This document shows positions 1 through 56,565 of a DNA stretch of 56,565 nt, piece by piece (position 1 is the stretch's first letter; every line of letters begins with the position of its first letter). The stretch spans positions 1 to 56,565 of the forward strand of contig NZ_JAOZPV010000002.1 of the NCBI RefSeq assembly GCF_029932565.1. Direction: 5' to 3'. Below the pieces are notes generated by a model, which saw nothing but the letters and a program-made list of their open reading frames with translations, was not told the DNA's origin and did not search any database. Source of the DNA: Hydrogenimonas sp. (GTDB lineage: Bacteria > Campylobacterota > Campylobacteria > Campylobacterales > Hydrogenimonadaceae). Position numbers and translations under genes: made by a program.

Positions 1-596
1 CGGTGGATGCCGTTTTCGACCTTCAGGTAGCCGTAGGCATTTTCGCCCTTGATGATGAAACTGACATCCTTGATGCCCGCCTCGTCCCCCTCCTGGTAAT
101 CGAGCACTTCGACCTTGAAGCCGTGGCGCTCCGCCCAGCGCAGATACATCCGGTAGAGGATGCTCGCCCAGTCCTGGCTCTCGGTGCCGCCGGCGCCCGG
201 GTGGATCGAGACGATGGCGTTGTTGGCGTCGTGGGGGCCGGAGAGCATCACTTCGATCTCCACCTTGTTGACCCGCTCCTCGATCTCCGGCGCTTCGGAG
301 AAGAGCTGTTCCAGCGTCTCTTCGTCCTTCTCCTCCGTCGCCATCTCGAAGAGATCCAACGCGTCGTTCACCGCACTTTCCGCCTCTTCGTAGCGTTTGA
401 GGATCCGTTCGAGGCGGTTTTTCTCTTTCTGGATGTCGCCAGCCTTCTTGGCGTCGCTCCAGAAATCCTCCTGCATCTCCATTTTTGCGATTTCGTCGAG
501 CCGTTTTTTGATCTCGTCGGGTTTGATGATGTTTTTGATGTTTTCGATTTTGGTCTGAAGTTTTTTCATCAGTTCGGAAAATTCGTAACTGTCCAC
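1..596 (-). CDS. prfB: Peptide chain release factor 2 (RF2), C-terminal part cut by window edge
   Basis: Reverse-strand translation contains [55 protein letters not shown], typical of RF2; apparent GTG start at 596 ([17 protein letters not shown]). Confidence 0.93.
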
Positions 597-655
597 TCTC
601 TGTCCTTGCTATAATTGTTATAAAATTTATTGGAATTATACCCAAAAGGCTTCCA

Positions 656-1477
656 GTGCAAATTATCAAAAATATTGAAGAAATTCAAGCCCTCAGAGAG
701 AAAATGGAAGGGAGTGTCGGTTTCGTTCCGACGATGGGTGCGTTGCATCAGGGCCATCTGACGCTGATACAGAGAGCCCGTACCGAAAACGACCGTGTCG
801 TCGTCTCCATCTTCGTCAATCCGACCCAGTTTCTTCCGGGCGAAGATCTCGACAAGTATCCCCGGCGCGAAGAGGCAGACCGGAAAATCTGCGAACTGGC
901 CGGTGTCGACGTACTCTTCATGCCCGACATCGAAACGATGTATCATGGCGACGAGGTGAAACTCAAAGCTCCGGCCTATCTCGGGTACGTGCTGGAGGGG
1001 AACAGGCGTCCGGGACATTTCGACGGGGTCGTGCAGGTGGTGATGAAACTCTTCAACATCGTACAGCCGACACGGGCCTATTTCGGAAAGAAGGATGCCC
1101 AGCAACTGAGGATTCTCCAGAAGATGGTCGAAGATTTTTTTATGCCGCTGGAGATCGTTCCCGTCGATACGGTACGCGAAGAGGATGGTTTGGCGCTCAG
1201 CAGCCGCAACATCTATCTGAAGCCCGAAGAGCGGAAGAGGGCGCTCAGCATATCGCGTTCGCTCAAACGGGCGTCCCGCCTGATCATGGCGGGAGAGACC
1301 GATGCGGATGCGATCGAAATGGCGATGAAGGATATAATGAAAGAGATCGATGTGGAGTATATCGCCATCGTCGACCGCGACTTCCGGCCGCTTCGGAAGG
1401 TGGAGATAAAGAAGACGATCATTCTTGTGGCCGCCAGAGTGGGAGCGACACGCCTGATCGATAATATCTGGATTTAA
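656..1477 (+). CDS. panC: Pantothenate synthetase
   Basis: [62 protein letters not shown] motifs; GTG start. Confidence 0.97.
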
Positions 1478-1499
1478 GGGCTTTTAGAGGTGCCCTTAA
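1474..1499. terminator. Convergent hairpin TTAAGGGC-N10-GCCCTTAA between panC and ftsI
   Basis: 8-bp perfect stem; stop codons of both convergent genes lie within the stem. Confidence 0.6.
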
Positions 1500-3328
1500 T
1501 GGGTTCTTTTTCGAAGTTTCGGATAGATGCCGAGTGACGGATCGGGCACCAGTTCACCCTGTTCGATCAACAGTTCGACGACCTGACGGAACACAGGAAC
1601 GGCTGACATCGCCGCAAAATAGTGGTAGGGTTTTTTCGCCTCCCTGACCAGAACACCGATCGTGTAGCGATGGGTTTTGTCGTTGGCGAAGCCGATGAAC
1701 GAGCTGTTGTAGAGTTTCGCGTAACCGCCCCGTCTGGATGCGATGTGTGCCGTCCCCGTTTTGCCGCCGACCTGGATGCCGGGAACCTGCGCTTTGGTAC
1801 CGGTTCCCTTGATGACGACCTTTTCCAGAATCCTCTGCATTTTGTAGGCGGTGGCCGGCGGAATCACCTGCCGCTCTTCTTCGTTCTGGACTACAGAATA
1901 GTGTTTTCCCATCGGATCGACGATATCGGCGACAATTTTTGGTTCGACGAGTCGACCCCGGTTGTTGAAGACGTTGTAGGCGCGTATCAACTGAAGCAGA
2001 GTGGCGCGCATGCCGTACCCGTATCCGACGGTCGCTTTGTAGATTTCACTCTCCATCTGGGTGACGTGCGGCATGATGCCGGTATGTTCGTAGGGAAGGT
2101 CGATGCCGGTTTTCTGAGTAAAGCCGAAATCTTTGAGCCCTTCGACGAAATCGATGCCGTCGAGGCGTTGGGCAAGCTGGGCGATACCGATGTTGGAAGA
2201 GTAGACGATGACGTTTTCGGCACTCATCCACGCCTCTTTGTGTTCGTCCGTGATGATTTTTCTGCCGAGTTTGTAACGGCCGTTCCAGGTTCGAACTATT
2301 TCCATCGGATTGACTTTGTGCTGTTTCAGAAGGAGTGCGAAGGTGATCGGTTTCATGACCGAACCGGGCTCGTAGGTATATTCGGCTGCGGCGACATTGA
2401 GCGAAGGGTAATCTTTTTTGCGGATGCTGTCCGGATTGTAGCGGTTGGATGTCGCGATCGAAACGATATGGCCGGTTTTCGATTCCATGATGCAGGCGAT
2501 CACCTCCTTGGCGTTGTGCTCTTTTTTTGCACTGTCCAGTAGTGCTTCAAGTACTTTTTGGAGGCCGATGGAAATGTTCAGATGAATTGTCATGCCGTCG
2601 ATGGCGGGACGGACGAAACTGTTCGCGTTCAGGATGATCGTATTGCCGATGTCGCGTTCACCTTTGACAAAGCCGTTCTGGATGGGACGAAGCTCCTCTT
2701 CATAATATTTTTCGAGACCCTTGACGCCCGCGGGTCGGGTAAATCCATCTTCCTCTTTTTTGCGCATGTATCCCAACACAGGTGTCAGGATGTCTTTATA
2801 GGCAAATATGCGTGATTCACCGCTCTCCGTGATGCTGAGTCCATATTTGATGATGCGCCCGTTTTTGGTCTGATAGGGGATGAAAACATTCAGGAGACGA
2901 AGTTTGCGTGCGAGCTCTTTGAGATATTTCGCACGGTTTGCGTCGATCGAGTAGGAGAGTACGACATTTCCCCTCTTTTTCAACCTTTTTTCGATGGTTC
3001 TGGCAGGTATGCCGCTGTAGATGCTGAAAAGCTTGATGAAGAGCTCTTTTTTGTCGGGATCGATGTTTTTGGTATTGATCATCGCCTTGTAGAGTTTTTG
3101 GCTGAAAGCGAGTTTGAATCCCTCTTTGCTGACGATGCTTCCGCGCAATGCCCGGTTGGTTTCGCTGATAATGAGTTTTGGAATATGTCTGTTGTCGACG
3201 GAGGTATGAAAAATCGAGCCGATAAAGACCAATACGCCAACGGAAAGCAGAAGCAGAAGAATGAGAAGCTTGGTCTTTTTCCCGATTCGTTTGTCGAGTT
3301 CGCTGTTGGATGTAAAAAGTGGCGACAC
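1496..3328 (-). CDS. ftsI: Division-type transpeptidase (PBP2/FtsI family)
   Basis: N-terminal TM segment, EPGSVMKPIT (SxxK-type), YSSNIGIAQLAQ (SxN), VGGKTGTAHIA (KTG); next to fliE-flgC-flgB as is common in Campylobacterota. Confidence 0.93.
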   Translation of the reverse strand: MSPLFTSNSELDKRIGKKTKLLILLLLLSVGVLVFIGSIFHTSVDNRHIPKLIISETNRALRGSIVSKEGFKLAFSQKLYKAMINTKNIDPDKKELFIKLFSIYSGIPARTIEKRLKKRGNVVLSYSIDANRAKYLKELARKLRLLNVFIPYQTKNGRIIKYGLSITESGESRIFAYKDILTPVLGYMRKKEEDGFTRPAGVKGLEKYYEEELRPIQNGFVKGERDIGNTIILNANSFVRPAIDGMTIHLNISIGLQKVLEALLDSAKKEHNAKEVIACIMESKTGHIVSIATSNRYNPDSIRKKDYPSLNVAAAEYTYEPGSVMKPITFALLLKQHKVNPMEIVRTWNGRYKLGRKIITDEHKEAWMSAENVIVYSSNIGIAQLAQRLDGIDFVEGLKDFGFTQKTGIDLPYEHTGIMPHVTQMESEIYKATVGYGYGMRATLLQLIRAYNVFNNRGRLVEPKIVADIVDPMGKHYSVVQNEEERQVIPPATAYKMQRILEKVVIKGTGTKAQVPGIQVGGKTGTAHIASRRGGYAKLYNSSFIGFANDKTHRYTIGVLVREAKKPYHYFAAMSAVPVFRQVVELLIEQGELVPDPSLGIYPKLRKRTH

Positions 3329-3351
3329 GTCAGTTTGGGTTTATGATGAAA

Positions 3352-3660
3352 TCAGATCTGGGTTCGTAAAATTTCTTTGTACGCATTGATCGCCTTGTTG
3401 CGTACTTCGAGCATCATTTTCATACTGAGTTCGGCTTTGTCGATCGCGATGGCGGCCTGATGAAGATCTTTGACCTGTCCCGTCGCGATATCGCTCATCG
3501 CTTTCTGGCCCTCTTTCTGCAGTTCGTTCACTTCGTTCAACGTCTCTTTGAGCACGTCGCCAAACTCGGACCCTTCTACTTTGGCACTGCTTTTTTTGTT
3601 GAGAAGATCACTGGTCGAAAGCTGGTTGACACCCTGCACATTCTTATCCATTCTCTTCAC
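3352..3660 (-). CDS. fliE: Flagellar hook-basal body complex protein FliE
   Basis: FGDVLKETLNEVNELQKEGQKAMSDIATGQVKDLHQAAIAIDKAELSMKMMLEVRNKAINAYKEILRTQI. Confidence 0.95.
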   Translation of the reverse strand: MKRMDKNVQGVNQLSTSDLLNKKSSAKVEGSEFGDVLKETLNEVNELQKEGQKAMSDIATGQVKDLHQAAIAIDKAELSMKMMLEVRNKAINAYKEILRTQI

Positions 3661-3664
3661 ATCC

Positions 3665-4159
3665 TTACGCTCTTAGAATATCGATGGCGCTGGTCGCCAT
3701 CGCTTTGACGCTCTGAAACGCCGCTACATTGGCCTGATAGGCTCGTGTTGCTTCTATAAGATCGGCCATTTCGATCACCGGGTTGATATTTGGATAGGCA
3801 ACATACCCTTCCGCATTCGCATCGGGATGGGACGGATCGTATTTCATTCTCGGCTCGCTGTCATCCCGAACCACCTTGTCGACAACGACACCCAGTACGG
3901 AAGGTTTGACACGTTTCCCTTCCACCCCTTCATCCAGCGGATCGGAATAGGGCAGAAACTCTGAATCATTTTCTATTTTACTCTGTAAAACTTTATCGAA
4001 ATTGAAAGCTTTAAAAACCACTTCGCGCCGTCGGTATGGACCTCCTTCGTCGGTTCGCGTTGTGTTGGCGTTGGCGATATTCGAACTGATGATATTGACA
4101 CGAAAGCGCTGGGCGGAGAGGCCGTATCCGTTGATATCGAAACTGCTGAGAAATGCCAT
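3665..4159 (-). CDS. flgC: Flagellar basal-body rod protein FlgC
   Basis: SAQRFRVNIISSNIANANTTRTDEGGPYRRREVVF, YVAYPNINPVIEMADLIEATRAYQANVAAFQSVKAMATSAIDILRA. Confidence 0.96.
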   Translation of the reverse strand: MAFLSSFDINGYGLSAQRFRVNIISSNIANANTTRTDEGGPYRRREVVFKAFNFDKVLQSKIENDSEFLPYSDPLDEGVEGKRVKPSVLGVVVDKVVRDDSEPRMKYDPSHPDANAEGYVAYPNINPVIEMADLIEATRAYQANVAAFQSVKAMATSAIDILRA

Positions 4160-4178
4160 GTTGATACCCTTTTATCTC

Positions 4179-4601
4179 TTACGTTTTGGCCGATGCGTCG
4201 ATGACGCTGCGAAAGATTGCACTATCTTTTTTGAGTGCGGCAACCAATGCATTGTACATGACGGTATTTTTGGCCATTTCGGTTGTTTCCACATCCAGGT
4301 CCACCGTGTTGCCATCGTTGCGGACCATGTGGCCGTCACGGAAAAACAGTTGTGCTTTTTCCGCATCCGCCGACTCTGCCGGATGCAGATGTTTTTCGTT
4401 CGTCACTGCCATCTCGAGATGGGAGCGGATCGCAGGAAAGAGATGGTTTCGCTCTTTTTCCAGTATGTTTTCAAACGAGATGTCGCGTGCCCTGTAGTAG
4501 GGTGTATCGACATTGGCGATATTGGAACTGATCATATCCTGCCGTGCGGCCCGGTAATCGAGTGCATCTTTCATCAATCCGTGAACGCGGCTGATTTCCA
4601 T
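4179..4601 (-). CDS. flgB: Flagellar basal-body rod protein FlgB (start moved to ATG 4601)
   Basis: LDYRAARQDMISSNIANVDTPYYRARDISFE, TVDLDVETTEMAKNTVMYNALVAALKK. ATG at 4601 has AAGGA upstream; the track's TTG start at 4637 overlaps a sigma-54-like promoter. Confidence 0.93.
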   Translation of the reverse strand: MEISRVHGLMKDALDYRAARQDMISSNIANVDTPYYRARDISFENILEKERNHLFPAIRSHLEMAVTNEKHLHPAESADAEKAQLFFRDGHMVRNDGNTVDLDVETTEMAKNTVMYNALVAALKKDSAIFRSVIDASAKT

Positions 4602-4634
4602 CGATGTGTCCTTGAACGAAATATTGCCATACTG

Positions 4635-4652
4635 CAAGCAAAAATCGTTCCC
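4635..4652 (-). promoter_or_regulatory. Putative sigma-54 (RpoN) promoter for flgB-flgC-fliE
   Basis: Minus strand reads GGGAACGATTTTTGCTTG: GG-N10-GC (-24/-12), close to the epsilonproteobacterial RpoN consensus GGAAC-N5-TTGCTT. Confidence 0.75.
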
Positions 4653-4667
4653 TATCGGAGTGTGGGG

Positions 4668-5636
4668 CTATGCGTCCGGATGGATGATGATTGGAGAGTT
4701 GTCGCCAAGCTTTGCCCGATCCAGCCAGGCGAGATTGTTTATGCGAATGACACTCAGCAGCTCATCGATATAGTCTTTGCCACGTTCGGAGTAGCTTTCG
4801 AGCGTCTCCGCCAGTACGGGACCGCTCAGAAGTTTGCCTTCATCGCGGAGTTTTTTCCGCAAATTGCGGAAACTCCTGTAAGCGGGATGGGTATTGAGAT
4901 TGAGAAGATAGGATCGAATCGAATCGAGCGGTGTTTTAAATGTTGCCAGACCGTAATTGCCAAGCTGTCTCCTCTGCTCTTTGGGTTTGAGAGCCGTTTT
5001 GCTGAAACTCCATTGGCCGAAGAGGGCATTTCCCCGGATTGCGAAACGGGACGTGCCCCATCCGCTTTCGACCGCTCCCTGGGCGAGGATCAAAGAGGGC
5101 GGTACGATATCGACGCGTTTTTTCAGCTCTTCCAGTTTTTCCGGAGTCAGAATATCGCTTCTCTTTTTGATAACCTTGTATTTTTTTGCCAGTTTTCGTA
5201 ACCAGTGGCTCTCTTTACGGGAAATCGGGGCTTTGGAGATTTTTTGAAGGATATCGAGCAGCCTGGTGCGTTCCTCTTTGATCTCTTCAAGAGCCTGAAG
5301 CGCCCCCGATGCCAGTAAACGGAGAAAAAGACTTTTTTTCTCTTCGATCGGGATGTTTTTCGACTCATTCGACCAGCGGCTGGAAATACGCGTAAGTTCA
5401 ACCCGTGGAATCTTTTTCATTCCCTTTTTGAAGCGTTCCTGCGTATAACCCAGGTTGTTCAGAATCTGCATCGTCTGCTGATAGGATTTGACGGTATAGC
5501 GGATGAATTTCGGCTCTTCCAGCGTTTTTTTCTCTTTGTGGACATGGGATTCACATCCTGCCGCAAGAAGCAATAAAAAGGAGTATACGAAAATTCGAAA
5601 AAAGTATGAAAAACAAACCTTAGTATCAGTTAACAT
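4668..5636 (-). CDS. Bax-like glucosaminidase-domain lipoprotein
   Basis: LLLLAAGCESH lipobox; PPSLILAQGAVESGWGTSRFAIRGNALFGQWSF typical of Bax/glucosaminidase family. ATG 5636 is a candidate start (track uses 5687). Confidence 0.8.
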   Translation of the reverse strand: MLTDTKVCFSYFFRIFVYSFLLLLAAGCESHVHKEKKTLEEPKFIRYTVKSYQQTMQILNNLGYTQERFKKGMKKIPRVELTRISSRWSNESKNIPIEEKKSLFLRLLASGALQALEEIKEERTRLLDILQKISKAPISRKESHWLRKLAKKYKVIKKRSDILTPEKLEELKKRVDIVPPSLILAQGAVESGWGTSRFAIRGNALFGQWSFSKTALKPKEQRRQLGNYGLATFKTPLDSIRSYLLNLNTHPAYRSFRNLRKKLRDEGKLLSGPVLAETLESYSERGKDYIDELLSVIRINNLAWLDRAKLGDNSPIIIHPDA

Positions 5637-5690
5637 TACATATAATAACAAATATTTTATGACGACACAATATTTCAAAAGATACACTGA

Positions 5691-6872
5691 ATGATCGATC
5701 GCCCTCTTTTCCTAGCCGCTGTAACCCTGATTGTCATAGGCATCGTTTTCAGTTATTCACTTTCGGCATATACTGTACTCCTTTACAATGCGGCACCCTA
5801 CCATTTCCTTTTGCGCCAGTTTGCCGCCGGCATGGTGGGAATTGTTCTGATGTGGCTTATCGCCCGACAGAATCCCGACAGAATCGTTATATGGCTTGGC
5901 TTCATATTGCTTGTCACCTCCGCTTTGCTGATGATTGCCATCCCGTTTCTGCCGGAACAGATTGCCAAAGAGATTGGCGGGGCGAAACGGTGGATCCGGC
6001 TTGGGCCCGTCTCTCTCGCGCCTGTCGAGTTTTTCAAAGTGGGATTCGTCTTTTTCCTGGCATGGAGTTTTTCCCGCAGGGTTCTTCCCAAACATGCCGC
6101 CCGTTCGAAAGATACACGCTATACCCTCAAGGAAGAGCTGCTGCTTTTGCTGCCATACATCATCGTGTTCGCCGCCATCATGTTCATCATCGCCATTTTC
6201 CAGAACGATCTGGGCCAGGTGGTCGTTCTCGCCGCGACCCTGCTTTTCATGATGATTTTCGCCGGAAGCAGCATCCGTATCTTCGGCTTCTCCATTCTTC
6301 TTGGCATTCTTGCGATCGCGGCATTCGTCGTTACATCCCCCCACCGGATCGAACGATTCAAAGGGTGGTGGTTCATGCTGCAGAACAGTATTGCGAAACT
6401 CTTTCCCCAATGGGCCCATGCCGTTCCAAAAGTCAATCTCGTCGAAGAGCCCTATCAGGTGAGCAATTCCCTGCATGCCATCCATCATGGCGGACTTTTC
6501 GGTGTAGGTCTCGGCAACGGTGTCCTGAAACTCGGCTTTCTCAGTGAAGTCCATACCGACTTCGTCCTGGCCGGTATGACAGAGGAGATCGGGGTGGTCG
6601 GTGTGACTGCGGTTGTCATGCTGCTGATGTTTGTCATCTACCGGCTTCTCAAAATCGCTGGAAGGGTCGGCAATACCATCTACTACCTCTACTGTTCGGG
6701 GTTGGCGATGATTATCGGCTTTGCATTTCTGATCAATGCGCTGGGAATCAGCGGTGTCATTCCCCTCAAGGGTATCGCGGTGCCGTTTCTCAGTTACGGG
6801 GGGTCCCAGATTGTAGCGCTTTCGATCGGGATAGGACTGGCGCTTTCGATGAGCAAGAAGGCGAGACTATGA
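5691..6872 (+). CDS. ftsW: Septal SEDS peptidoglycan polymerase FtsW
   Basis: Polytopic SEDS protein; GGAKRWIRLGPVSLAPVEFFK, NDLGQVVV, PLKGIAVPFLSYGGSQIVALSIGIGLALSMS. Confidence 0.93.
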   Translation: MIDRPLFLAAVTLIVIGIVFSYSLSAYTVLLYNAAPYHFLLRQFAAGMVGIVLMWLIARQNPDRIVIWLGFILLVTSALLMIAIPFLPEQIAKEIGGAKRWIRLGPVSLAPVEFFKVGFVFFLAWSFSRRVLPKHAARSKDTRYTLKEELLLLLPYIIVFAAIMFIIAIFQNDLGQVVVLAATLLFMMIFAGSSIRIFGFSILLGILAIAAFVVTSPHRIERFKGWWFMLQNSIAKLFPQWAHAVPKVNLVEEPYQVSNSLHAIHHGGLFGVGLGNGVLKLGFLSEVHTDFVLAGMTEEIGVVGVTAVVMLLMFVIYRLLKIAGRVGNTIYYLYCSGLAMIIGFAFLINALGISGVIPLKGIAVPFLSYGGSQIVALSIGIGLALSMSKKARL

Positions 6873-6877
6873 AAATT

Positions 6878-6912
6878 GAGTGAGGAGTAAGAAGTGGGAA
6901 GCAGGAAGTATG
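6878..6912 (+). repeat. Degenerate heptamer-phased repeat (5 units)
   Basis: GAGTGAG GAGTAAG AAGTGGG AAGCAGG AAGTATG in 7-bp register. Confidence 0.7.
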
Positions 6913-6917
6913 AAAAG

Positions 6918-7595
6918 ATGCTGGAGATGTTCGTTTTGCAGAATCGGCTCAACGACGATACCAACGGGCCGAAATGGCGCGAAGGGGTGACGAAGCAGGG
7001 GAAGGTGATCAACTGGAAACGGTGCATCGTCATGGAGAGTGCGGAGCTGATCGACAGCTTCAGCTGGAAGCACTGGAAAAATATCGCCGGTGGCATCGAT
7101 CTGGAAAATATCAAGATCGAAATGGTCGATATCTGGCATTTTGTCATGAGCTACATTCTGCGGTTCCGCTCTCCGGAGGCGGCGGCGAAGCTGGCACTGG
7201 CGACGATGAGAGAGGGCGCCGTCAGGCTTCCGAACTCCTGGAGCGAAGCGGACAATGCCCGCATCGAAACGCTGCTGGAGCCATTCGAAAACCTGATGGC
7301 TCTGGCACTGATCAAAACCGACGACGATGCCTACCACGAAGAGCTGCTGGAACAATTCTGGGAGTGTGTGGATGCAGTGGGCATGAATTTCGATGAGCTC
7401 TACCGTCTCTATATCGGAAAAAACGCCCTGAACCAGTTCAGACAGATGCACGGATACAAAGAGGGTATCTACAGAAAGGTGTGGGACGGCAGAGAGGACA
7501 ATGTGGTGATGCAGGAGATTCTTGCCCGAAACCCCGACATCACTTACGAAAAATTGCTGGAATCGCTGGAAGAGCGGTATGCCACGCTCAAATAG
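6918..7595 (+). CDS. dut: All-alpha dimeric dUTP diphosphatase
   Basis: MLEMFVLQNRLNDDTNGPKWREG...NWKRCIVMESAELIDSFSWKHWK...ENIKIEMVDIWHFVMS; ATG 6918 preferred because upstream in-frame codons are heptamer repeat. Confidence 0.88.
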   Translation: MLEMFVLQNRLNDDTNGPKWREGVTKQGKVINWKRCIVMESAELIDSFSWKHWKNIAGGIDLENIKIEMVDIWHFVMSYILRFRSPEAAAKLALATMREGAVRLPNSWSEADNARIETLLEPFENLMALALIKTDDDAYHEELLEQFWECVDAVGMNFDELYRLYIGKNALNQFRQMHGYKEGIYRKVWDGREDNVVMQEILARNPDITYEKLLESLEERYATLK

Positions 7596-7598
7596 AGA

Positions 7599-7619
7599 GA
7601 AGTGGGAAGTGGGAAGTGA
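7599..7619 (+). repeat. Heptamer repeat GAAGTGG x3
   Basis: GAAGTGG GAAGTGG GAAGTGA. Confidence 0.85.
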
Positions 7620-7629
7620 GAAACCGATA

Positions 7630-7660
7630 GATCCGCAAAGCGGATCCACTCAACACTCGA
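7630..7660 (+). repeat. Hairpin GATCCGC-AAA-GCGGATC followed by heptamers CACTCAA CACTCGA
   Basis: 7-bp perfect stem with AAA loop (7630-7646), then 7647-7660 heptamer pair. Confidence 0.75.
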
Positions 7661-7662
7661 TC

Positions 7663-8670
7663 TTGTTGACCGGTGGCGGTACAGGCGGACACCTTGCGAT
7701 CGTACGTGCCGTCAAGGAGGAACTTCTCAGGCGCGGTATCCGGCCCTTTTATATCGGCAGCGAAAGCGGACAGGACAGGAGTTGGTTCGGTGAGGATGGG
7801 GAGTTTGCCGGGAAGCTCTTTCTGCCGACACGGGGTGTCGTCAATCAAAAGGGTTTTGGCAAAATCGCATCGTTGCTACAGGTTTTGAAAGCAGTGATGC
7901 AGGCCCGACATTTTATCAAAGAGCACCAAATCGACGCCGTGTTGAGCGTCGGTGGCTTTTCGGCAGCACCGGCATCGTTCGCCGCACTCTTTGGCGGTAT
8001 TCCCTTTTACATTCATGAACAGAATGCCGTCAGCGGGCGCCTCAACCGGCTTCTGAAACCGTTTGCCAGACGATTTTTCTCATCCTACGGGGATGATCGG
8101 ATCGACTATCCGGTTGCCGATATCTTTTTCGAGACTGCCCGGCTCCGCAGAGAGGTGCAGAGCGTCATATTCCTCGGCGGCAGCCAGGGTGCCAGAGCCA
8201 TCAACGCGTTCGCGTTGGAGATAGCTCCGCACCTGCAGCAACGTGGTATTGCCATCATGCATCAGACAGGCCGTCTCGACTATGATCGCATCAGGAAAGG
8301 GTATGCATCACTCGGCATCGATGCCGATGTGTTCGCCTTCGACAAAGCACTCCATACAAAGATTGCGGATGCCGATTTTGCCATAAGCCGTGCCGGTGCC
8401 AGTACGCTTTGGGAGCTGGCCGCCAACCGGATACCGACACTGTTCGTTCCCTACCCCTATGCTGCCGGTGACCATCAGTACCACAATGCAAGCTACCTTG
8501 TGGAACGTCATGCCGGCTGGGTTGTTCGGCAGGAAGCATTGGAAGTTGATGCGGTCTTGAAGATCCTCGAAAGCGATATTGCATCCGTATCCAAAAATCT
8601 CATATCTCTCATTAAACCGAACGGTGCACAGATTATCGTCGATGCGATTGTCGGATCGGACGGATTATGA
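7663..8670 (+). CDS. murG: UDP-N-acetylglucosamine--N-acetylmuramyl-(pentapeptide) transferase MurG
   Basis: LLTGGGTGGHLAIVRAVKEEL, VGGFSAAPASFAALFGGIPFYIHEQNAVSGRLNRLL, GGSQGARAIN, SRAGASTLWELAANRIPTLFVPYPYAAGDHQYHNA. Start uncertain: TTG 7663 or ATG 7579 (through the repeats). Confidence 0.93.
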   Translation: MLTGGGTGGHLAIVRAVKEELLRRGIRPFYIGSESGQDRSWFGEDGEFAGKLFLPTRGVVNQKGFGKIASLLQVLKAVMQARHFIKEHQIDAVLSVGGFSAAPASFAALFGGIPFYIHEQNAVSGRLNRLLKPFARRFFSSYGDDRIDYPVADIFFETARLRREVQSVIFLGGSQGARAINAFALEIAPHLQQRGIAIMHQTGRLDYDRIRKGYASLGIDADVFAFDKALHTKIADADFAISRAGASTLWELAANRIPTLFVPYPYAAGDHQYHNASYLVERHAGWVVRQEALEVDAVLKILESDIASVSKNLISLIKPNGAQIIVDAIVGSDGL

Positions 8671-9236
8671 GGATTTTCGAGTATGTGGTCGCCGCACTCC
8701 TGCTGATCATCGGTCTGGGTATCACCCAGCTGCTGAACGATGCTGTCCAGACATTCCGTTTACGTCATAAAATCCAACTTCACTGGATACCGCTGGTATG
8801 GGCCGGTCTGGTGTTTCTCTGGCAGATGCAGTTTATCTGGGCCAGTTTCGAACTCGATCTTCTGATCAAATCCTGGACGGCATTCAAATTTGCGATGCTG
8901 CTCTTTATGGCGCTTCTTCTTTTTGTTTCGGGAGCTTTGATCGTGCCGAAGACGTCGGACGATCAGGGCGGCGATGCATGGGAGCAATTCCTGGACGACG
9001 GGCGCTGGGCACTCGTGGCACTCGCCTCTTTCTTTTTCCTCGCCTTTTTCAGCAATCCGCTCCTTTTCAATGTCCCGCTCTGGATACCGGGGAATGTACT
9101 GGAATTCTTTATGGGGCTTTTTCTGATTCTCGTGCAGTTTTCGACGAATGAAAAAATCTGGAAATGGGCCACCGTGGCATATACGATCGTTTCTCTCGTC
9201 GCGATAGGACTGCTCTCTCCGGTGGAGTATCAGTAG
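8667..9236 (+). CDS. Uncharacterised multi-pass membrane protein
   Basis: Clean ORF with ATGA overlap to murG; several hydrophobic segments; family not recognised. Confidence 0.75.
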   Translation: MRIFEYVVAALLLIIGLGITQLLNDAVQTFRLRHKIQLHWIPLVWAGLVFLWQMQFIWASFELDLLIKSWTAFKFAMLLFMALLLFVSGALIVPKTSDDQGGDAWEQFLDDGRWALVALASFFFLAFFSNPLLFNVPLWIPGNVLEFFMGLFLILVQFSTNEKIWKWATVAYTIVSLVAIGLLSPVEYQ

Positions 9237-9830
9237 ATGATGAAATCTCTCTGGCTCGCGATTTTTTTCGCTCTTCTCATCTGGTCGGGGTATGAACCGA
9301 AAGATCGTCTGACATGGGTGCTGGAAGTCGCACCGGCGCTCATCGGGTTTCTCGTGCTTGCAGGAACGTATCGTTCATTCAGGCTGACACCGCTGCTCTA
9401 CTGGCTCATCCTGATCCATATGGCTGTTCTGATGATCGGCGGCCACTATACCTACGCGGAAGTCCCCTTTTTCGACCATCTTTTCGGCACTACCCGCAAC
9501 AATTACGACAAACTGGGGCATTTTGTCCAGGGATTCGTGCCGGCGCTGATTGCGAGGGAAATCATCATCCGTCTGAAGATCATTCCAAAAAGAGGATGGA
9601 TGAACTTTTTTGTCGTCTGTTTCGCTCTCGCACTCAGTGCCTTTTACGAGTTGATCGAATGGTGGGTGGCGCTGGTCAGCGGCAAGGCGGCGGAAGCGTT
9701 TCTGGCGATGCAGGGGTATGAGTGGGATACCCAGTCCGATATGATGTTCGCACTGATCGGCGCGATCGTGGCACTGCTCTTTTTCAGTGGCTGGCACGAT
9801 CGGCAAATCAAAAAGATTGCCAACGTCTGA
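9237..9830 (+). CDS. DUF2238 / YjdF-family membrane protein
   Basis: YDKLGHFVQGFVPALIAREI...FYELIEWWVALVSGKAAEAFLAMQGYEWDTQSDMMFALIGA. Confidence 0.85.
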   Translation: MMKSLWLAIFFALLIWSGYEPKDRLTWVLEVAPALIGFLVLAGTYRSFRLTPLLYWLILIHMAVLMIGGHYTYAEVPFFDHLFGTTRNNYDKLGHFVQGFVPALIAREIIIRLKIIPKRGWMNFFVVCFALALSAFYELIEWWVALVSGKAAEAFLAMQGYEWDTQSDMMFALIGAIVALLFFSGWHDRQIKKIANV

Positions 9831-9854
9831 AAGGGCAAACTCTCCGTTGCCCTT
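9831..9854. terminator. Convergent hairpin AAGGGCAA-N8-TTGCCCTT
   Basis: 8-bp perfect stem between convergent genes. Confidence 0.6.
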
Positions 9855-10617
9855 AGCGTTCGATCTCCCCGTTGAACGCGATAATACCGTAGGTCAGGTT
9901 GCCGATCTGTCTGAAACCCTGTGCCTGCAACACATGCTGAACCTGGTAGCTTCGGCTGCCGGTATGGCAGTAGAGAATCATGCGCTCCTCTTTCTTGTTC
10001 TGAATCTTCTCGAACCAGTCATAGAACTGCGAGGTCGGCCAGAGTGCGTCGGTTCCTTTGATATGACCCATCTGGAACTCCATCGGTTCGCGGACGTCGA
10101 TCAGCTCGAAATCAACCATGCCCAGATCCCTGGCTTCCAGTAGCGCTTCGAGTTCGTCGCCGTCGAGCTGACTCTTTTCGACGAGTATCTGCGCCTCCTC
10201 CCGGGTCAGGCCGCGCGAATGCAGATGCACCGCCTCTTCGATCGCCTCCTCTTTGGCGTGCCGGTCGGCATACTCCGGCGTGCAGAAGATGCCGCAGTGG
10301 CAGTAGCCCTGTTCGGGGATCTCTTTTTCGAGCGCCGGTTTGCACGGGCAGATGCGGTTGTCGGCGCTCTTGCGCTCTTCCGGCGTCTCGCCGATCACCA
10401 TGAAGCAGGGACAGTAACGCTTTCCGTAGATCAGTTTGTTGCGGGCGAGTCCCATCGCGACGCCCTCGTTGATCTCCTGGTCGGGGTTCTGGACGAAACC
10501 GAACTGCTTGTTGACCTTGTCGACGAATTTCCAGGTCTTTTCGAGTTCAGCCTGAAATTCGTCGGAGTTGACATCGATTGCCTGCACGCTCTTCTCCTGA
10601 AAAAAATTTGTCGTCAT
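9853..10617 (-). CDS. Ferredoxin:thioredoxin reductase catalytic domain fused to C-terminal rhodanese domain
   Basis: CPC-X18-CPC-X13-CHC cysteine array plus FELIDVREPMEFQMGHIKG and LYCHTGSRSYQV rhodanese loop; ATG at 10617. Confidence 0.85.
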   Translation of the reverse strand: MTTNFFQEKSVQAIDVNSDEFQAELEKTWKFVDKVNKQFGFVQNPDQEINEGVAMGLARNKLIYGKRYCPCFMVIGETPEERKSADNRICPCKPALEKEIPEQGYCHCGIFCTPEYADRHAKEEAIEEAVHLHSRGLTREEAQILVEKSQLDGDELEALLEARDLGMVDFELIDVREPMEFQMGHIKGTDALWPTSQFYDWFEKIQNKKEERMILYCHTGSRSYQVQHVLQAQGFRQIGNLTYGIIAFNGEIER

Positions 10618-10677
10618 TGTAACAAAATCTTCGTCTTGGGCTATAATAATGGAAAACATGAAAAGAAGGAGGATGCC

Positions 10678-11016
10678 ATGCCACAGAAAGCGACAGACGC
10701 ACCGCAGGCGGATAAAGATGTCGAAGCCCTCAGAAAAGAGATCGAAACATTGAAAAAAGATCTGCTCAAACTGACCGAGACGCTTGGAAAGATCGGGGAG
10801 GAGAAGATCAGAAGCTCGGTCGATGAGGTGAAAGAAAAGGTTGTCTCGCAAATTCCGAAAGAACAGCTCGAGCAGCTCGAAGCGGTGAAGGCGCAGGGTG
10901 AAGAAGCGATTGAAATGATCAAACAGCAACAGAAAGAGCATCCGGTCGGAACCCTTCTCGTGGCCGCCGGAATCGGCTTTTTGCTGGGCAAGGTTCTGGG
11001 CGGTAAGAGCGGATGA
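10678..11016 (+). CDS. DUF883/ElaB-YqjD-like protein (coiled coil + C-terminal TM)
   Basis: QKEHPVGTLLVAAGIGFLLGKVLGGKSG tail; AAGGAGG upstream. Confidence 0.75.
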   Translation: MPQKATDAPQADKDVEALRKEIETLKKDLLKLTETLGKIGEEKIRSSVDEVKEKVVSQIPKEQLEQLEAVKAQGEEAIEMIKQQQKEHPVGTLLVAAGIGFLLGKVLGGKSG

Positions 11017-11339
11017 GCAAGGTAACCATATCCGACTTCGTTATCGCGCTGATGGATCTTCTGGAGGCGGAGAGCCGCGCGCTCCAGGAGTCAGCGGCGC
11101 GATTCATGGAGGAGCAACGTAACGCATTGCGGCACACTCTCTATCGTGGCGGCTGGATGGTCGGCTGGATCGTGGGCGCAGTCGCAGCACTTCTGGGAGC
11201 GCTCGGTTTTGCGATATGGGGTGTTTACCGGGTTGTTGCCATCTACCTCTCCGAAACGTCGGCCCCTTTTGTCGCCGCCACGATGCTTCTGATCTGTGCA
11301 ATCCTCTTCGCCCTTGCCGCTTTGAAGATGAGGCCATAG
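11013..11339 (+). CDS. YqjE/phage-holin-family-like membrane protein
   Basis: Two TM segments, overlaps the preceding gene; gene order like yqjD-yqjE. Confidence 0.6.
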   Translation: MSKVTISDFVIALMDLLEAESRALQESAARFMEEQRNALRHTLYRGGWMVGWIVGAVAALLGALGFAIWGVYRVVAIYLSETSAPFVAATMLLICAILFALAALKMRP

Positions 11340-11341
11340 CA

Positions 11342-11632
11342 ATGGATAGCCGTGCCGAAGCGAGAAGGCGGTTCGATGCGATCGTAAAAGGGCGGTACGC
11401 CCCCAGAACCCTCTCTCTCGAGGAGGCGAAAGCGAGAGTCCGGGAGACCGATCCCGGGATCGACATGTCGGAACTTCTGCGCGCATTGAACGAAGGAGAT
11501 CTCAAGCGGGCAGGCTCCTCGCTTTTCTGGCAGACGGTCGCACCGGAAACCATCGCCTACTTCACGCCATTGATCGTGGGTGTGATCGAATCCTTTGCAG
11601 CGGCATCGAAAAGCGGGCCGAAAAAAGCGTAA
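11342..11632 (+). CDS. Small uncharacterised protein, third gene of the YqjDE-like cassette
   Basis: MDSRAEARRRFDAIVKGRY...; immediately follows the previous gene. Confidence 0.6.
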   Translation: MDSRAEARRRFDAIVKGRYAPRTLSLEEAKARVRETDPGIDMSELLRALNEGDLKRAGSSLFWQTVAPETIAYFTPLIVGVIESFAAASKSGPKKA

Positions 11633-11739
11633 TAACTCTCTTCTTTTCTCCAGTAACCGAAATTTCAAAAGTTTTTGGATAAAATCTATCCACTATAAAA
11701 ACTGCGTAACATCAGTTTATCAAAACAAGGTTATTTTCG

Positions 11740-14304
11740 ATGGATATTCGACAGGCTTTTTTGGACTATTTCGCCTCCAAGGGGCACACGATTTACGAAA
11801 GCTCGCCGCTGGTTCCGGACGATCCGACACTCCTCTTCACCAATGCGGGGATGGTGCCGTTCAAAAACATCTTTACCGGCGAAGTGCCGGTTCCCAACCC
11901 TCCGAGAGCCGCAAGCTGCCAGACCTGTATCCGTGCGGGCGGCAAGCACAACGATCTCGAAAACGTCGGCCACACGGCGCGCCATCACACCTTTTTCGAA
12001 ATGTTGGGAAACTTCAGCTTCGGGGACTACTTCAAGGAGGATGCCATCGCCTACGCGTGGGAGTTCGTCACCGATATCCTGGGGCTTCCGGTCGACAAAC
12101 TCTGGGTTACCGTGCACGAGAGCGACGACGAAGCGGAGGCTATCTGGGCGAAACATATCGCCAGAGAGCGGATTTTGCGCATGGGAGACAAGGACAACTT
12201 CTGGCAGATGGGCGACACGGGGCCCTGCGGGCCCTGCAGCGAAATCTTCTTCGACCAGGGCGAAGAGCATTTCAGCGGCCCGGAAGACTACCTGGGGGGA
12301 GACGGTGACCGCTTCCTGGAGATATGGAACCTCGTCTTCATGCAGTACGAACGCGACAAGGAGGGAAACCTGACGCCGCTTCCGAAGCCCTCCATCGATA
12401 CCGGCATGGGGTTGGAGCGGGTAGTTGCGGTGAAAGAGGGGAAACGGAGCAACTACGACACCGAACTCTTCATGCCGATCATCCGTGCCGTCGAAGAACT
12501 GGTGGGCAGACCCTACATATACGAAAGCGGTGCAAGCTACCGTGTCATCGCCGACCACCTGCGTTCGACGACCTTTCTGCTGGCGCAGGGGGTCAACTTC
12601 TCCAACGAAGGGCGCGGATATGTGCTGCGGCGCATTCTGCGCCGCGCTGTCCGTCACGGCTATATGCTGGGCCTGCGCGAGCCCTTCATGTTCAGACTTG
12701 TCGATACACTGGTCACCATCATGGGCGGCCACTACACCTATCTGAACGAGAAGAGGGAGAGGGTCAGGCAGATGATGCAGCTCGAAGAGGAGCGGTTTTT
12801 CGCGACGATCGCGGCAGGCATCGAACTCTTCGAAAAAGAGCTCGCCAACACCGAACGGCTTTTCAGCGGGGCTGTCGCTTTCAAGCTCTACGACACCTAT
12901 GGGTTCCCTCTCGACCTGACGCAGGACATGCTCAAAGAGAAAGGCCTTGACGTCGATACTGCCGAATTCGAGCGGCTGATGCAGGAGCAGCGCGAACGCG
13001 CCAAAGCGGCGTGGAAAGGGAGCGGCGACACGAGGGTCGAGGGTGATTTCAAAGCGTTGCTGGACGAATTCGGCCATAACACTTTCGTGGGATACGATAA
13101 CCTGAAAGCCGAGAGCCGGGTGCTGGCGGTACTGAATGACGGTTTCGCCCGGGTCAAATGTCTCGAACCGGGTGAGAAGGGCTGGGTGATGCTCGATATC
13201 ACGCCGTTCTATGCCGAAAGCGGCGGCCAGACCGGCGATGCGGGTATGATTCGGAATATGGAGGATGGCGCGACGGTCGCCGACGTGGTCGATACGAAAA
13301 AATTCTTTGAGATCAATCTCTCCGAAATCGAAGCGAAAACGAAGATCTGCGAAAACGATCTCGTCGAAACGGTCGTCGACACGGCGCGCCACGAGATCGC
13401 CAAACACCACAGTGCCACCCACCTGCTCCACAGTGCATTGCGTGAAATTCTGGGCGACCATGTCACGCAGGCGGGCTCGCTTGTCGAAGCGGACCGGCTC
13501 CGTTTCGATTTCAGCCATCCCAAAGCGATGAGCGCGGAAGAGATCGCGGCGGTCGAAGCGTGGGTCAACGAGAAGATCGAGCGCGGCATCGAAGGCGAAG
13601 TGGAGGAGATGGATATCGAATCGGCCAAAGCGAAAGGGGCGATGGCGCTTTTCGGCGAAAAGTACGGCGACAGGGTGCGCGTCGTCACGTTTGGGGAGAA
13701 AAGCATCGAACTCTGCGGGGGGACGCATGTCCGAAATACGGCGGAAATCGGTATGTTTCTGATTACCAAGGAGAGCGGCGTCAGTGCCGGGGTACGCCGT
13801 ATCGAGGCAGTTTGCGGCCATGCCGCCTACGAACAGGTCAGAGAGGTGCGAGGCACACTTGCGCATATCACGACCGAGCTCAAGGCCAAAGATCCGCTGC
13901 AGGGTATTGCGAAGCTTCAGGAACAGGTGAGGCAACTCAAAAACGAGCTCAAGGAGGCGCAGAAAGCCAAAACGAGCGATGTGAAAAGCGAGAAGATCGG
14001 CGATATCACCGTCGTCGTCGACGAGGTGGAGGGCGGCGACATCAAGGCGATGATCGACGATCTGAAAAACGCCCACGAGAAAGTGGCTGTGATGCTTTTC
14101 CAGAAGAGAGGGGAGAAGGTACTGATCGCCGCCGGGCAGAAGAACACCTCCGTCAAGGCCGGTGCGTGGGTCAAAGCGATCGCTCCGATTCTTGGCGGTG
14201 GAGGTGGTGGCCGCGACGACTTCGCCCAGGCGGGGGGAAAAGAGCCCTCCAAAATCGCCGAAGCGAAAATCAGGGCGATGGAATATCTGAAAGAGACATT
14301 GTAG
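11740..14304 (+). CDS. alaS: Alanyl-tRNA synthetase
   Basis: [102 protein letters not shown]. Confidence 0.99.
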
Positions 14305-14323
14305 CGGGATGAACAGAATGTGT

Positions 14324-14344
14324 CCGTTTACCGTGCACCGTTCA
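14324..14344 (+). repeat. Heptamer repeat CCGTTTA CCGTGCA CCGTTCA
   Basis: Three 7-bp units in register between alaS and the next gene. Confidence 0.7.
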
Positions 14345-14366
14345 CGACAGGAAAAAGGAGGAGACG

Positions 14367-14858
14367 ATGAAAGAGATTGCCGTTGAGATCTTCAACAACT
14401 ACGCCTTTTTCCTTGTTTTTCTCCATGTACTGGGCGCGATCGTCTGGGTCGGGGGCATGATCGGCATGCGGCTGGCAGTCCATCCCGGACTGCAGCATAT
14501 CGAAGATGACAAGATCCGGCTGGCCCGTACGCTGGAGATTGTCCGCAACCTCTTCGCACTGGTGTTTCCCTTCGTCGTTCTGATTCTTCTGACGGGAGGC
14601 GTGATGGGTGTGGCGATCTGGGCACCGGGTACGGGACTGGCGACTGTCCTCTATCTGAAAGCGGGTGTCTGGCTGGTTATGACGGCCAACTACGCCCTCA
14701 TGGTCTATCGGCGCAACGTGGCCGAGCGCCGTTTCGTCTCCGGTGATCTCGCAGGGGCTAGGGCGATGATGGCGCCGATTCCCAATCTGATGCTTCCGGT
14801 CAATATCGCGCTGGGGGTACTGGCGTTGGTGCTGGGCATCTATCTGAGGGGCTTTTAG
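14367..14858 (+). CDS. CopD-like four-TM membrane protein
   Basis: FLHVLGAIVWVGGMIGMRLAVHPGL; strong SD (AAGGAGGAG). Confidence 0.65.
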   Translation: MKEIAVEIFNNYAFFLVFLHVLGAIVWVGGMIGMRLAVHPGLQHIEDDKIRLARTLEIVRNLFALVFPFVVLILLTGGVMGVAIWAPGTGLATVLYLKAGVWLVMTANYALMVYRRNVAERRFVSGDLAGARAMMAPIPNLMLPVNIALGVLALVLGIYLRGF

Positions 14859-14859
14859 G

Positions 14860-15408
14860 ATGTTACTTCTGGGTTCCGGTTCCGAAACGCGGGCGAAGAT
14901 TTTGCGAAGCCATGGGATCGCATTCCGACAGGCCGGATGCGATTTCGACGAAGAGGCGCTGGATCATGCGGTACCGAAAAACTTCGTCTATCATGCCGCA
15001 ATGGGAAAGATGCAGGCCTGCGAAACAGAATATGGGCTCGATACGCCGATTCTCTGTGCCGATACGGTGGTGACGGCGCACGGAGAGATACTTCGCAAAG
15101 CGAGAGACGAAGAGGATGCACGCCGGATTCTCCGGATGCAGAGCGGCAGTGACGTGGCCATCATCACCTGCATGGTCTACAAGTCGAAAGAAAAAATGTT
15201 TATCGATCTCTCCGATACGGTCTATACCTTCGCACCGTTCGACGAAACGGATATGGTGCGATATATCGCAAGCGGGGAGTGGCGCGGAAAGGCGGGCGCC
15301 TGCATGGTGGAAGGTTTCTGCAAACCCTATATCCGAAGCGTGCGGGGTTACGAGAGCTGTGCCATGGGATTGACGGTGGAAAAACTGCTGCCGTGGCTGG
15401 AGGAGTAG
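14860..15408 (+). CDS. maf: Maf family nucleotide pyrophosphatase
   Basis: LLLGSGSETRAKILRSHGIAF, ILCADTVVTAHGEILRKARDEEDARRIL. Confidence 0.92.
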   Translation: MLLLGSGSETRAKILRSHGIAFRQAGCDFDEEALDHAVPKNFVYHAAMGKMQACETEYGLDTPILCADTVVTAHGEILRKARDEEDARRILRMQSGSDVAIITCMVYKSKEKMFIDLSDTVYTFAPFDETDMVRYIASGEWRGKAGACMVEGFCKPYIRSVRGYESCAMGLTVEKLLPWLEE

Positions 15409-15446
15409 TCGATGGTCGATAATTTTCAGCCCGAAAGGGTGGTCGC

Positions 15447-16544
15447 ATGTATGAAAAAGAACTGAAAGCGCTGGAGCGTTCGGGACGCTTTCGCCGTCCG
15501 ATCATGGCGGATCCGGATGCCGTCGATATGGCCAGCAACGACTATCTCGGTCTCGCCCACAAAAAAAAGCTCTTCAGACGTGCCTGCAAGCGGGTTTCGG
15601 AATATCCGTGGCACGCTCCGAAGTCCTCGCTGTTTGTCGGCGGCTATCATCCCATCCACCGCAATTTCGAATACCGGCTCTGCGAAGCGAACGGATTCGA
15701 GGCCGGGGTGGTGGCCGGCAGCGGGTTTCTCGCCAATCTCGGATTGATCGAGGCATTGGTGCGGCGCGGCGATGTGCTCTTTGTCGATGAACGGTATCAT
15801 GCGAGCGGTATGATGGCGACGAAGCTGGTTCAGGGCGAGATCGTCACGTTCCGGCACAACGATCCGGCCGATCTGATTGAAAGGCTTTCCGATACCCCGG
15901 TGGAAGGGAGACGCATCATCGCGGTCGAGGGAGTCTATTCGATGGAGGGTGACCTGGTCAAACGGGAATTTTTCGATATTGCCGAATGGTTCGATGCGCT
16001 GATGATCGTCGACGAAGCGCACAGCAGCGGGACGGTGGGCCCCAATCTGCTGGGGGTTTTCGACCATTACGGCATTGTCCCGAATGGGCGGCATATCAAA
16101 ATGGGCACACTCGGAAAAGCCTACGGCAGTTACGGTGCCTACATCCTCGCCTCCGACGAGATCGTATCGTTTCTTCACAACCGGGCCAAACCACTGATCT
16201 ACGCCACCGCTCCATCGCTTTTCGATATCGCACTTGCGCATGAAGGGTTCAATTTCATAGCCGAAAAGCGTAACAAACTGTTCGACAGAATCGCACGGCT
16301 CCGAAACGTGGCGGAGGAGTTTGCGAAATGGCGTCCCGAAGGGATGATCGTACCGGTACCGATGCCCGATATCGAAACGACACTGCGTCTGCGCGATCAA
16401 CTCGGAGAATTGGGTTACGAGATCGGAGCGATCCGTCCACCGACTGTTGCGAAGCCGATGTTGCGGATCATATTGCGTGCTTCGGTCAAACCGAAGCGGT
16501 ACCGTCAACTCTTCGAAACACTCGACGGACTGCTGCATGCGTGA
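15447..16544 (+). CDS. BioF/KBL-family PLP-dependent alpha-oxoamine synthase
   Basis: MASNDYLGLAHKK, VDEAHSSGTVGP, MGTLGKAYGSYGAYI (PLP Lys), ILRASVKPKRYRQLFETLDGLL. Confidence 0.88.
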   Translation: MYEKELKALERSGRFRRPIMADPDAVDMASNDYLGLAHKKKLFRRACKRVSEYPWHAPKSSLFVGGYHPIHRNFEYRLCEANGFEAGVVAGSGFLANLGLIEALVRRGDVLFVDERYHASGMMATKLVQGEIVTFRHNDPADLIERLSDTPVEGRRIIAVEGVYSMEGDLVKREFFDIAEWFDALMIVDEAHSSGTVGPNLLGVFDHYGIVPNGRHIKMGTLGKAYGSYGAYILASDEIVSFLHNRAKPLIYATAPSLFDIALAHEGFNFIAEKRNKLFDRIARLRNVAEEFAKWRPEGMIVPVPMPDIETTLRLRDQLGELGYEIGAIRPPTVAKPMLRIILRASVKPKRYRQLFETLDGLLHA

Positions 16545-17235
16545 GTTCCGGTGCAGCTCTTTGAAAATACGCAAAGAGGAGAGAGTTTTTGTCGATATCG
16601 CCTTTACGATCCGGCGCTCTCTCGCGCTCGTCGGCGAGAGTGGCAGCGGCAAAAGTCTGACGCTCAAGGCGCTACTGGGCATGCTGCCGAAGGGTTTCGA
16701 GGCGCATCTGGCATGTGAAAGCGATTTCGCACTCGAACGCGGCAGAACGGTCGCATATGTGCCGCAGAATCCTTTTACCGCGCTGTCGCCGTTGACGACA
16801 ATAAAGGATCAGTGGATCGTGGCGGAAGAGAAAGCACCGGAGATGATGGAACAGGTTGGGCTCGAAAAGGCGCTGATCGACCGTTTCCCGCCGGAGCTTT
16901 CCGGTGGACAGCTGCAACGTGTCGTCATCGCGATGGCGCTTTCGTCCGAACCGAAACTGTTGCTGCTCGATGAGCCGACGACGGCGCTCGATGCCGAGCT
17001 TCGCAGCGTGATCGTAGAGCTTCTGCTGGATCTTCAGCGTGAACTCGGCTTTAAAATGCTCTTCGTGACCCATGACATTTCGACAGCGGCGAAACTCTGC
17101 AGTGACATTACGGTTATCCGTGAGGGTCGCGTGATGGAAAGCGGCAAAACGGAAAAGGTTCTCGGCAACCCTGTTTCGCCCTATACAAGCGCGCTGATCG
17201 AAGCCAATTTTGCAAATCGGGAGTTTAGAAGTTGA
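16537..17235 (+). CDS. Short ABC transporter ATP-binding protein (peptide/nickel type)
   Basis: LVGESGSGKSLTLKALLG (Walker A), LSGGQLQRVVIAMAL (signature), LLLLDEPTTALD (Walker B); starts inside the bioF-like gene. Confidence 0.88.
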   Translation: MREFRCSSLKIRKEERVFVDIAFTIRRSLALVGESGSGKSLTLKALLGMLPKGFEAHLACESDFALERGRTVAYVPQNPFTALSPLTTIKDQWIVAEEKAPEMMEQVGLEKALIDRFPPELSGGQLQRVVIAMALSSEPKLLLLDEPTTALDAELRSVIVELLLDLQRELGFKMLFVTHDISTAAKLCSDITVIREGRVMESGKTEKVLGNPVSPYTSALIEANFANREFRS

Positions 17236-19178
17236 TTAGATTTTTTACGAAGTGGTCGATTCGTTTCGGGATAATCGGAGGGACTCTGCTGTTTGGGTAC
17301 CTCGTCTATCTCTATTTCGAAATCGGGCATCAGGTCGAACCGCTTGTGCGGTACAATCCTCCGAAAACGACACAGATATTCGATCGTAACGGCAAACTGC
17401 TCGCCAATGTTTTCGACAGAGAACACCGTATCTATGTCCCCTATAACGAAATTCCCGGACGGGTTGTCGAAGCGCTTGTCGCGATCGAAGACACTCTCTT
17501 TTTCGAGCATCATGGAGTCAATCCGGAAGCGATATTCCGTGCGATCATCAAAGATATCAAAGCGAGAAAGATGGTGGAGGGAGCGTCGACATTGACGCAG
17601 CAGCTGGTCAAATCGACACTGCTGACACGCGAAAAGAAACTCGAACGAAAGATCAAGGAGGCACTCCTTTCGATACGCCTCGAGCAGGAGTTGACAAAGG
17701 AAGAGATTCTGGAACGCTATCTGAACGCCATATTTTTCGGGCATGGATATTATGGTATCCGGACGGCCGCATTTGGTTATTTCCACAAGGATCTCGACAA
17801 ATTGGGTCTAAAGGAGATCGCGATTCTGGTCGGTCTCCCGAAGGCACCCAGCGCGTACGATCCGACGCGCCATTATGCCAATGCGATGGCCCGGGCCAAC
17901 CGGGTCCTGGAACGCATGAAGAGACTCGGTTGGATTGATGAGGCCACCTACATGCGGGAGATCAAGGCAGCTCCGAAAGTCTATGACGACACCCTGACCC
18001 AGAACAAGGCACCCTATATCGTCGATGCCGTCGTCAATCAGCTCCAGGCGAAATATCCCGATATCCGGTCCGGGGGGTACAGAATCGATACGGCGGTGGA
18101 TCTCGAGTACCAGGCGATGGCGCGCAAAGCGCTCAAATTCGGCTACGATGCCTACTGGAAGAGACACGCATCGGATGATAACATCTCCGAAACCTTCAAT
18201 GGCGCCATGGTGGTCCTTGATGGACGGAGCGGTGATATTCTCGCCATGCTGGGCGGTGTGGACTATACACAGAGCCCGTTTAACCGTGCCGTTTCATCGC
18301 GTCGTCAGCCGGGTTCCGCTTTCAAGCCTTTCATCTATGAAACGGCACTCAATCTGGGATACAACCCGGAAAGCAGGGTTCCGGATATCGCGAGGACCTA
18401 CCGTTTCGATGAAGGAGACACCGAAAAACTGTGGCAACCGAAAAATTATGAAAAAGATTACAAAGGGATGATTACTCTGCGGGAAGCGCTGATCCATTCA
18501 CGCAACCTGGCGACGATCAATCTGGCCAGTGAAATCGGCATCTCGACACTGCACAAAAAACTGGAGATTTTCGGAATCCGGGATCTTCCCTACAACCTTT
18601 CCATTGCACTCGGCAATATCGCACTCTCGCCATTGCAGATGGCGAGACTCTATACAGTGTTCGCCGATATGGGAACGTTGCATGAACCCCGGCTGGTTGT
18701 AGCGGTATACGACGACAGCGGTAAAATGGTGGAGCACATCGAGAGCAGAAGCAAAGAGGTTTATGCCAAACCCCAGGCCTATCTGCTTGTCGATATGCTT
18801 CGGGATGTCGTCAAACGCGGTACAGGACGCAATGCCAGGGTTCCCGGATTGGATGTGGCGGGTAAGACGGGAACCACCAACAACAGCGTGGATACCTGGT
18901 TCTGCTCTTTTACACCGGATATTGAAACGATTGTCTGGTTCGGTAACGACGACAATACACCGCTTCCGAAGCGTGAAACGGGCGGCCGTACCGCCGCACC
19001 GGTAACACGGGTCTTCTACCAGGCACTGGTCAGGAAGCATCCGGAGTACAAGCGCAAATTCGAAGAGCCCGAAGGAGTCTACCATGCCGAACGCAACGGG
19101 CGTGACGCCCTCTATACCGACCTGTCACCGCTGCCTGCAGAAGAGGCCGCTCCGGTCGACGAAGAGATCATTTTCTAA
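17232..19178 (+). CDS. Bifunctional class A penicillin-binding protein (PBP1A)
   Basis: EDTLFFEHHGVNPEAIFRA, EGASTLTQQLVKSTLL, RQPGSAFKPFIYE, GKTGTTNNSVDTWF. Confidence 0.97.
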   Translation: MIRFFTKWSIRFGIIGGTLLFGYLVYLYFEIGHQVEPLVRYNPPKTTQIFDRNGKLLANVFDREHRIYVPYNEIPGRVVEALVAIEDTLFFEHHGVNPEAIFRAIIKDIKARKMVEGASTLTQQLVKSTLLTREKKLERKIKEALLSIRLEQELTKEEILERYLNAIFFGHGYYGIRTAAFGYFHKDLDKLGLKEIAILVGLPKAPSAYDPTRHYANAMARANRVLERMKRLGWIDEATYMREIKAAPKVYDDTLTQNKAPYIVDAVVNQLQAKYPDIRSGGYRIDTAVDLEYQAMARKALKFGYDAYWKRHASDDNISETFNGAMVVLDGRSGDILAMLGGVDYTQSPFNRAVSSRRQPGSAFKPFIYETALNLGYNPESRVPDIARTYRFDEGDTEKLWQPKNYEKDYKGMITLREALIHSRNLATINLASEIGISTLHKKLEIFGIRDLPYNLSIALGNIALSPLQMARLYTVFADMGTLHEPRLVVAVYDDSGKMVEHIESRSKEVYAKPQAYLLVDMLRDVVKRGTGRNARVPGLDVAGKTGTTNNSVDTWFCSFTPDIETIVWFGNDDNTPLPKRETGGRTAAPVTRVFYQALVRKHPEYKRKFEEPEGVYHAERNGRDALYTDLSPLPAEEAAPVDEEIIF

Positions 19179-19191
19179 ACGAGGATAACCC

Positions 19192-20568
19192 ATGACACCC
19201 AAAGAACGATACAAAAAACTGAAGCAGCACCTGAGCGAAGAGAATCCCGTCCTGCTCGATGTCATCAAACAGTATGAAGAGTTGGACAAAACTGCCCATG
19301 CACTGGGATTTTTGACTCCCGAAGAGAGTTACACCGCCAATATTTCCTGGTGGCCACTCATTTCGGTGCTCGGAACCTTTTCCGCGGGCAAGTCGACATT
19401 CATCAACAGCTATCTGGGTGTGAAAGTCCAGGAGAGCGGCAACCAGGCGGTCGATGACAAGTTTACCGTCATCACCTACGGCACCAATGAAAAACCGATG
19501 ACGCTGCCGGGCCTCGCCCTCGACGCCGATCCGCGTTTCCCCTTCTACAATATCAGCGAAGAGGTCGAGAAGGTGGAGAAAGGGGAAGGCAACCGCGTCA
19601 ACCTCTATCTTCAGCTCAAAACGGTCAAATCGGATGCGATCAAAGGAGAGATTCTTATCGATTCACCGGGTTTCGACGCCGATGCACAACGCGATTCGAT
19701 ATTGCGCATTACCGACCATATTATCGGGATGAGTGATCTGGTACTGATTTTCTTCGATGCACGCCATCCAGAACCGGGCGCCATGCGTGATACACTGCAG
19801 CATCTGGTGGGGGCGACGGTAGGCAAACGCGACAGCGACAAGATCCTCTATATCCTGAATCAGATCGATACGACGGCACGTGAAGACAACCTCGAAGATG
19901 TCATCGGAGCGTGGCAGAGGGCGCTTTCGCAGCAGGGGCTGATTTCGGGGAACTTTTTTGCCATCTACAACGAAGAGGTGGCCAATCCGATCGAGGATCA
20001 GGCTGTGGAGGAGCGGCTGAGACGAAAGAGAGACGAGGATATGGAGAAGATCATCGGACGAATGGAGGGGGTCAAAATCGAGCGGGCCTATCGTATCTCC
20101 AAAGCACTGGAGGATTTCGCCAAAGAGATCGTCAACGACAAACTGCCGTTGTTGCAAGATTCACTCAATCGTTGGGGACGGCGCGTAATGATGGCCGATA
20201 TCGTCACTGTCGCCCTTCTCGCCGGTGGCGCAGGGGGATTGCTTGCGTCAGGCATCATTCCCCCCTCGTCGGCCATGATCGGTGTGGTTTATGGTGTTCT
20301 CATTGCGGTGGTTCTGTTTCTTCATTTCCGATACCGGAAACTTTTTGCGAAGAAGGAGTTGAAACGTTGGCTGGAAAAAGATGAAAAGATTGCCAGAGCG
20401 ATCAAACAGAATACCAAGTGGTATCGCCCGATTCTGCGTATCTGGCTCAAAGGCTGGAGCCGCCGTGCCGCCGAGAAACTCGAACATATTATGGATTACA
20501 GCAAAGCGGCTATCAGAAAACTGAATGACCAGTTCGTCAGTCCGGCAGGGGAGTTGAAGGAAGAATGA
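19192..20568 (+). CDS. Dynamin-like membrane-anchored GTPase
   Basis: GTFSAGKSTFINS (P-loop), DSPGFD (G3), LNQID (G4), TM hairpin VTVALLAGGAGGLLASGIIPPSSAMIGVVYGVLIAVVLFLHF. Confidence 0.82.
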   Translation: MTPKERYKKLKQHLSEENPVLLDVIKQYEELDKTAHALGFLTPEESYTANISWWPLISVLGTFSAGKSTFINSYLGVKVQESGNQAVDDKFTVITYGTNEKPMTLPGLALDADPRFPFYNISEEVEKVEKGEGNRVNLYLQLKTVKSDAIKGEILIDSPGFDADAQRDSILRITDHIIGMSDLVLIFFDARHPEPGAMRDTLQHLVGATVGKRDSDKILYILNQIDTTAREDNLEDVIGAWQRALSQQGLISGNFFAIYNEEVANPIEDQAVEERLRRKRDEDMEKIIGRMEGVKIERAYRISKALEDFAKEIVNDKLPLLQDSLNRWGRRVMMADIVTVALLAGGAGGLLASGIIPPSSAMIGVVYGVLIAVVLFLHFRYRKLFAKKELKRWLEKDEKIARAIKQNTKWYRPILRIWLKGWSRRAAEKLEHIMDYSKAAIRKLNDQFVSPAGELKEE

Positions 20569-20592
20569 TGGAAGCGGTTTTGCCGCTTCCAT
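20568..20592. terminator. Hairpin ATGGAAGCGG-TTTTG-CCGCTTCCAT
   Basis: 10-bp perfect stem directly at the stop codon of the GTPase gene; convergent pair. Confidence 0.65.
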
Positions 20593-20644
20593 TCAAAAAT
20601 GAGCTGGCCCGTGCCAGCTGTCTCGGACAGATAACGCTCAAACC

Positions 20645-21223
20645 TTAATTAAGCTCGTCGTCTTTCCAGTACTTGGTGCCCTGAATCGTTGCCTGCAGTG
20701 CCAGACCGTTTTTGGTCAGTTTGTAGATATGTACACCGGGTGCTACCGTGACGGCACCGCTTGCCGCACCGCCCTTCTCTTCCGCCTTTGCCGCGGCATC
20801 GGCCTGCGCATTCGCTTCCCATCCGCTGTTGATGAATTCATCGAAAACCTTTTTGTTGTCAAAGATAAAGACGATACGGAAATCTTTGACACCGAGTCCG
20901 AGTCCGACGCCACCCGAAAACATCTTCATATAGATATCTTTGCCGGTTTTGTTGTTGTGCGCCAGTCCGGAACCGTTTTCTGTGGATAACAGGAATACGT
21001 TGATGCCGACATTCGAAAAAGTGGCATATCCATAGGCGTGTTTGATCCGGCTGCGTGCTTCCGGTGCATGTTTGTAGAGCAACTGAAGTGTTTCGCGGCT
21101 CATTTTTTGAATCTCTTGTCGCGCTTTTTTAATCTCCTCTTTGCTCTTGTCCCCACCGAAAAAACCGGAAAACATCAATACCACCGCCAAAAGAGCTGTC
21201 AGCAGTTTCAACCGTTCTCTCAT
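20645..21223 (-). CDS. SYLF/Ysc84-domain lipid-binding protein
   Basis: YGYATFSNVGINVFLLSTENGSGLAHNNKTGKDIYMKMFSGGVGLGLGVKDFRIVFIFDN; ATG at 21223 with AGGAGG SD. Confidence 0.8.
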   Translation of the reverse strand: MRERLKLLTALLAVVLMFSGFFGGDKSKEEIKKARQEIQKMSRETLQLLYKHAPEARSRIKHAYGYATFSNVGINVFLLSTENGSGLAHNNKTGKDIYMKMFSGGVGLGLGVKDFRIVFIFDNKKVFDEFINSGWEANAQADAAAKAEEKGGAASGAVTVAPGVHIYKLTKNGLALQATIQGTKYWKDDELN

Positions 21224-21402
21224 GAGCCACCTCCTGAAAATTTGTACATGATAACAAATTAATGCGGAGTAATCGCTGATAAAAGAGAACAGGATGCCAT
21301 ATCTTCTGTTGTGCTCCAACATTGAATTGTTGAGCATGACAAAACTTGACATTGTTAATATCAACATTGTAAAATTCCATCAAAAAAACGAGGAGTTTTG
21401 CC

Positions 21403-23217
21403 ATGTCGAAACACGAATTTCAGACGGAAGTGAACCAGCTGCTTCACCTGATGGTCCATTCGCTCTATTCGAACAAAGAGATCTTTTTGAGGGAGCTCAT
21501 CTCCAACGCCAGCGATGCACTGGACAAACTCGAATTCCTGAAACTGACCGACGAGAGATACAAAGAGCTCGATCTGCCGTCGAAAATCGTCGTCTCCTAC
21601 GACAAGGAGAAGAAGATTCTGACGGTCAGCGACACGGGAATCGGCATGAATGACGAGGAGATGGTCGAAAACCTGGGGACCATCGCCAAAAGCGGTACGA
21701 AGAGTTTCATCGAGAGCCTGACGGGCGACGCGAAAAAGGACAGCCATCTGATCGGGCAGTTCGGCGTCGGGTTCTACAGCTCCTTCATGGTTGCCGAGAA
21801 GGTCGAAGTCGTCAGCCGCAAGCCGCTCGAAGAGAAGGCGTGGAGATGGGTCAGCGAAGGGCATGGCGAATATGAGATAGAGGAGACAGCGAAAGAGGGG
21901 TACGGCACCGATATCACGCTCCATCTACGTGACGATGCCGACGAGTTCGCCAGTGACTGGCGCATCAAAAGTATCGTGGAGAAATACAGCAACCATATCC
22001 CCTTTCCGATCTACCTGAAAAACGAAAAGGGGGAAGAGGAGCAGATCAACAAAGCCTCGGCGCTCTGGCGCCTTTCCAAGAGCGAACTCAAAGAGGAGGA
22101 CTACAAAGAGTTCTACAAACAAATCAGCCACGACAGCGAAGATCCTCTGCTATGGATCCATACCCGTGCGGAAGGAACGCTGGAGTACTACACGCTCTTC
22201 TATATTCCGAAAAAAGCGCCGATCGATCTCTTCCGGGTCGACTATCAGCCGGGCGTGAAACTCTATGTCAAACGGGTTTTCATCACCGACGAGGATCGCG
22301 AGCTTCTGCCGACCTATCTCCGTTTTGTCCGGGGCATCATCGATGCCGAGGATCTGCCGCTCAACGTCAGCCGGGAGATTCTCCAGGAGAACATCATTCT
22401 CTCGAAGATCAGAAAAGCGAGCATCAAAAAGATTCTTGGCGAACTCAAAAAGCTGCTCGAAAAAGATCGAGAAGCCTACGAAAACTTCTTCATGGAGATG
22501 GGAAAAGCGCTCAAAGAGGGAATCTACAGCGATTTCGAAAACCGTGACGCACTGCTCGATCTGATGCTCTTCAAGTCGAGCAAACGCGACGGATATGTCA
22601 CGCTCAAAGAGTACAAGGAGACGATGAAAGAGGGGCAGGAGAAGATCTACTTCATTATGGGAGAGGATGAAAACCTGCTCCGCCACTCCCCGCTGCTGGA
22701 GAAATATAAAGAAGAAGATATCGAGGTGCTTCTCTTCGACGACGAAGTCGACGCGATCGTCATGCCGACGGTGACGGAGTATGATGGTACGCCGCTCGAG
22801 AATATCGCCAATGTCGAAGAGGAGGGAGAAGTCAGCGACGAAACGAAAGAGAAGTATGCCTCCATCATAGCGGCGATGAAAGCGGAGCTGGGCGAGAGTG
22901 TCAAGGATATCCGCCTGACCAGTCGATTGAAAGATTCACCCGCTTGTGTGGTGTTCGACAAGAGTGACCCCGATATCGCGATGCAGCAGATTCTGCGTCA
23001 GATGGGTCAGGAGGTGCCGACACCCAAGCCGATTATGGAGATCAATCCGGAGAACGAGATCTTCAAAAAGCTTCTCGAAAAAAACGACGAAACGGTTACA
23101 CGCGACATTGCGCATGTTGTGCTTGACGAGGCGAAGATGGCGGCAGGTATCGAGGTCGACGATATTGCCGATTTCAATGCCCGCCTCAACAGGCTGATCG
23201 CCAGAGCGATCGGGTAG
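21403..23217 (+). CDS. htpG: Chaperone HtpG (Hsp90)
   Basis: LHLMVHSLYSNKEIFLRELISNASDALDKL, VSDTGIGMN, LIGQFGVGFYSSFMVA. Confidence 0.99.
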   Translation: MSKHEFQTEVNQLLHLMVHSLYSNKEIFLRELISNASDALDKLEFLKLTDERYKELDLPSKIVVSYDKEKKILTVSDTGIGMNDEEMVENLGTIAKSGTKSFIESLTGDAKKDSHLIGQFGVGFYSSFMVAEKVEVVSRKPLEEKAWRWVSEGHGEYEIEETAKEGYGTDITLHLRDDADEFASDWRIKSIVEKYSNHIPFPIYLKNEKGEEEQINKASALWRLSKSELKEEDYKEFYKQISHDSEDPLLWIHTRAEGTLEYYTLFYIPKKAPIDLFRVDYQPGVKLYVKRVFITDEDRELLPTYLRFVRGIIDAEDLPLNVSREILQENIILSKIRKASIKKILGELKKLLEKDREAYENFFMEMGKALKEGIYSDFENRDALLDLMLFKSSKRDGYVTLKEYKETMKEGQEKIYFIMGEDENLLRHSPLLEKYKEEDIEVLLFDDEVDAIVMPTVTEYDGTPLENIANVEEEGEVSDETKEKYASIIAAMKAELGESVKDIRLTSRLKDSPACVVFDKSDPDIAMQQILRQMGQEVPTPKPIMEINPENEIFKKLLEKNDETVTRDIAHVVLDEAKMAAGIEVDDIADFNARLNRLIARAIG

Positions 23218-23218
23218 A

Positions 23219-23246
23219 ATCACCGGCTCCGTTTCAGGCCGGTGAT
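23219..23246. terminator. Hairpin ATCACCGGC-N10-GCCGGTGAT between convergent htpG and the histidine kinase gene
   Basis: 9-bp perfect stem at the 3' end of the kinase gene. Confidence 0.5.
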
Positions 23247-24470
23247 GATGAAGTGGTGCCGTCCCTTTTTGTATCGGTACGTCAGTTCGGCACCATGGGC
23301 ATCGAGAATCGATTTGACGATGTAGAGGCCCAGACCGAAACTCTCTTTGGAGTGGTCCGGTCCCCCTTTTGCAAAGGGTTCGATAATCTCTTCGAAGTTT
23401 TTGGAAAGGGGTTCGCCACGGTTGATCACTTCGATCCTGCCGTTCTTACAGCATAGATCGACCCGTTTGTCCATTGAGTATTTGATGGCATTGTCGATCA
23501 GGTTTTTAAGAACGATTGTCAGCATTTTGCAGTCGGCTTTCACGTTACAGGGCGGACAGGCAAAATTGATGGTGTGTATCTCCTGAATGAAAAGCAGTTT
23601 CGCAACATCCTCGACAATCCGTTTCAAATCACAGCTTTCAAAAACCAGATCGAGCGACTGGGAGGTGATCATCTCCACTTCCGCCATCTCCTGAATCAGG
23701 TGTTCCATGCGGTCGAAAGCACGCCGCAGTACCTGTTCTTCTTCCCCGGCATCCATCAGTGCGACACTCAGTTTTCCCTTCGTGATCGGTGTTTTGAGTT
23801 CGTGCATGATGTTGCGCATGAAGAGTGTACGGGCCTCTTTCATTGCGCGGATTTTTTTGACTGCCGCATCGAACTGGTTGGCGACGAAGGCGATTTCGTC
23901 CCGTTTTTCCGAGCGTGTCGAAATGTTCATGTTCCCTTCGCCGAAGCGCCGGATCTGTTCCGCCAGTGTTTTGAGCGGCTTGAGACTGCGGAGCATCGTC
24001 CAGTAGAGCAGAATCAGTATGGTGATCATGCTTCCGAAAAGGAGAGGTATCCATTTGGGGCGATAGATGTCAATGGGGGATGCGATCATCGTGGAGTGTT
24101 TTGGGCCGACCAGTTCAAAATAGAGATTTTCATCATCACGATAGATTCTGAGCCGCCCATCCTGAATTCGCTCCGAGACGATCAGCGGAAACGAACCGGG
24201 CGGATTGACGAAAATCGGCTTGAGGTCGGGCTTGATCGCCTCCGGATATTCGACAAGTTTGTATTTGCGTGCCTTGAATCTTCTTTCGGGATCCCCCTCT
24301 TCGAGAATGATTTTTCGTATTTCGGCTTCATCGTGCAGCACCTTTTTTTCGATGAGATGGAGTTCCTGTGCCCGAAACTCCCGTATCGTCATGATGAAAA
24401 ACGCAATAAGGGCGACGACGCTGAAAAGAAAGAAGAGGTTGAGCTTGAAAAATATCGATTGGCGGTTCAC
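23220..24470 (-). CDS. ArsS-like sensor histidine kinase
   Basis: Two TMs, HAMP-like region, FMRNIMHELKTPITKGKLSVAL (H-box), NLIDNAIKYS (N), FGLGLYIVKSILDAHGAEL (G). Confidence 0.9.
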   Translation of the reverse strand: MNRQSIFFKLNLFFLFSVVALIAFFIMTIREFRAQELHLIEKKVLHDEAEIRKIILEEGDPERRFKARKYKLVEYPEAIKPDLKPIFVNPPGSFPLIVSERIQDGRLRIYRDDENLYFELVGPKHSTMIASPIDIYRPKWIPLLFGSMITILILLYWTMLRSLKPLKTLAEQIRRFGEGNMNISTRSEKRDEIAFVANQFDAAVKKIRAMKEARTLFMRNIMHELKTPITKGKLSVALMDAGEEEQVLRRAFDRMEHLIQEMAEVEMITSQSLDLVFESCDLKRIVEDVAKLLFIQEIHTINFACPPCNVKADCKMLTIVLKNLIDNAIKYSMDKRVDLCCKNGRIEVINRGEPLSKNFEEIIEPFAKGGPDHSKESFGLGLYIVKSILDAHGAELTYRYKKGRHHFIITGLKRSR

Positions 24471-25132
24471 GGCGTAAATTTGTATCCTGCACCGCGTATG
24501 GAGTGAATGTAGCGAGGTTGTTTGGGGTTGTCTCCCAGTTTGTTGCGGATACGGCTGATGATCACGTCGATCGTTCGTTCACTGCTCTCCCAGGAGATCG
24601 ATTCGGCATTGTTGGCCAGGTAGTCACGTGTCAGGACAGTACCGGGATTGAGCAGAAAGAGTCGTAAAATCTCATATTCGGCTGTCGTCAGATCGAGTTT
24701 TTCTCCCTTGAAAAAGATCTGCATTTTGCCTTCGTCGAGCTCGAAATCGCTCGTTTCGGTCTGGAGAGTCGGGCGGTAGCGGCGCAGGACCGTTTGGATC
24801 CGTGCGACGAGCTCCCTGGGCTCGTAGGGCTTGGGAAGATAGTCGTCGGCGCCATACTCGAGTCCGATGATTTTGTCGGTCAGATCGCTGCGCGCACTCG
24901 ATATGATAATGGGTATGTCGTAATCTTTTCGGATCAGTTTGCAGAGTTCCAAGCCGTCCATCTGCGGAAGTGTCAGGTCGAGTATGATGAGGTCGTAATG
25001 GTCGAGTTCCAGGGCATTCAGTGCTGCTTTCGGTGTTTCGACACTTTCGACGTTCATGCCGTATTGCGATAGAAATTTTGTCAAAAGCGAACTGATATCG
25101 ATATCGTCTTCAATCATAAGTACATTGATCAT
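24467..25132 (-). CDS. OmpR-family response regulator, partner of the kinase
   Basis: NVLMIEDDIDISSLL, LIILDLTLPQMDGLELC, YLPKPYEPRELVARI, winged-helix C-terminus; ATGA overlap with kinase. Confidence 0.93.
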   Translation of the reverse strand: MINVLMIEDDIDISSLLTKFLSQYGMNVESVETPKAALNALELDHYDLIILDLTLPQMDGLELCKLIRKDYDIPIIISSARSDLTDKIIGLEYGADDYLPKPYEPRELVARIQTVLRRYRPTLQTETSDFELDEGKMQIFFKGEKLDLTTAEYEILRLFLLNPGTVLTRDYLANNAESISWESSERTIDVIISRIRNKLGDNPKQPRYIHSIRGAGYKFTP

Positions 25133-25171
25133 GCGTGACCTTTTTGGTGAATGCTCTGCGTTAATTATACG

Positions 25172-25300
25172 CTATTTTATAGTGACGCTTTTCTCGAGCC
25201 GGTTTTGACTGGCATTGTTCTCATCATATTTCGCCTGCTGCATGGCCGAACCAATCGTCAGAATGATGGCGGAAAGCATGGCGATAACTCTCAATAACAT
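25172..25300 (-). CDS. Small 42-aa membrane/secreted protein (not in ORF track)
   Basis: MLLRVIAMLSAIILTIGSAMQQAKYDENNASQNRLEKSVTIK; upstream GGGAG; fills the gap upstream of the response regulator. Confidence 0.45.
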   Translation of the reverse strand: MLLRVIAMLSAIILTIGSAMQQAKYDENNASQNRLEKSVTIK

Positions 25301-25426
25301 AGAGGACTCCCGCATCGAAATGAATGGGAGAATTATAGACGAGCATCATCAATCCTCTATCAATAGAATGTTAACGAAAATAAATTGAAATTGGAGACTC
25401 CCGCGCCGGAAAAGGCGCGGAAGAGG

Positions 25427-26857
25427 TTAGCAGGAGTAGGTCGTTTTGAATTCGAATGCTGTCGGGCGTGCTTCATCCGGCCAGATCTGTGTTTCGAATT
25501 TGTAGTGCTGATATGCGTCGACGAATTTGTCGGTAATGACCGGTTTCAGGAAGTCGTTGTCTCTGAGCAGCGCTTCAACCGCTTCGCGCAGAGTGTGTGG
25601 CATCTGCTCGATACCTTTTTCCCGGATTTCGTCGAGGGTGAGTTCGAAGAGATCGATATCCATCGGGCCGACCGGCTCGTACTGGTTCTTGATGCCGTCG
25701 ATTCCCGCCATCAGCAGGGCCGTGAAGGCGAGATAGGGGCATGCGGAGCTGTCGGGGAAACGGGTTTCGATACGTGTCGCTTTTTCGCCGGCTCCGTAGG
25801 GAATACGGATCGAGGCGGAGCGGTTCTGGCTGGAGTAGGTCAGAATCGACGGGGCTTCGAAACCGGGAATCAGACGCTTGTAGGAGTTGGTCGAGGGGTT
25901 GGTGAAGGCCGCGACCGCCTGGGCGTGCTTGAGGATGCCGCCCATATAGTGGCGCGCTGTTTCGCTCAGGTTGCCGTATTCGCCCTCCTTGTAGAAGAGG
26001 TTTTTGCCGTCTTTCCAGATCGATTGGTGGACATGCATACCGTTTCCGTTGTCGCCAAAAAGAGGTTTGGGCATGAAGGTGGCCGTTTTACCGTTGAGGT
26101 GGGCGACCATGCGGACGACATATTTATATTTCTGGACATTGTCGGCCGCTTCGAGGAGCGTTCCGAACTTGACGCCGATCTCGCCCTGCGCCTGCGCCAC
26201 TTCGTGGTGTCCGAGCATCACTTCCAGCCCTACCTCTTCGAGGACCTGCATCATCTCGGCGCGCAGGTCGACCATGCTGTCGGTCGGGGCGACGGGGAAG
26301 TAGCCGCCTTTCGTGCGGGGGCGGTGGCCGATGTTGCCGAAATCGTCGTTGCGGCTCGGGTCGTTCCACTCGCCCTCTTCGCTGTCGACACGATAGAACG
26401 ATTCGTTGATCTCGTCTTTGATCTGCACATCTTCGAAAATGAAAAACTCGTTTTCCGGTCCGAAGAAGGCGACGTCGCCGACACCGCTCTCTTCCAGATA
26501 CTTGAGCGCTTTCTTCGCGATGGAACGCGGGCACTTTTCGTAAAGTTCCCCTTTGTAGATGTCGAAGACGTCACAGAAGACGATGATCGTCGGATCGGCC
26601 GTGAAGGGATCGAGAAACGCCGTTTCGATATCCGGCTTGAGGATCATGTCGGATTTGTTGATCGGCTGCCACGCTTCGATGGAGCTTCCGTCGAACGGAA
26701 GGCCGTTGGTCAGCATATCTTTGTCGAGAGCGCTCAGAAGGTAGGTCAGGTGATGCCATGCGCCTTTGATATCCGTGAAGCGCAGATCCACGAACTTGAC
26801 GTCGTTTTGTTCGCAAAAGCGGTAGAACTCGTCGACATTGTTGACAAATTTGCCCAT
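25427..26857 (-). CDS. glnA: Glutamine synthetase type I
   Basis: [82 protein letters not shown]. Confidence 0.98.
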
Positions 26858-27010
26858 TTTCTCTCCTTGGAAAATTTAAAATATCGGGTATTGTAACAAA
26901 ATAAAGGTAAGAGGCAGGTGAAAGAGTTGATTAAAATTTAGGCACTGCAAAAAATATTTCGAAAGGCAAAAAACAAGCTTGATTTGACCCCAAACCTGTT
27001 ATGATTGAAT

Positions 27011-28078
27011 ATGGAAAAAACGGGATGGATTGTATCGATCGGCCGGCTTCTCTTTCTCGCTCTTCTCACGCTACACCTTTCGGCCGATTCCAATACGACG
27101 GATGAAAACGCCACATTCATAGACGAGTACCACGATAGCTTCTCCGATCAGGTTGTCAAATGGTCGGACAAAATAGATCAAACCCTTGTCAATCTGCTTG
27201 GCGAGGAGGTGAATGCAACGAAACGGAGTGATGAAACTCCTCTGGAAAAGGAGAGGGAGAGCAGCGACAGATTCTTTCAGACGCAGAAATATCTCAACGA
27301 AACATCCCAAACCTATATTCGGCTGCGCGTCGATACGTCGGTCCGGTCCCTGGAGTCCGACGAAACCAATTTCCATGTCCGGGTCCACCTCCCTCTGTCA
27401 CGGACAAAAAAACGATTGCGCCTTTTTATCGAAGATTTGAATGAAGACAATGCAGAAAATCTTGTCAAAAAAAGTTCCGACGACCCGGAAAAGGAAGAGG
27501 TTTCCCCAAAGATCGGAATCAACTATTTCGCTCCCCGCGCTTTCGGAATCCATTCGAAATACTCTCTCGGCTTGAGCGGCCTTCATCCTTATGTACGGGC
27601 GAGATACAGCATGGTGTTCGAACCCGGAAACTGGGTCGTCGAACCGGTTCAAACCTTCCAATACTCGGAAAAATACGACCTCTCCGAACGGACCAACCTC
27701 TATCTCGATACAGAACCGTGGGAGAATACACTGTTCAGGATCCAGCTCAGTCGCGGAACGCGTGCGCACAGGAAAGGGATGTATTACGGCCTGGGTTTCA
27801 CTTACAACTGGGGTATGACGAGACACAGCGGTATGCGTATCGTCCAGACGTTCGCAGGGAATACGAAATATGAGTATACGCCGGAAGAGTCGACGAAAAC
27901 GGAAACCTTTCCGGGCATCTATAACTACACCACGGCATTCGGCTATCGGCGGAGTGTCTGGCGCAAATGGCTCTATGTCGAGATGATTCCGGCCGTCAAT
28001 TTCCATCGTCAGTACGATTACCGGCCCAACTATTCGTTCCGGATATTTTTCGATCTCTTTTTCGGAAATTACCACTAA
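27011..28078 (+). CDS. Uncharacterised exported (probable outer-membrane beta-barrel) protein
   Basis: Signal-like N-terminus, alternating aromatic strands in the C-terminal half, terminal SFRIFFDLFFGNYH. Confidence 0.65.
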   Translation: MEKTGWIVSIGRLLFLALLTLHLSADSNTTDENATFIDEYHDSFSDQVVKWSDKIDQTLVNLLGEEVNATKRSDETPLEKERESSDRFFQTQKYLNETSQTYIRLRVDTSVRSLESDETNFHVRVHLPLSRTKKRLRLFIEDLNEDNAENLVKKSSDDPEKEEVSPKIGINYFAPRAFGIHSKYSLGLSGLHPYVRARYSMVFEPGNWVVEPVQTFQYSEKYDLSERTNLYLDTEPWENTLFRIQLSRGTRAHRKGMYYGLGFTYNWGMTRHSGMRIVQTFAGNTKYEYTPEESTKTETFPGIYNYTTAFGYRRSVWRKWLYVEMIPAVNFHRQYDYRPNYSFRIFFDLFFGNYH

Positions 28079-28929
28079 AACGCGGCAAACGCCCGGTCGC
28101 GGTTTCTGAAATGGGCCGCTTTGGTGTAGCCGACCGACTTGGCGAGTTTGTGAAGCTCCTCTTTCTTGTATCCCACCTGTTCGGGATTGTGGGCATCGGA
28201 TCCGAAAGTGATCGGAATTTCCCGTTCGTAGGCCATGATCAGCAGTTCCCTGCTCGGGTAGGCTTCGCCGATCGGTTTCCTGTATCCCGCCGCGTTGATT
28301 TCGATGACCATATCGGCTGATTTGATGGCATCCATCGCGCGTTCGGCGATCAGCCGAACGTCGGTTTTCGGTACATACTTGAAAACTTTGATGAGGTCCA
28401 GGTGCCCCACGATGTCGAACTTCCCTTCCTTCGCCATCGCTTCGACCAGGTCGAAGTAATCCTGCCAGATACCGTCGATGTCGGCACCTTCATATTTTCC
28501 GATGAATTCCGGATTGTCGAATCCCCACTTGTCGATGAAGTGGACCGAACCGATCAGATAGTCGACATCGGAGGCGAGCACTCTCCTGTCCATATGGCCC
28601 GGCAGCCAGTCGACCTCGTAGCCGAGCCGGATGTCGATCGTGCCGGTGTACTTTTCGCGCGCCCGTTTGACGTCGGTTTCGTAAGCGGACATCTCGTCGA
28701 AGCCCATACGGTAGCGTGGATCGAAATCCATCGGTGCATGGTCGGAAAAACCGAAAATATCGATCCCCTCTTCGATCGCTTTTTCGATGTAGTCATCGAT
28801 CGAACCCTCTGCGTGATTGCAGCGTGCCGTGTGGTTGTGCAGGTCGATGACGAGGGCGCCCGTTCGGGCGCCGGGTGTTGAGTGCTGAGTGTTGAGCGTT
28901 GAGTTTTTCTCTTTTTGAAAAAGGCTCAT
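28075..28929 (-). CDS. PHP-domain histidinol-phosphatase-like hydrolase
   Basis: VIDLHNHTARCNHAEGSIDDYIEKAIEEGIDIFGFSDHAPMDF, GSVHFIDKWGFDN, ITFGSDAHNPEQVG. No ATG/GTG/TTG follows the repeat-encoded leader, so ATG 28929 is the most likely start. Confidence 0.85.
   Translation of the reverse strand: MSLFQKEKNSTLNTQHSTPGARTGALVIDLHNHTARCNHAEGSIDDYIEKAIEEGIDIFGFSDHAPMDFDPRYRMGFDEMSAYETDVKRAREKYTGTIDIRLGYEVDWLPGHMDRRVLASDVDYLIGSVHFIDKWGFDNPEFIGKYEGADIDGIWQDYFDLVEAMAKEGKFDIVGHLDLIKVFKYVPKTDVRLIAERAMDAIKSADMVIEINAAGYRKPIGEAYPSRELLIMAYEREIPITFGSDAHNPEQVGYKKEELHKLAKSVGYTKAAHFRNRDRAFAAF
28855..28902 (+). repeat. Palindrome GGCGCCCG-TT-CGGGCGCC followed by heptamers GTGTTGA GTGCTGA GTGTTGA GCGTTGA
   Basis: 8-bp perfect stem (28855-28872) then four 7-bp units in register (28875-28902). 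Confidence 0.8.
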
Positions 28930-28948
28930 CGTAATTCCTTCAACCAAT

Positions 28949-29007
28949 GGAAGCGGCGCAGCCGCGTCCGAAATTCTTCATTCTTCACTTTCCATTCTTC
29001 ATTCGTA
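28949..29007 (+). repeat. Hairpin GGAAGCGGC-GCA-GCCGCGTCC followed by heptamers ATTCTTC ATTCTTC ACTTTCC ATTCTTC ATTCGTA
   Basis: 9-bp stem with one mismatch (28949-28969), then five 7-bp units (28973-29007). Confidence 0.8.
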
Positions 29008-29842
29008 GATAGGTGCCGTTCTCTTTGACCTCGATTTTTCCTGCCTCTATCAGCTTTGTCAGAGCGCGTTTGAAGTTTTTTCGGCTGAGTCCCAGCAACT
29101 CCTTGATGCGCTCCGGATCGCTTTTGTAATTGAGCGGCAGCATTCCGTTGTGGTCGTGCAGCCAGGCCATCACCTTGTCGGCGGCCAGATTGTCACTCTT
29201 TTTGCCGATGGGGCGGGTCAGGAGGTCGATTTTGCCGTCGTCGCGAACCTGCTTGACATAAGCAGTGACAGTGTCGCCAACGGCAAGGGGACCGAAGACC
29301 TCCGAATGGAAAATGAGCCCTTCGTAGCGCCGGTTCACCACCGCCTTGTAGCCGAGTTCCGTTTTGCCGAAGATGTAGGCGTCAACCGCCTCGTTCCGTT
29401 TCAGCGTTTTGGATGAGGCTTTGGCGAGCTGCCGGTCGAATTTCTGTGTACCTGCCAGCCTGTGACTCTTTTCGTCGTACGTCACCAGAATCGCGTGGCA
29501 TTCTCCTCTGTGCATCGGCTCTTTTTGGAGCATTCTGGGGACGAAGAGGTCTTTTGGCAATCCCCAGTCTACAAAGGCGCCATGGGGAGTGAGATCCACC
29601 ACTTCCATCTCGGCCACTTCGCCCAGCATCGCACGGGGACGCTCCGTCGTTGCGACGATTCTCTCTTCACTGTCGGTATAGAGGAAGACATCAAGTGTAT
29701 CTCCTATTTTCATCGTTTCCGTAACGTAACGCTTCGGAAGCAGGACCTCTTTCTCCTTTTCGCTTGCGAGAACGAGACCGTGTGGCGTTTCACGGACGAT
29801 TTTCAGACGATTGACGGTTCCAAGTTCCAGATATGCATTCAT
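28985..29842 (-). CDS. cvfB: S1-domain RNA-binding protein, CvfB family
   Basis: LGTVNRLKIVRETPHGLVLASEKEKEVLLPKRYV, VDLTPHGAFVDWGLPKDLFVP, FGPLAVGDTVTAYVKQVRDDGKIDLLTR, LLGLSRKNFKRALTKLIEAGKIEV. Confidence 0.85.
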   Translation of the reverse strand: MNAYLELGTVNRLKIVRETPHGLVLASEKEKEVLLPKRYVTETMKIGDTLDVFLYTDSEERIVATTERPRAMLGEVAEMEVVDLTPHGAFVDWGLPKDLFVPRMLQKEPMHRGECHAILVTYDEKSHRLAGTQKFDRQLAKASSKTLKRNEAVDAYIFGKTELGYKAVVNRRYEGLIFHSEVFGPLAVGDTVTAYVKQVRDDGKIDLLTRPIGKKSDNLAADKVMAWLHDHNGMLPLNYKSDPERIKELLGLSRKNFKRALTKLIEAGKIEVKENGTYLRMKNGK

Positions 29843-29865
29843 GCCGCGATTATAGCGGAATTTTC

Positions 29866-30146
29866 AGATGGGTTCTAGAACCTATCCCAACAATCCCCAT
29901 AGGCGGGAATGGCACGCAAAAAGTGCGATGGCGAGGCGAAAAGTGCAGGGTGTAGCCGAAGCTACATTCAAGCTTTTCAACGAAACCAGTGTGCTTTTTG
30001 CGTGCCACCCTTCGGGCAGCGTGTTTTTGTCCCGATTCGTCGTTGGTTCTCCCCGATGTGGCTTTGGCCACATCTTCGTCGTACCGCCTCGACCTGGAAC
30101 AAAATCATTGCTGTTACCACCTATAGGGATGTTTGAGATGGGTTCT
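29866..30146. mobile_element. Candidate non-autonomous inverted-repeat element (MITE-like) or structured RNA locus, core 29877-30146
   Basis: 27-bp imperfect TIRs (22/27 matches) at 29877-29903 and 30120-30146; internal 13-bp perfect inverted repeat GGCACGCAAAAAG (29911-29923) / CTTTTTGCGTGCC (29994-30006); nested GAAAAG/CTTTTC and TGTAGC-CGAA-GCTACA; further hairpin ATGTGGC-TTTG-GCCACAT (30056-30073); 11-bp direct repeat AGATGGGTTCT at 29866 and 30136. Confidence 0.6.
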
Positions 30147-30291
30147 GGTCATTTTCGATACAGAAAAGCATTCGAAAATGCTATTACGTTTTTCACTGGA
30201 AATGCTTACAATGATTTGTGAAGAACCAACGCATATCCACCTTTCGGAAAAGAAGAGGTTCGATGGTTTTACCTTTCCAGAAGGAGTCCAG

Positions 30292-30513
30292 ATGGAGCAG
30301 AACGGCAATGACAACGGCATGCGGAACGAGAAGAAAAAAAGAGAAAAGAGAGACGGAGCAGATGTAACGCTTGAAAAAGTGGAAGAGAGGATCCGGGCTC
30401 TTTATGCACGATACAGGGCCGGTGATATGAGCGAAAGCGAATATTTCGGAAATCTGAGTCGACTTGACGACCTGCTTCAGAAACTCGAGAAAAAGGAGGG
30501 CGATCAGGAGTGA
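30292..30513 (+). CDS. Small charged protein with SHOCT-like helical C-terminus
   Basis: ATG 30292 with AGAAGGAG upstream; VEERIRALYARYRAGDMSESEYFGNLSRLDDLLQKLEKK. Confidence 0.55.
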   Translation: MEQNGNDNGMRNEKKKREKRDGADVTLEKVEERIRALYARYRAGDMSESEYFGNLSRLDDLLQKLEKKEGDQE

Positions 30514-31247
30514 GAGGTCATGCGATTTCGCATGTCGTCACCCAGTTTTTTATAGATGTAGAAAAATTTGAGAAGATAGATTTCAAGCCCCTCTTTATCG
30601 GTAAAGGGGTCAACTTCGAACTCACTGATGAGATGTCCATTGGTGCCGTCGACCAATCTGGCTCGGCTTGGATTCAGTGAGGAGTCGGTTTTCGGATCGA
30701 GTGGCAGGATCGGGATGCCGATCACTTCCGATATCTCGTCACGAACCTGTTTGAAACGGGGAATGAAATAGTCGTCGTCGGAATGGATGAGGCGGTCGAT
30801 CTCTTCACCGATGTAAAGCTCCAGCTGATTGATCGGCAGAATACCGCTGAAAAGAATGGTTACGGGAAATTCGGAAAGAGAGTCGACCCGTTTGATCCCG
30901 AAAACAAAATTCTGTTTTTCATCGACCAGATCATGGATATACTTGATGGAATTTTCGATATCATCCAGAGAGTGACCCGCATCTTCGTAGACTGCGACGA
31001 TACTGAGCGACTGTGTGATTTTGCGTCGGATTTTCTGTTCCTTCAGCTCTTGTCTGACATCGTCGTACGTAAGTTTGAGGACGAGAAACTCTCCTTTCAG
31101 CGCCAATGCCTCGTAAAGTGTTTTCTCGGAGAGTGGCATCGGCTGGTTTTCGTTGCATACCATACTGCTGATCGTCTCCTGCATCTCTCCGATATATTCG
31201 GACGGCGTTTTTTCTGCGACGATTTCGAGGATTTCCCGGCTATCCAT
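30504..31247 (-). CDS. Uncharacterised protein with possible FtsZ C-terminal-domain-like segment
   Basis: Clean ORF; SIVAVYEDAGHSLDDIENSIKYIHDLVDEKQNFVFGIKRVDSLSEFPVTILFSGI resembles the FtsZ C-terminal fold pattern by eye only. Confidence 0.65.
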   Translation of the reverse strand: MDSREILEIVAEKTPSEYIGEMQETISSMVCNENQPMPLSEKTLYEALALKGEFLVLKLTYDDVRQELKEQKIRRKITQSLSIVAVYEDAGHSLDDIENSIKYIHDLVDEKQNFVFGIKRVDSLSEFPVTILFSGILPINQLELYIGEEIDRLIHSDDDYFIPRFKQVRDEISEVIGIPILPLDPKTDSSLNPSRARLVDGTNGHLISEFEVDPFTDKEGLEIYLLKFFYIYKKLGDDMRNRMTSHS

Positions 31248-31250
31248 CCG

Positions 31251-31655
31251 TTATGCTTCCAATGCATTTTCCTGATAGGCTGCATACGCCTTGACGACAT
31301 TGTTCTGTTTTTGAATATCCCGAAGTGTCTGATAGAACTCGATGCCGCTTGGTGCGTCTGAATCCATGTCGGCCTCGGTGGTGACACTCATATAGATCTC
31401 CCATTGTGTCTTTTTCGATTGCGTTCCGATATACCCGACCGTCAATTCCCGTAAAGCATCTCTCTGTTCCTGCAGACCCGTTTTGACGTCATCGATCTTT
31501 TCAGCGATACGATCCTGTAGCTTGAGTCTGTTTTCCGGCGAAAGTTCCGGCTTTTCGAATTCGGGTATGGTTATGAGATCCGGTTTTCCCGGAATGGCCA
31601 CCGGCTGTTGATACTGGGCCAGATGCTGATAGGCACTTTGGGATGATATGTTCAT
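31251..31655 (-). CDS. Uncharacterised protein, co-oriented with the preceding gene
   Basis: Clean ORF; Gln-rich N-terminus (MNISSQSAYQHLAQYQQPV); candidate ATG 31655. Confidence 0.6.
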   Translation of the reverse strand: MNISSQSAYQHLAQYQQPVAIPGKPDLITIPEFEKPELSPENRLKLQDRIAEKIDDVKTGLQEQRDALRELTVGYIGTQSKKTQWEIYMSVTTEADMDSDAPSGIEFYQTLRDIQKQNNVVKAYAAYQENALEA

Positions 31656-31781
31656 GTCCGCATCCTTCATAATCATAATGCGTTAAATTATATCACGTTT
31701 CGTGCCGAACCTCTTTTCATAACAGATTGCTCTTCCTCTCTGCTACAATAATGGCATCAAATTCCGGAGCGTAACGGGCAG

Positions 31782-34700
31782 ATGCGAATCATTGAATATT
31801 TCCTTACCAACAAACGGCTCAACTATGTTCTTCTGCTTTTTATTCTCCTTGCCGGTATCAATGCCTATCGGGAGATTCCGAAAGAGCTCTTTCCCGATGT
31901 TACGCTCAATATGATCGACGTCTCCGGCGGGTATCCCGGTTCGAGTGCGAAGATTCTCGACAAGATGGCAGTCCGGGATATCGAGGATGCCATCGAAGGG
32001 ATCAGCGGCATCGAAACGACCGAGACGATCATCGTTCCGGGACGGTTCGATATCATTCTGACTCTGACGGACGATGCCGATCCGATCGATCTGTTGAGCA
32101 AGGTCAAGGATGCCATTGCGGCGAATCGCCAGTATCTTCCGGCCGATATGGTCGAACCGGTGGCGACATTGCTGATACGCAAGCAGGATCTGCTTTCGCT
32201 CTCCCTCTCGTCCAAAACGTTGAATCGTGAAGAGTTGATCGATGTGGCGAAGAGTGTAAAAAGCAAAATCATGCATATGGACGGTATCGCCGAGGTGAAA
32301 ATCTATGGCGATTCCGACGAAGAGATCCTGATACGGATCGATTCCGAGGCCGTCGCAGCATACGGTATCAGCCAGAGAACGCTGCTCAACGCCATTTCGA
32401 ATCTCTCATACATCTATCCGGTCGGCAATATCGAACAGCCGGGCAACTATATTTTTCTCTCGACTGTCCATGGCCGGCAAGGGGAGAAGGCATGGGAAAA
32501 CGCGCTGCTTCGTGTCGATGGCAAAACGATCCGCCTGGGGGATGTGGCGGAGGTGACACGCCGGCTCTCCCAGACGGCGACACTCTCCTCTTTCAATACA
32601 CTCGACAATGTGACACTGAAAGTCTACAAAGCATCCGAGGGCGATGCGATTGTCCTCTCCAAAGAGCTCGGACGTTTTGTCGAAACACTGGAAAAGGAGT
32701 ATCCGGAACTTATATTCAATATCTACCACGACTCGTCGGTTCCGATCAAAAAACGACTCGACGTCATCATTTCGAATATCATGTTCGGGCTGATACTCAT
32801 TTTTATCACGATGGCACTGCTTGTCAACTTCCGAATCGCGGCGATCGTGACGATGGGTATTCCCTTTTCGTTCGCCATCGGTCTGCTTTTTATCTACTAT
32901 ATGGGATATACGATCAATATCGTATCCCTTCTTGGTGCATTGATCGTGATCGGAATCGTCGTCGATGATGCGGTGGTCGTTGCGGAGAATATCCAGCGAT
33001 ATCTCGACGAAGGGATGGAGCGTCACGCTGCCGTGCTGCGCGGAGTACGTGAAATGATGCTGCCTGTTACATTGGCGACGGTAACGACGGTGGTCGCCTT
33101 CCTGCCCCTTTTCCTCCTCTCCGGTGAGATATCCCATTTCATCATTCTGATTCCGATTGTCGTCATCATGGTGCTCCTGGGTTCACTGATCGAAAGCTTC
33201 CTTTTTCTTCCCCTGCATACCAAAGAGTTCCTGAAAAAGGGCGGAAGCATGGTCGAGTGGAGACCGCTTCAGAAGCAGTATGAACGATCGCTCATGTTCA
33301 TTGTCCGCCACAAAAAGAGTTTTCTGGCGCTCTTTGTGCTCGGTATTCCGCTGGCGACGGTCATGATGCTCAAACAGACCCATTTCCAGTTTTTCCCTTC
33401 ATTCGACAGCCGCTACATTTACGTTACGGGGCGTACCGACCTCAATACCCCGATCGAAACGACACACAAAGTGGCCAGGGAGATCGAAGCGGCGCTGCTG
33501 AAGCACAGGAAGGAACTGGGTATGAAATCGGTCTCCGCCGTCGCCGGTTCTCGTACGACGATGGGTGGTGAAAACGAAAAGGACAACGGATCGTTCTACA
33601 TCACCCTGGAGCTCTACGATCTGGTCGATACCGACTGGATCAACCAATATCTGAACCCCATTCTCAATCTTTCGTTCGATTTTCGCGATCCCGAAAAACG
33701 GCGTACACTCAAGACCTACGAGCTCGCCGGGAAGATCGAAACGATCATCGCACCCTTTCGAACACGCTATCGTCTCGAGGAACTGGGAGTCCGTCAGCGC
33801 CACATCGGTGTCATACGCAACGACATCAAAATCAACTTTTCCGGCAACGATGACGAGAAAATCATCAAGGCGATGGAACGGGTCAAAAAGGCGCTCGCCG
33901 CAACCGCCGGTGTAACAGGTGTCAGCGACAATCTGCAATATGGCAAGATGGAGTGGCAGATGCGCATCAATGATTACGGCGAGAAGCTTGGGCTGACAGA
34001 AGGGGAAGTGGCGCGGCTGCTTTCGGGCTATTTTCTCGAACGGCGCCAGGCGATGACATTCGGCAAAGAGGGGGTCGTCGAAATACGCACCGAAGAGATC
34101 GGAAAAGACAATATTTCGCGTCTGGAGCATTTCGACTATCCGCTTTCCGACAGCCGGTTCGTAAAACTTCGTGACATTGTCGACTTTGTGAAGTCACGTG
34201 ATTTCATGCAGATCAAGAAACGTGACGGCGAAGTCGTCAAAACCGTTTTCGCAACAGTCGACAAACGTCAAACGACGGCCAACGATGTGCTCGACGCGAT
34301 CGCTCCTCTGCTGAAAACCATCGAAACCGAAGGGGTAAAAATCCGGCTGATGGGTGAAAAAGAGAAGAACAGGCAGCTCGCCAAAGAGATGAAACACGCC
34401 GTCGCCATCGCACTCTTTCTGATTCTGATTACACTGCTGCTGATCTTTTCGAAAATCAAATATGCACTGATGGTGATGTCGGTGATCCCCTTTTCGATTC
34501 TGGGGGCGCTTGCAGGGCACCTGCTGCTGGAGATCAACCTTTCGATGCCTTCGCTTATCGGTATTCTTGGCCTTGCCGGTGTTGTCGTGAACGACGGTAT
34601 CATCATGCTCGACTTTCTGCATGGCACACACGATACCCATGCCTTTTTTCAGAGAGCCGCGCTTCGTCTGCGCCCGATTCTCATCACCTCGATCACGACC

Positions 34701-34862
34701 TTTCTCGGTCTCTTCACGCTGATATTCTTTGCGACGGGCCAGGCGGTCATTCTCCAGCCCATTGCCGTTGCGATCGGTTTCGGACTCATCTGGGGAACGA
34801 TTTTGAACCTCTTCTATCTACCGACACTCTACGCGGTTGTCAACCGGATTGAAATTAAATGA
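31782..34862 (+). CDS. RND (AcrB/HAE-type) efflux permease
   Basis: Full-length RND protein; GALIVIGIVVDDAVVVAENIQRYLDEG, second-half GILGLAGVVVNDGIIMLDF, repeated TM bundles. Confidence 0.93.
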   Translation: MRIIEYFLTNKRLNYVLLLFILLAGINAYREIPKELFPDVTLNMIDVSGGYPGSSAKILDKMAVRDIEDAIEGISGIETTETIIVPGRFDIILTLTDDADPIDLLSKVKDAIAANRQYLPADMVEPVATLLIRKQDLLSLSLSSKTLNREELIDVAKSVKSKIMHMDGIAEVKIYGDSDEEILIRIDSEAVAAYGISQRTLLNAISNLSYIYPVGNIEQPGNYIFLSTVHGRQGEKAWENALLRVDGKTIRLGDVAEVTRRLSQTATLSSFNTLDNVTLKVYKASEGDAIVLSKELGRFVETLEKEYPELIFNIYHDSSVPIKKRLDVIISNIMFGLILIFITMALLVNFRIAAIVTMGIPFSFAIGLLFIYYMGYTINIVSLLGALIVIGIVVDDAVVVAENIQRYLDEGMERHAAVLRGVREMMLPVTLATVTTVVAFLPLFLLSGEISHFIILIPIVVIMVLLGSLIESFLFLPLHTKEFLKKGGSMVEWRPLQKQYERSLMFIVRHKKSFLALFVLGIPLATVMMLKQTHFQFFPSFDSRYIYVTGRTDLNTPIETTHKVAREIEAALLKHRKELGMKSVSAVAGSRTTMGGENEKDNGSFYITLELYDLVDTDWINQYLNPILNLSFDFRDPEKRRTLKTYELAGKIETIIAPFRTRYRLEELGVRQRHIGVIRNDIKINFSGNDDEKIIKAMERVKKALAATAGVTGVSDNLQYGKMEWQMRINDYGEKLGLTEGEVARLLSGYFLERRQAMTFGKEGVVEIRTEEIGKDNISRLEHFDYPLSDSRFVKLRDIVDFVKSRDFMQIKKRDGEVVKTVFATVDKRQTTANDVLDAIAPLLKTIETEGVKIRLMGEKEKNRQLAKEMKHAVAIALFLILITLLLIFSKIKYALMVMSVIPFSILGALAGHLLLEINLSMPSLIGILGLAGVVVNDGIIMLDFLHGTHDTHAFFQRAALRLRPILITSITTFLGLFTLIFFATGQAVILQPIAVAIGFGLIWGTILNLFYLPTLYAVVNRIEIK

Positions 34863-34905
34863 ATAAATCTATATAATCTGACAGATTTATGCGAAAAGGG
34901 ATAGG

Positions 34906-35595
34906 ATGACACAAGAAGAGCTTGATGCGTTGATGGCCGGCGACCTCGACCTGGAGTCGGAGGCACTTTCTGACGATGTCTCTCCGGTCGAAAAAAAACT
35001 CGATCTCTCTTCTGCTGACGAACAGGAGGAAGAGGATGGCGGCGAAGAAGAGGTTATTACGCCGCCACCGGCGACAAAAGAGCATCGTGTTGTCAGCCAG
35101 CTTGACGATGTCACACGCGATTCGGAAGAGAAGGCGAGCGAGATTTTCGATGCGCTCGATGTGGTGCTCAACGATGTCGAGGGTGCGATCGGTGCGATCG
35201 GAAAGATGCAGAGCATCGCCGACGACTTCGAAAATCTTTTTACCACTTTACAGAAAAAGTTTCCCCATATCACCCGATTCGCGCAGGCCGGTGACCAGGC
35301 GGCCGAACTGAGAAAACTGGGTGACGAGGCGGTGGAGATGCTTCAGAGCGCCGATACGCAGATTCTGGGTGCGATGGATACGATGCAGTACCAGGATATC
35401 CACCGCCAGAAGATCGAGCGTGTCATCAATATCATGCGGGCGCTCAGCCGCTACATGAGTGCACTCTTCGAAGGCAATATCGAAGATGAAAAGCGTGTCA
35501 AATCGGCACGTCATATCGAGGGGGACACCGGCACGGAAGAGGTGATCTCCAATGACGATATCGAAGCGTTGATCGCTCAGTTCGGAGGCAAATAG
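34906..35595 (+). CDS. cheZ: Remote CheZ-family chemotaxis phosphatase
   Basis: ADTQILGAMDTMQYQDIHRQKIERVINIMRALSRYM matches the CheZ active-site helix pattern; C-terminal SNDDIEALIAQFGGK. Confidence 0.8.
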   Translation: MTQEELDALMAGDLDLESEALSDDVSPVEKKLDLSSADEQEEEDGGEEEVITPPPATKEHRVVSQLDDVTRDSEEKASEIFDALDVVLNDVEGAIGAIGKMQSIADDFENLFTTLQKKFPHITRFAQAGDQAAELRKLGDEAVEMLQSADTQILGAMDTMQYQDIHRQKIERVINIMRALSRYMSALFEGNIEDEKRVKSARHIEGDTGTEEVISNDDIEALIAQFGGK

Positions 35596-35596
35596 A

Positions 35597-36859
35597 TTGG
35601 TGGAACTTCTCTCGCCGGCCGGCAATCTCGAGAAACTGAAAATCGCATTCGCCTATGGTGCCGATGCCGTCTATGGCGGGGTGAGCCACTTTTCGCTGCG
35701 GATTCGGAGCGGCAAAGAATTCACCTACGAGACGTTTCAGGAGGGAATTGACTACGCCCATGCCTTGGGCAAAAAGGTCTATGTGACGATCAACGGCTTT
35801 CCGTTCAATTCACAGCTCGAACTCTACCGCAACCATATGGAGAGGATGGCGGCGATGGGGCCGGACGCTTTCATCATCGCGACACCGGGACTCGTGAAAA
35901 TGTCCAAAGAGGTGGCACCCGACATTCCGATCCACCTTTCGACCCAGGCGAATGTCATGAATGTGCTCGATGCGCAGTTCTATTACGATCTGGGTGTCAG
36001 CCGCATCATCGCGGCGCGGGAGATCAGTCTGCGCGATCTGGAGGCGATCAAACAGGAGCTGCCGGATCTCGAACTCGAAGTCTTCGTGCATGGCTCGATG
36101 TGTTTCGCCTACAGCGGACGATGTCTCATCAGCTCCCTGCAGAGTGGGCGTGTGCCCAACCGCGGAAGCTGTGCCAACGATTGTCGCTTTCCCTATGTAC
36201 TCTATGCCGAAAATCCGGAAACGGGTGTGACGTTCCGGCTTGAAGAGGAAGAGGGGCTGGGGACCTATATCATGAATGCCAGGGATATGAATCTGGCCTC
36301 CCATATCGACGAGATTCTCGCATCGGGTGTCATCGATTCGCTCAAGATCGAGGGGCGGACGAAGAGCCCCTACTACGTGGCGGTGACGGCCCATGCCTAC
36401 CGGCAGGCGATCGACGATTTCTACGCCGGTAGATTCGATGCCGAAAAATACCAGAAAGAGCTCCATACGACGAAGCATCGCGGGTTCACCGACGCCTATC
36501 TGATCCACCGTCCGTTCGAACGTGAGGGGACGCAGAGTCTGGAGAGCTCGATCAGCGAGGGAACCCACCAGGTCGAAGCACTGGTAGACGAAGCGGGACT
36601 CGCATTTCTGGTCAAGGACAGGGTCTGTGAAGGTGACGAAATGGAGATCCTGTCGCCTGCGCCGATTCTTGAACAGGTCGAGAACGAGCGCGGCTCGATA
36701 TTCCGAAAAACGGATGGGAGCTGGTGGCTGAAGATGGAAAAACTGGAGACCCCGACGGGCAAAACCTACGAGTGTATTCACAGCGGCAACGAAAATCCGA
36801 TTCTGCTGCCGACACCTCTTCCGCCATTTACATTTTTGCGAAAGCCTCTCCATGGATGA
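35597..36859 (+). CDS. U32-family peptidase / tRNA hydroxylation-type protein (YegQ/TrhP-like)
   Basis: MVELLSPAGNLEKLKIAFAYGADAVYGGVSHFSLR, VFVHGSMCFAYSGRCLISS, NRGSCANDCRFPY, DSLKIEGRTKSPYYVA. Confidence 0.93.
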   Translation: MVELLSPAGNLEKLKIAFAYGADAVYGGVSHFSLRIRSGKEFTYETFQEGIDYAHALGKKVYVTINGFPFNSQLELYRNHMERMAAMGPDAFIIATPGLVKMSKEVAPDIPIHLSTQANVMNVLDAQFYYDLGVSRIIAAREISLRDLEAIKQELPDLELEVFVHGSMCFAYSGRCLISSLQSGRVPNRGSCANDCRFPYVLYAENPETGVTFRLEEEEGLGTYIMNARDMNLASHIDEILASGVIDSLKIEGRTKSPYYVAVTAHAYRQAIDDFYAGRFDAEKYQKELHTTKHRGFTDAYLIHRPFEREGTQSLESSISEGTHQVEALVDEAGLAFLVKDRVCEGDEMEILSPAPILEQVENERGSIFRKTDGSWWLKMEKLETPTGKTYECIHSGNENPILLPTPLPPFTFLRKPLHG

Positions 36860-37190
36860 GACGTTGACACGGAACCGGCTGATCCGCATCTGGTGGGCAT
36901 GGCAGTGGCGCACGGTTGTTGCCACCTTCATCGGTTCTCTTGTCCTGATTACGGTCTTTGCCTTTTTCGCCGGATTTTTCGGTATGGACAAACAGCTCAT
37001 TACCTTGATCGGCAATCTGATCTACATGGGGGTCGGCATATTTGCCTCCATCTGGTTTCTGGGGTTTGTTCTCAAAAAAGATTTCGGAGATTTCAGGCTG
37101 ACGATTGAGGAGAGAAGATATTGTGAGAGGCCGCCGAAGGAGGAGAAGGAAAAAACAGATGAATTGAAAACCGAAGATCAAATTGTTTGA
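36852..37190 (+). CDS. Small two-TM membrane protein
   Basis: ORF overlapping the upstream gene; hydrophobic segments TVVATFIGSLVLITVFAFFAGFFG and LIYMGVGIFASIWFLGFVL. Confidence 0.65.
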   Translation: MDETLTRNRLIRIWWAWQWRTVVATFIGSLVLITVFAFFAGFFGMDKQLITLIGNLIYMGVGIFASIWFLGFVLKKDFGDFRLTIEERRYCERPPKEEKEKTDELKTEDQIV

Positions 37191-37204
37191 TTTTCGGTTT
37201 TCAA
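37164..37204. promoter_or_regulatory. Long hairpin directly upstream of purE
   Basis: TTGAAAACCGAAGATCAAA-TTG-TTTGATTTTCGGTTTTCAA, 19-bp stem with a single wobble position, overlapping the upstream gene's stop codon. Confidence 0.6.
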
Positions 37205-37224
37205 TCCAACAATCAGGAGAGAGC

Positions 37225-37725
37225 ATGAGATTTGTATCGATCATCATCGGAAGCAAGAGCGATTATGAGGTCATGAAGGAGTGCGGCAAGACGCTGGAAA
37301 AATTCGGTGTTCCGTATGAACTGATCATCTCGTCGGCCCATCGGAGCCCCGACCGAACGAAAACCTATATCAAAGAGGCGGAAGAGCGCGGCGCCGTCGT
37401 TTTCATTGCTGCAGCGGGCATGGCGGCCCATCTGGCGGGTGCCGTGGCGGCAACGACGATCAAGCCGGTCATCGGTGTACCGATGAGTTCGTCCGATCTT
37501 CGCGGCGAGGATGCTCTGCTCAGTACCGTTATGATGCCGGCCGGCATGCCGGTCGCGACGCTCGCTATCGGAAAAGCGGGTGCCATCAACAGTGCCTATC
37601 TGGCAATGCAGATTCTGGCTATCGACGACGATGAACTGAAGGTGAAACTGACGGAGGATCGTCTGGCGAAGGCGAAGAAGGTGGAGACCGATTCGGCGGA
37701 GATCGAGGTGTTGATTTCAAAGTGA
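37225..37725 (+). CDS. purE: N5-carboxyaminoimidazole ribonucleotide mutase
   Basis: VSIIIGSKSDYEVMKECGKTLEKFGVPYELIISSAHRSP; IAAAGMAAHLAGAVAATTIKPVIGVPM; ATG 37225 with AGGAGAG. Confidence 0.97.
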   Translation: MRFVSIIIGSKSDYEVMKECGKTLEKFGVPYELIISSAHRSPDRTKTYIKEAEERGAVVFIAAAGMAAHLAGAVAATTIKPVIGVPMSSSDLRGEDALLSTVMMPAGMPVATLAIGKAGAINSAYLAMQILAIDDDELKVKLTEDRLAKAKKVETDSAEIEVLISK

Positions 37726-37796
37726 CACTTCCGGCGATGCCCCCTGTTGTGAGGGTCTCGCGTCCAACCTTCCGCCCCGCTTTCACGCCGGTTCCC

Positions 37797-37858
37797 GAAA
37801 TGCCGTTTCGGCATTTCTGTGGGGATTTCGGACGATTTTTCTCTCTTGAAAAATCGTC
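37797..37858. other. Two strong hairpins in the purE-DUF3972 intergenic region
   Basis: GAAATGCCG-TTT-CGGCATTTC (37797-37817) and GACGATTTTTC-TCTCTT-GAAAAATCGTC (37831-37858). Confidence 0.6.
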
Positions 37859-37968
37859 TCCCGGTATTCGTTTTGAAAGTCGGGCAGATTGAATGCTTCA
37901 TGGTCGAGAAATTGGAATGGTAGTTGCATTTGATTGGCATCAGTAGCTTTGAGCAAAAGGAAAAATAG

Positions 37969-38451
37969 ATGAGTACCTGGCTGAATATCAGAGCCTATGC
38001 GAAACTGACGGGCAAGGATTTCGACGAAGTGCTGGAGATGGTAGACAGCGGCCTGGTGGAGTCGAAAGAGGAGGATGGCGATATTTTTATCAAAGCCGAT
38101 GCCCAGGAGACACTGCCGGCGGCGCAGCCTTCCCGGGGAGAGGTACTGAAGGTCGACATGCAGTCCGGCGAGGGGCTTCAGTTTGTCGAAAAGACAATCG
38201 GTACGATCCTTTCGATGCACGAGAAGGTGGTCGATGCGAAAGAGGAGACTCTCGACGCGCTCAAAAATGAAAACCAGTTCCTCAAAGAGGCGCTGATGTC
38301 GATGCAGGAGCTCTATGACGAGGATCGCAGAACGATCGAAACATTGACCAACGAGCTCAATGCGACGCGCGAGGAGCTGGAGTTTGTCAAACGCAAATAC
38401 AAATTGATGTGGGGAAAAATGGTCGAGAAGCATGCGGAGGAGAAACGATGA
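37969..38451 (+). CDS. DUF3972-family protein (Campylobacterota-type, coiled coil)
   Basis: N-terminal TWLNIRAYAKLTGKDFDEVLEMVDSGLV and long coiled coil. Confidence 0.75.
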   Translation: MSTWLNIRAYAKLTGKDFDEVLEMVDSGLVESKEEDGDIFIKADAQETLPAAQPSRGEVLKVDMQSGEGLQFVEKTIGTILSMHEKVVDAKEETLDALKNENQFLKEALMSMQELYDEDRRTIETLTNELNATREELEFVKRKYKLMWGKMVEKHAEEKR

Positions 38452-39317
38452 AGATGACACCGGAGTGTGTTACCTGTATCTTTTCGCAGGCGCTTCGAGT
38501 CTGTGAAACCCTGCATGTCGATGAAAAAACGACAAAAGAGGTGCTCGATGCAGTCGGCTGCATGATACCCGAATGGTCGTTCGAAGAGACACCGCCCCAG
38601 GTGGCGTCGCGTGTCTATCCGCTTATTGCGAAGATACTGCATACCGACGATATCTATGGCGATTTCAAGCGGGAAGCGACGGAGCATGCGAGGGCGTTTC
38701 TGCCCTACATCGAATCGATGATCGATAAGAGTGTCGACATGTTCCATGCCTCTTTGAAAGCGGCCGTGGCCGGCAATGTGATCGACCTGGCTGCGACGGA
38801 GCGGTTCGATCTTGAAGAGGAGGTGGCCAAAGTTTTCGAAACCCCTTTTGCCATCGATGACAGTGCCCGGTTGCGGGAACATCTGGCGCAGGCCCGGAAT
38901 GTACTGGTCATCGGGGACAATGCGGGCGAGCACCTGTTCGACAAAGTGATGATGCGAAGATTCAACACGATCTTTCCTCATGTTCGGTTCGGCTATGTCG
39001 TACGGGGTGTTCCGATCATCAACGATGTGACGGTGAAAGAAGCCAGCGAGGCGGGAATAGACGAGGTGGCCGAAATTATCGACAGTGGCGTTACGACGCC
39101 GGGACTCGATTTGTCGCAAGTCAACGAAACAATGAGAAAACATTATGAAGAGGCCGATCTGATTATCTCAAAAGGAATGGGCAATTACGAATCGCTCAAC
39201 GACAAGTCGACTCGACCGACATTCTATCTGCTCAAAGTCAAATGTCATGTCGTGGCCTCTTCGCTGGGTAGAGCGGTGGGCGATATCATCTGTTACGAAG
39301 GGGAGTACCATGTGTGA
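38448..39317 (+). CDS. DUF89 / ARMT1-like family protein
   Basis: PECVTCIFSQALR, VLVIGDNAGEHLFDKVMMR, LIISKGMGNYESLND, VKCHVVASSLG. Confidence 0.85.
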   Translation: MKMTPECVTCIFSQALRVCETLHVDEKTTKEVLDAVGCMIPEWSFEETPPQVASRVYPLIAKILHTDDIYGDFKREATEHARAFLPYIESMIDKSVDMFHASLKAAVAGNVIDLAATERFDLEEEVAKVFETPFAIDDSARLREHLAQARNVLVIGDNAGEHLFDKVMMRRFNTIFPHVRFGYVVRGVPIINDVTVKEASEAGIDEVAEIIDSGVTTPGLDLSQVNETMRKHYEEADLIISKGMGNYESLNDKSTRPTFYLLKVKCHVVASSLGRAVGDIICYEGEYHV

Positions 39318-39807
39318 AAAAGTGATAGACGAAAAACTGTTACCGTTTCTCTTTACGCAGCCGAAACATCCGATGCGGTTCAACGAGCTGATGAAGGCGA
39401 ACAAGCTCTTGGTGGACAATATGCCACTGGAGGGGCAGATTCCCGGCATGAAACTACGTCTTGGGCGAGCCTATCTCTTTATGATAGTCGTCTGGAACCT
39501 CGTTCTGATTCCTCTCGCGCTCATTTTCCACAAACTGCTTGCCAAGATAGACTGTCACATCGCGATCGTCATGGCCGTGGTGTTTACCCTTTTCTTTTTC
39601 GGTGTGCTGCAGATTTTCAAGCAGTGGTCGACCGAAAAGATGGCCGAAAAGATGATCAGGAAAGCGTGGGAGATCCATTTCCCCTATTACGACTTCGAGA
39701 CGTTTCATGCGAAGGTGGCGAAGTTTTACGACGATGCGGTCGAGCGCGGCGTAACCGGAGCCAATCTGGAGATGTATATTATGAACGCGCTCTCTTTGGA
39801 GTCTTGA
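39310..39807 (+). CDS. Uncharacterised two-TM membrane protein
   Basis: ORF overlaps preceding gene; TM segments LFMIVVWNLVLIPLALIF and IAIVMAVVFTLFFFGVLQIF. Confidence 0.65.
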   Translation: MCEKVIDEKLLPFLFTQPKHPMRFNELMKANKLLVDNMPLEGQIPGMKLRLGRAYLFMIVVWNLVLIPLALIFHKLLAKIDCHIAIVMAVVFTLFFFGVLQIFKQWSTEKMAEKMIRKAWEIHFPYYDFETFHAKVAKFYDDAVERGVTGANLEMYIMNALSLES

Positions 39808-39961
39808 GCCGAAAGCCGTTCGTCTCTTGTATTACCCATTGATAGCGGGAAAGCCTCAATCGCCGGCCCATAGCGCCAAATGACGGCGAAGCAGACGACA
39901 ATGAATGACAAATCATATTTGTTATAATTCCGCGAAAAGATTTTGATAAAAGGAGGTTCAA

Positions 39962-40222
39962 ATGGCTGAAACCAAACCGAAGAAACGACAGAAGCAGGTG
40001 GTTCTGTTTACATCGCCGGGATGCGTCTGGTGTACGCGGGCCAAAACCTTCTTCAAGAAAAACGGCATCAAATTCAAAACGATCGATATCAGTACCAACC
40101 GGCAGGCAGCCAAAGACTGCGAACGGCATGGATGTCGCGGTGTACCCGTTGTGCTGATCGGCAGCCAGTGGATCTGCGGATTCGACGAACCGAAAATCAA
40201 GAAAGCATTGGACCTTACATGA
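39962..40222 (+). CDS. Glutaredoxin-family protein
   Basis: [40 protein letters not shown]...[33 protein letters not shown]. Confidence 0.9.
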
Positions 40223-41109
40223 TCACATTCACCGACCTTCTTCTGAAACTTCAGACTTTCTGGGCCCAGCAGGGCTGCAACATCGTCCAGCCCTACGACA
40301 TTCCCTCCGGTGCGGGAACCTTCCATCCGGCGACACTGCTTCGAAGTCTGGACAGCAAACCGTGGAGGGCCGCCTACGTGGCCCCCAGCCGACGTCCAAC
40401 CGACGGCCGCTATGGGGAAAACCCGAACCGTCTTGGCGCCTATTACCAGTTTCAGGTGCTCATCAAGCCGAGTCCCGACGACATTCAGGATCTCTACCTC
40501 AAGAGCCTCGAATACCTGGGGCTGGACCTCTCCAGACACGACATCCGCTTCGTTGAAGACAACTGGGAGTCTCCGACACTTGGCGCGTGGGGGCTCGGCT
40601 GGGAAGTGTGGCTGGACGGGATGGAAGTGACGCAGTTCACCTATTTTCAGCAGGTCGGCGGCATCATATGCAACCCGGTCGCGGCCGAGATCACCTACGG
40701 AACGGAGCGGCTGGCGATGTATCTGCAGGGTGTCGAATCGGTTTTTGACATCGTCTGGAACGAGAAGGATGGGGAGGTGACCACCTATGCCGACGTGCAC
40801 AAGGAGAGCGAATACGAATTCAGCAAATACAATTTCGAAATTGCCGACACCGCCATGCTGTTTCGTCACTTCGACGAGGCGGCGAACGAGTGTCGGCGGT
40901 GTCTCGATGCGGGTTTGCCGCTGCCGGCGTACGACCAGTGCATGATTGCGTCGCACCTCTTCAACACCCTTGATGCGCGAAAGGCGATTTCGGTGACCGA
41001 ACGCGCCAACTACATTCTGAAAATCCGCGATCTGGCCAAAGGGTGTGCGGAACTCTACAAGGCACAGGAGTCCGAACGCGAAACGCGTATCAAAGGTGTA
41101 ACGGCGTGA
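40219..41109 (+). CDS. glyQ: Glycyl-tRNA synthetase alpha subunit
   Basis: [69 protein letters not shown]. Confidence 0.98.
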
Positions 41110-41828
41110 CGGTCGGTGAAATTTACGGCATTCTCGACGAACTGAGCCCTTTCGAGCTGCAGGAGGCGTGGGACAACAGCGGTCTGCTTCTTGGAAGCGA
41201 ACGCGATGAGGTAAGCCGCATTGTACTGAGTGTCGACATCGATCTGCAGATGATCGAAGAGGCGGAAGAGCATACGCTTTTCATTCTCCATCATCCATTG
41301 ATCTTTTCGGGACTCAAGCGGCTTGTCTGGAGCGAATACCCCGCCAATCTTCTGCGTATCATGATACAAAAGAGCCATACGATGATCGCAATGCACACCA
41401 ATTTCGACCAGACCCATCTGAACCGGTATGTTTTCGAAACCGTTCTGGGCTTCGACGTGGCCGGCTGCGAGGGTTTTGTCTGCACGGCAAAAGGTGACTG
41501 GCATACCGAAACACTGCTCAAAAGGGTCAAAGAGAGGCTCGGTCTCGACACGATGCGGATTGTCGGAACGAAAGAGCGAATACACAGCATTGCGTTGACG
41601 ACAGGCGCGGGTGCAAGCCTGATGGATAGCATCGATGCCGATCTCTTCCTGACCGGCGACATCAAGTTTCACGACGCGATGAAAGCGCTCTCCAAAAGGC
41701 TCATGATGGCCGATATCGGCCATTTCGAAAGTGAAAAGTTTTTTGCCGATGCGATGGCACCCCATTTGAAAAATTTGCCGATTCCGGTTATAATTGCGCA
41801 ATCAATCAACCCCTTCACCTACATCTGA
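41106..41828 (+). CDS. Nif3-like dinuclear metal center protein
   Basis: [72 protein letters not shown] start overlapping glyQ stop. Confidence 0.9.
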
Positions 41829-41844
41829 TAAGGAAACACAATCC

Positions 41845-42573
41845 ATGAACAAGCATCTTGAAGAGCTTATAGAACTATCCAAAATCGATCAGGCCATTGA
41901 TGCGTTCGAGCCAAGAATCGCGGAGGCGCGTGCCAAACTGGCCGAAGTCGAAGAGCAGGAGAGCGGTGTCGAACGTGAGATTCTCGAACTCGAAGAGGAT
42001 ATTCGGGATGCCGAACTCAAAAAGGCGAAAAACGACCTGCACATCCAGGAACTGACCGACAAACTGGATGCCAACAAAAAGAAGAGTGCCGAAGCGAAGA
42101 CGGAAAAAGAGATCAAAGCGCTGCAGCTCGAGGAGGAGATCGCCAGAGAGCAGCTCGATTTCGCCCATGAGGAGATCGGCCGTCTCGAGAATCTGATCGA
42201 AACGCGCAACGAAGAGATCGAAACGAAAAAGGCGGAACTCGCGGCCCTGCAGGAGAAGAGCGCTTTGCTGAAGGAAGAGGTCGAAAAAGAGCTTGCCGAA
42301 ATCGAGAAGGAGAAGCAGGAGTTTTTCAAGAAGAAGCAGGAGCTGGTTTCGAAAATGAGCCAGAAAATTCTTGCGTTCTACGACAAGATCCGCCGATGGG
42401 CGAAGAACACGGCTGTCGTGCCGGTCCGCAAGCAGGCGTGCATGGGATGTTTCATGAAGATCAACGACAAGACCTATGCCGAAGTGATCAAAGGGGAAGA
42501 GATCACGACATGCCCGCACTGCGGACGCATACTCTATCTCGAAGTACAGAAAGAAGAAGAGACCGCTGAATAA
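41845..42573 (+). CDS. Coiled-coil zinc-ribbon protein (CT398-like)
   Basis: Long Glu/Lys coiled coil followed by CMGCFMKINDKTYAEVIKGEEITTCPHCGRILYL. Confidence 0.88.
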   Translation: MNKHLEELIELSKIDQAIDAFEPRIAEARAKLAEVEEQESGVEREILELEEDIRDAELKKAKNDLHIQELTDKLDANKKKSAEAKTEKEIKALQLEEEIAREQLDFAHEEIGRLENLIETRNEEIETKKAELAALQEKSALLKEEVEKELAEIEKEKQEFFKKKQELVSKMSQKILAFYDKIRRWAKNTAVVPVRKQACMGCFMKINDKTYAEVIKGEEITTCPHCGRILYLEVQKEEETAE

Positions 42574-42604
42574 CACACTCTTTACAATCCTCTACACACT
42601 TCTG

Positions 42605-43738
42605 GTGTGGGGGATCTATCTCGTTTTTTTACCCCTCATTCTCCTTTTCTCATTCAAAAAAAAGTATCGCGAGTCGATTCCGGCACGCTTTTTTCTCTGG
42701 CGCAATCCGCCGCTTCCGGAAAACAGAATCTGGTTTCACGCCTGCAGTTTCGGAGAGACGCGTGCCCTGAAGCCGCTGATCGAGGCGTTCGGTGAAGAGG
42801 AAACGGCACTCACGACAACGACACAGACCGGATATTCGGAAGCGAAAAAATTGGCGAAAGCGGTGCGTTATCTTCCGTTCGAACCGTTGCTCTGGTTCTG
42901 GATAAAACCGCAAAAAGCATTGGTGGTGATGGAGGCGGAACTCTGGTATCTTCTCTTCTATCTGGCGAAACGGCGTGGCGCCAAAACCTTTCTGATCAAT
43001 GCCAGAATTTCGGACCGCTCCTATCGAAACTACCGGCGTATCGGCTGGTTTTACAGAAAAATATTCTCCCAGATCGATGCAGTGTACGCCCAGAGTGAAA
43101 AGGACAAGGTACGTCTTGAGGAACTTGGTGCGGTCAACGTACAGGTTACGGGCAATATCAAACTCGCCCAGCCGGCGAAACCGACAAAACTCTATCCGAA
43201 GCCGGCGGGCATCGTCGTGACGGCGGCCAGTACGCATGAAGGGGAAGAAGAGGGCATCGTAAAGGCTTTCATCGCATGGAGAGAGCGCCATCCCGATGCG
43301 AAACTTATTGTCGTGCCGCGTCATCCGGAGCGGTTCGATAGAGTTGCCGTGATGCTCGAGAAGGCATCGAGTCAGCACGGATTGCGATTCGGGCGCTGGA
43401 GCGAGACGGCCTCGCTGGAGTACGATATCGTGCTTGTCGATGTCATGGGCGAGCTGGTAAATATGTATGCGATCAGCGATATCGTTGTGCTGGGTGGTGC
43501 TTTCGCTCCGGTCGGGGGACACAATCCTGCCGAGGTTCTGCCGTTCGGCTGCCGCCTTGTCAGCGGCTATGAGATCTTCAATCAGCAGGCGATGTTTTCC
43601 GCAGTGGAGGGAGCGATCTTCTCCGACTTGGATGATTTGACAAAAGCGCTCGATGCGGCTCTTGCCGCCGAACCGCTTCGACTGAAGACACCTCTGTCGC
43701 TCGAACCGGTTCTGAAAGGGATTCGCGATGTGGTATGA
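42605..43738 (+). CDS. waaA: 3-deoxy-D-manno-octulosonic acid transferase
   Basis: NRIWFHACSFGETRALKPLI, VVMEAELWYLLFYLAKRRGAKTFLINARISDRS, VNVQVTGNIKLA, GGAFAPVGGHNPAEVLPFGC. True start may lie upstream of 42605 (open frame includes LNNTLFTILYTLL). Confidence 0.94.
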   Translation: MWGIYLVFLPLILLFSFKKKYRESIPARFFLWRNPPLPENRIWFHACSFGETRALKPLIEAFGEEETALTTTTQTGYSEAKKLAKAVRYLPFEPLLWFWIKPQKALVVMEAELWYLLFYLAKRRGAKTFLINARISDRSYRNYRRIGWFYRKIFSQIDAVYAQSEKDKVRLEELGAVNVQVTGNIKLAQPAKPTKLYPKPAGIVVTAASTHEGEEEGIVKAFIAWRERHPDAKLIVVPRHPERFDRVAVMLEKASSQHGLRFGRWSETASLEYDIVLVDVMGELVNMYAISDIVVLGGAFAPVGGHNPAEVLPFGCRLVSGYEIFNQQAMFSAVEGAIFSDLDDLTKALDAALAAEPLRLKTPLSLEPVLKGIRDVV

Positions 43739-44015
43739 TGAAACGGATGGTTGGATTGATCTTTTCATCAATGCCAGGCCGGGAAGCTCGAAAAACGAAA
43801 TCGTCGGTATTTTTGACGACACGCTGAAGGTGAAGGTCAAGGCACCGGCAGTCGAAGGGGCAGCCAACAAAGAGCTGGTAAAATATCTGGGAAAATGTTT
43901 CAAGGCACCGAAAAGCGGCATCGTTCTCCTTTCCGGGGAGAGCTCCAAACGGAAGCGTATCCGTCTGCCGAAAACGGAGAAGCTGATGCAGTTCATCCGG
44001 GAGATGGATGGGTGA
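43728..44015 (+). CDS. DUF167/YggU-family protein
   Basis: LFINARPGSSKNEIVG...LKVKVKAPAVEGAANKELVKYLGKCF...VVLLSGESSKRKRIRL-type motif. Confidence 0.9.
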   Translation: MWYDETDGWIDLFINARPGSSKNEIVGIFDDTLKVKVKAPAVEGAANKELVKYLGKCFKAPKSGIVLLSGESSKRKRIRLPKTEKLMQFIREMDG

Positions 44016-44087
44016 AGTCTGGATATTATCGATGCGAAAGCGGAAACACAAGATGGCTGTAAAAGCAAGTTGAGGAAATGGGACAGG

Positions 44088-44834
44088 ATGGAAAAAGAGA
44101 AAGCGTATAAACTGTTGGCGGTCCAGATGGGGCTCTCCAATTCAAAGGCAAAAGAGCTGATTGACCGGGGCGTCGTCTATGTAGGCAACAAAAAGGTGGC
44201 GATCGCCCGGGGTGAATTGCCGGTCGACACGAAGTTCCGCGTTCTGAAACTTCACAAAGTCGATGTACTGTACGAGAATGACGAAGTGGCGGCACTCAAC
44301 AAACCGGCTTTTCTGACCAGTGACGAAGCGGCGCGGGAGGTTCCCGACGGAAGGCTGCTTCATCGCCTCGACCGGGAGACGAGCGGAGTGCTGCTTCTGG
44401 CCAAAACCAAGGCGTTCGAAAAGAAGGCCACGGAGGCATTCAAAGCCCGTGCCGTCTACAAAGTCTACACCTGTTGGGTCGACGGCATCGTCAGCGAGCC
44501 GATGACGATCGACAAGCCGCTCAAGACGATCAAACAGAATGGCCACGCCTACAGCAAAGTCGACCGGAAAGGCAAGGAGGCGATCACCCATATCGAGCCG
44601 GTCATGATATCGGGGCACAGAACCAAACTCCGGGTCGTCATCGAGACGGGTCGCACCCACCAGATACGGGTCCATCTCAAAAGCATCGGCCATCCGATCA
44701 TCGGTGACCGTCAGTACGGCGTCACGAGCGCCCAGACCAACCGGATGCTGCTGCATGCGCTGGAGATGAAGCTGCTGGGCTACGATTTCCGCGCACCCGA
44801 GCCCAAAGGATTCGACGTTCTGGCGGGAGGCTGA
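44088..44834 (+). CDS. RluA-family pseudouridine synthase
   Basis: S4-like N-terminus (LSNSKAKELIDRGVVYVGNKKV), LLHRLDRETSGVLLLAKT, VVIETGRTHQIRVHLKSIGHPIIGDRQYG. Confidence 0.93.
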   Translation: MEKEKAYKLLAVQMGLSNSKAKELIDRGVVYVGNKKVAIARGELPVDTKFRVLKLHKVDVLYENDEVAALNKPAFLTSDEAAREVPDGRLLHRLDRETSGVLLLAKTKAFEKKATEAFKARAVYKVYTCWVDGIVSEPMTIDKPLKTIKQNGHAYSKVDRKGKEAITHIEPVMISGHRTKLRVVIETGRTHQIRVHLKSIGHPIIGDRQYGVTSAQTNRMLLHALEMKLLGYDFRAPEPKGFDVLAGG

Positions 44835-44890
44835 CAGAAAATATTGGTCACTTCGCACGCTGTCATTGGGAAAGGATTCAGTCACTCCTA

Positions 44891-44918
44891 ATGACCAATA
44901 ACCAATATACAAATGACA
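44891..44918 (+). repeat. Heptamer-phased repeat ATGACCA ATAACCA ATATACA AATGACA
   Basis: Four degenerate 7-bp units in register upstream of ffh. Confidence 0.55.
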
Positions 44919-44942
44919 GATTTTCCGCATTGCGGAAAATCT
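44918..44942. terminator. Hairpin AGATTTTCCGCA-T-TGCGGAAAATCT between rluA-type gene and ffh
   Basis: 12-bp perfect inverted repeat, AT-rich 3' flank. Confidence 0.5.
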
Positions 44943-45021
44943 TATATTTAATTAAAATTAAAGTCTTTATAAGGTAAAATTCCGCACTTTGTAGAACCCT
45001 GTATAAAAGGTAGGAGAACCC

Positions 45022-46365
45022 GTGTTTGAGTCACTGAGCAACAGTTTTCAGAATGCCATCAACAAAATCCGCTTCAAAGACGATGAAAAAGCCCTGAAGC
45101 GTGCATTGGACGAGCTGAAAAAGTCGTTGCTGAAGGCCGATGTACACCATAAAGTCGTCAAGGAACTTTTGAGTGTCGTCGAACGTGAAACAAAACGCAA
45201 GGGAATCGGAAAAGAGAATTTTCTCAAAGCACTGAAAAAAGAGCTGACCGAAATTCTGACAGCTCCCGGCAAACAGGGGTTCGTCTACAGCCCGACGCCG
45301 CCGACCGTCGTGATGATGGCGGGGCTTCAGGGGTCGGGCAAAACGACGACATCAGGAAAACTCGCCTACTACCTCAAACTCCGCAAAAAGAGAGTGCTGC
45401 TGGCGGCTGCCGACCTTCAGCGTCTCGCGGCGGTCGAACAGCTTCGCCAGATTGCGGATCAGATCGAAGTCGACGTTTTTGCCGATGAGTCGATCAACGA
45501 TCCCGTCGAAGTGGCGAAGCGGGCTCTCGAGAAGGCGAAAGAGGGGAATTATGACGTTCTCATCGTCGATACCGCCGGACGCCTGGCAATCGATCAGGAG
45601 TTGATGGATGAGATCAAGCGGGTCAAAGAGATTCTTCAGCCCGACGAGATCTTCTATGTCGCCGACTCGCTGACCGGCCAGGATGCCGTGCGAAGTGCCG
45701 CTGCCTTCAACAAAGAGCTGGGACTGACCGGTGTCATTCTCAGCAAGTACGACGGTGACAGCAAAGGGGGTGTTGCGCTTGGCATCGCCAAACAGGTCGG
45801 TGTGCCGTTGCGCTTCATCGGATCGGGCGAGAAGATGCCTGATCTCGAAGTTTTTATTCCCGACCGGATCGTTGGGCGCCTGATGGGCGCTGGCGATATC
45901 GAATCCCTGGCGGAAAAGGCATCGGCTGTCATCGATGAAAAAGAGGCGAAGCGCGTCGCCAAAAAGATCAAAAAAGGGCAGTTCAACTTCAACGATTTCC
46001 TCGAACAGCTCGAGCAGATGAAGAAGCTGGGCTCCTTGAAATCGTTGATCGGCATGATTCCAGGCATGAACAAAATGGCGGGTGCCATCAAAGATCTCGA
46101 TCTTGAAAATTCGGGAGAGATCAAAAAGATCAAAGCGCTGATCAGCTCGATGACACCGAAAGAGCGGGAGAATCCGGATCTGCTGAACAACAGCCGAAAG
46201 CGGCGTTTGGCACAGGGTGCGGGGCTCAGCCAGATGGAAGTGAACAAGGTGCTCAAACAGTTCAAAAACGCGGCGAAAATGGCAAAAAAGTTTTCGGGCA
46301 AAAAAGGGATGCAGGATCTGCAGAATATGATGAGCCAGATGCAGGGCGGCAGTTTTCCACGCTAG
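45022..46365 (+). CDS. ffh: Signal recognition particle protein Ffh (SRP54)
   Basis: MAGLQGSGKTTTSGKLAYYL, DTAGRLAIDQELMDEI, SKYDGDSKGGVALGI, Met-rich C-terminus. Confidence 0.98.
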   Translation: MFESLSNSFQNAINKIRFKDDEKALKRALDELKKSLLKADVHHKVVKELLSVVERETKRKGIGKENFLKALKKELTEILTAPGKQGFVYSPTPPTVVMMAGLQGSGKTTTSGKLAYYLKLRKKRVLLAAADLQRLAAVEQLRQIADQIEVDVFADESINDPVEVAKRALEKAKEGNYDVLIVDTAGRLAIDQELMDEIKRVKEILQPDEIFYVADSLTGQDAVRSAAAFNKELGLTGVILSKYDGDSKGGVALGIAKQVGVPLRFIGSGEKMPDLEVFIPDRIVGRLMGAGDIESLAEKASAVIDEKEAKRVAKKIKKGQFNFNDFLEQLEQMKKLGSLKSLIGMIPGMNKMAGAIKDLDLENSGEIKKIKALISSMTPKERENPDLLNNSRKRRLAQGAGLSQMEVNKVLKQFKNAAKMAKKFSGKKGMQDLQNMMSQMQGGSFPR

Positions 46366-46377
46366 TTCTCTTCGGGA

Positions 46378-46416
46378 CACTGACCTAAACGAACCCGTCA
46401 TTCGTTTAGGTCAGTG
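46378..46416. promoter_or_regulatory. Perfect 16-bp stem-loop between ffh and rpsP
   Basis: CACTGACCTAAACGAA-CCCGTCA-TTCGTTTAGGTCAGTG; no downstream T-tract. Confidence 0.7.
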
Positions 46417-46457
46417 CCTCTTAGCAATTGAAAAAAGACAGATTTTAAGGAGAAACA

Positions 46458-46685
46458 ATGACAGTAATCAGATTGACACGCATGGGACGCAAGAAACGAC
46501 CCTTCTACCGCATCGTCGTAACGGACAGCCGAAAGCGACGCGACAGCGGCTGGATCGAATCGATCGGATACTACGATCCGATGACGGATCCGAAAACGAT
46601 CAAACTCGACGAAGAGCGCTACAACTACTGGCTGAGCGTCGGTGCACAGCCGAGTGAGCGCGTCAAGAAACTCGCAGGCAAGTAA
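46458..46685 (+). CDS. rpsP: 30S ribosomal protein S16
   Basis: [40 protein letters not shown]. Confidence 0.99.
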
Positions 46686-46688
46686 GCG

Positions 46689-46934
46689 ATGATCGAGATC
46701 TTTGTGCGTGATTTCGCGAAACTGATCGCTTCTCATCCGGAAGATATCGTTGTCGAACGCAACAATCTCGGTGAGAATTTCGATGAAATCATTATCTATG
46801 CGCACAAAGAGGATGCCGGCAAGCTGATCGGAAAAGAGGGGCGTATGATCAATGCGCTCAAAACGCTGATCAGTGGCTGCAAAGCGAAGGACGGCATCAG
46901 CTATCGGGTCAACGTCAGAACGACCGGAGAGTAG
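46689..46934 (+). CDS. khpA: KH-domain RNA-binding protein KhpA
   Basis: AGKLIGKEGRMINALKTLISGCKAK; position between rpsP and rimM. Confidence 0.9.
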   Translation: MIEIFVRDFAKLIASHPEDIVVERNNLGENFDEIIIYAHKEDAGKLIGKEGRMINALKTLISGCKAKDGISYRVNVRTTGE

Positions 46935-46936
46935 AG

Positions 46937-47467
46937 GTGAAGGAAGCCGACAGACTGCCGGTTGCACGAATCGGCAAAACGGTTGGCCTTCGCGGCGATC
47001 TGCGCCTCAATCTGCTGTGCGATTTCCCGGAACAGTTCAAAAAGGGTGCCACATTCATGAGCGACCGCGGCGATCTGACCATCCGCTCTTACAATGCGGA
47101 ACGCGGGACCGTGCGATTTGAAGGCTTCGATACCGTCGACGACGCGAAGAGTCTGACCAATGCCTATCTCTATACGACGAAAGAGATGGGCGAAGCGGCA
47201 TGCAAACTCAAAAAGGACGAGTACTTCTGGTATCAGATTATCGGCCTCGATGTGGAGGATTCCGGTGAACTTCTGGGAAGCGTAAATGAGATCGAAAGAT
47301 TGGCCGGCACCGATTATCTGGTCGTCGAGACGGCGGCAAGACTGGTAGAAAAGGGTGCTGCGAAAAGCTTTCTGATTCCCTATATCGATCGCTACATTGA
47401 CCGGGTCGATCTGGATGCGAAAAAGGTTCTGACAAAGGGAGCCAAAGCGATTCTGGACGCGAGCTGA
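46937..47467 (+). CDS. rimM: Ribosome maturation factor RimM
   Basis: PVARIGKTVGLRGDLRLNLLCDFPEQFKKGATF, DEYFWYQIIGLDVEDSGELLGSV, KSFLIPYIDRYIDRVDL. Confidence 0.94.
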   Translation: MKEADRLPVARIGKTVGLRGDLRLNLLCDFPEQFKKGATFMSDRGDLTIRSYNAERGTVRFEGFDTVDDAKSLTNAYLYTTKEMGEAACKLKKDEYFWYQIIGLDVEDSGELLGSVNEIERLAGTDYLVVETAARLVEKGAAKSFLIPYIDRYIDRVDLDAKKVLTKGAKAILDAS

Positions 47468-48183
47468 TGCGGTTTACGTTCGTCACGCTTTTCAAGCCGC
47501 TGATGGAGGGCTATTTTGAAGACTCCATTCTGAAACGGGCGATCGCGAAAGGGCTTATTTCGGTTGACTACCTCAACCCCCGCGATTTCACGACCGACAA
47601 ACACAGAAAAGTCGATGATACGGCAGCGGGAGGCGGGGCCGGAATGGTCATGATGGCGCAGCCTCTCTACGATACGCTGAACCATCTGAAAAAAGAGTCA
47701 CCGGACGTGCACATCATCGTGACGTCCCCGGTGGGCAAACCTTTCAGGCAGTCGGATGCAAGACGTCTGGCTTCGCAGAAGCGGCACGTGGCTTTTGTGA
47801 GCGGACGGTACGAAGGTATCGACGAGCGCCTGATTGAACTGTGTGCCGACGAGATTTTCTCGATCGGCGACTATATACTGACCGGCGGTGAACTGCCGTC
47901 GCTCGTGATGGCCGATGCCGTCTGCCGGCTCGTTCCCGGTGTGCTTGGGAATGTGGAGTCGCTCGAGACGGAAAGTTTCGAAACGACCCTGTTGGAGGCA
48001 CCGTCGTTCACACGACCTAAAAGTTTCCATAATTTAAGTATTCCTTCAGAATTATTAAAGGGAAACCATAGTAAAATTAACGCCCTGAAAAAAAGGCTGG
48101 CATTAGCCAAAACAAAATATTTTCGACCTGAACGATATTTGAAATTTACCCAAAGGGAAAGTGATGAAAAATCGATATATTGA
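47467..48183 (+). CDS. trmD: tRNA (guanine-N1)-methyltransferase
   Basis: [76 protein letters not shown]. Confidence 0.97.
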
Positions 48184-48523
48184 GTCTTTCGAACAAGCTC
48201 AGATGGCAAGCAAGAATATCCCGGATTTCCGAGCCGGCGATACGGTCCGCGTCGCGGTCAACATCAAAGAGGGTGACAAAACCCGTGTACAGAATTTCGA
48301 AGGTGTCTGTATCTCCATCCGTGGAGAGGGAACAGGCAAAACTTTTATTGTCCGGAAAATCGGTGCGAACAATATCGGTGTCGAGCGTATCTTCCCACTC
48401 TACAGTGACAGTATCGAAGGTATCGAAGTGGTGCGTCGCGGTCGTGTGCGCCGTGCAAAACTCTACTATCTCCGCAGTCTCCGAGGCAAAGCGGCACGTA
48501 TCAAAGAGCTTCGCCGCAAATAA
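48164..48523 (+). CDS. rplS: 50S ribosomal protein L19
   Basis: [73 protein letters not shown]. Confidence 0.99.
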
Positions 48524-48526
48524 TAA

Positions 48527-48558
48527 AAGCCCCCATTCCCTTTGGGGCTTCTTTTTTT
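48527..48558 (+). terminator. Rho-independent terminator after rplS
   Basis: AAGCCCC...GGGGCTT followed by CTTTTTTT. Confidence 0.9.
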
Positions 48559-48686
48559 CTCCCTTTTACGAACGGTGGATATTCCACTGTTTCCCCAACA
48601 CTATCTTTTTTAACCTCTATTGACAAGATGCCATATCGCAATGAGTTTTGCTAAAATATGTTCACTGAGACAATGTAAGGTTTTTG

Positions 48687-49247
48687 ATGAAACGAACTCT
48701 TTTCATACTGCTTGTTGCGGTCTGTTTTTTGCAGGCAAACCCGCTGACGGATCCAGCGGAATCCCAATACCATCCTCTCGTCCGTATGCAGACAACGATG
48801 GGGGATATCGTTCTGGAGATACGTCCCGACTGGGCTCCCCTCGCGAGTGAAAATTTTCTCAAACATGTGAAGGAGGGATACTACGATGGTGTACCCTTTC
48901 ACCGGGTTATCCGGGGCTTCATGATTCAGAGCGGGGACCCCACCGGAAGCGGTCGGGGAGGCGATTCGATCTGGCACAAACCGTTCAAAGACGAATTTGC
49001 CCCCAATGTCGTTTTCGACCGTCCGGGTATGCTTGCAATGGCCAATGCCGGACCCAATACCAACCGCAGCCAGTTTTTTATTACTGTCGGAAGGGCGCCC
49101 TGGCTCAATGGCCATTACACGATTTTCGGATATGTCAAAGAGGGTATGCAGACGGTATATAACATTTCGAAAGTGGCAACGGACAGGAGAGATATGCCTA
49201 TCCAAAAGGTAACCATCGTTAAAATCCTTCTTCTGCCTTCTCCGTAA
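48687..49247 (+). CDS. Secreted cyclophilin-type peptidyl-prolyl isomerase
   Basis: Signal peptide; MQTTMGDIVLEIRPDWAPLASENFLKHVKEGYYDGVPFHRVIRGFMIQSGDPTG, NRSQFFITVG. Confidence 0.93.
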   Translation: MKRTLFILLVAVCFLQANPLTDPAESQYHPLVRMQTTMGDIVLEIRPDWAPLASENFLKHVKEGYYDGVPFHRVIRGFMIQSGDPTGSGRGGDSIWHKPFKDEFAPNVVFDRPGMLAMANAGPNTNRSQFFITVGRAPWLNGHYTIFGYVKEGMQTVYNISKVATDRRDMPIQKVTIVKILLLPSP

Positions 49248-49445
49248 AGCTTGAAGAGGAATTTTAACTATTTCAATGGTAAATACGATATTATTGAAAT
49301 ATATACACTATATCCCTGTCTGCGGCTTCAGCGTCGTGCAAAATGCGAGATTGGACAGGAGAAGTCGGAGTGGGGCTGTGCCGGTAAGTTGTCACAATAT
49401 TGTAAAATACAATAATATTATCGATTGGTAGAGAAGGAACAATAG

Positions 49446-50585
49446 ATGAAAATCCGAATGTATCGCTATCTGGATGGGTGGAACGAACCGTTCGACACCT
49501 CACTCGACTCCGAACGGACCATGGTGCTGATGTTTGGCGAAATGGGGCGCAACGAGCGTGTACAGGATGCCATCGGGGAAGTATGCCGCGCCTATCCGAA
49601 ATCAAAAGTTGCCGGATGCTCGAGTGCCGGTGAAATTTTCGACAACGAACTTTTTGAAGATTCACTCGTGGTTGCGGTCGTTCAATTGGAGAAAAGCCGG
49701 GTCAAAAAAGCCGAACGCTCCATCGCTTCACCGGACGAATCCGAAAGAATCGGCAGGGAACTTGCCCAGGCGCTCACAGCCGACGACCTCAAAGCCGTGT
49801 TGATCATCAGTGAAGGATTGACGATCAATGGAACGGAACTGACGCAGGGACTGAACAGTGTTCTGCCGGAACATGTCGTTGTGACGGGAGGATTGGCCGG
49901 CGATGATGATCGATTCGAACGCACCTATGTGCTTGAAAGCGAGTGTAATCCAAGATCGGGCCTGGTCAGTGCGATCGGTTTTTACGGTGATCACTTCCGT
50001 ATCGCATCCGGGTATCAGGGAGGATGGGACAAATTCGGAATCGAGCGGGAAATCACCTCCTCTCACAAAAATATTCTCTATACACTCAACAACGAACCGG
50101 CACTTGAAGTGTACAAACGCTATTTGGGAAAACATGCCGACGAACTGCCGGCCAGTGCACTCCTTTTCCCCCTGGCGATACGTGAATCGAAGGATGGCGA
50201 AGAGATCAAGGTGCGTACTGTGCTGGCAGTCAACGAGGAGGAACAGTCGATTACATTTGCCGGGGATATGCCGGAAGGAGGGTTTGCGACGTTTATGAAG
50301 GCGAATTTCGACCGGCTGATCGATGGTGCATACGAAGCGGCGGAAACAATGGCGGAGGGAGAGGATGTCAAAATGGATGCCCTCAGCATTGCAATCAGCT
50401 GCGTCGGCAGAAAACTGCTGCTGAAACAACGCACGGAAGAGGAACTGGAAGCGACACTCGACGTCCTTCCGGAAGGAACACGTCAGATCGGTTTTTACTC
50501 CTATGGCGAAATTTCCCCGATGCATTCGGGGCAGTGCGATCTGCACAACCAAACGATGACACTGACGCTGATCTGGGAAGTATAA
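49446..50585 (+). CDS. FIST-domain sensory protein (FIST_N + FIST_C)
   Basis: VAGCSSAGEIFDNELFEDSLVVAVVQ, FASYG-like IGFYSYGEISPMHSGQCDLHNQTMTLTLIWEV. Confidence 0.88.
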   Translation: MKIRMYRYLDGWNEPFDTSLDSERTMVLMFGEMGRNERVQDAIGEVCRAYPKSKVAGCSSAGEIFDNELFEDSLVVAVVQLEKSRVKKAERSIASPDESERIGRELAQALTADDLKAVLIISEGLTINGTELTQGLNSVLPEHVVVTGGLAGDDDRFERTYVLESECNPRSGLVSAIGFYGDHFRIASGYQGGWDKFGIEREITSSHKNILYTLNNEPALEVYKRYLGKHADELPASALLFPLAIRESKDGEEIKVRTVLAVNEEEQSITFAGDMPEGGFATFMKANFDRLIDGAYEAAETMAEGEDVKMDALSIAISCVGRKLLLKQRTEEELEATLDVLPEGTRQIGFYSYGEISPMHSGQCDLHNQTMTLTLIWEV

Positions 50586-50586
50586 T

Positions 50587-52809
50587 ATGCACCGACTGCT
50601 TCGGCGAATCCTGAAAAAGAGCGGGTTGGCGGCCGATACGACACCTTCGATTGACGAATGGCACAAATTTCTCGAAAAACTCGACGATACATTTGTCAAC
50701 AACGATGAAGACCGTTATCTGCTCGAACGCTCTCTTGATATCTCGTCAAAAGAGATGGAGGAACTGCTCGAAGCATCGAAGGAGAGTTATCAGCAGCGTA
50801 TCACTGCACTGATCAAAGTGATTCCCGATCTAATTTTCTACGTTGACGAAGATGGAAGATATCTCGATATCCTTTCGCAGGGAAGAGACGAACTTCTCTA
50901 CCTCCCCAGGGATGAGGTGATCGGAAGAAAGATCGATGAAATCTTTCCGCCGGAGTACGCCAAGATGTTTTTCGATGCGACGAAAGAGGCGATCGAAACA
51001 AACCGGTTGAAAATCATCAACTATCCCATGATTGTAAAACACGAAAGACTCTTCTTCGAAGCCCGTATCATGCCGACCAATATGAAAGAGAGCGGCAAAC
51101 GTACGGCCATAACAATCATCAGGGATATGACGGCGGAGAAAAAATCGATCGACTATCTCAACGTCATCAAGAAGATTTTCGAAGATGCAACGGAAGGGAT
51201 TCTGATCGCATCGACCGATGGCAACTACTTTGAGGTCAACGATGCATTCAGCCGGATGCTCGGTGTCGAGGATGGCGAACTTTCCGATTTCAGCATGGAG
51301 AATTTCAGCCGCTTTTTCGACCAGGAGACAATGAACAACATTGTCAGAATGATTGAAAATAAAAATTTTTTCCATGGTGAAGTCACGATATTGAGAGAAA
51401 ACCATCCGAATCTGCTTGCGTGGCTGACGATCGATACCGTCTTCAATGAGAGCGGGGAGGCAACGCACCGTGTCGCGATGCTGACCGATATATCGGAGTT
51501 GCAGAAATCACGCGAAAAACTTCATTTTACTGCAACCCACGATGCCTTGACACAGCTGCCCAACCGGATGCTGCTTTTCGAACGTCTTCAGGAGGCTCTG
51601 AAACGGAGCAAGCGGAGTGCGTATGGCGGCGCGCTTTTTTTCATCGATCTCGACAACTTCAAAGAGATCAACGACACGGCGGGCCACAGTGCAGGAGACA
51701 AAGTGTTGCTGGAGTGTTCCCAGCGTATTCAGAATATTCTGCGCGAGAGCGATATTTTTGGCCGGCTTGGCGGAGATGAGTTCCTGCTGATTGTCGAGAA
51801 TGTCGATCATATCGATGCACCGATGTACATTGCGAAGAAAATCATCCAGGAAATCAACCGGCCATTTCATGTTGGCAATGAGGTATACGAACTGGGTGCG
51901 AGTATCGGTATTTCTCTCTTTCCCGAAGACAGCAACGACAAGGATGAATTGATTCAGTTTGCGGATATGGCGATGTATCGGGCCAAAGAGAAGGGGAAAA
52001 ACCGCTTCCAATACTACTCCCGGTCACTCGACAACAACGTCAAGCGTCACTATATGATCGAACGTGCCCTGAAAGATGCATTGCGTCACGGGAACTTCTA
52101 TATACTCTATCAGCCGCAACTCGATCTGAAAACGGAACGTGTAACCGGGGTCGAAGCCCTTCTGCGTGTCAATGAGACGATCATCGGCCTTATCCCTCCG
52201 GCGGAGTTTATCCCGATTGCCGAAGAGAGTGACCTGATCATCAAAATCGGAAAATGGGTATTCGAAGAGTGTTGCCGCCAGATAGTGGAGTGGACCGAAA
52301 AAGGGGTGAAAGATATACTCGTAGCGATCAATCTTTCACGACGACAACTGATGGACGAAAATTGGAGCAGTTTCGTCGAGGAGATGATCGGAAAGTATGG
52401 AATCGATCATGCTTCCATCGAGTTCGAAATCACCGAAACCACATTCATGCATTCGAAAAAATCGGGCTATCGGACGATCGAAAAGTTACAGAACATGGGA
52501 TTCAAGTTTTCCATTGACGATTTCGGTACCGGCTACTCCTCTCTGGCCAATCTCAAACAGTTCACTGTCGACAAACTCAAAATTGACCGGTCGTTCGTCA
52601 TGGATATCGAAACCAACGAATCGGATCGCGCCATTGTCAATGCTTCCATCGCACTCGCACATGCACTTGGTGTGACGACGATTGCCGAAGGGGTGGAAAC
52701 CGCTGCACAGAAAAAGATTCTAAGCGAAATGGGATGTGACGAGATGCAGGGCTTCTATTTCAGCAAGCCCAGAAAGGCGAAAGACATCACTCCTCTTCTT
52801 CTGCGATGA
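50587..52809 (+). CDS. PAS-PAS-GGDEF-EAL protein
   Basis: GRLGGDEFLLIVENV (GGDEF), TGVEALLRVN (EAL), DDFGTGYSSLANL, two N-terminal PAS-like domains. Confidence 0.95.
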   Translation: MHRLLRRILKKSGLAADTTPSIDEWHKFLEKLDDTFVNNDEDRYLLERSLDISSKEMEELLEASKESYQQRITALIKVIPDLIFYVDEDGRYLDILSQGRDELLYLPRDEVIGRKIDEIFPPEYAKMFFDATKEAIETNRLKIINYPMIVKHERLFFEARIMPTNMKESGKRTAITIIRDMTAEKKSIDYLNVIKKIFEDATEGILIASTDGNYFEVNDAFSRMLGVEDGELSDFSMENFSRFFDQETMNNIVRMIENKNFFHGEVTILRENHPNLLAWLTIDTVFNESGEATHRVAMLTDISELQKSREKLHFTATHDALTQLPNRMLLFERLQEALKRSKRSAYGGALFFIDLDNFKEINDTAGHSAGDKVLLECSQRIQNILRESDIFGRLGGDEFLLIVENVDHIDAPMYIAKKIIQEINRPFHVGNEVYELGASIGISLFPEDSNDKDELIQFADMAMYRAKEKGKNRFQYYSRSLDNNVKRHYMIERALKDALRHGNFYILYQPQLDLKTERVTGVEALLRVNETIIGLIPPAEFIPIAEESDLIIKIGKWVFEECCRQIVEWTEKGVKDILVAINLSRRQLMDENWSSFVEEMIGKYGIDHASIEFEITETTFMHSKKSGYRTIEKLQNMGFKFSIDDFGTGYSSLANLKQFTVDKLKIDRSFVMDIETNESDRAIVNASIALAHALGVTTIAEGVETAAQKKILSEMGCDEMQGFYFSKPRKAKDITPLLLR

Positions 52810-52846
52810 GCCTTCGGAAAAAAAGAAGCCTTCTCTCTTCATGCCA

Positions 52847-53929
52847 TCAGACAATTTTCTGTGACGCATCTGTCGTTTCAATTTTTAGAGACTCTTTTTC
52901 CTCTTCCGGTTTTTCGTATTCCGGCATGGTGGGCTCCTCCGATACCGAAACCAGCTCCTCCGGCGCAGGGATGGGCCTCTCTTCAATCAATGCGAGAACG
53001 AGACGCTCACCGTTTGAGATGGCCATGGAAAGCTGCTTCGAAGGGGTTCCTTCCGAGGTTACGATGGCGATGTTAAGAAGCGGTACAAGGGATTCTTCAC
53101 ATTCCGCGGCACGTTTGACAATATCTTTCGAGCTGTTTTTGTAGGCTTCGAAGTCCCTTCCTTCGGTGTGAATGATGCGCTGCAGAATGGCATTGAACTC
53201 CTGCATATAGATATCGCAGGTGTAGAGAATGTTCTCCAATGCATCGAGTTCCTCGAGCAATCTGCCGATCGCATCGGTATAATGGGCTTTTTTCTGATGA
53301 TATTTTTCCGCTTCGGCATGAACCTCTTCCGCTATAGCCAGATTGCGTCTGGCCGCTTTGCCCATCATGATCGACCAGGTGATCATCCAGACTGCGATAA
53401 CTGCGATACCGAGACCGACCGCGCCGAAAAGCGGACTGCCCATCTGCGGGTCGAAGGCACCACCGCTGAGCCATGTCAAAATCTTTTCCAGACGGGAAAT
53501 ATCCATAAATGTCTCCGGTGCAAGAGGCTGGCCCGTTCCGACGGCTCCGATGATGAGTGCTGCTGCAGCCATGACAACCACGGCGATCAGTGAAGCGAAA
53601 AAGGCCCCTCCCTTTCCTCTACGCACCTCTTTGATCTCCACCGGTTCGATATCGGCTTTTTCGTAGAGTGACTGAAGCTGTTCGGCGAGCGCCCTTTCGG
53701 ATACCGGGGTCAGCTCGATAGGATTTTCGTTTTCGATCGTTTCGAAACGTTCACGGAATTTTGCAAGCGTCTGTTTGATCAACCGCAGGCGTGTTGTATC
53801 GATCTCGCTGATCTTCTTTTTCAGCCGCTCTCTGGCATTGATGAATGTTTCATCGATCGAGGCAATCAGCTCTTTCGCATCCTCTATCAGCTCTTCCGCC
53901 CTCTTTTGATTGTGCATGGTCGAAAACAT
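52847..53929 (-). CDS. Uncharacterised coiled-coil/two-TM membrane protein
   Basis: ATG at 53929 with AAGGAGGTG SD; TM segments FFASLIAVVVMAAAALIIGAVG and FGAVGLGIAVIAVWMITWSIMM flanked by coiled coils. Confidence 0.7.
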   Translation of the reverse strand: MFSTMHNQKRAEELIEDAKELIASIDETFINARERLKKKISEIDTTRLRLIKQTLAKFRERFETIENENPIELTPVSERALAEQLQSLYEKADIEPVEIKEVRRGKGGAFFASLIAVVVMAAAALIIGAVGTGQPLAPETFMDISRLEKILTWLSGGAFDPQMGSPLFGAVGLGIAVIAVWMITWSIMMGKAARRNLAIAEEVHAEAEKYHQKKAHYTDAIGRLLEELDALENILYTCDIYMQEFNAILQRIIHTEGRDFEAYKNSSKDIVKRAAECEESLVPLLNIAIVTSEGTPSKQLSMAISNGERLVLALIEERPIPAPEELVSVSEEPTMPEYEKPEEEKESLKIETTDASQKIV

Positions 53930-54251
53930 CTCACCTCCTTCAATAGAACCTCTCTCATTCCTTCCCCTGCCGTACCAGGCGCTATGCAAGCATCCCACTG
54001 TGTCAGGTGCTGCTTGAGACAGGTTTTCGCTCTCTTCCTTTATTGTGCCAAAAAAAAACATAAAAACGGGCCCGATACAGTCTGGAAGAGGGCAGTGGTG
54101 GAAATGTCGGCATTCCATAAGCTGATATTCTATTAAAAATTATAATAAACAATAATTTTGAAAATATTGATAAGAATTGATAAAATTAATTGAACATAAA
54201 GGTTTGAGAAGAGATAATGCAATTACAAAATTTTATAATAGGAGTGGTTAT

Positions 54252-54344
54252 ATGACACCGATGGAGCTTATCGCAACCGTATATGCTGTCGCAGCTGTTG
54301 GCATTGCACCGACCTGGACAATTTTCCAGATGAAAAAACATTAA
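54252..54344 (+). CDS. 30-aa small membrane protein (not in ORF track)
   Basis: MTPMELIATVYAVAAVGIAPTWTIFQMKKH; AGGAG upstream; single hydrophobic helix; AT-rich promoter-like upstream region. Confidence 0.55.
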   Translation: MTPMELIATVYAVAAVGIAPTWTIFQMKKH

Positions 54345-54357
54345 ACCTGCTGGTTTG

Positions 54358-54377
54358 GAGATATTTTCTAATATCTC
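54358..54377. terminator. Hairpin GAGATATT-TTCT-AATATCTC spanning the smpB stop codon
   Basis: 8-bp perfect stem between convergent genes. Confidence 0.5.
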
Positions 54378-54826
54378 TGTTTCATCGCCGCCTGCGCTTC
54401 GCGTTCGACGGTTTTTCTCTTCAATGCCTCTCTTTTATCGTGTAGTTTTTTCCCTTTTGCCAGTGCGATCTGCAGTTTCGCTTTGTTCCGTTCGTTGAAA
54501 TAGAGCATCAGGGGAACGATCGCCAGACCCTCCTGTTTGACCCTGCCGTACCATTTGTCGATCTGTTTGCGATGCAGCAGCAGCTTCCTGGGCCGCTTTT
54601 CATCCGGTTTGTAGTGCGGATTGGTGCTTTCGAGAAACGAGATGTGCATGCCGAAAACCCACATCTCCCCTTTGACGATGCGGACATAGCTGTCTTTCAG
54701 ATTTACGCGTCCCATGCGGATCGATTTGACTTCGCTTCCCAGCAGTTCGATTCCCGCCTCGAGTTTTTCGATGATTTCGTAGTCGTGAAAGGCTTTCTTG
54801 TTTTTGGCGACGATCCTGATCGGCAT
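54368..54826 (-). CDS. smpB: SsrA-binding protein SmpB
   Basis: [84 protein letters not shown]. Confidence 0.97.
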
Positions 54827-54961
54827 GACTCTCTTTTCGGAAAAATATTGAGCGTATTATACATCAAATGACCGGACCGTTTTATCGCTAACGTTCCGCT
54901 AACGGTTTTGTGATAGCATTGGCAAAACAGGATATCCTGCAATCGGTAAAAGGAGATGAGT

Positions 54962-56565
54962 ATGAGGAAATGGATGATGGCGCTGCTCTCGGTTATGGCA
55001 GCACTCTTTTTCGTTGCGTGTGGTGGCGGGGGCGGCTCCTCGGACGGAAGCGGATCGGTGTCGCTCTATATGACGGATGCGCCGCTCCTGGATGAGAATG
55101 TGACAGCTGTTTACGTGACGATCGACTCCATCGAGTACAAACGGACAGGTGGTTGGCAGGAGTTCGAGGATTTCAGCGGGCCCAGAACGGTGAATCTGCT
55201 CGAACTTCAAGACGGAAAGCGCATCAAACTGCTCGATGCGACACTGCCGGATGGTGCGTATAAGCTGCGCTTCAGGCTCGATGCTTCGCAGTGCCGTATA
55301 GAGATCGACAACGATGACAATGAAACGCTTTTCGTTCCCAGCGGAAAGATCGATGTAAAAGGTTCGGTTATCATATCGGACGGGCATGTGGAAGCGACGG
55401 TCGACTTTGATCTCCACAAGTCGGTGCTGCGTACAGGATTCGGTTATCTGTTGAAGCCTTTTTTGCGTGTGGCCCATGACAGCCTGTCGGGGTCGATCGA
55501 AGGGAATATCACCAATATCGGCGATTTCGACCCCGCACTCGAAAGAGTCGTGGTCTATATTTATGAAAGAGGCGATTTTCGTCCCGAAGAGACGATTCCC
55601 GACGAAAACGGTTCGCTCTTTACGGAAGCGGTCAGCAGTGCGAAGGTCGATATGGATACAGGGGCTTTCACACTCTCCTATCTTCCGGCGGGACGATACG
55701 ACTTGGTCGTGGCAAGGTATATCGACTACGATTTCGCCGAAGTACTGGGTATGAAATGTAACGTCTCCGTACACCATGGTATCAATGAGGTTTCGATTGA
55801 CACGACCGACATGGAAGAGTCCTGCGAGATAGGTCAGTGCGAGGAGATGCGTGATGTGCGGGGGATTTTCGTGCATGTTCGTGAGATCAGGTATCATCAC
55901 TCTGGGGCAGGCTGGATAACCGCTCAGGATTTCAACGGATCGGCCACCTTCGATCTTCTTCAGCTGCGAACCGACGAAGGTATGAGGCTTGCAGGCGTGA
56001 CACTTCCGGCCGGCCACTATACACAGATTCGACTGCTGCTCGATTCTGTTGCAAATAACCAGGGCCATCAATACAATGAAGGCTCCTATGTGCTGTACGA
56101 AGACAATACGACAGAGAATCTCTTCGTTCCGAGTGGGGCACAGAGTGGATACAAGCTGACCGGTGATTTCGACCTCGCACACGATGCCAATGTCACCCTG
56201 AAAGCCGATTTCGATCTTTGCCATGTACTGCATGAGACCGGGAATGGCAAAATGATGCTGAAACCGACCGTCCATCTCGATGATATGGCGGCGCTGGGAG
56301 CCATCGAAGGAGAGATTCTCGATATCGGCGATTTCAATGCGACGAGCGATGCACTTGTTGTCTTCGCCTATGAAGAGGGTACCTACGAGACAGACGAAAC
56401 CACCCCGGTTCCGGATGAGAACGGGACCCGTTTCAACAATGCGGTCGCAAAAGCGGATGTTGATATGGCAAACGGTGCCTTTGCCTTTGCCAACCTGGGT
56501 GAGGGTCTCTACGATCTCGCTGTAGCGAAATATGTGGATGGAAATTACAGCGAAATGCTGGGATT
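54962..56565 (+). CDS. Lipoprotein with tandem DUF4382-like modules, truncated by window end (absent from ORF track)
   Basis: Uninterrupted frame from ATG 54962 (SD AAGGAGATG); MRKWMMALLSVMAALFFVACGGGGGSS lipobox; two copies of a DUF4382-like domain plus a prealbumin/carboxypeptidase-regulatory-like domain. Confidence 0.85.
   Translation, partial: MRKWMMALLSVMAALFFVACGGGGGSSDGSGSVSLYMTDAPLLDENVTAVYVTIDSIEYKRTGGWQEFEDFSGPRTVNLLELQDGKRIKLLDATLPDGAYKLRFRLDASQCRIEIDNDDNETLFVPSGKIDVKGSVIISDGHVEATVDFDLHKSVLRTGFGYLLKPFLRVAHDSLSGSIEGNITNIGDFDPALERVVVYIYERGDFRPEETIPDENGSLFTEAVSSAKVDMDTGAFTLSYLPAGRYDLVVARYIDYDFAEVLGMKCNVSVHHGINEVSIDTTDMEESCEIGQCEEMRDVRGIFVHVREIRYHHSGAGWITAQDFNGSATFDLLQLRTDEGMRLAGVTLPAGHYTQIRLLLDSVANNQGHQYNEGSYVLYEDNTTENLFVPSGAQSGYKLTGDFDLAHDANVTLKADFDLCHVLHETGNGKMMLKPTVHLDDMAALGAIEGEILDIGDFNATSDALVVFAYEEGTYETDETTPVPDENGTRFNNAVAKADVDMANGAFAFANLGEGLYDLAVAKYVDGNYSEMLG

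Follow-up and report, generated by a model that had tools for sequence, protein, structure and literature searches.

The region upstream of cvfB in Hydrogenimonas sp. (Campylobacterota, draft genome) raises the question of whether its dense set of nested palindromes represents a mobile element, a structured RNA, or both. The palindromes lie within a stretch of 56,565 nucleotides, referred to here as the window. They are located 35 bp upstream of the start of cvfB (28985–29842, minus strand), and on their other side a small ORF begins at 30292 on the plus strand; an earlier note on this DNA had placed them between the cvfB start and a small gene. The note had proposed a MITE-like element or a large structured RNA, and the data presented here support both at once.

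All the features of the nested-palindrome layout that had been listed were found to be present, including the GAAAAG/CTTTTC pair and both hairpins. The element proper extends from 29877 to 30146 (270 bp) and is bounded by 27-bp terminal inverted repeats (TIRs), hereafter type A. The left repeat (29877–29903, plus strand, AGAACCTATCCCAACAATCCCCATAGG) was assigned from the sequence and the family consensus, and the right one (30120–30146, minus strand, reverse complement AGAACCCATCTCAAACATCCCTATAGG) from the sequence and a genome motif count; the two agree at 22 of 27 positions, as had been noted. Two hairpin modules, or arms, are enclosed. Arm 1 (29913–30002, sense strand plus), delimited by the covariance models R2 and R1 described below and by covariation, carries a conserved internal loop, with the 5′ side GAGGC at 29933–29937 (placed from alignment A4 and the distance to the element end) and the 3′ side CAACG at 29978–29982 (from A4). 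Its apical hairpin TGTAGC-CGAA-GCTACA (29951–29966), evident from sequence, fold and covariation, corresponds to helix 4 of A4, which is 94.6% paired, with changes on both sides in 8/8 pairs. A perfect 13-bp inverted repeat, GGCACGCAAAAAG / CTTTTTGCGTGCC, lies at 29911–29923 and 29994–30006. Arm 2 (30021–30110, sense strand minus) is an inverted second copy of the module, recognized by R2 and R1. On the minus strand, its internal loop was placed from sequence and loop position at 30086–30090 (5′ side, GAGGC) and 30041–30045 (3′ side, CAACG), and its apical hairpin ATGTGGC-TTTG-GCCACAT at 30056–30073 from sequence and fold. A central mini-hairpin, CCC-TTC-GGG (30008–30016), seen in both sequence and fold, separates the two arms. 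The RNA fold of the element reached −125.8 kcal/mol, compared with −86.1 ± 5.1 for dinucleotide shuffles (z = −7.8), and the whole element folds as a cloverleaf that brings both ends side by side.

The earlier note had drawn the element from 29866 to 30146. The 270-bp element is real; the left AGATGGGTTCT lies outside it. The 11-bp direct repeat AGATGGGTTCT is indeed present at both edges (29866–29876 and 30136–30146), and it is not a target-site duplication. Owing to its identity with 30136–30146, the segment 29866–29876 is most simply read as the probable right-end remnant of an earlier type-A copy whose border took this insertion, which would account for both the direct repeat and the junction GGTTCTAGAACC. 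A similar sequence, TTTTCAGTCGGGTTCC, is present in the relative G016, and no such sequence was found in G003, G008 or G015. Elsewhere in the window, convergent degenerate type-A-like ends (AGAACCTCTCTCAT ... TTGAGACAGGTTTT, two mismatches each) occur at 53945–54027. They may represent a decayed copy of 83 bp; the number of matches of this kind in the window does not clearly exceed chance. A lone type-B-like end (type B is described below), ACTGATGTTACGCAGTTTT, was also observed on the minus strand at 11698–11716; a plausible start codon follows 23 bp further on.

Mobility of the element, which the note had suggested checking, was borne out by multiple copies, conserved TIRs and empty orthologous places upstream of cvfB. 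A BLAST search of the Hydrogenimonas draft genome itself (1.86 Mb, 127 contigs) gave 62 matches, comprising about 11 near-full-length copies with 76–89% identity and many partial ones, and several contigs terminate within a copy. The end consensus AGAACCCATCTCAAANATC matched the genome 91 times at ≤3 mismatches, compared with 0 for a reversed-pattern control. Among 40 relatives, the element was detected by BLAST in 10, all of the genus Hydrogenimonas, and copy numbers vary widely among sister genomes. Upstream of cvfB, three relatives (L256, L258, L259) keep a block with the −10-like GATTATAGCGGA and lack the element; in L257, which also lacks the element, the block reads GATTATATCCGA. According to a crude ORF scan, about 17 of 43 copies have a start codon no more than 30 bp away. 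No reading frame was stop-free across all copies of type A or of type B; in many type-A copies, though not in type B, one frame on the minus strand stays open. Rearranged and armless copies also occur. One type-A copy (L010:1501–1769) contains ∼94 bp of arm 1 in the orientation opposite to that of the remaining element. Copies without recognizable arms include a 129-bp type-B copy and 49–50-bp palindromes of two directly joined type-A ends, the latter observed, together with lone type-A ends near contig starts, at L205, L210 and the starts of contigs C46 and C70 of the same genome (G000).

The type-A ends belong to an IS5-family transposase, the copies of which are flanked by TA. The family end consensus, AGAACCCATCTCAAAAATC, matches at 18 of 19 bases the ends of an IS5-family insertion sequence on Leptospira weilii plasmids. 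This IS (865 bp, L391:1502–2366) has a pair of overlapping ORFs with matches to PF13340, PF01609 and NCBIfam NF033580 and, judged by this pair, is IS427-like. It shares nearly the same ends and flanks with the type-A element and differs from it in its length and in carrying a transposase. A T directly before and an A directly after the element were found in 27 of 38 type-A copies, with no longer duplication, and the same flanks border the L. weilii IS; the window copy itself is flanked by TA / TG. This is consistent with TA as the type-A target, the duplication being read from the flanks only and not from a nucleotide-resolved empty site. Outside the phylum, exact type-A ends were found in Patescibacteria MAGs, Betaproteobacteria MAGs and one deltaproteobacterial MAG. 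A viral contig (L283) carries a partial transposase, 62.9% identical to that of the L. weilii IS, beside a related type-A end. Among viral contigs, 120 stretches resemble a degenerate type-A end, nearly all by chance; one is the end beside this IS5-like transposase fragment. One betaproteobacterial MAG, NC_groundwater_1277, contains a repeated ∼225-bp MITE with type-A-like ends (L119, L121, L124, L134, L143, L145 and L161). Its interior is wholly different, a long inverted repeat around CAGATGAACGCAGATAAACACTGATAA, so that the same ends enclose another cargo.

The transposase expected to act on these ends was sought within the genus. No PF13340 protein was found in the 18 genus genomes searched, from which we infer that the type-A mobilizer is today absent from the genus or unassembled. 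The type-A end pairs checked in the draft genome itself enclosed no transposase, and an 871-bp end pair on contig C43, considered as an autonomous partner, was rejected as it enclosed only host ORFs. A search of the IS loci L391 and L393 with R2 revealed no arm, and full elements had no match among phages and plasmids.

The same interior was found within several other kinds of ends. In the complete genome G007, the core lies within type-B ends (ACTGATGTTACGCAGTATA) in a 271-bp element of the same length; two occurrences of type B were found in the genome carrying the window as well. An exact 5-bp target duplication flanks 12 of 20 type-B copies. No transposase was found beside the lone type-B ends checked in the complete genomes G007, G002 and G016; type-B ends were absent from the viral contigs, and plasmids gave only 17-base chance matches. 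Of 11 copies with type-C ends (TAGACTTCTTGCAAAACT), 10 show an exact 3-bp duplication; a plasmid of Spiroplasma ixodetis carries an annotated IS5-family transposase between the same ends. Type-D and type-E ends read TAACTGACCTTACGCACC and AAGCACCTAGTCAAAAG, respectively. The target-site signature thus tracks the end type, i.e., TA flanks for A, 5 bp for B and 3 bp for C. Altogether, the two-armed element was found with at least ten different terminal repeats and a length of 256–284 bp, mostly 265–277 bp, and one-armed 166-bp elements were also recovered with R1. Two 327-bp type-B elements (L195:180–506 and L196:174–500) have the apical hairpin of arm 2 swapped for a different ∼60-bp palindrome, and the one at L195 retains an exact TTTTA duplication. 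The family is mobile, and the same module resides inside unrelated ends with different target duplications.

The reach of the module was followed with covariance models. R1 was built from alignment A3, which holds arm 1 of types A and B only; it recovers each element's arm 2 on the opposite strand, as well as new end types. The element therefore consists of a small hairpin flanked by two homologous arms in inverted orientation. For the window, R1 recovered arm 2 with an E-value of 5.6e-6. Across the phylum, R1 located arms in 12 of 298 genomes from several families, in elements of about 264–276 bp with yet other ends; one R1 match (L458:1501 onwards, genome G032) directly adjoins an apparently tRNA-like sequence. 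R2 was built from 28 arms representing all Campylobacterota end types and no Patescibacteria; its scores for the window arms (arm 1, 78.1 bits, E 1.2e-19; arm 2, E 5.9e-19) refer to sequences in its own training set. In Patescibacteria, R2 detected both arms at L125 (E 3.7e-10 and 6.1e-9) and at L123 (E 8.2e-8 and 5.7e-4), and one arm was detected at the deltaproteobacterial MAG locus L131 (E 4.6e-12). In the phylum of the patescibacterial genome G042, 13 of 380 genomes were matched, nearly all matches falling in TIR-bounded one- or two-armed elements, among which several new ends occur. The viral contigs and other loci searched, 325 kb in all, gave a single match, which lay within a Hydrogenimonas locus. 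The arms share an internal loop, with (A/G)AGGC on the 5′ side and (C/T)AACG on the 3′ side, which in most arms begins at a distance of 53–58 nt from the element end; the invariance of AGGC/AACG in A4 is partly imposed by the selection of arms for having the loop. Superfamily members carry one or two ∼90-nt modules, which in two-armed elements are inverted and placed at a near-fixed distance from the ends.

Covariation in the nested stems, the other check that the note had proposed, was found to be strong and to have strand polarity. Within type A alone (alignment A1), 35 of 98 pairs had changed on both sides, and the covariation score was 0.209 compared with 0.100 for shuffled alignments (0/500 shuffles) and 0.03–0.06 for slid structures, controls that in part ignore relatedness. 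Among the 28 arms of A4, the stems diverge and pairing is kept, 28 of 29 pairs having changed on both sides; the score of 0.763, compared with 0.240 shuffled and 0.14–0.26 slid, is subject to the same partial neglect of relatedness. A single copy in the genome, TIRs not conserved in relatives and stems that do not covary, which the note had named as evidence against its proposal, were all looked for, and none of them was found. Polarity was evaluated on arms chosen by position only (nt 31–130 counted from either end, taking the strand that places the arm 5′). With RNA energies, 76 of 82 arms had a more stable fold in the sense strand than in its reverse complement; with DNA energies, 80 of 82 did. 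The TIR stem, used as a control, showed no strand bias. G-U outnumbered A-C in the cells of A4 (98 vs 19; 51 vs 18 where the commonest pair is Watson-Crick), and G-U is itself the commonest pair at several positions. The strand test on whole elements gave no GU/AC bias because arms 1 and 2 are oppositely oriented, and the polarity emerged once the data were split by arm. The paired structure is maintained through compensatory change, with strand polarity. Owing to the polarity and the G-U excess, the arm is read as a single strand, each element strand having one sense arm near its 5′ end. This points to selection of the arm as a single-stranded fold; RNA seems more likely than ssDNA because G-U is frequent, the energies themselves not separating the two. 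The folded arms, rather than the ends, are the conserved part.

Known MITE families are usually defined by one end type linked to one IS. The present family shares many of the attributes of MITEs, i.e., 270 bp with 27-bp ends, dispersed copies, absence of a conserved coding frame, and ends common to autonomous IS elements (that of L. weilii and, for type C, that of Spiroplasma ixodetis). Target duplication is displayed by types B and C, and type A, to which the window copy belongs, has the T and A flanks only. A mobilizing transposase in the same genome, which also characterizes MITEs, was not found (PF13340 in the 18 genus genomes; end pairs checked). In type II prokaryotic MITEs, similarity to the IS is limited to the ends (PMC10969869). 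Like these, the family is short and multi-copy, with TIRs, IS-shared ends, a stable fold and no conserved open frame (PMC10969869); unlike them, it has one interior under at least ten different ends, across phyla. Caulobacter CIR consists of two inverted repeats forming two RNA arms and a linker, with GANTC at a loop, and is distinguished from repeats with pairing 5′ and 3′ ends (PMC2229807). Two RNA arms are common to both, and in this respect CIR is the nearest system, whereas here, judged by description, long pairing terminal repeats enclose them. Membership in CIR was rejected, again by description, as the loops are GNAA/TTTG-like and the conserved motif is the AAGGC/AACG internal loop. 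Coxiella QMITE2 is about 190 bp, with 23–29-bp ends, a fold of −113 kcal/mol, 7–9-bp duplications and a REP-like core that also occurs in other genera without full ends (PMC5896051). The small size, long ends, very stable fold and recurrence of the core elsewhere are similar; the duplications and the REP-like core are where QMITE2, compared by description only, differs. NEMIS/Correia (about 107–155 bp) and ERIC (127 bp) are likewise small elements with TIRs, and their RNA stem-loops influence adjacent transcripts (PMC2229807). They differ from the present family in sequence, size and architecture, and provide precedents for MITE hairpins acting in flanking mRNA. Affiliation with REP/BIME, in which single short palindromes lacking long terminal repeats go with an HUH Y1 transposase (RAYT), was rejected on the structure of the ends, given terminal repeats of 25–30 bp and target duplications. 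Integron attC, with its RYYYAAC / GTTRRRY core boxes, was rejected by eye on the arms, ATCTAAC being present in some type C and E arms only, with no partner box. Rfam gave no match at the gathering score in the window, and its best hit on six related loci was a miRNA precursor model (E 0.63). No description of these repeats was found in open-licence papers, and an earlier description elsewhere is possible; the note's failure to recognize a named family thus holds for Rfam and the papers searched.

Taken together, the element is a non-autonomous TIR transposon (MITE). It probably belongs to an undescribed superfamily in which the hairpin module is conserved and the ends can be exchanged. Among the other explanations, the most serious is that the module works as ssDNA, its hairpins on the lagging-strand template or at excision joining the ends or binding a protein and so aiding any transposase. 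This would account for the indifference to end type, the cloverleaf juxtaposes both element ends, and polarity and pairing hold under DNA parameters too; however, G-U, the commonest pair at several positions, forms more easily in RNA than in DNA, and some transposed-looking copies have no arms, so that we regard this explanation as rather unlikely. Long palindromes are prone to correction by template switching, and an ordinary MITE might hence keep functionless palindromes complementary during replication. The internal deletions and the inverted inner segment of L010 do attest to structural lability. Such correction would be strand-neutral, yet the observed polarity is strong, and it would erase mismatched loops, yet the internal loop persists at an unchanged distance in different end types and phyla, which makes this account quite improbable.

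We give about as little weight to independent convergence, by which unrelated IS families would each have yielded similar hairpin-rich MITEs. The ends and target duplications do differ, and helix sequences are largely unalike across end types, but a model trained on some end types recognizes others, and Patescibacteria as well, with low E-values, and both the length (most 265–277 bp, range 256–284) and the loop position are nearly identical. It is far less probable still that a host non-coding RNA gene or regulatory element has spread through recombination instead of transposition. Precise ends, 5-bp and 3-bp target duplications, ends common to autonomous IS elements and the very different copy numbers of sister genomes all weigh against it, even though the structure covaries strongly and the location is intergenic.

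For the preferred explanation, a MITE with exchangeable ends, the ends could serve as interchangeable adaptors for whichever DDE transposase is present, acting in trans. The module would work as a single strand, most likely RNA. In a transcript entering from a neighboring gene on either strand, the first arm met would fold as the sense hairpin, and such a hairpin may shield or process the read-in mRNA, whereby insertions just upstream of genes would be tolerated. More tentatively, and with rather less than even confidence, these elements may constitute a geneless structured RNA class shared by Campylobacterota, Patescibacteria and one deltaproteobacterium. It would spread under the terminal repeats of unrelated DDE transposases, and one correctly oriented hairpin near each end would allow it to fold in either direction of transcription.

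Bacterial MITEs are generally regarded as wrecks of single insertion sequences. In this family, it is the interior that is conserved and not the ends; this holds over phyla, end types and target duplications, and the covariation is strand-specific. This provides a testable argument that a single-stranded function is under selection in some MITEs and that they can switch transposase partners, and a covariance model would allow the annotation of a widespread, unlabelled repeat class in Campylobacterota and Patescibacteria.
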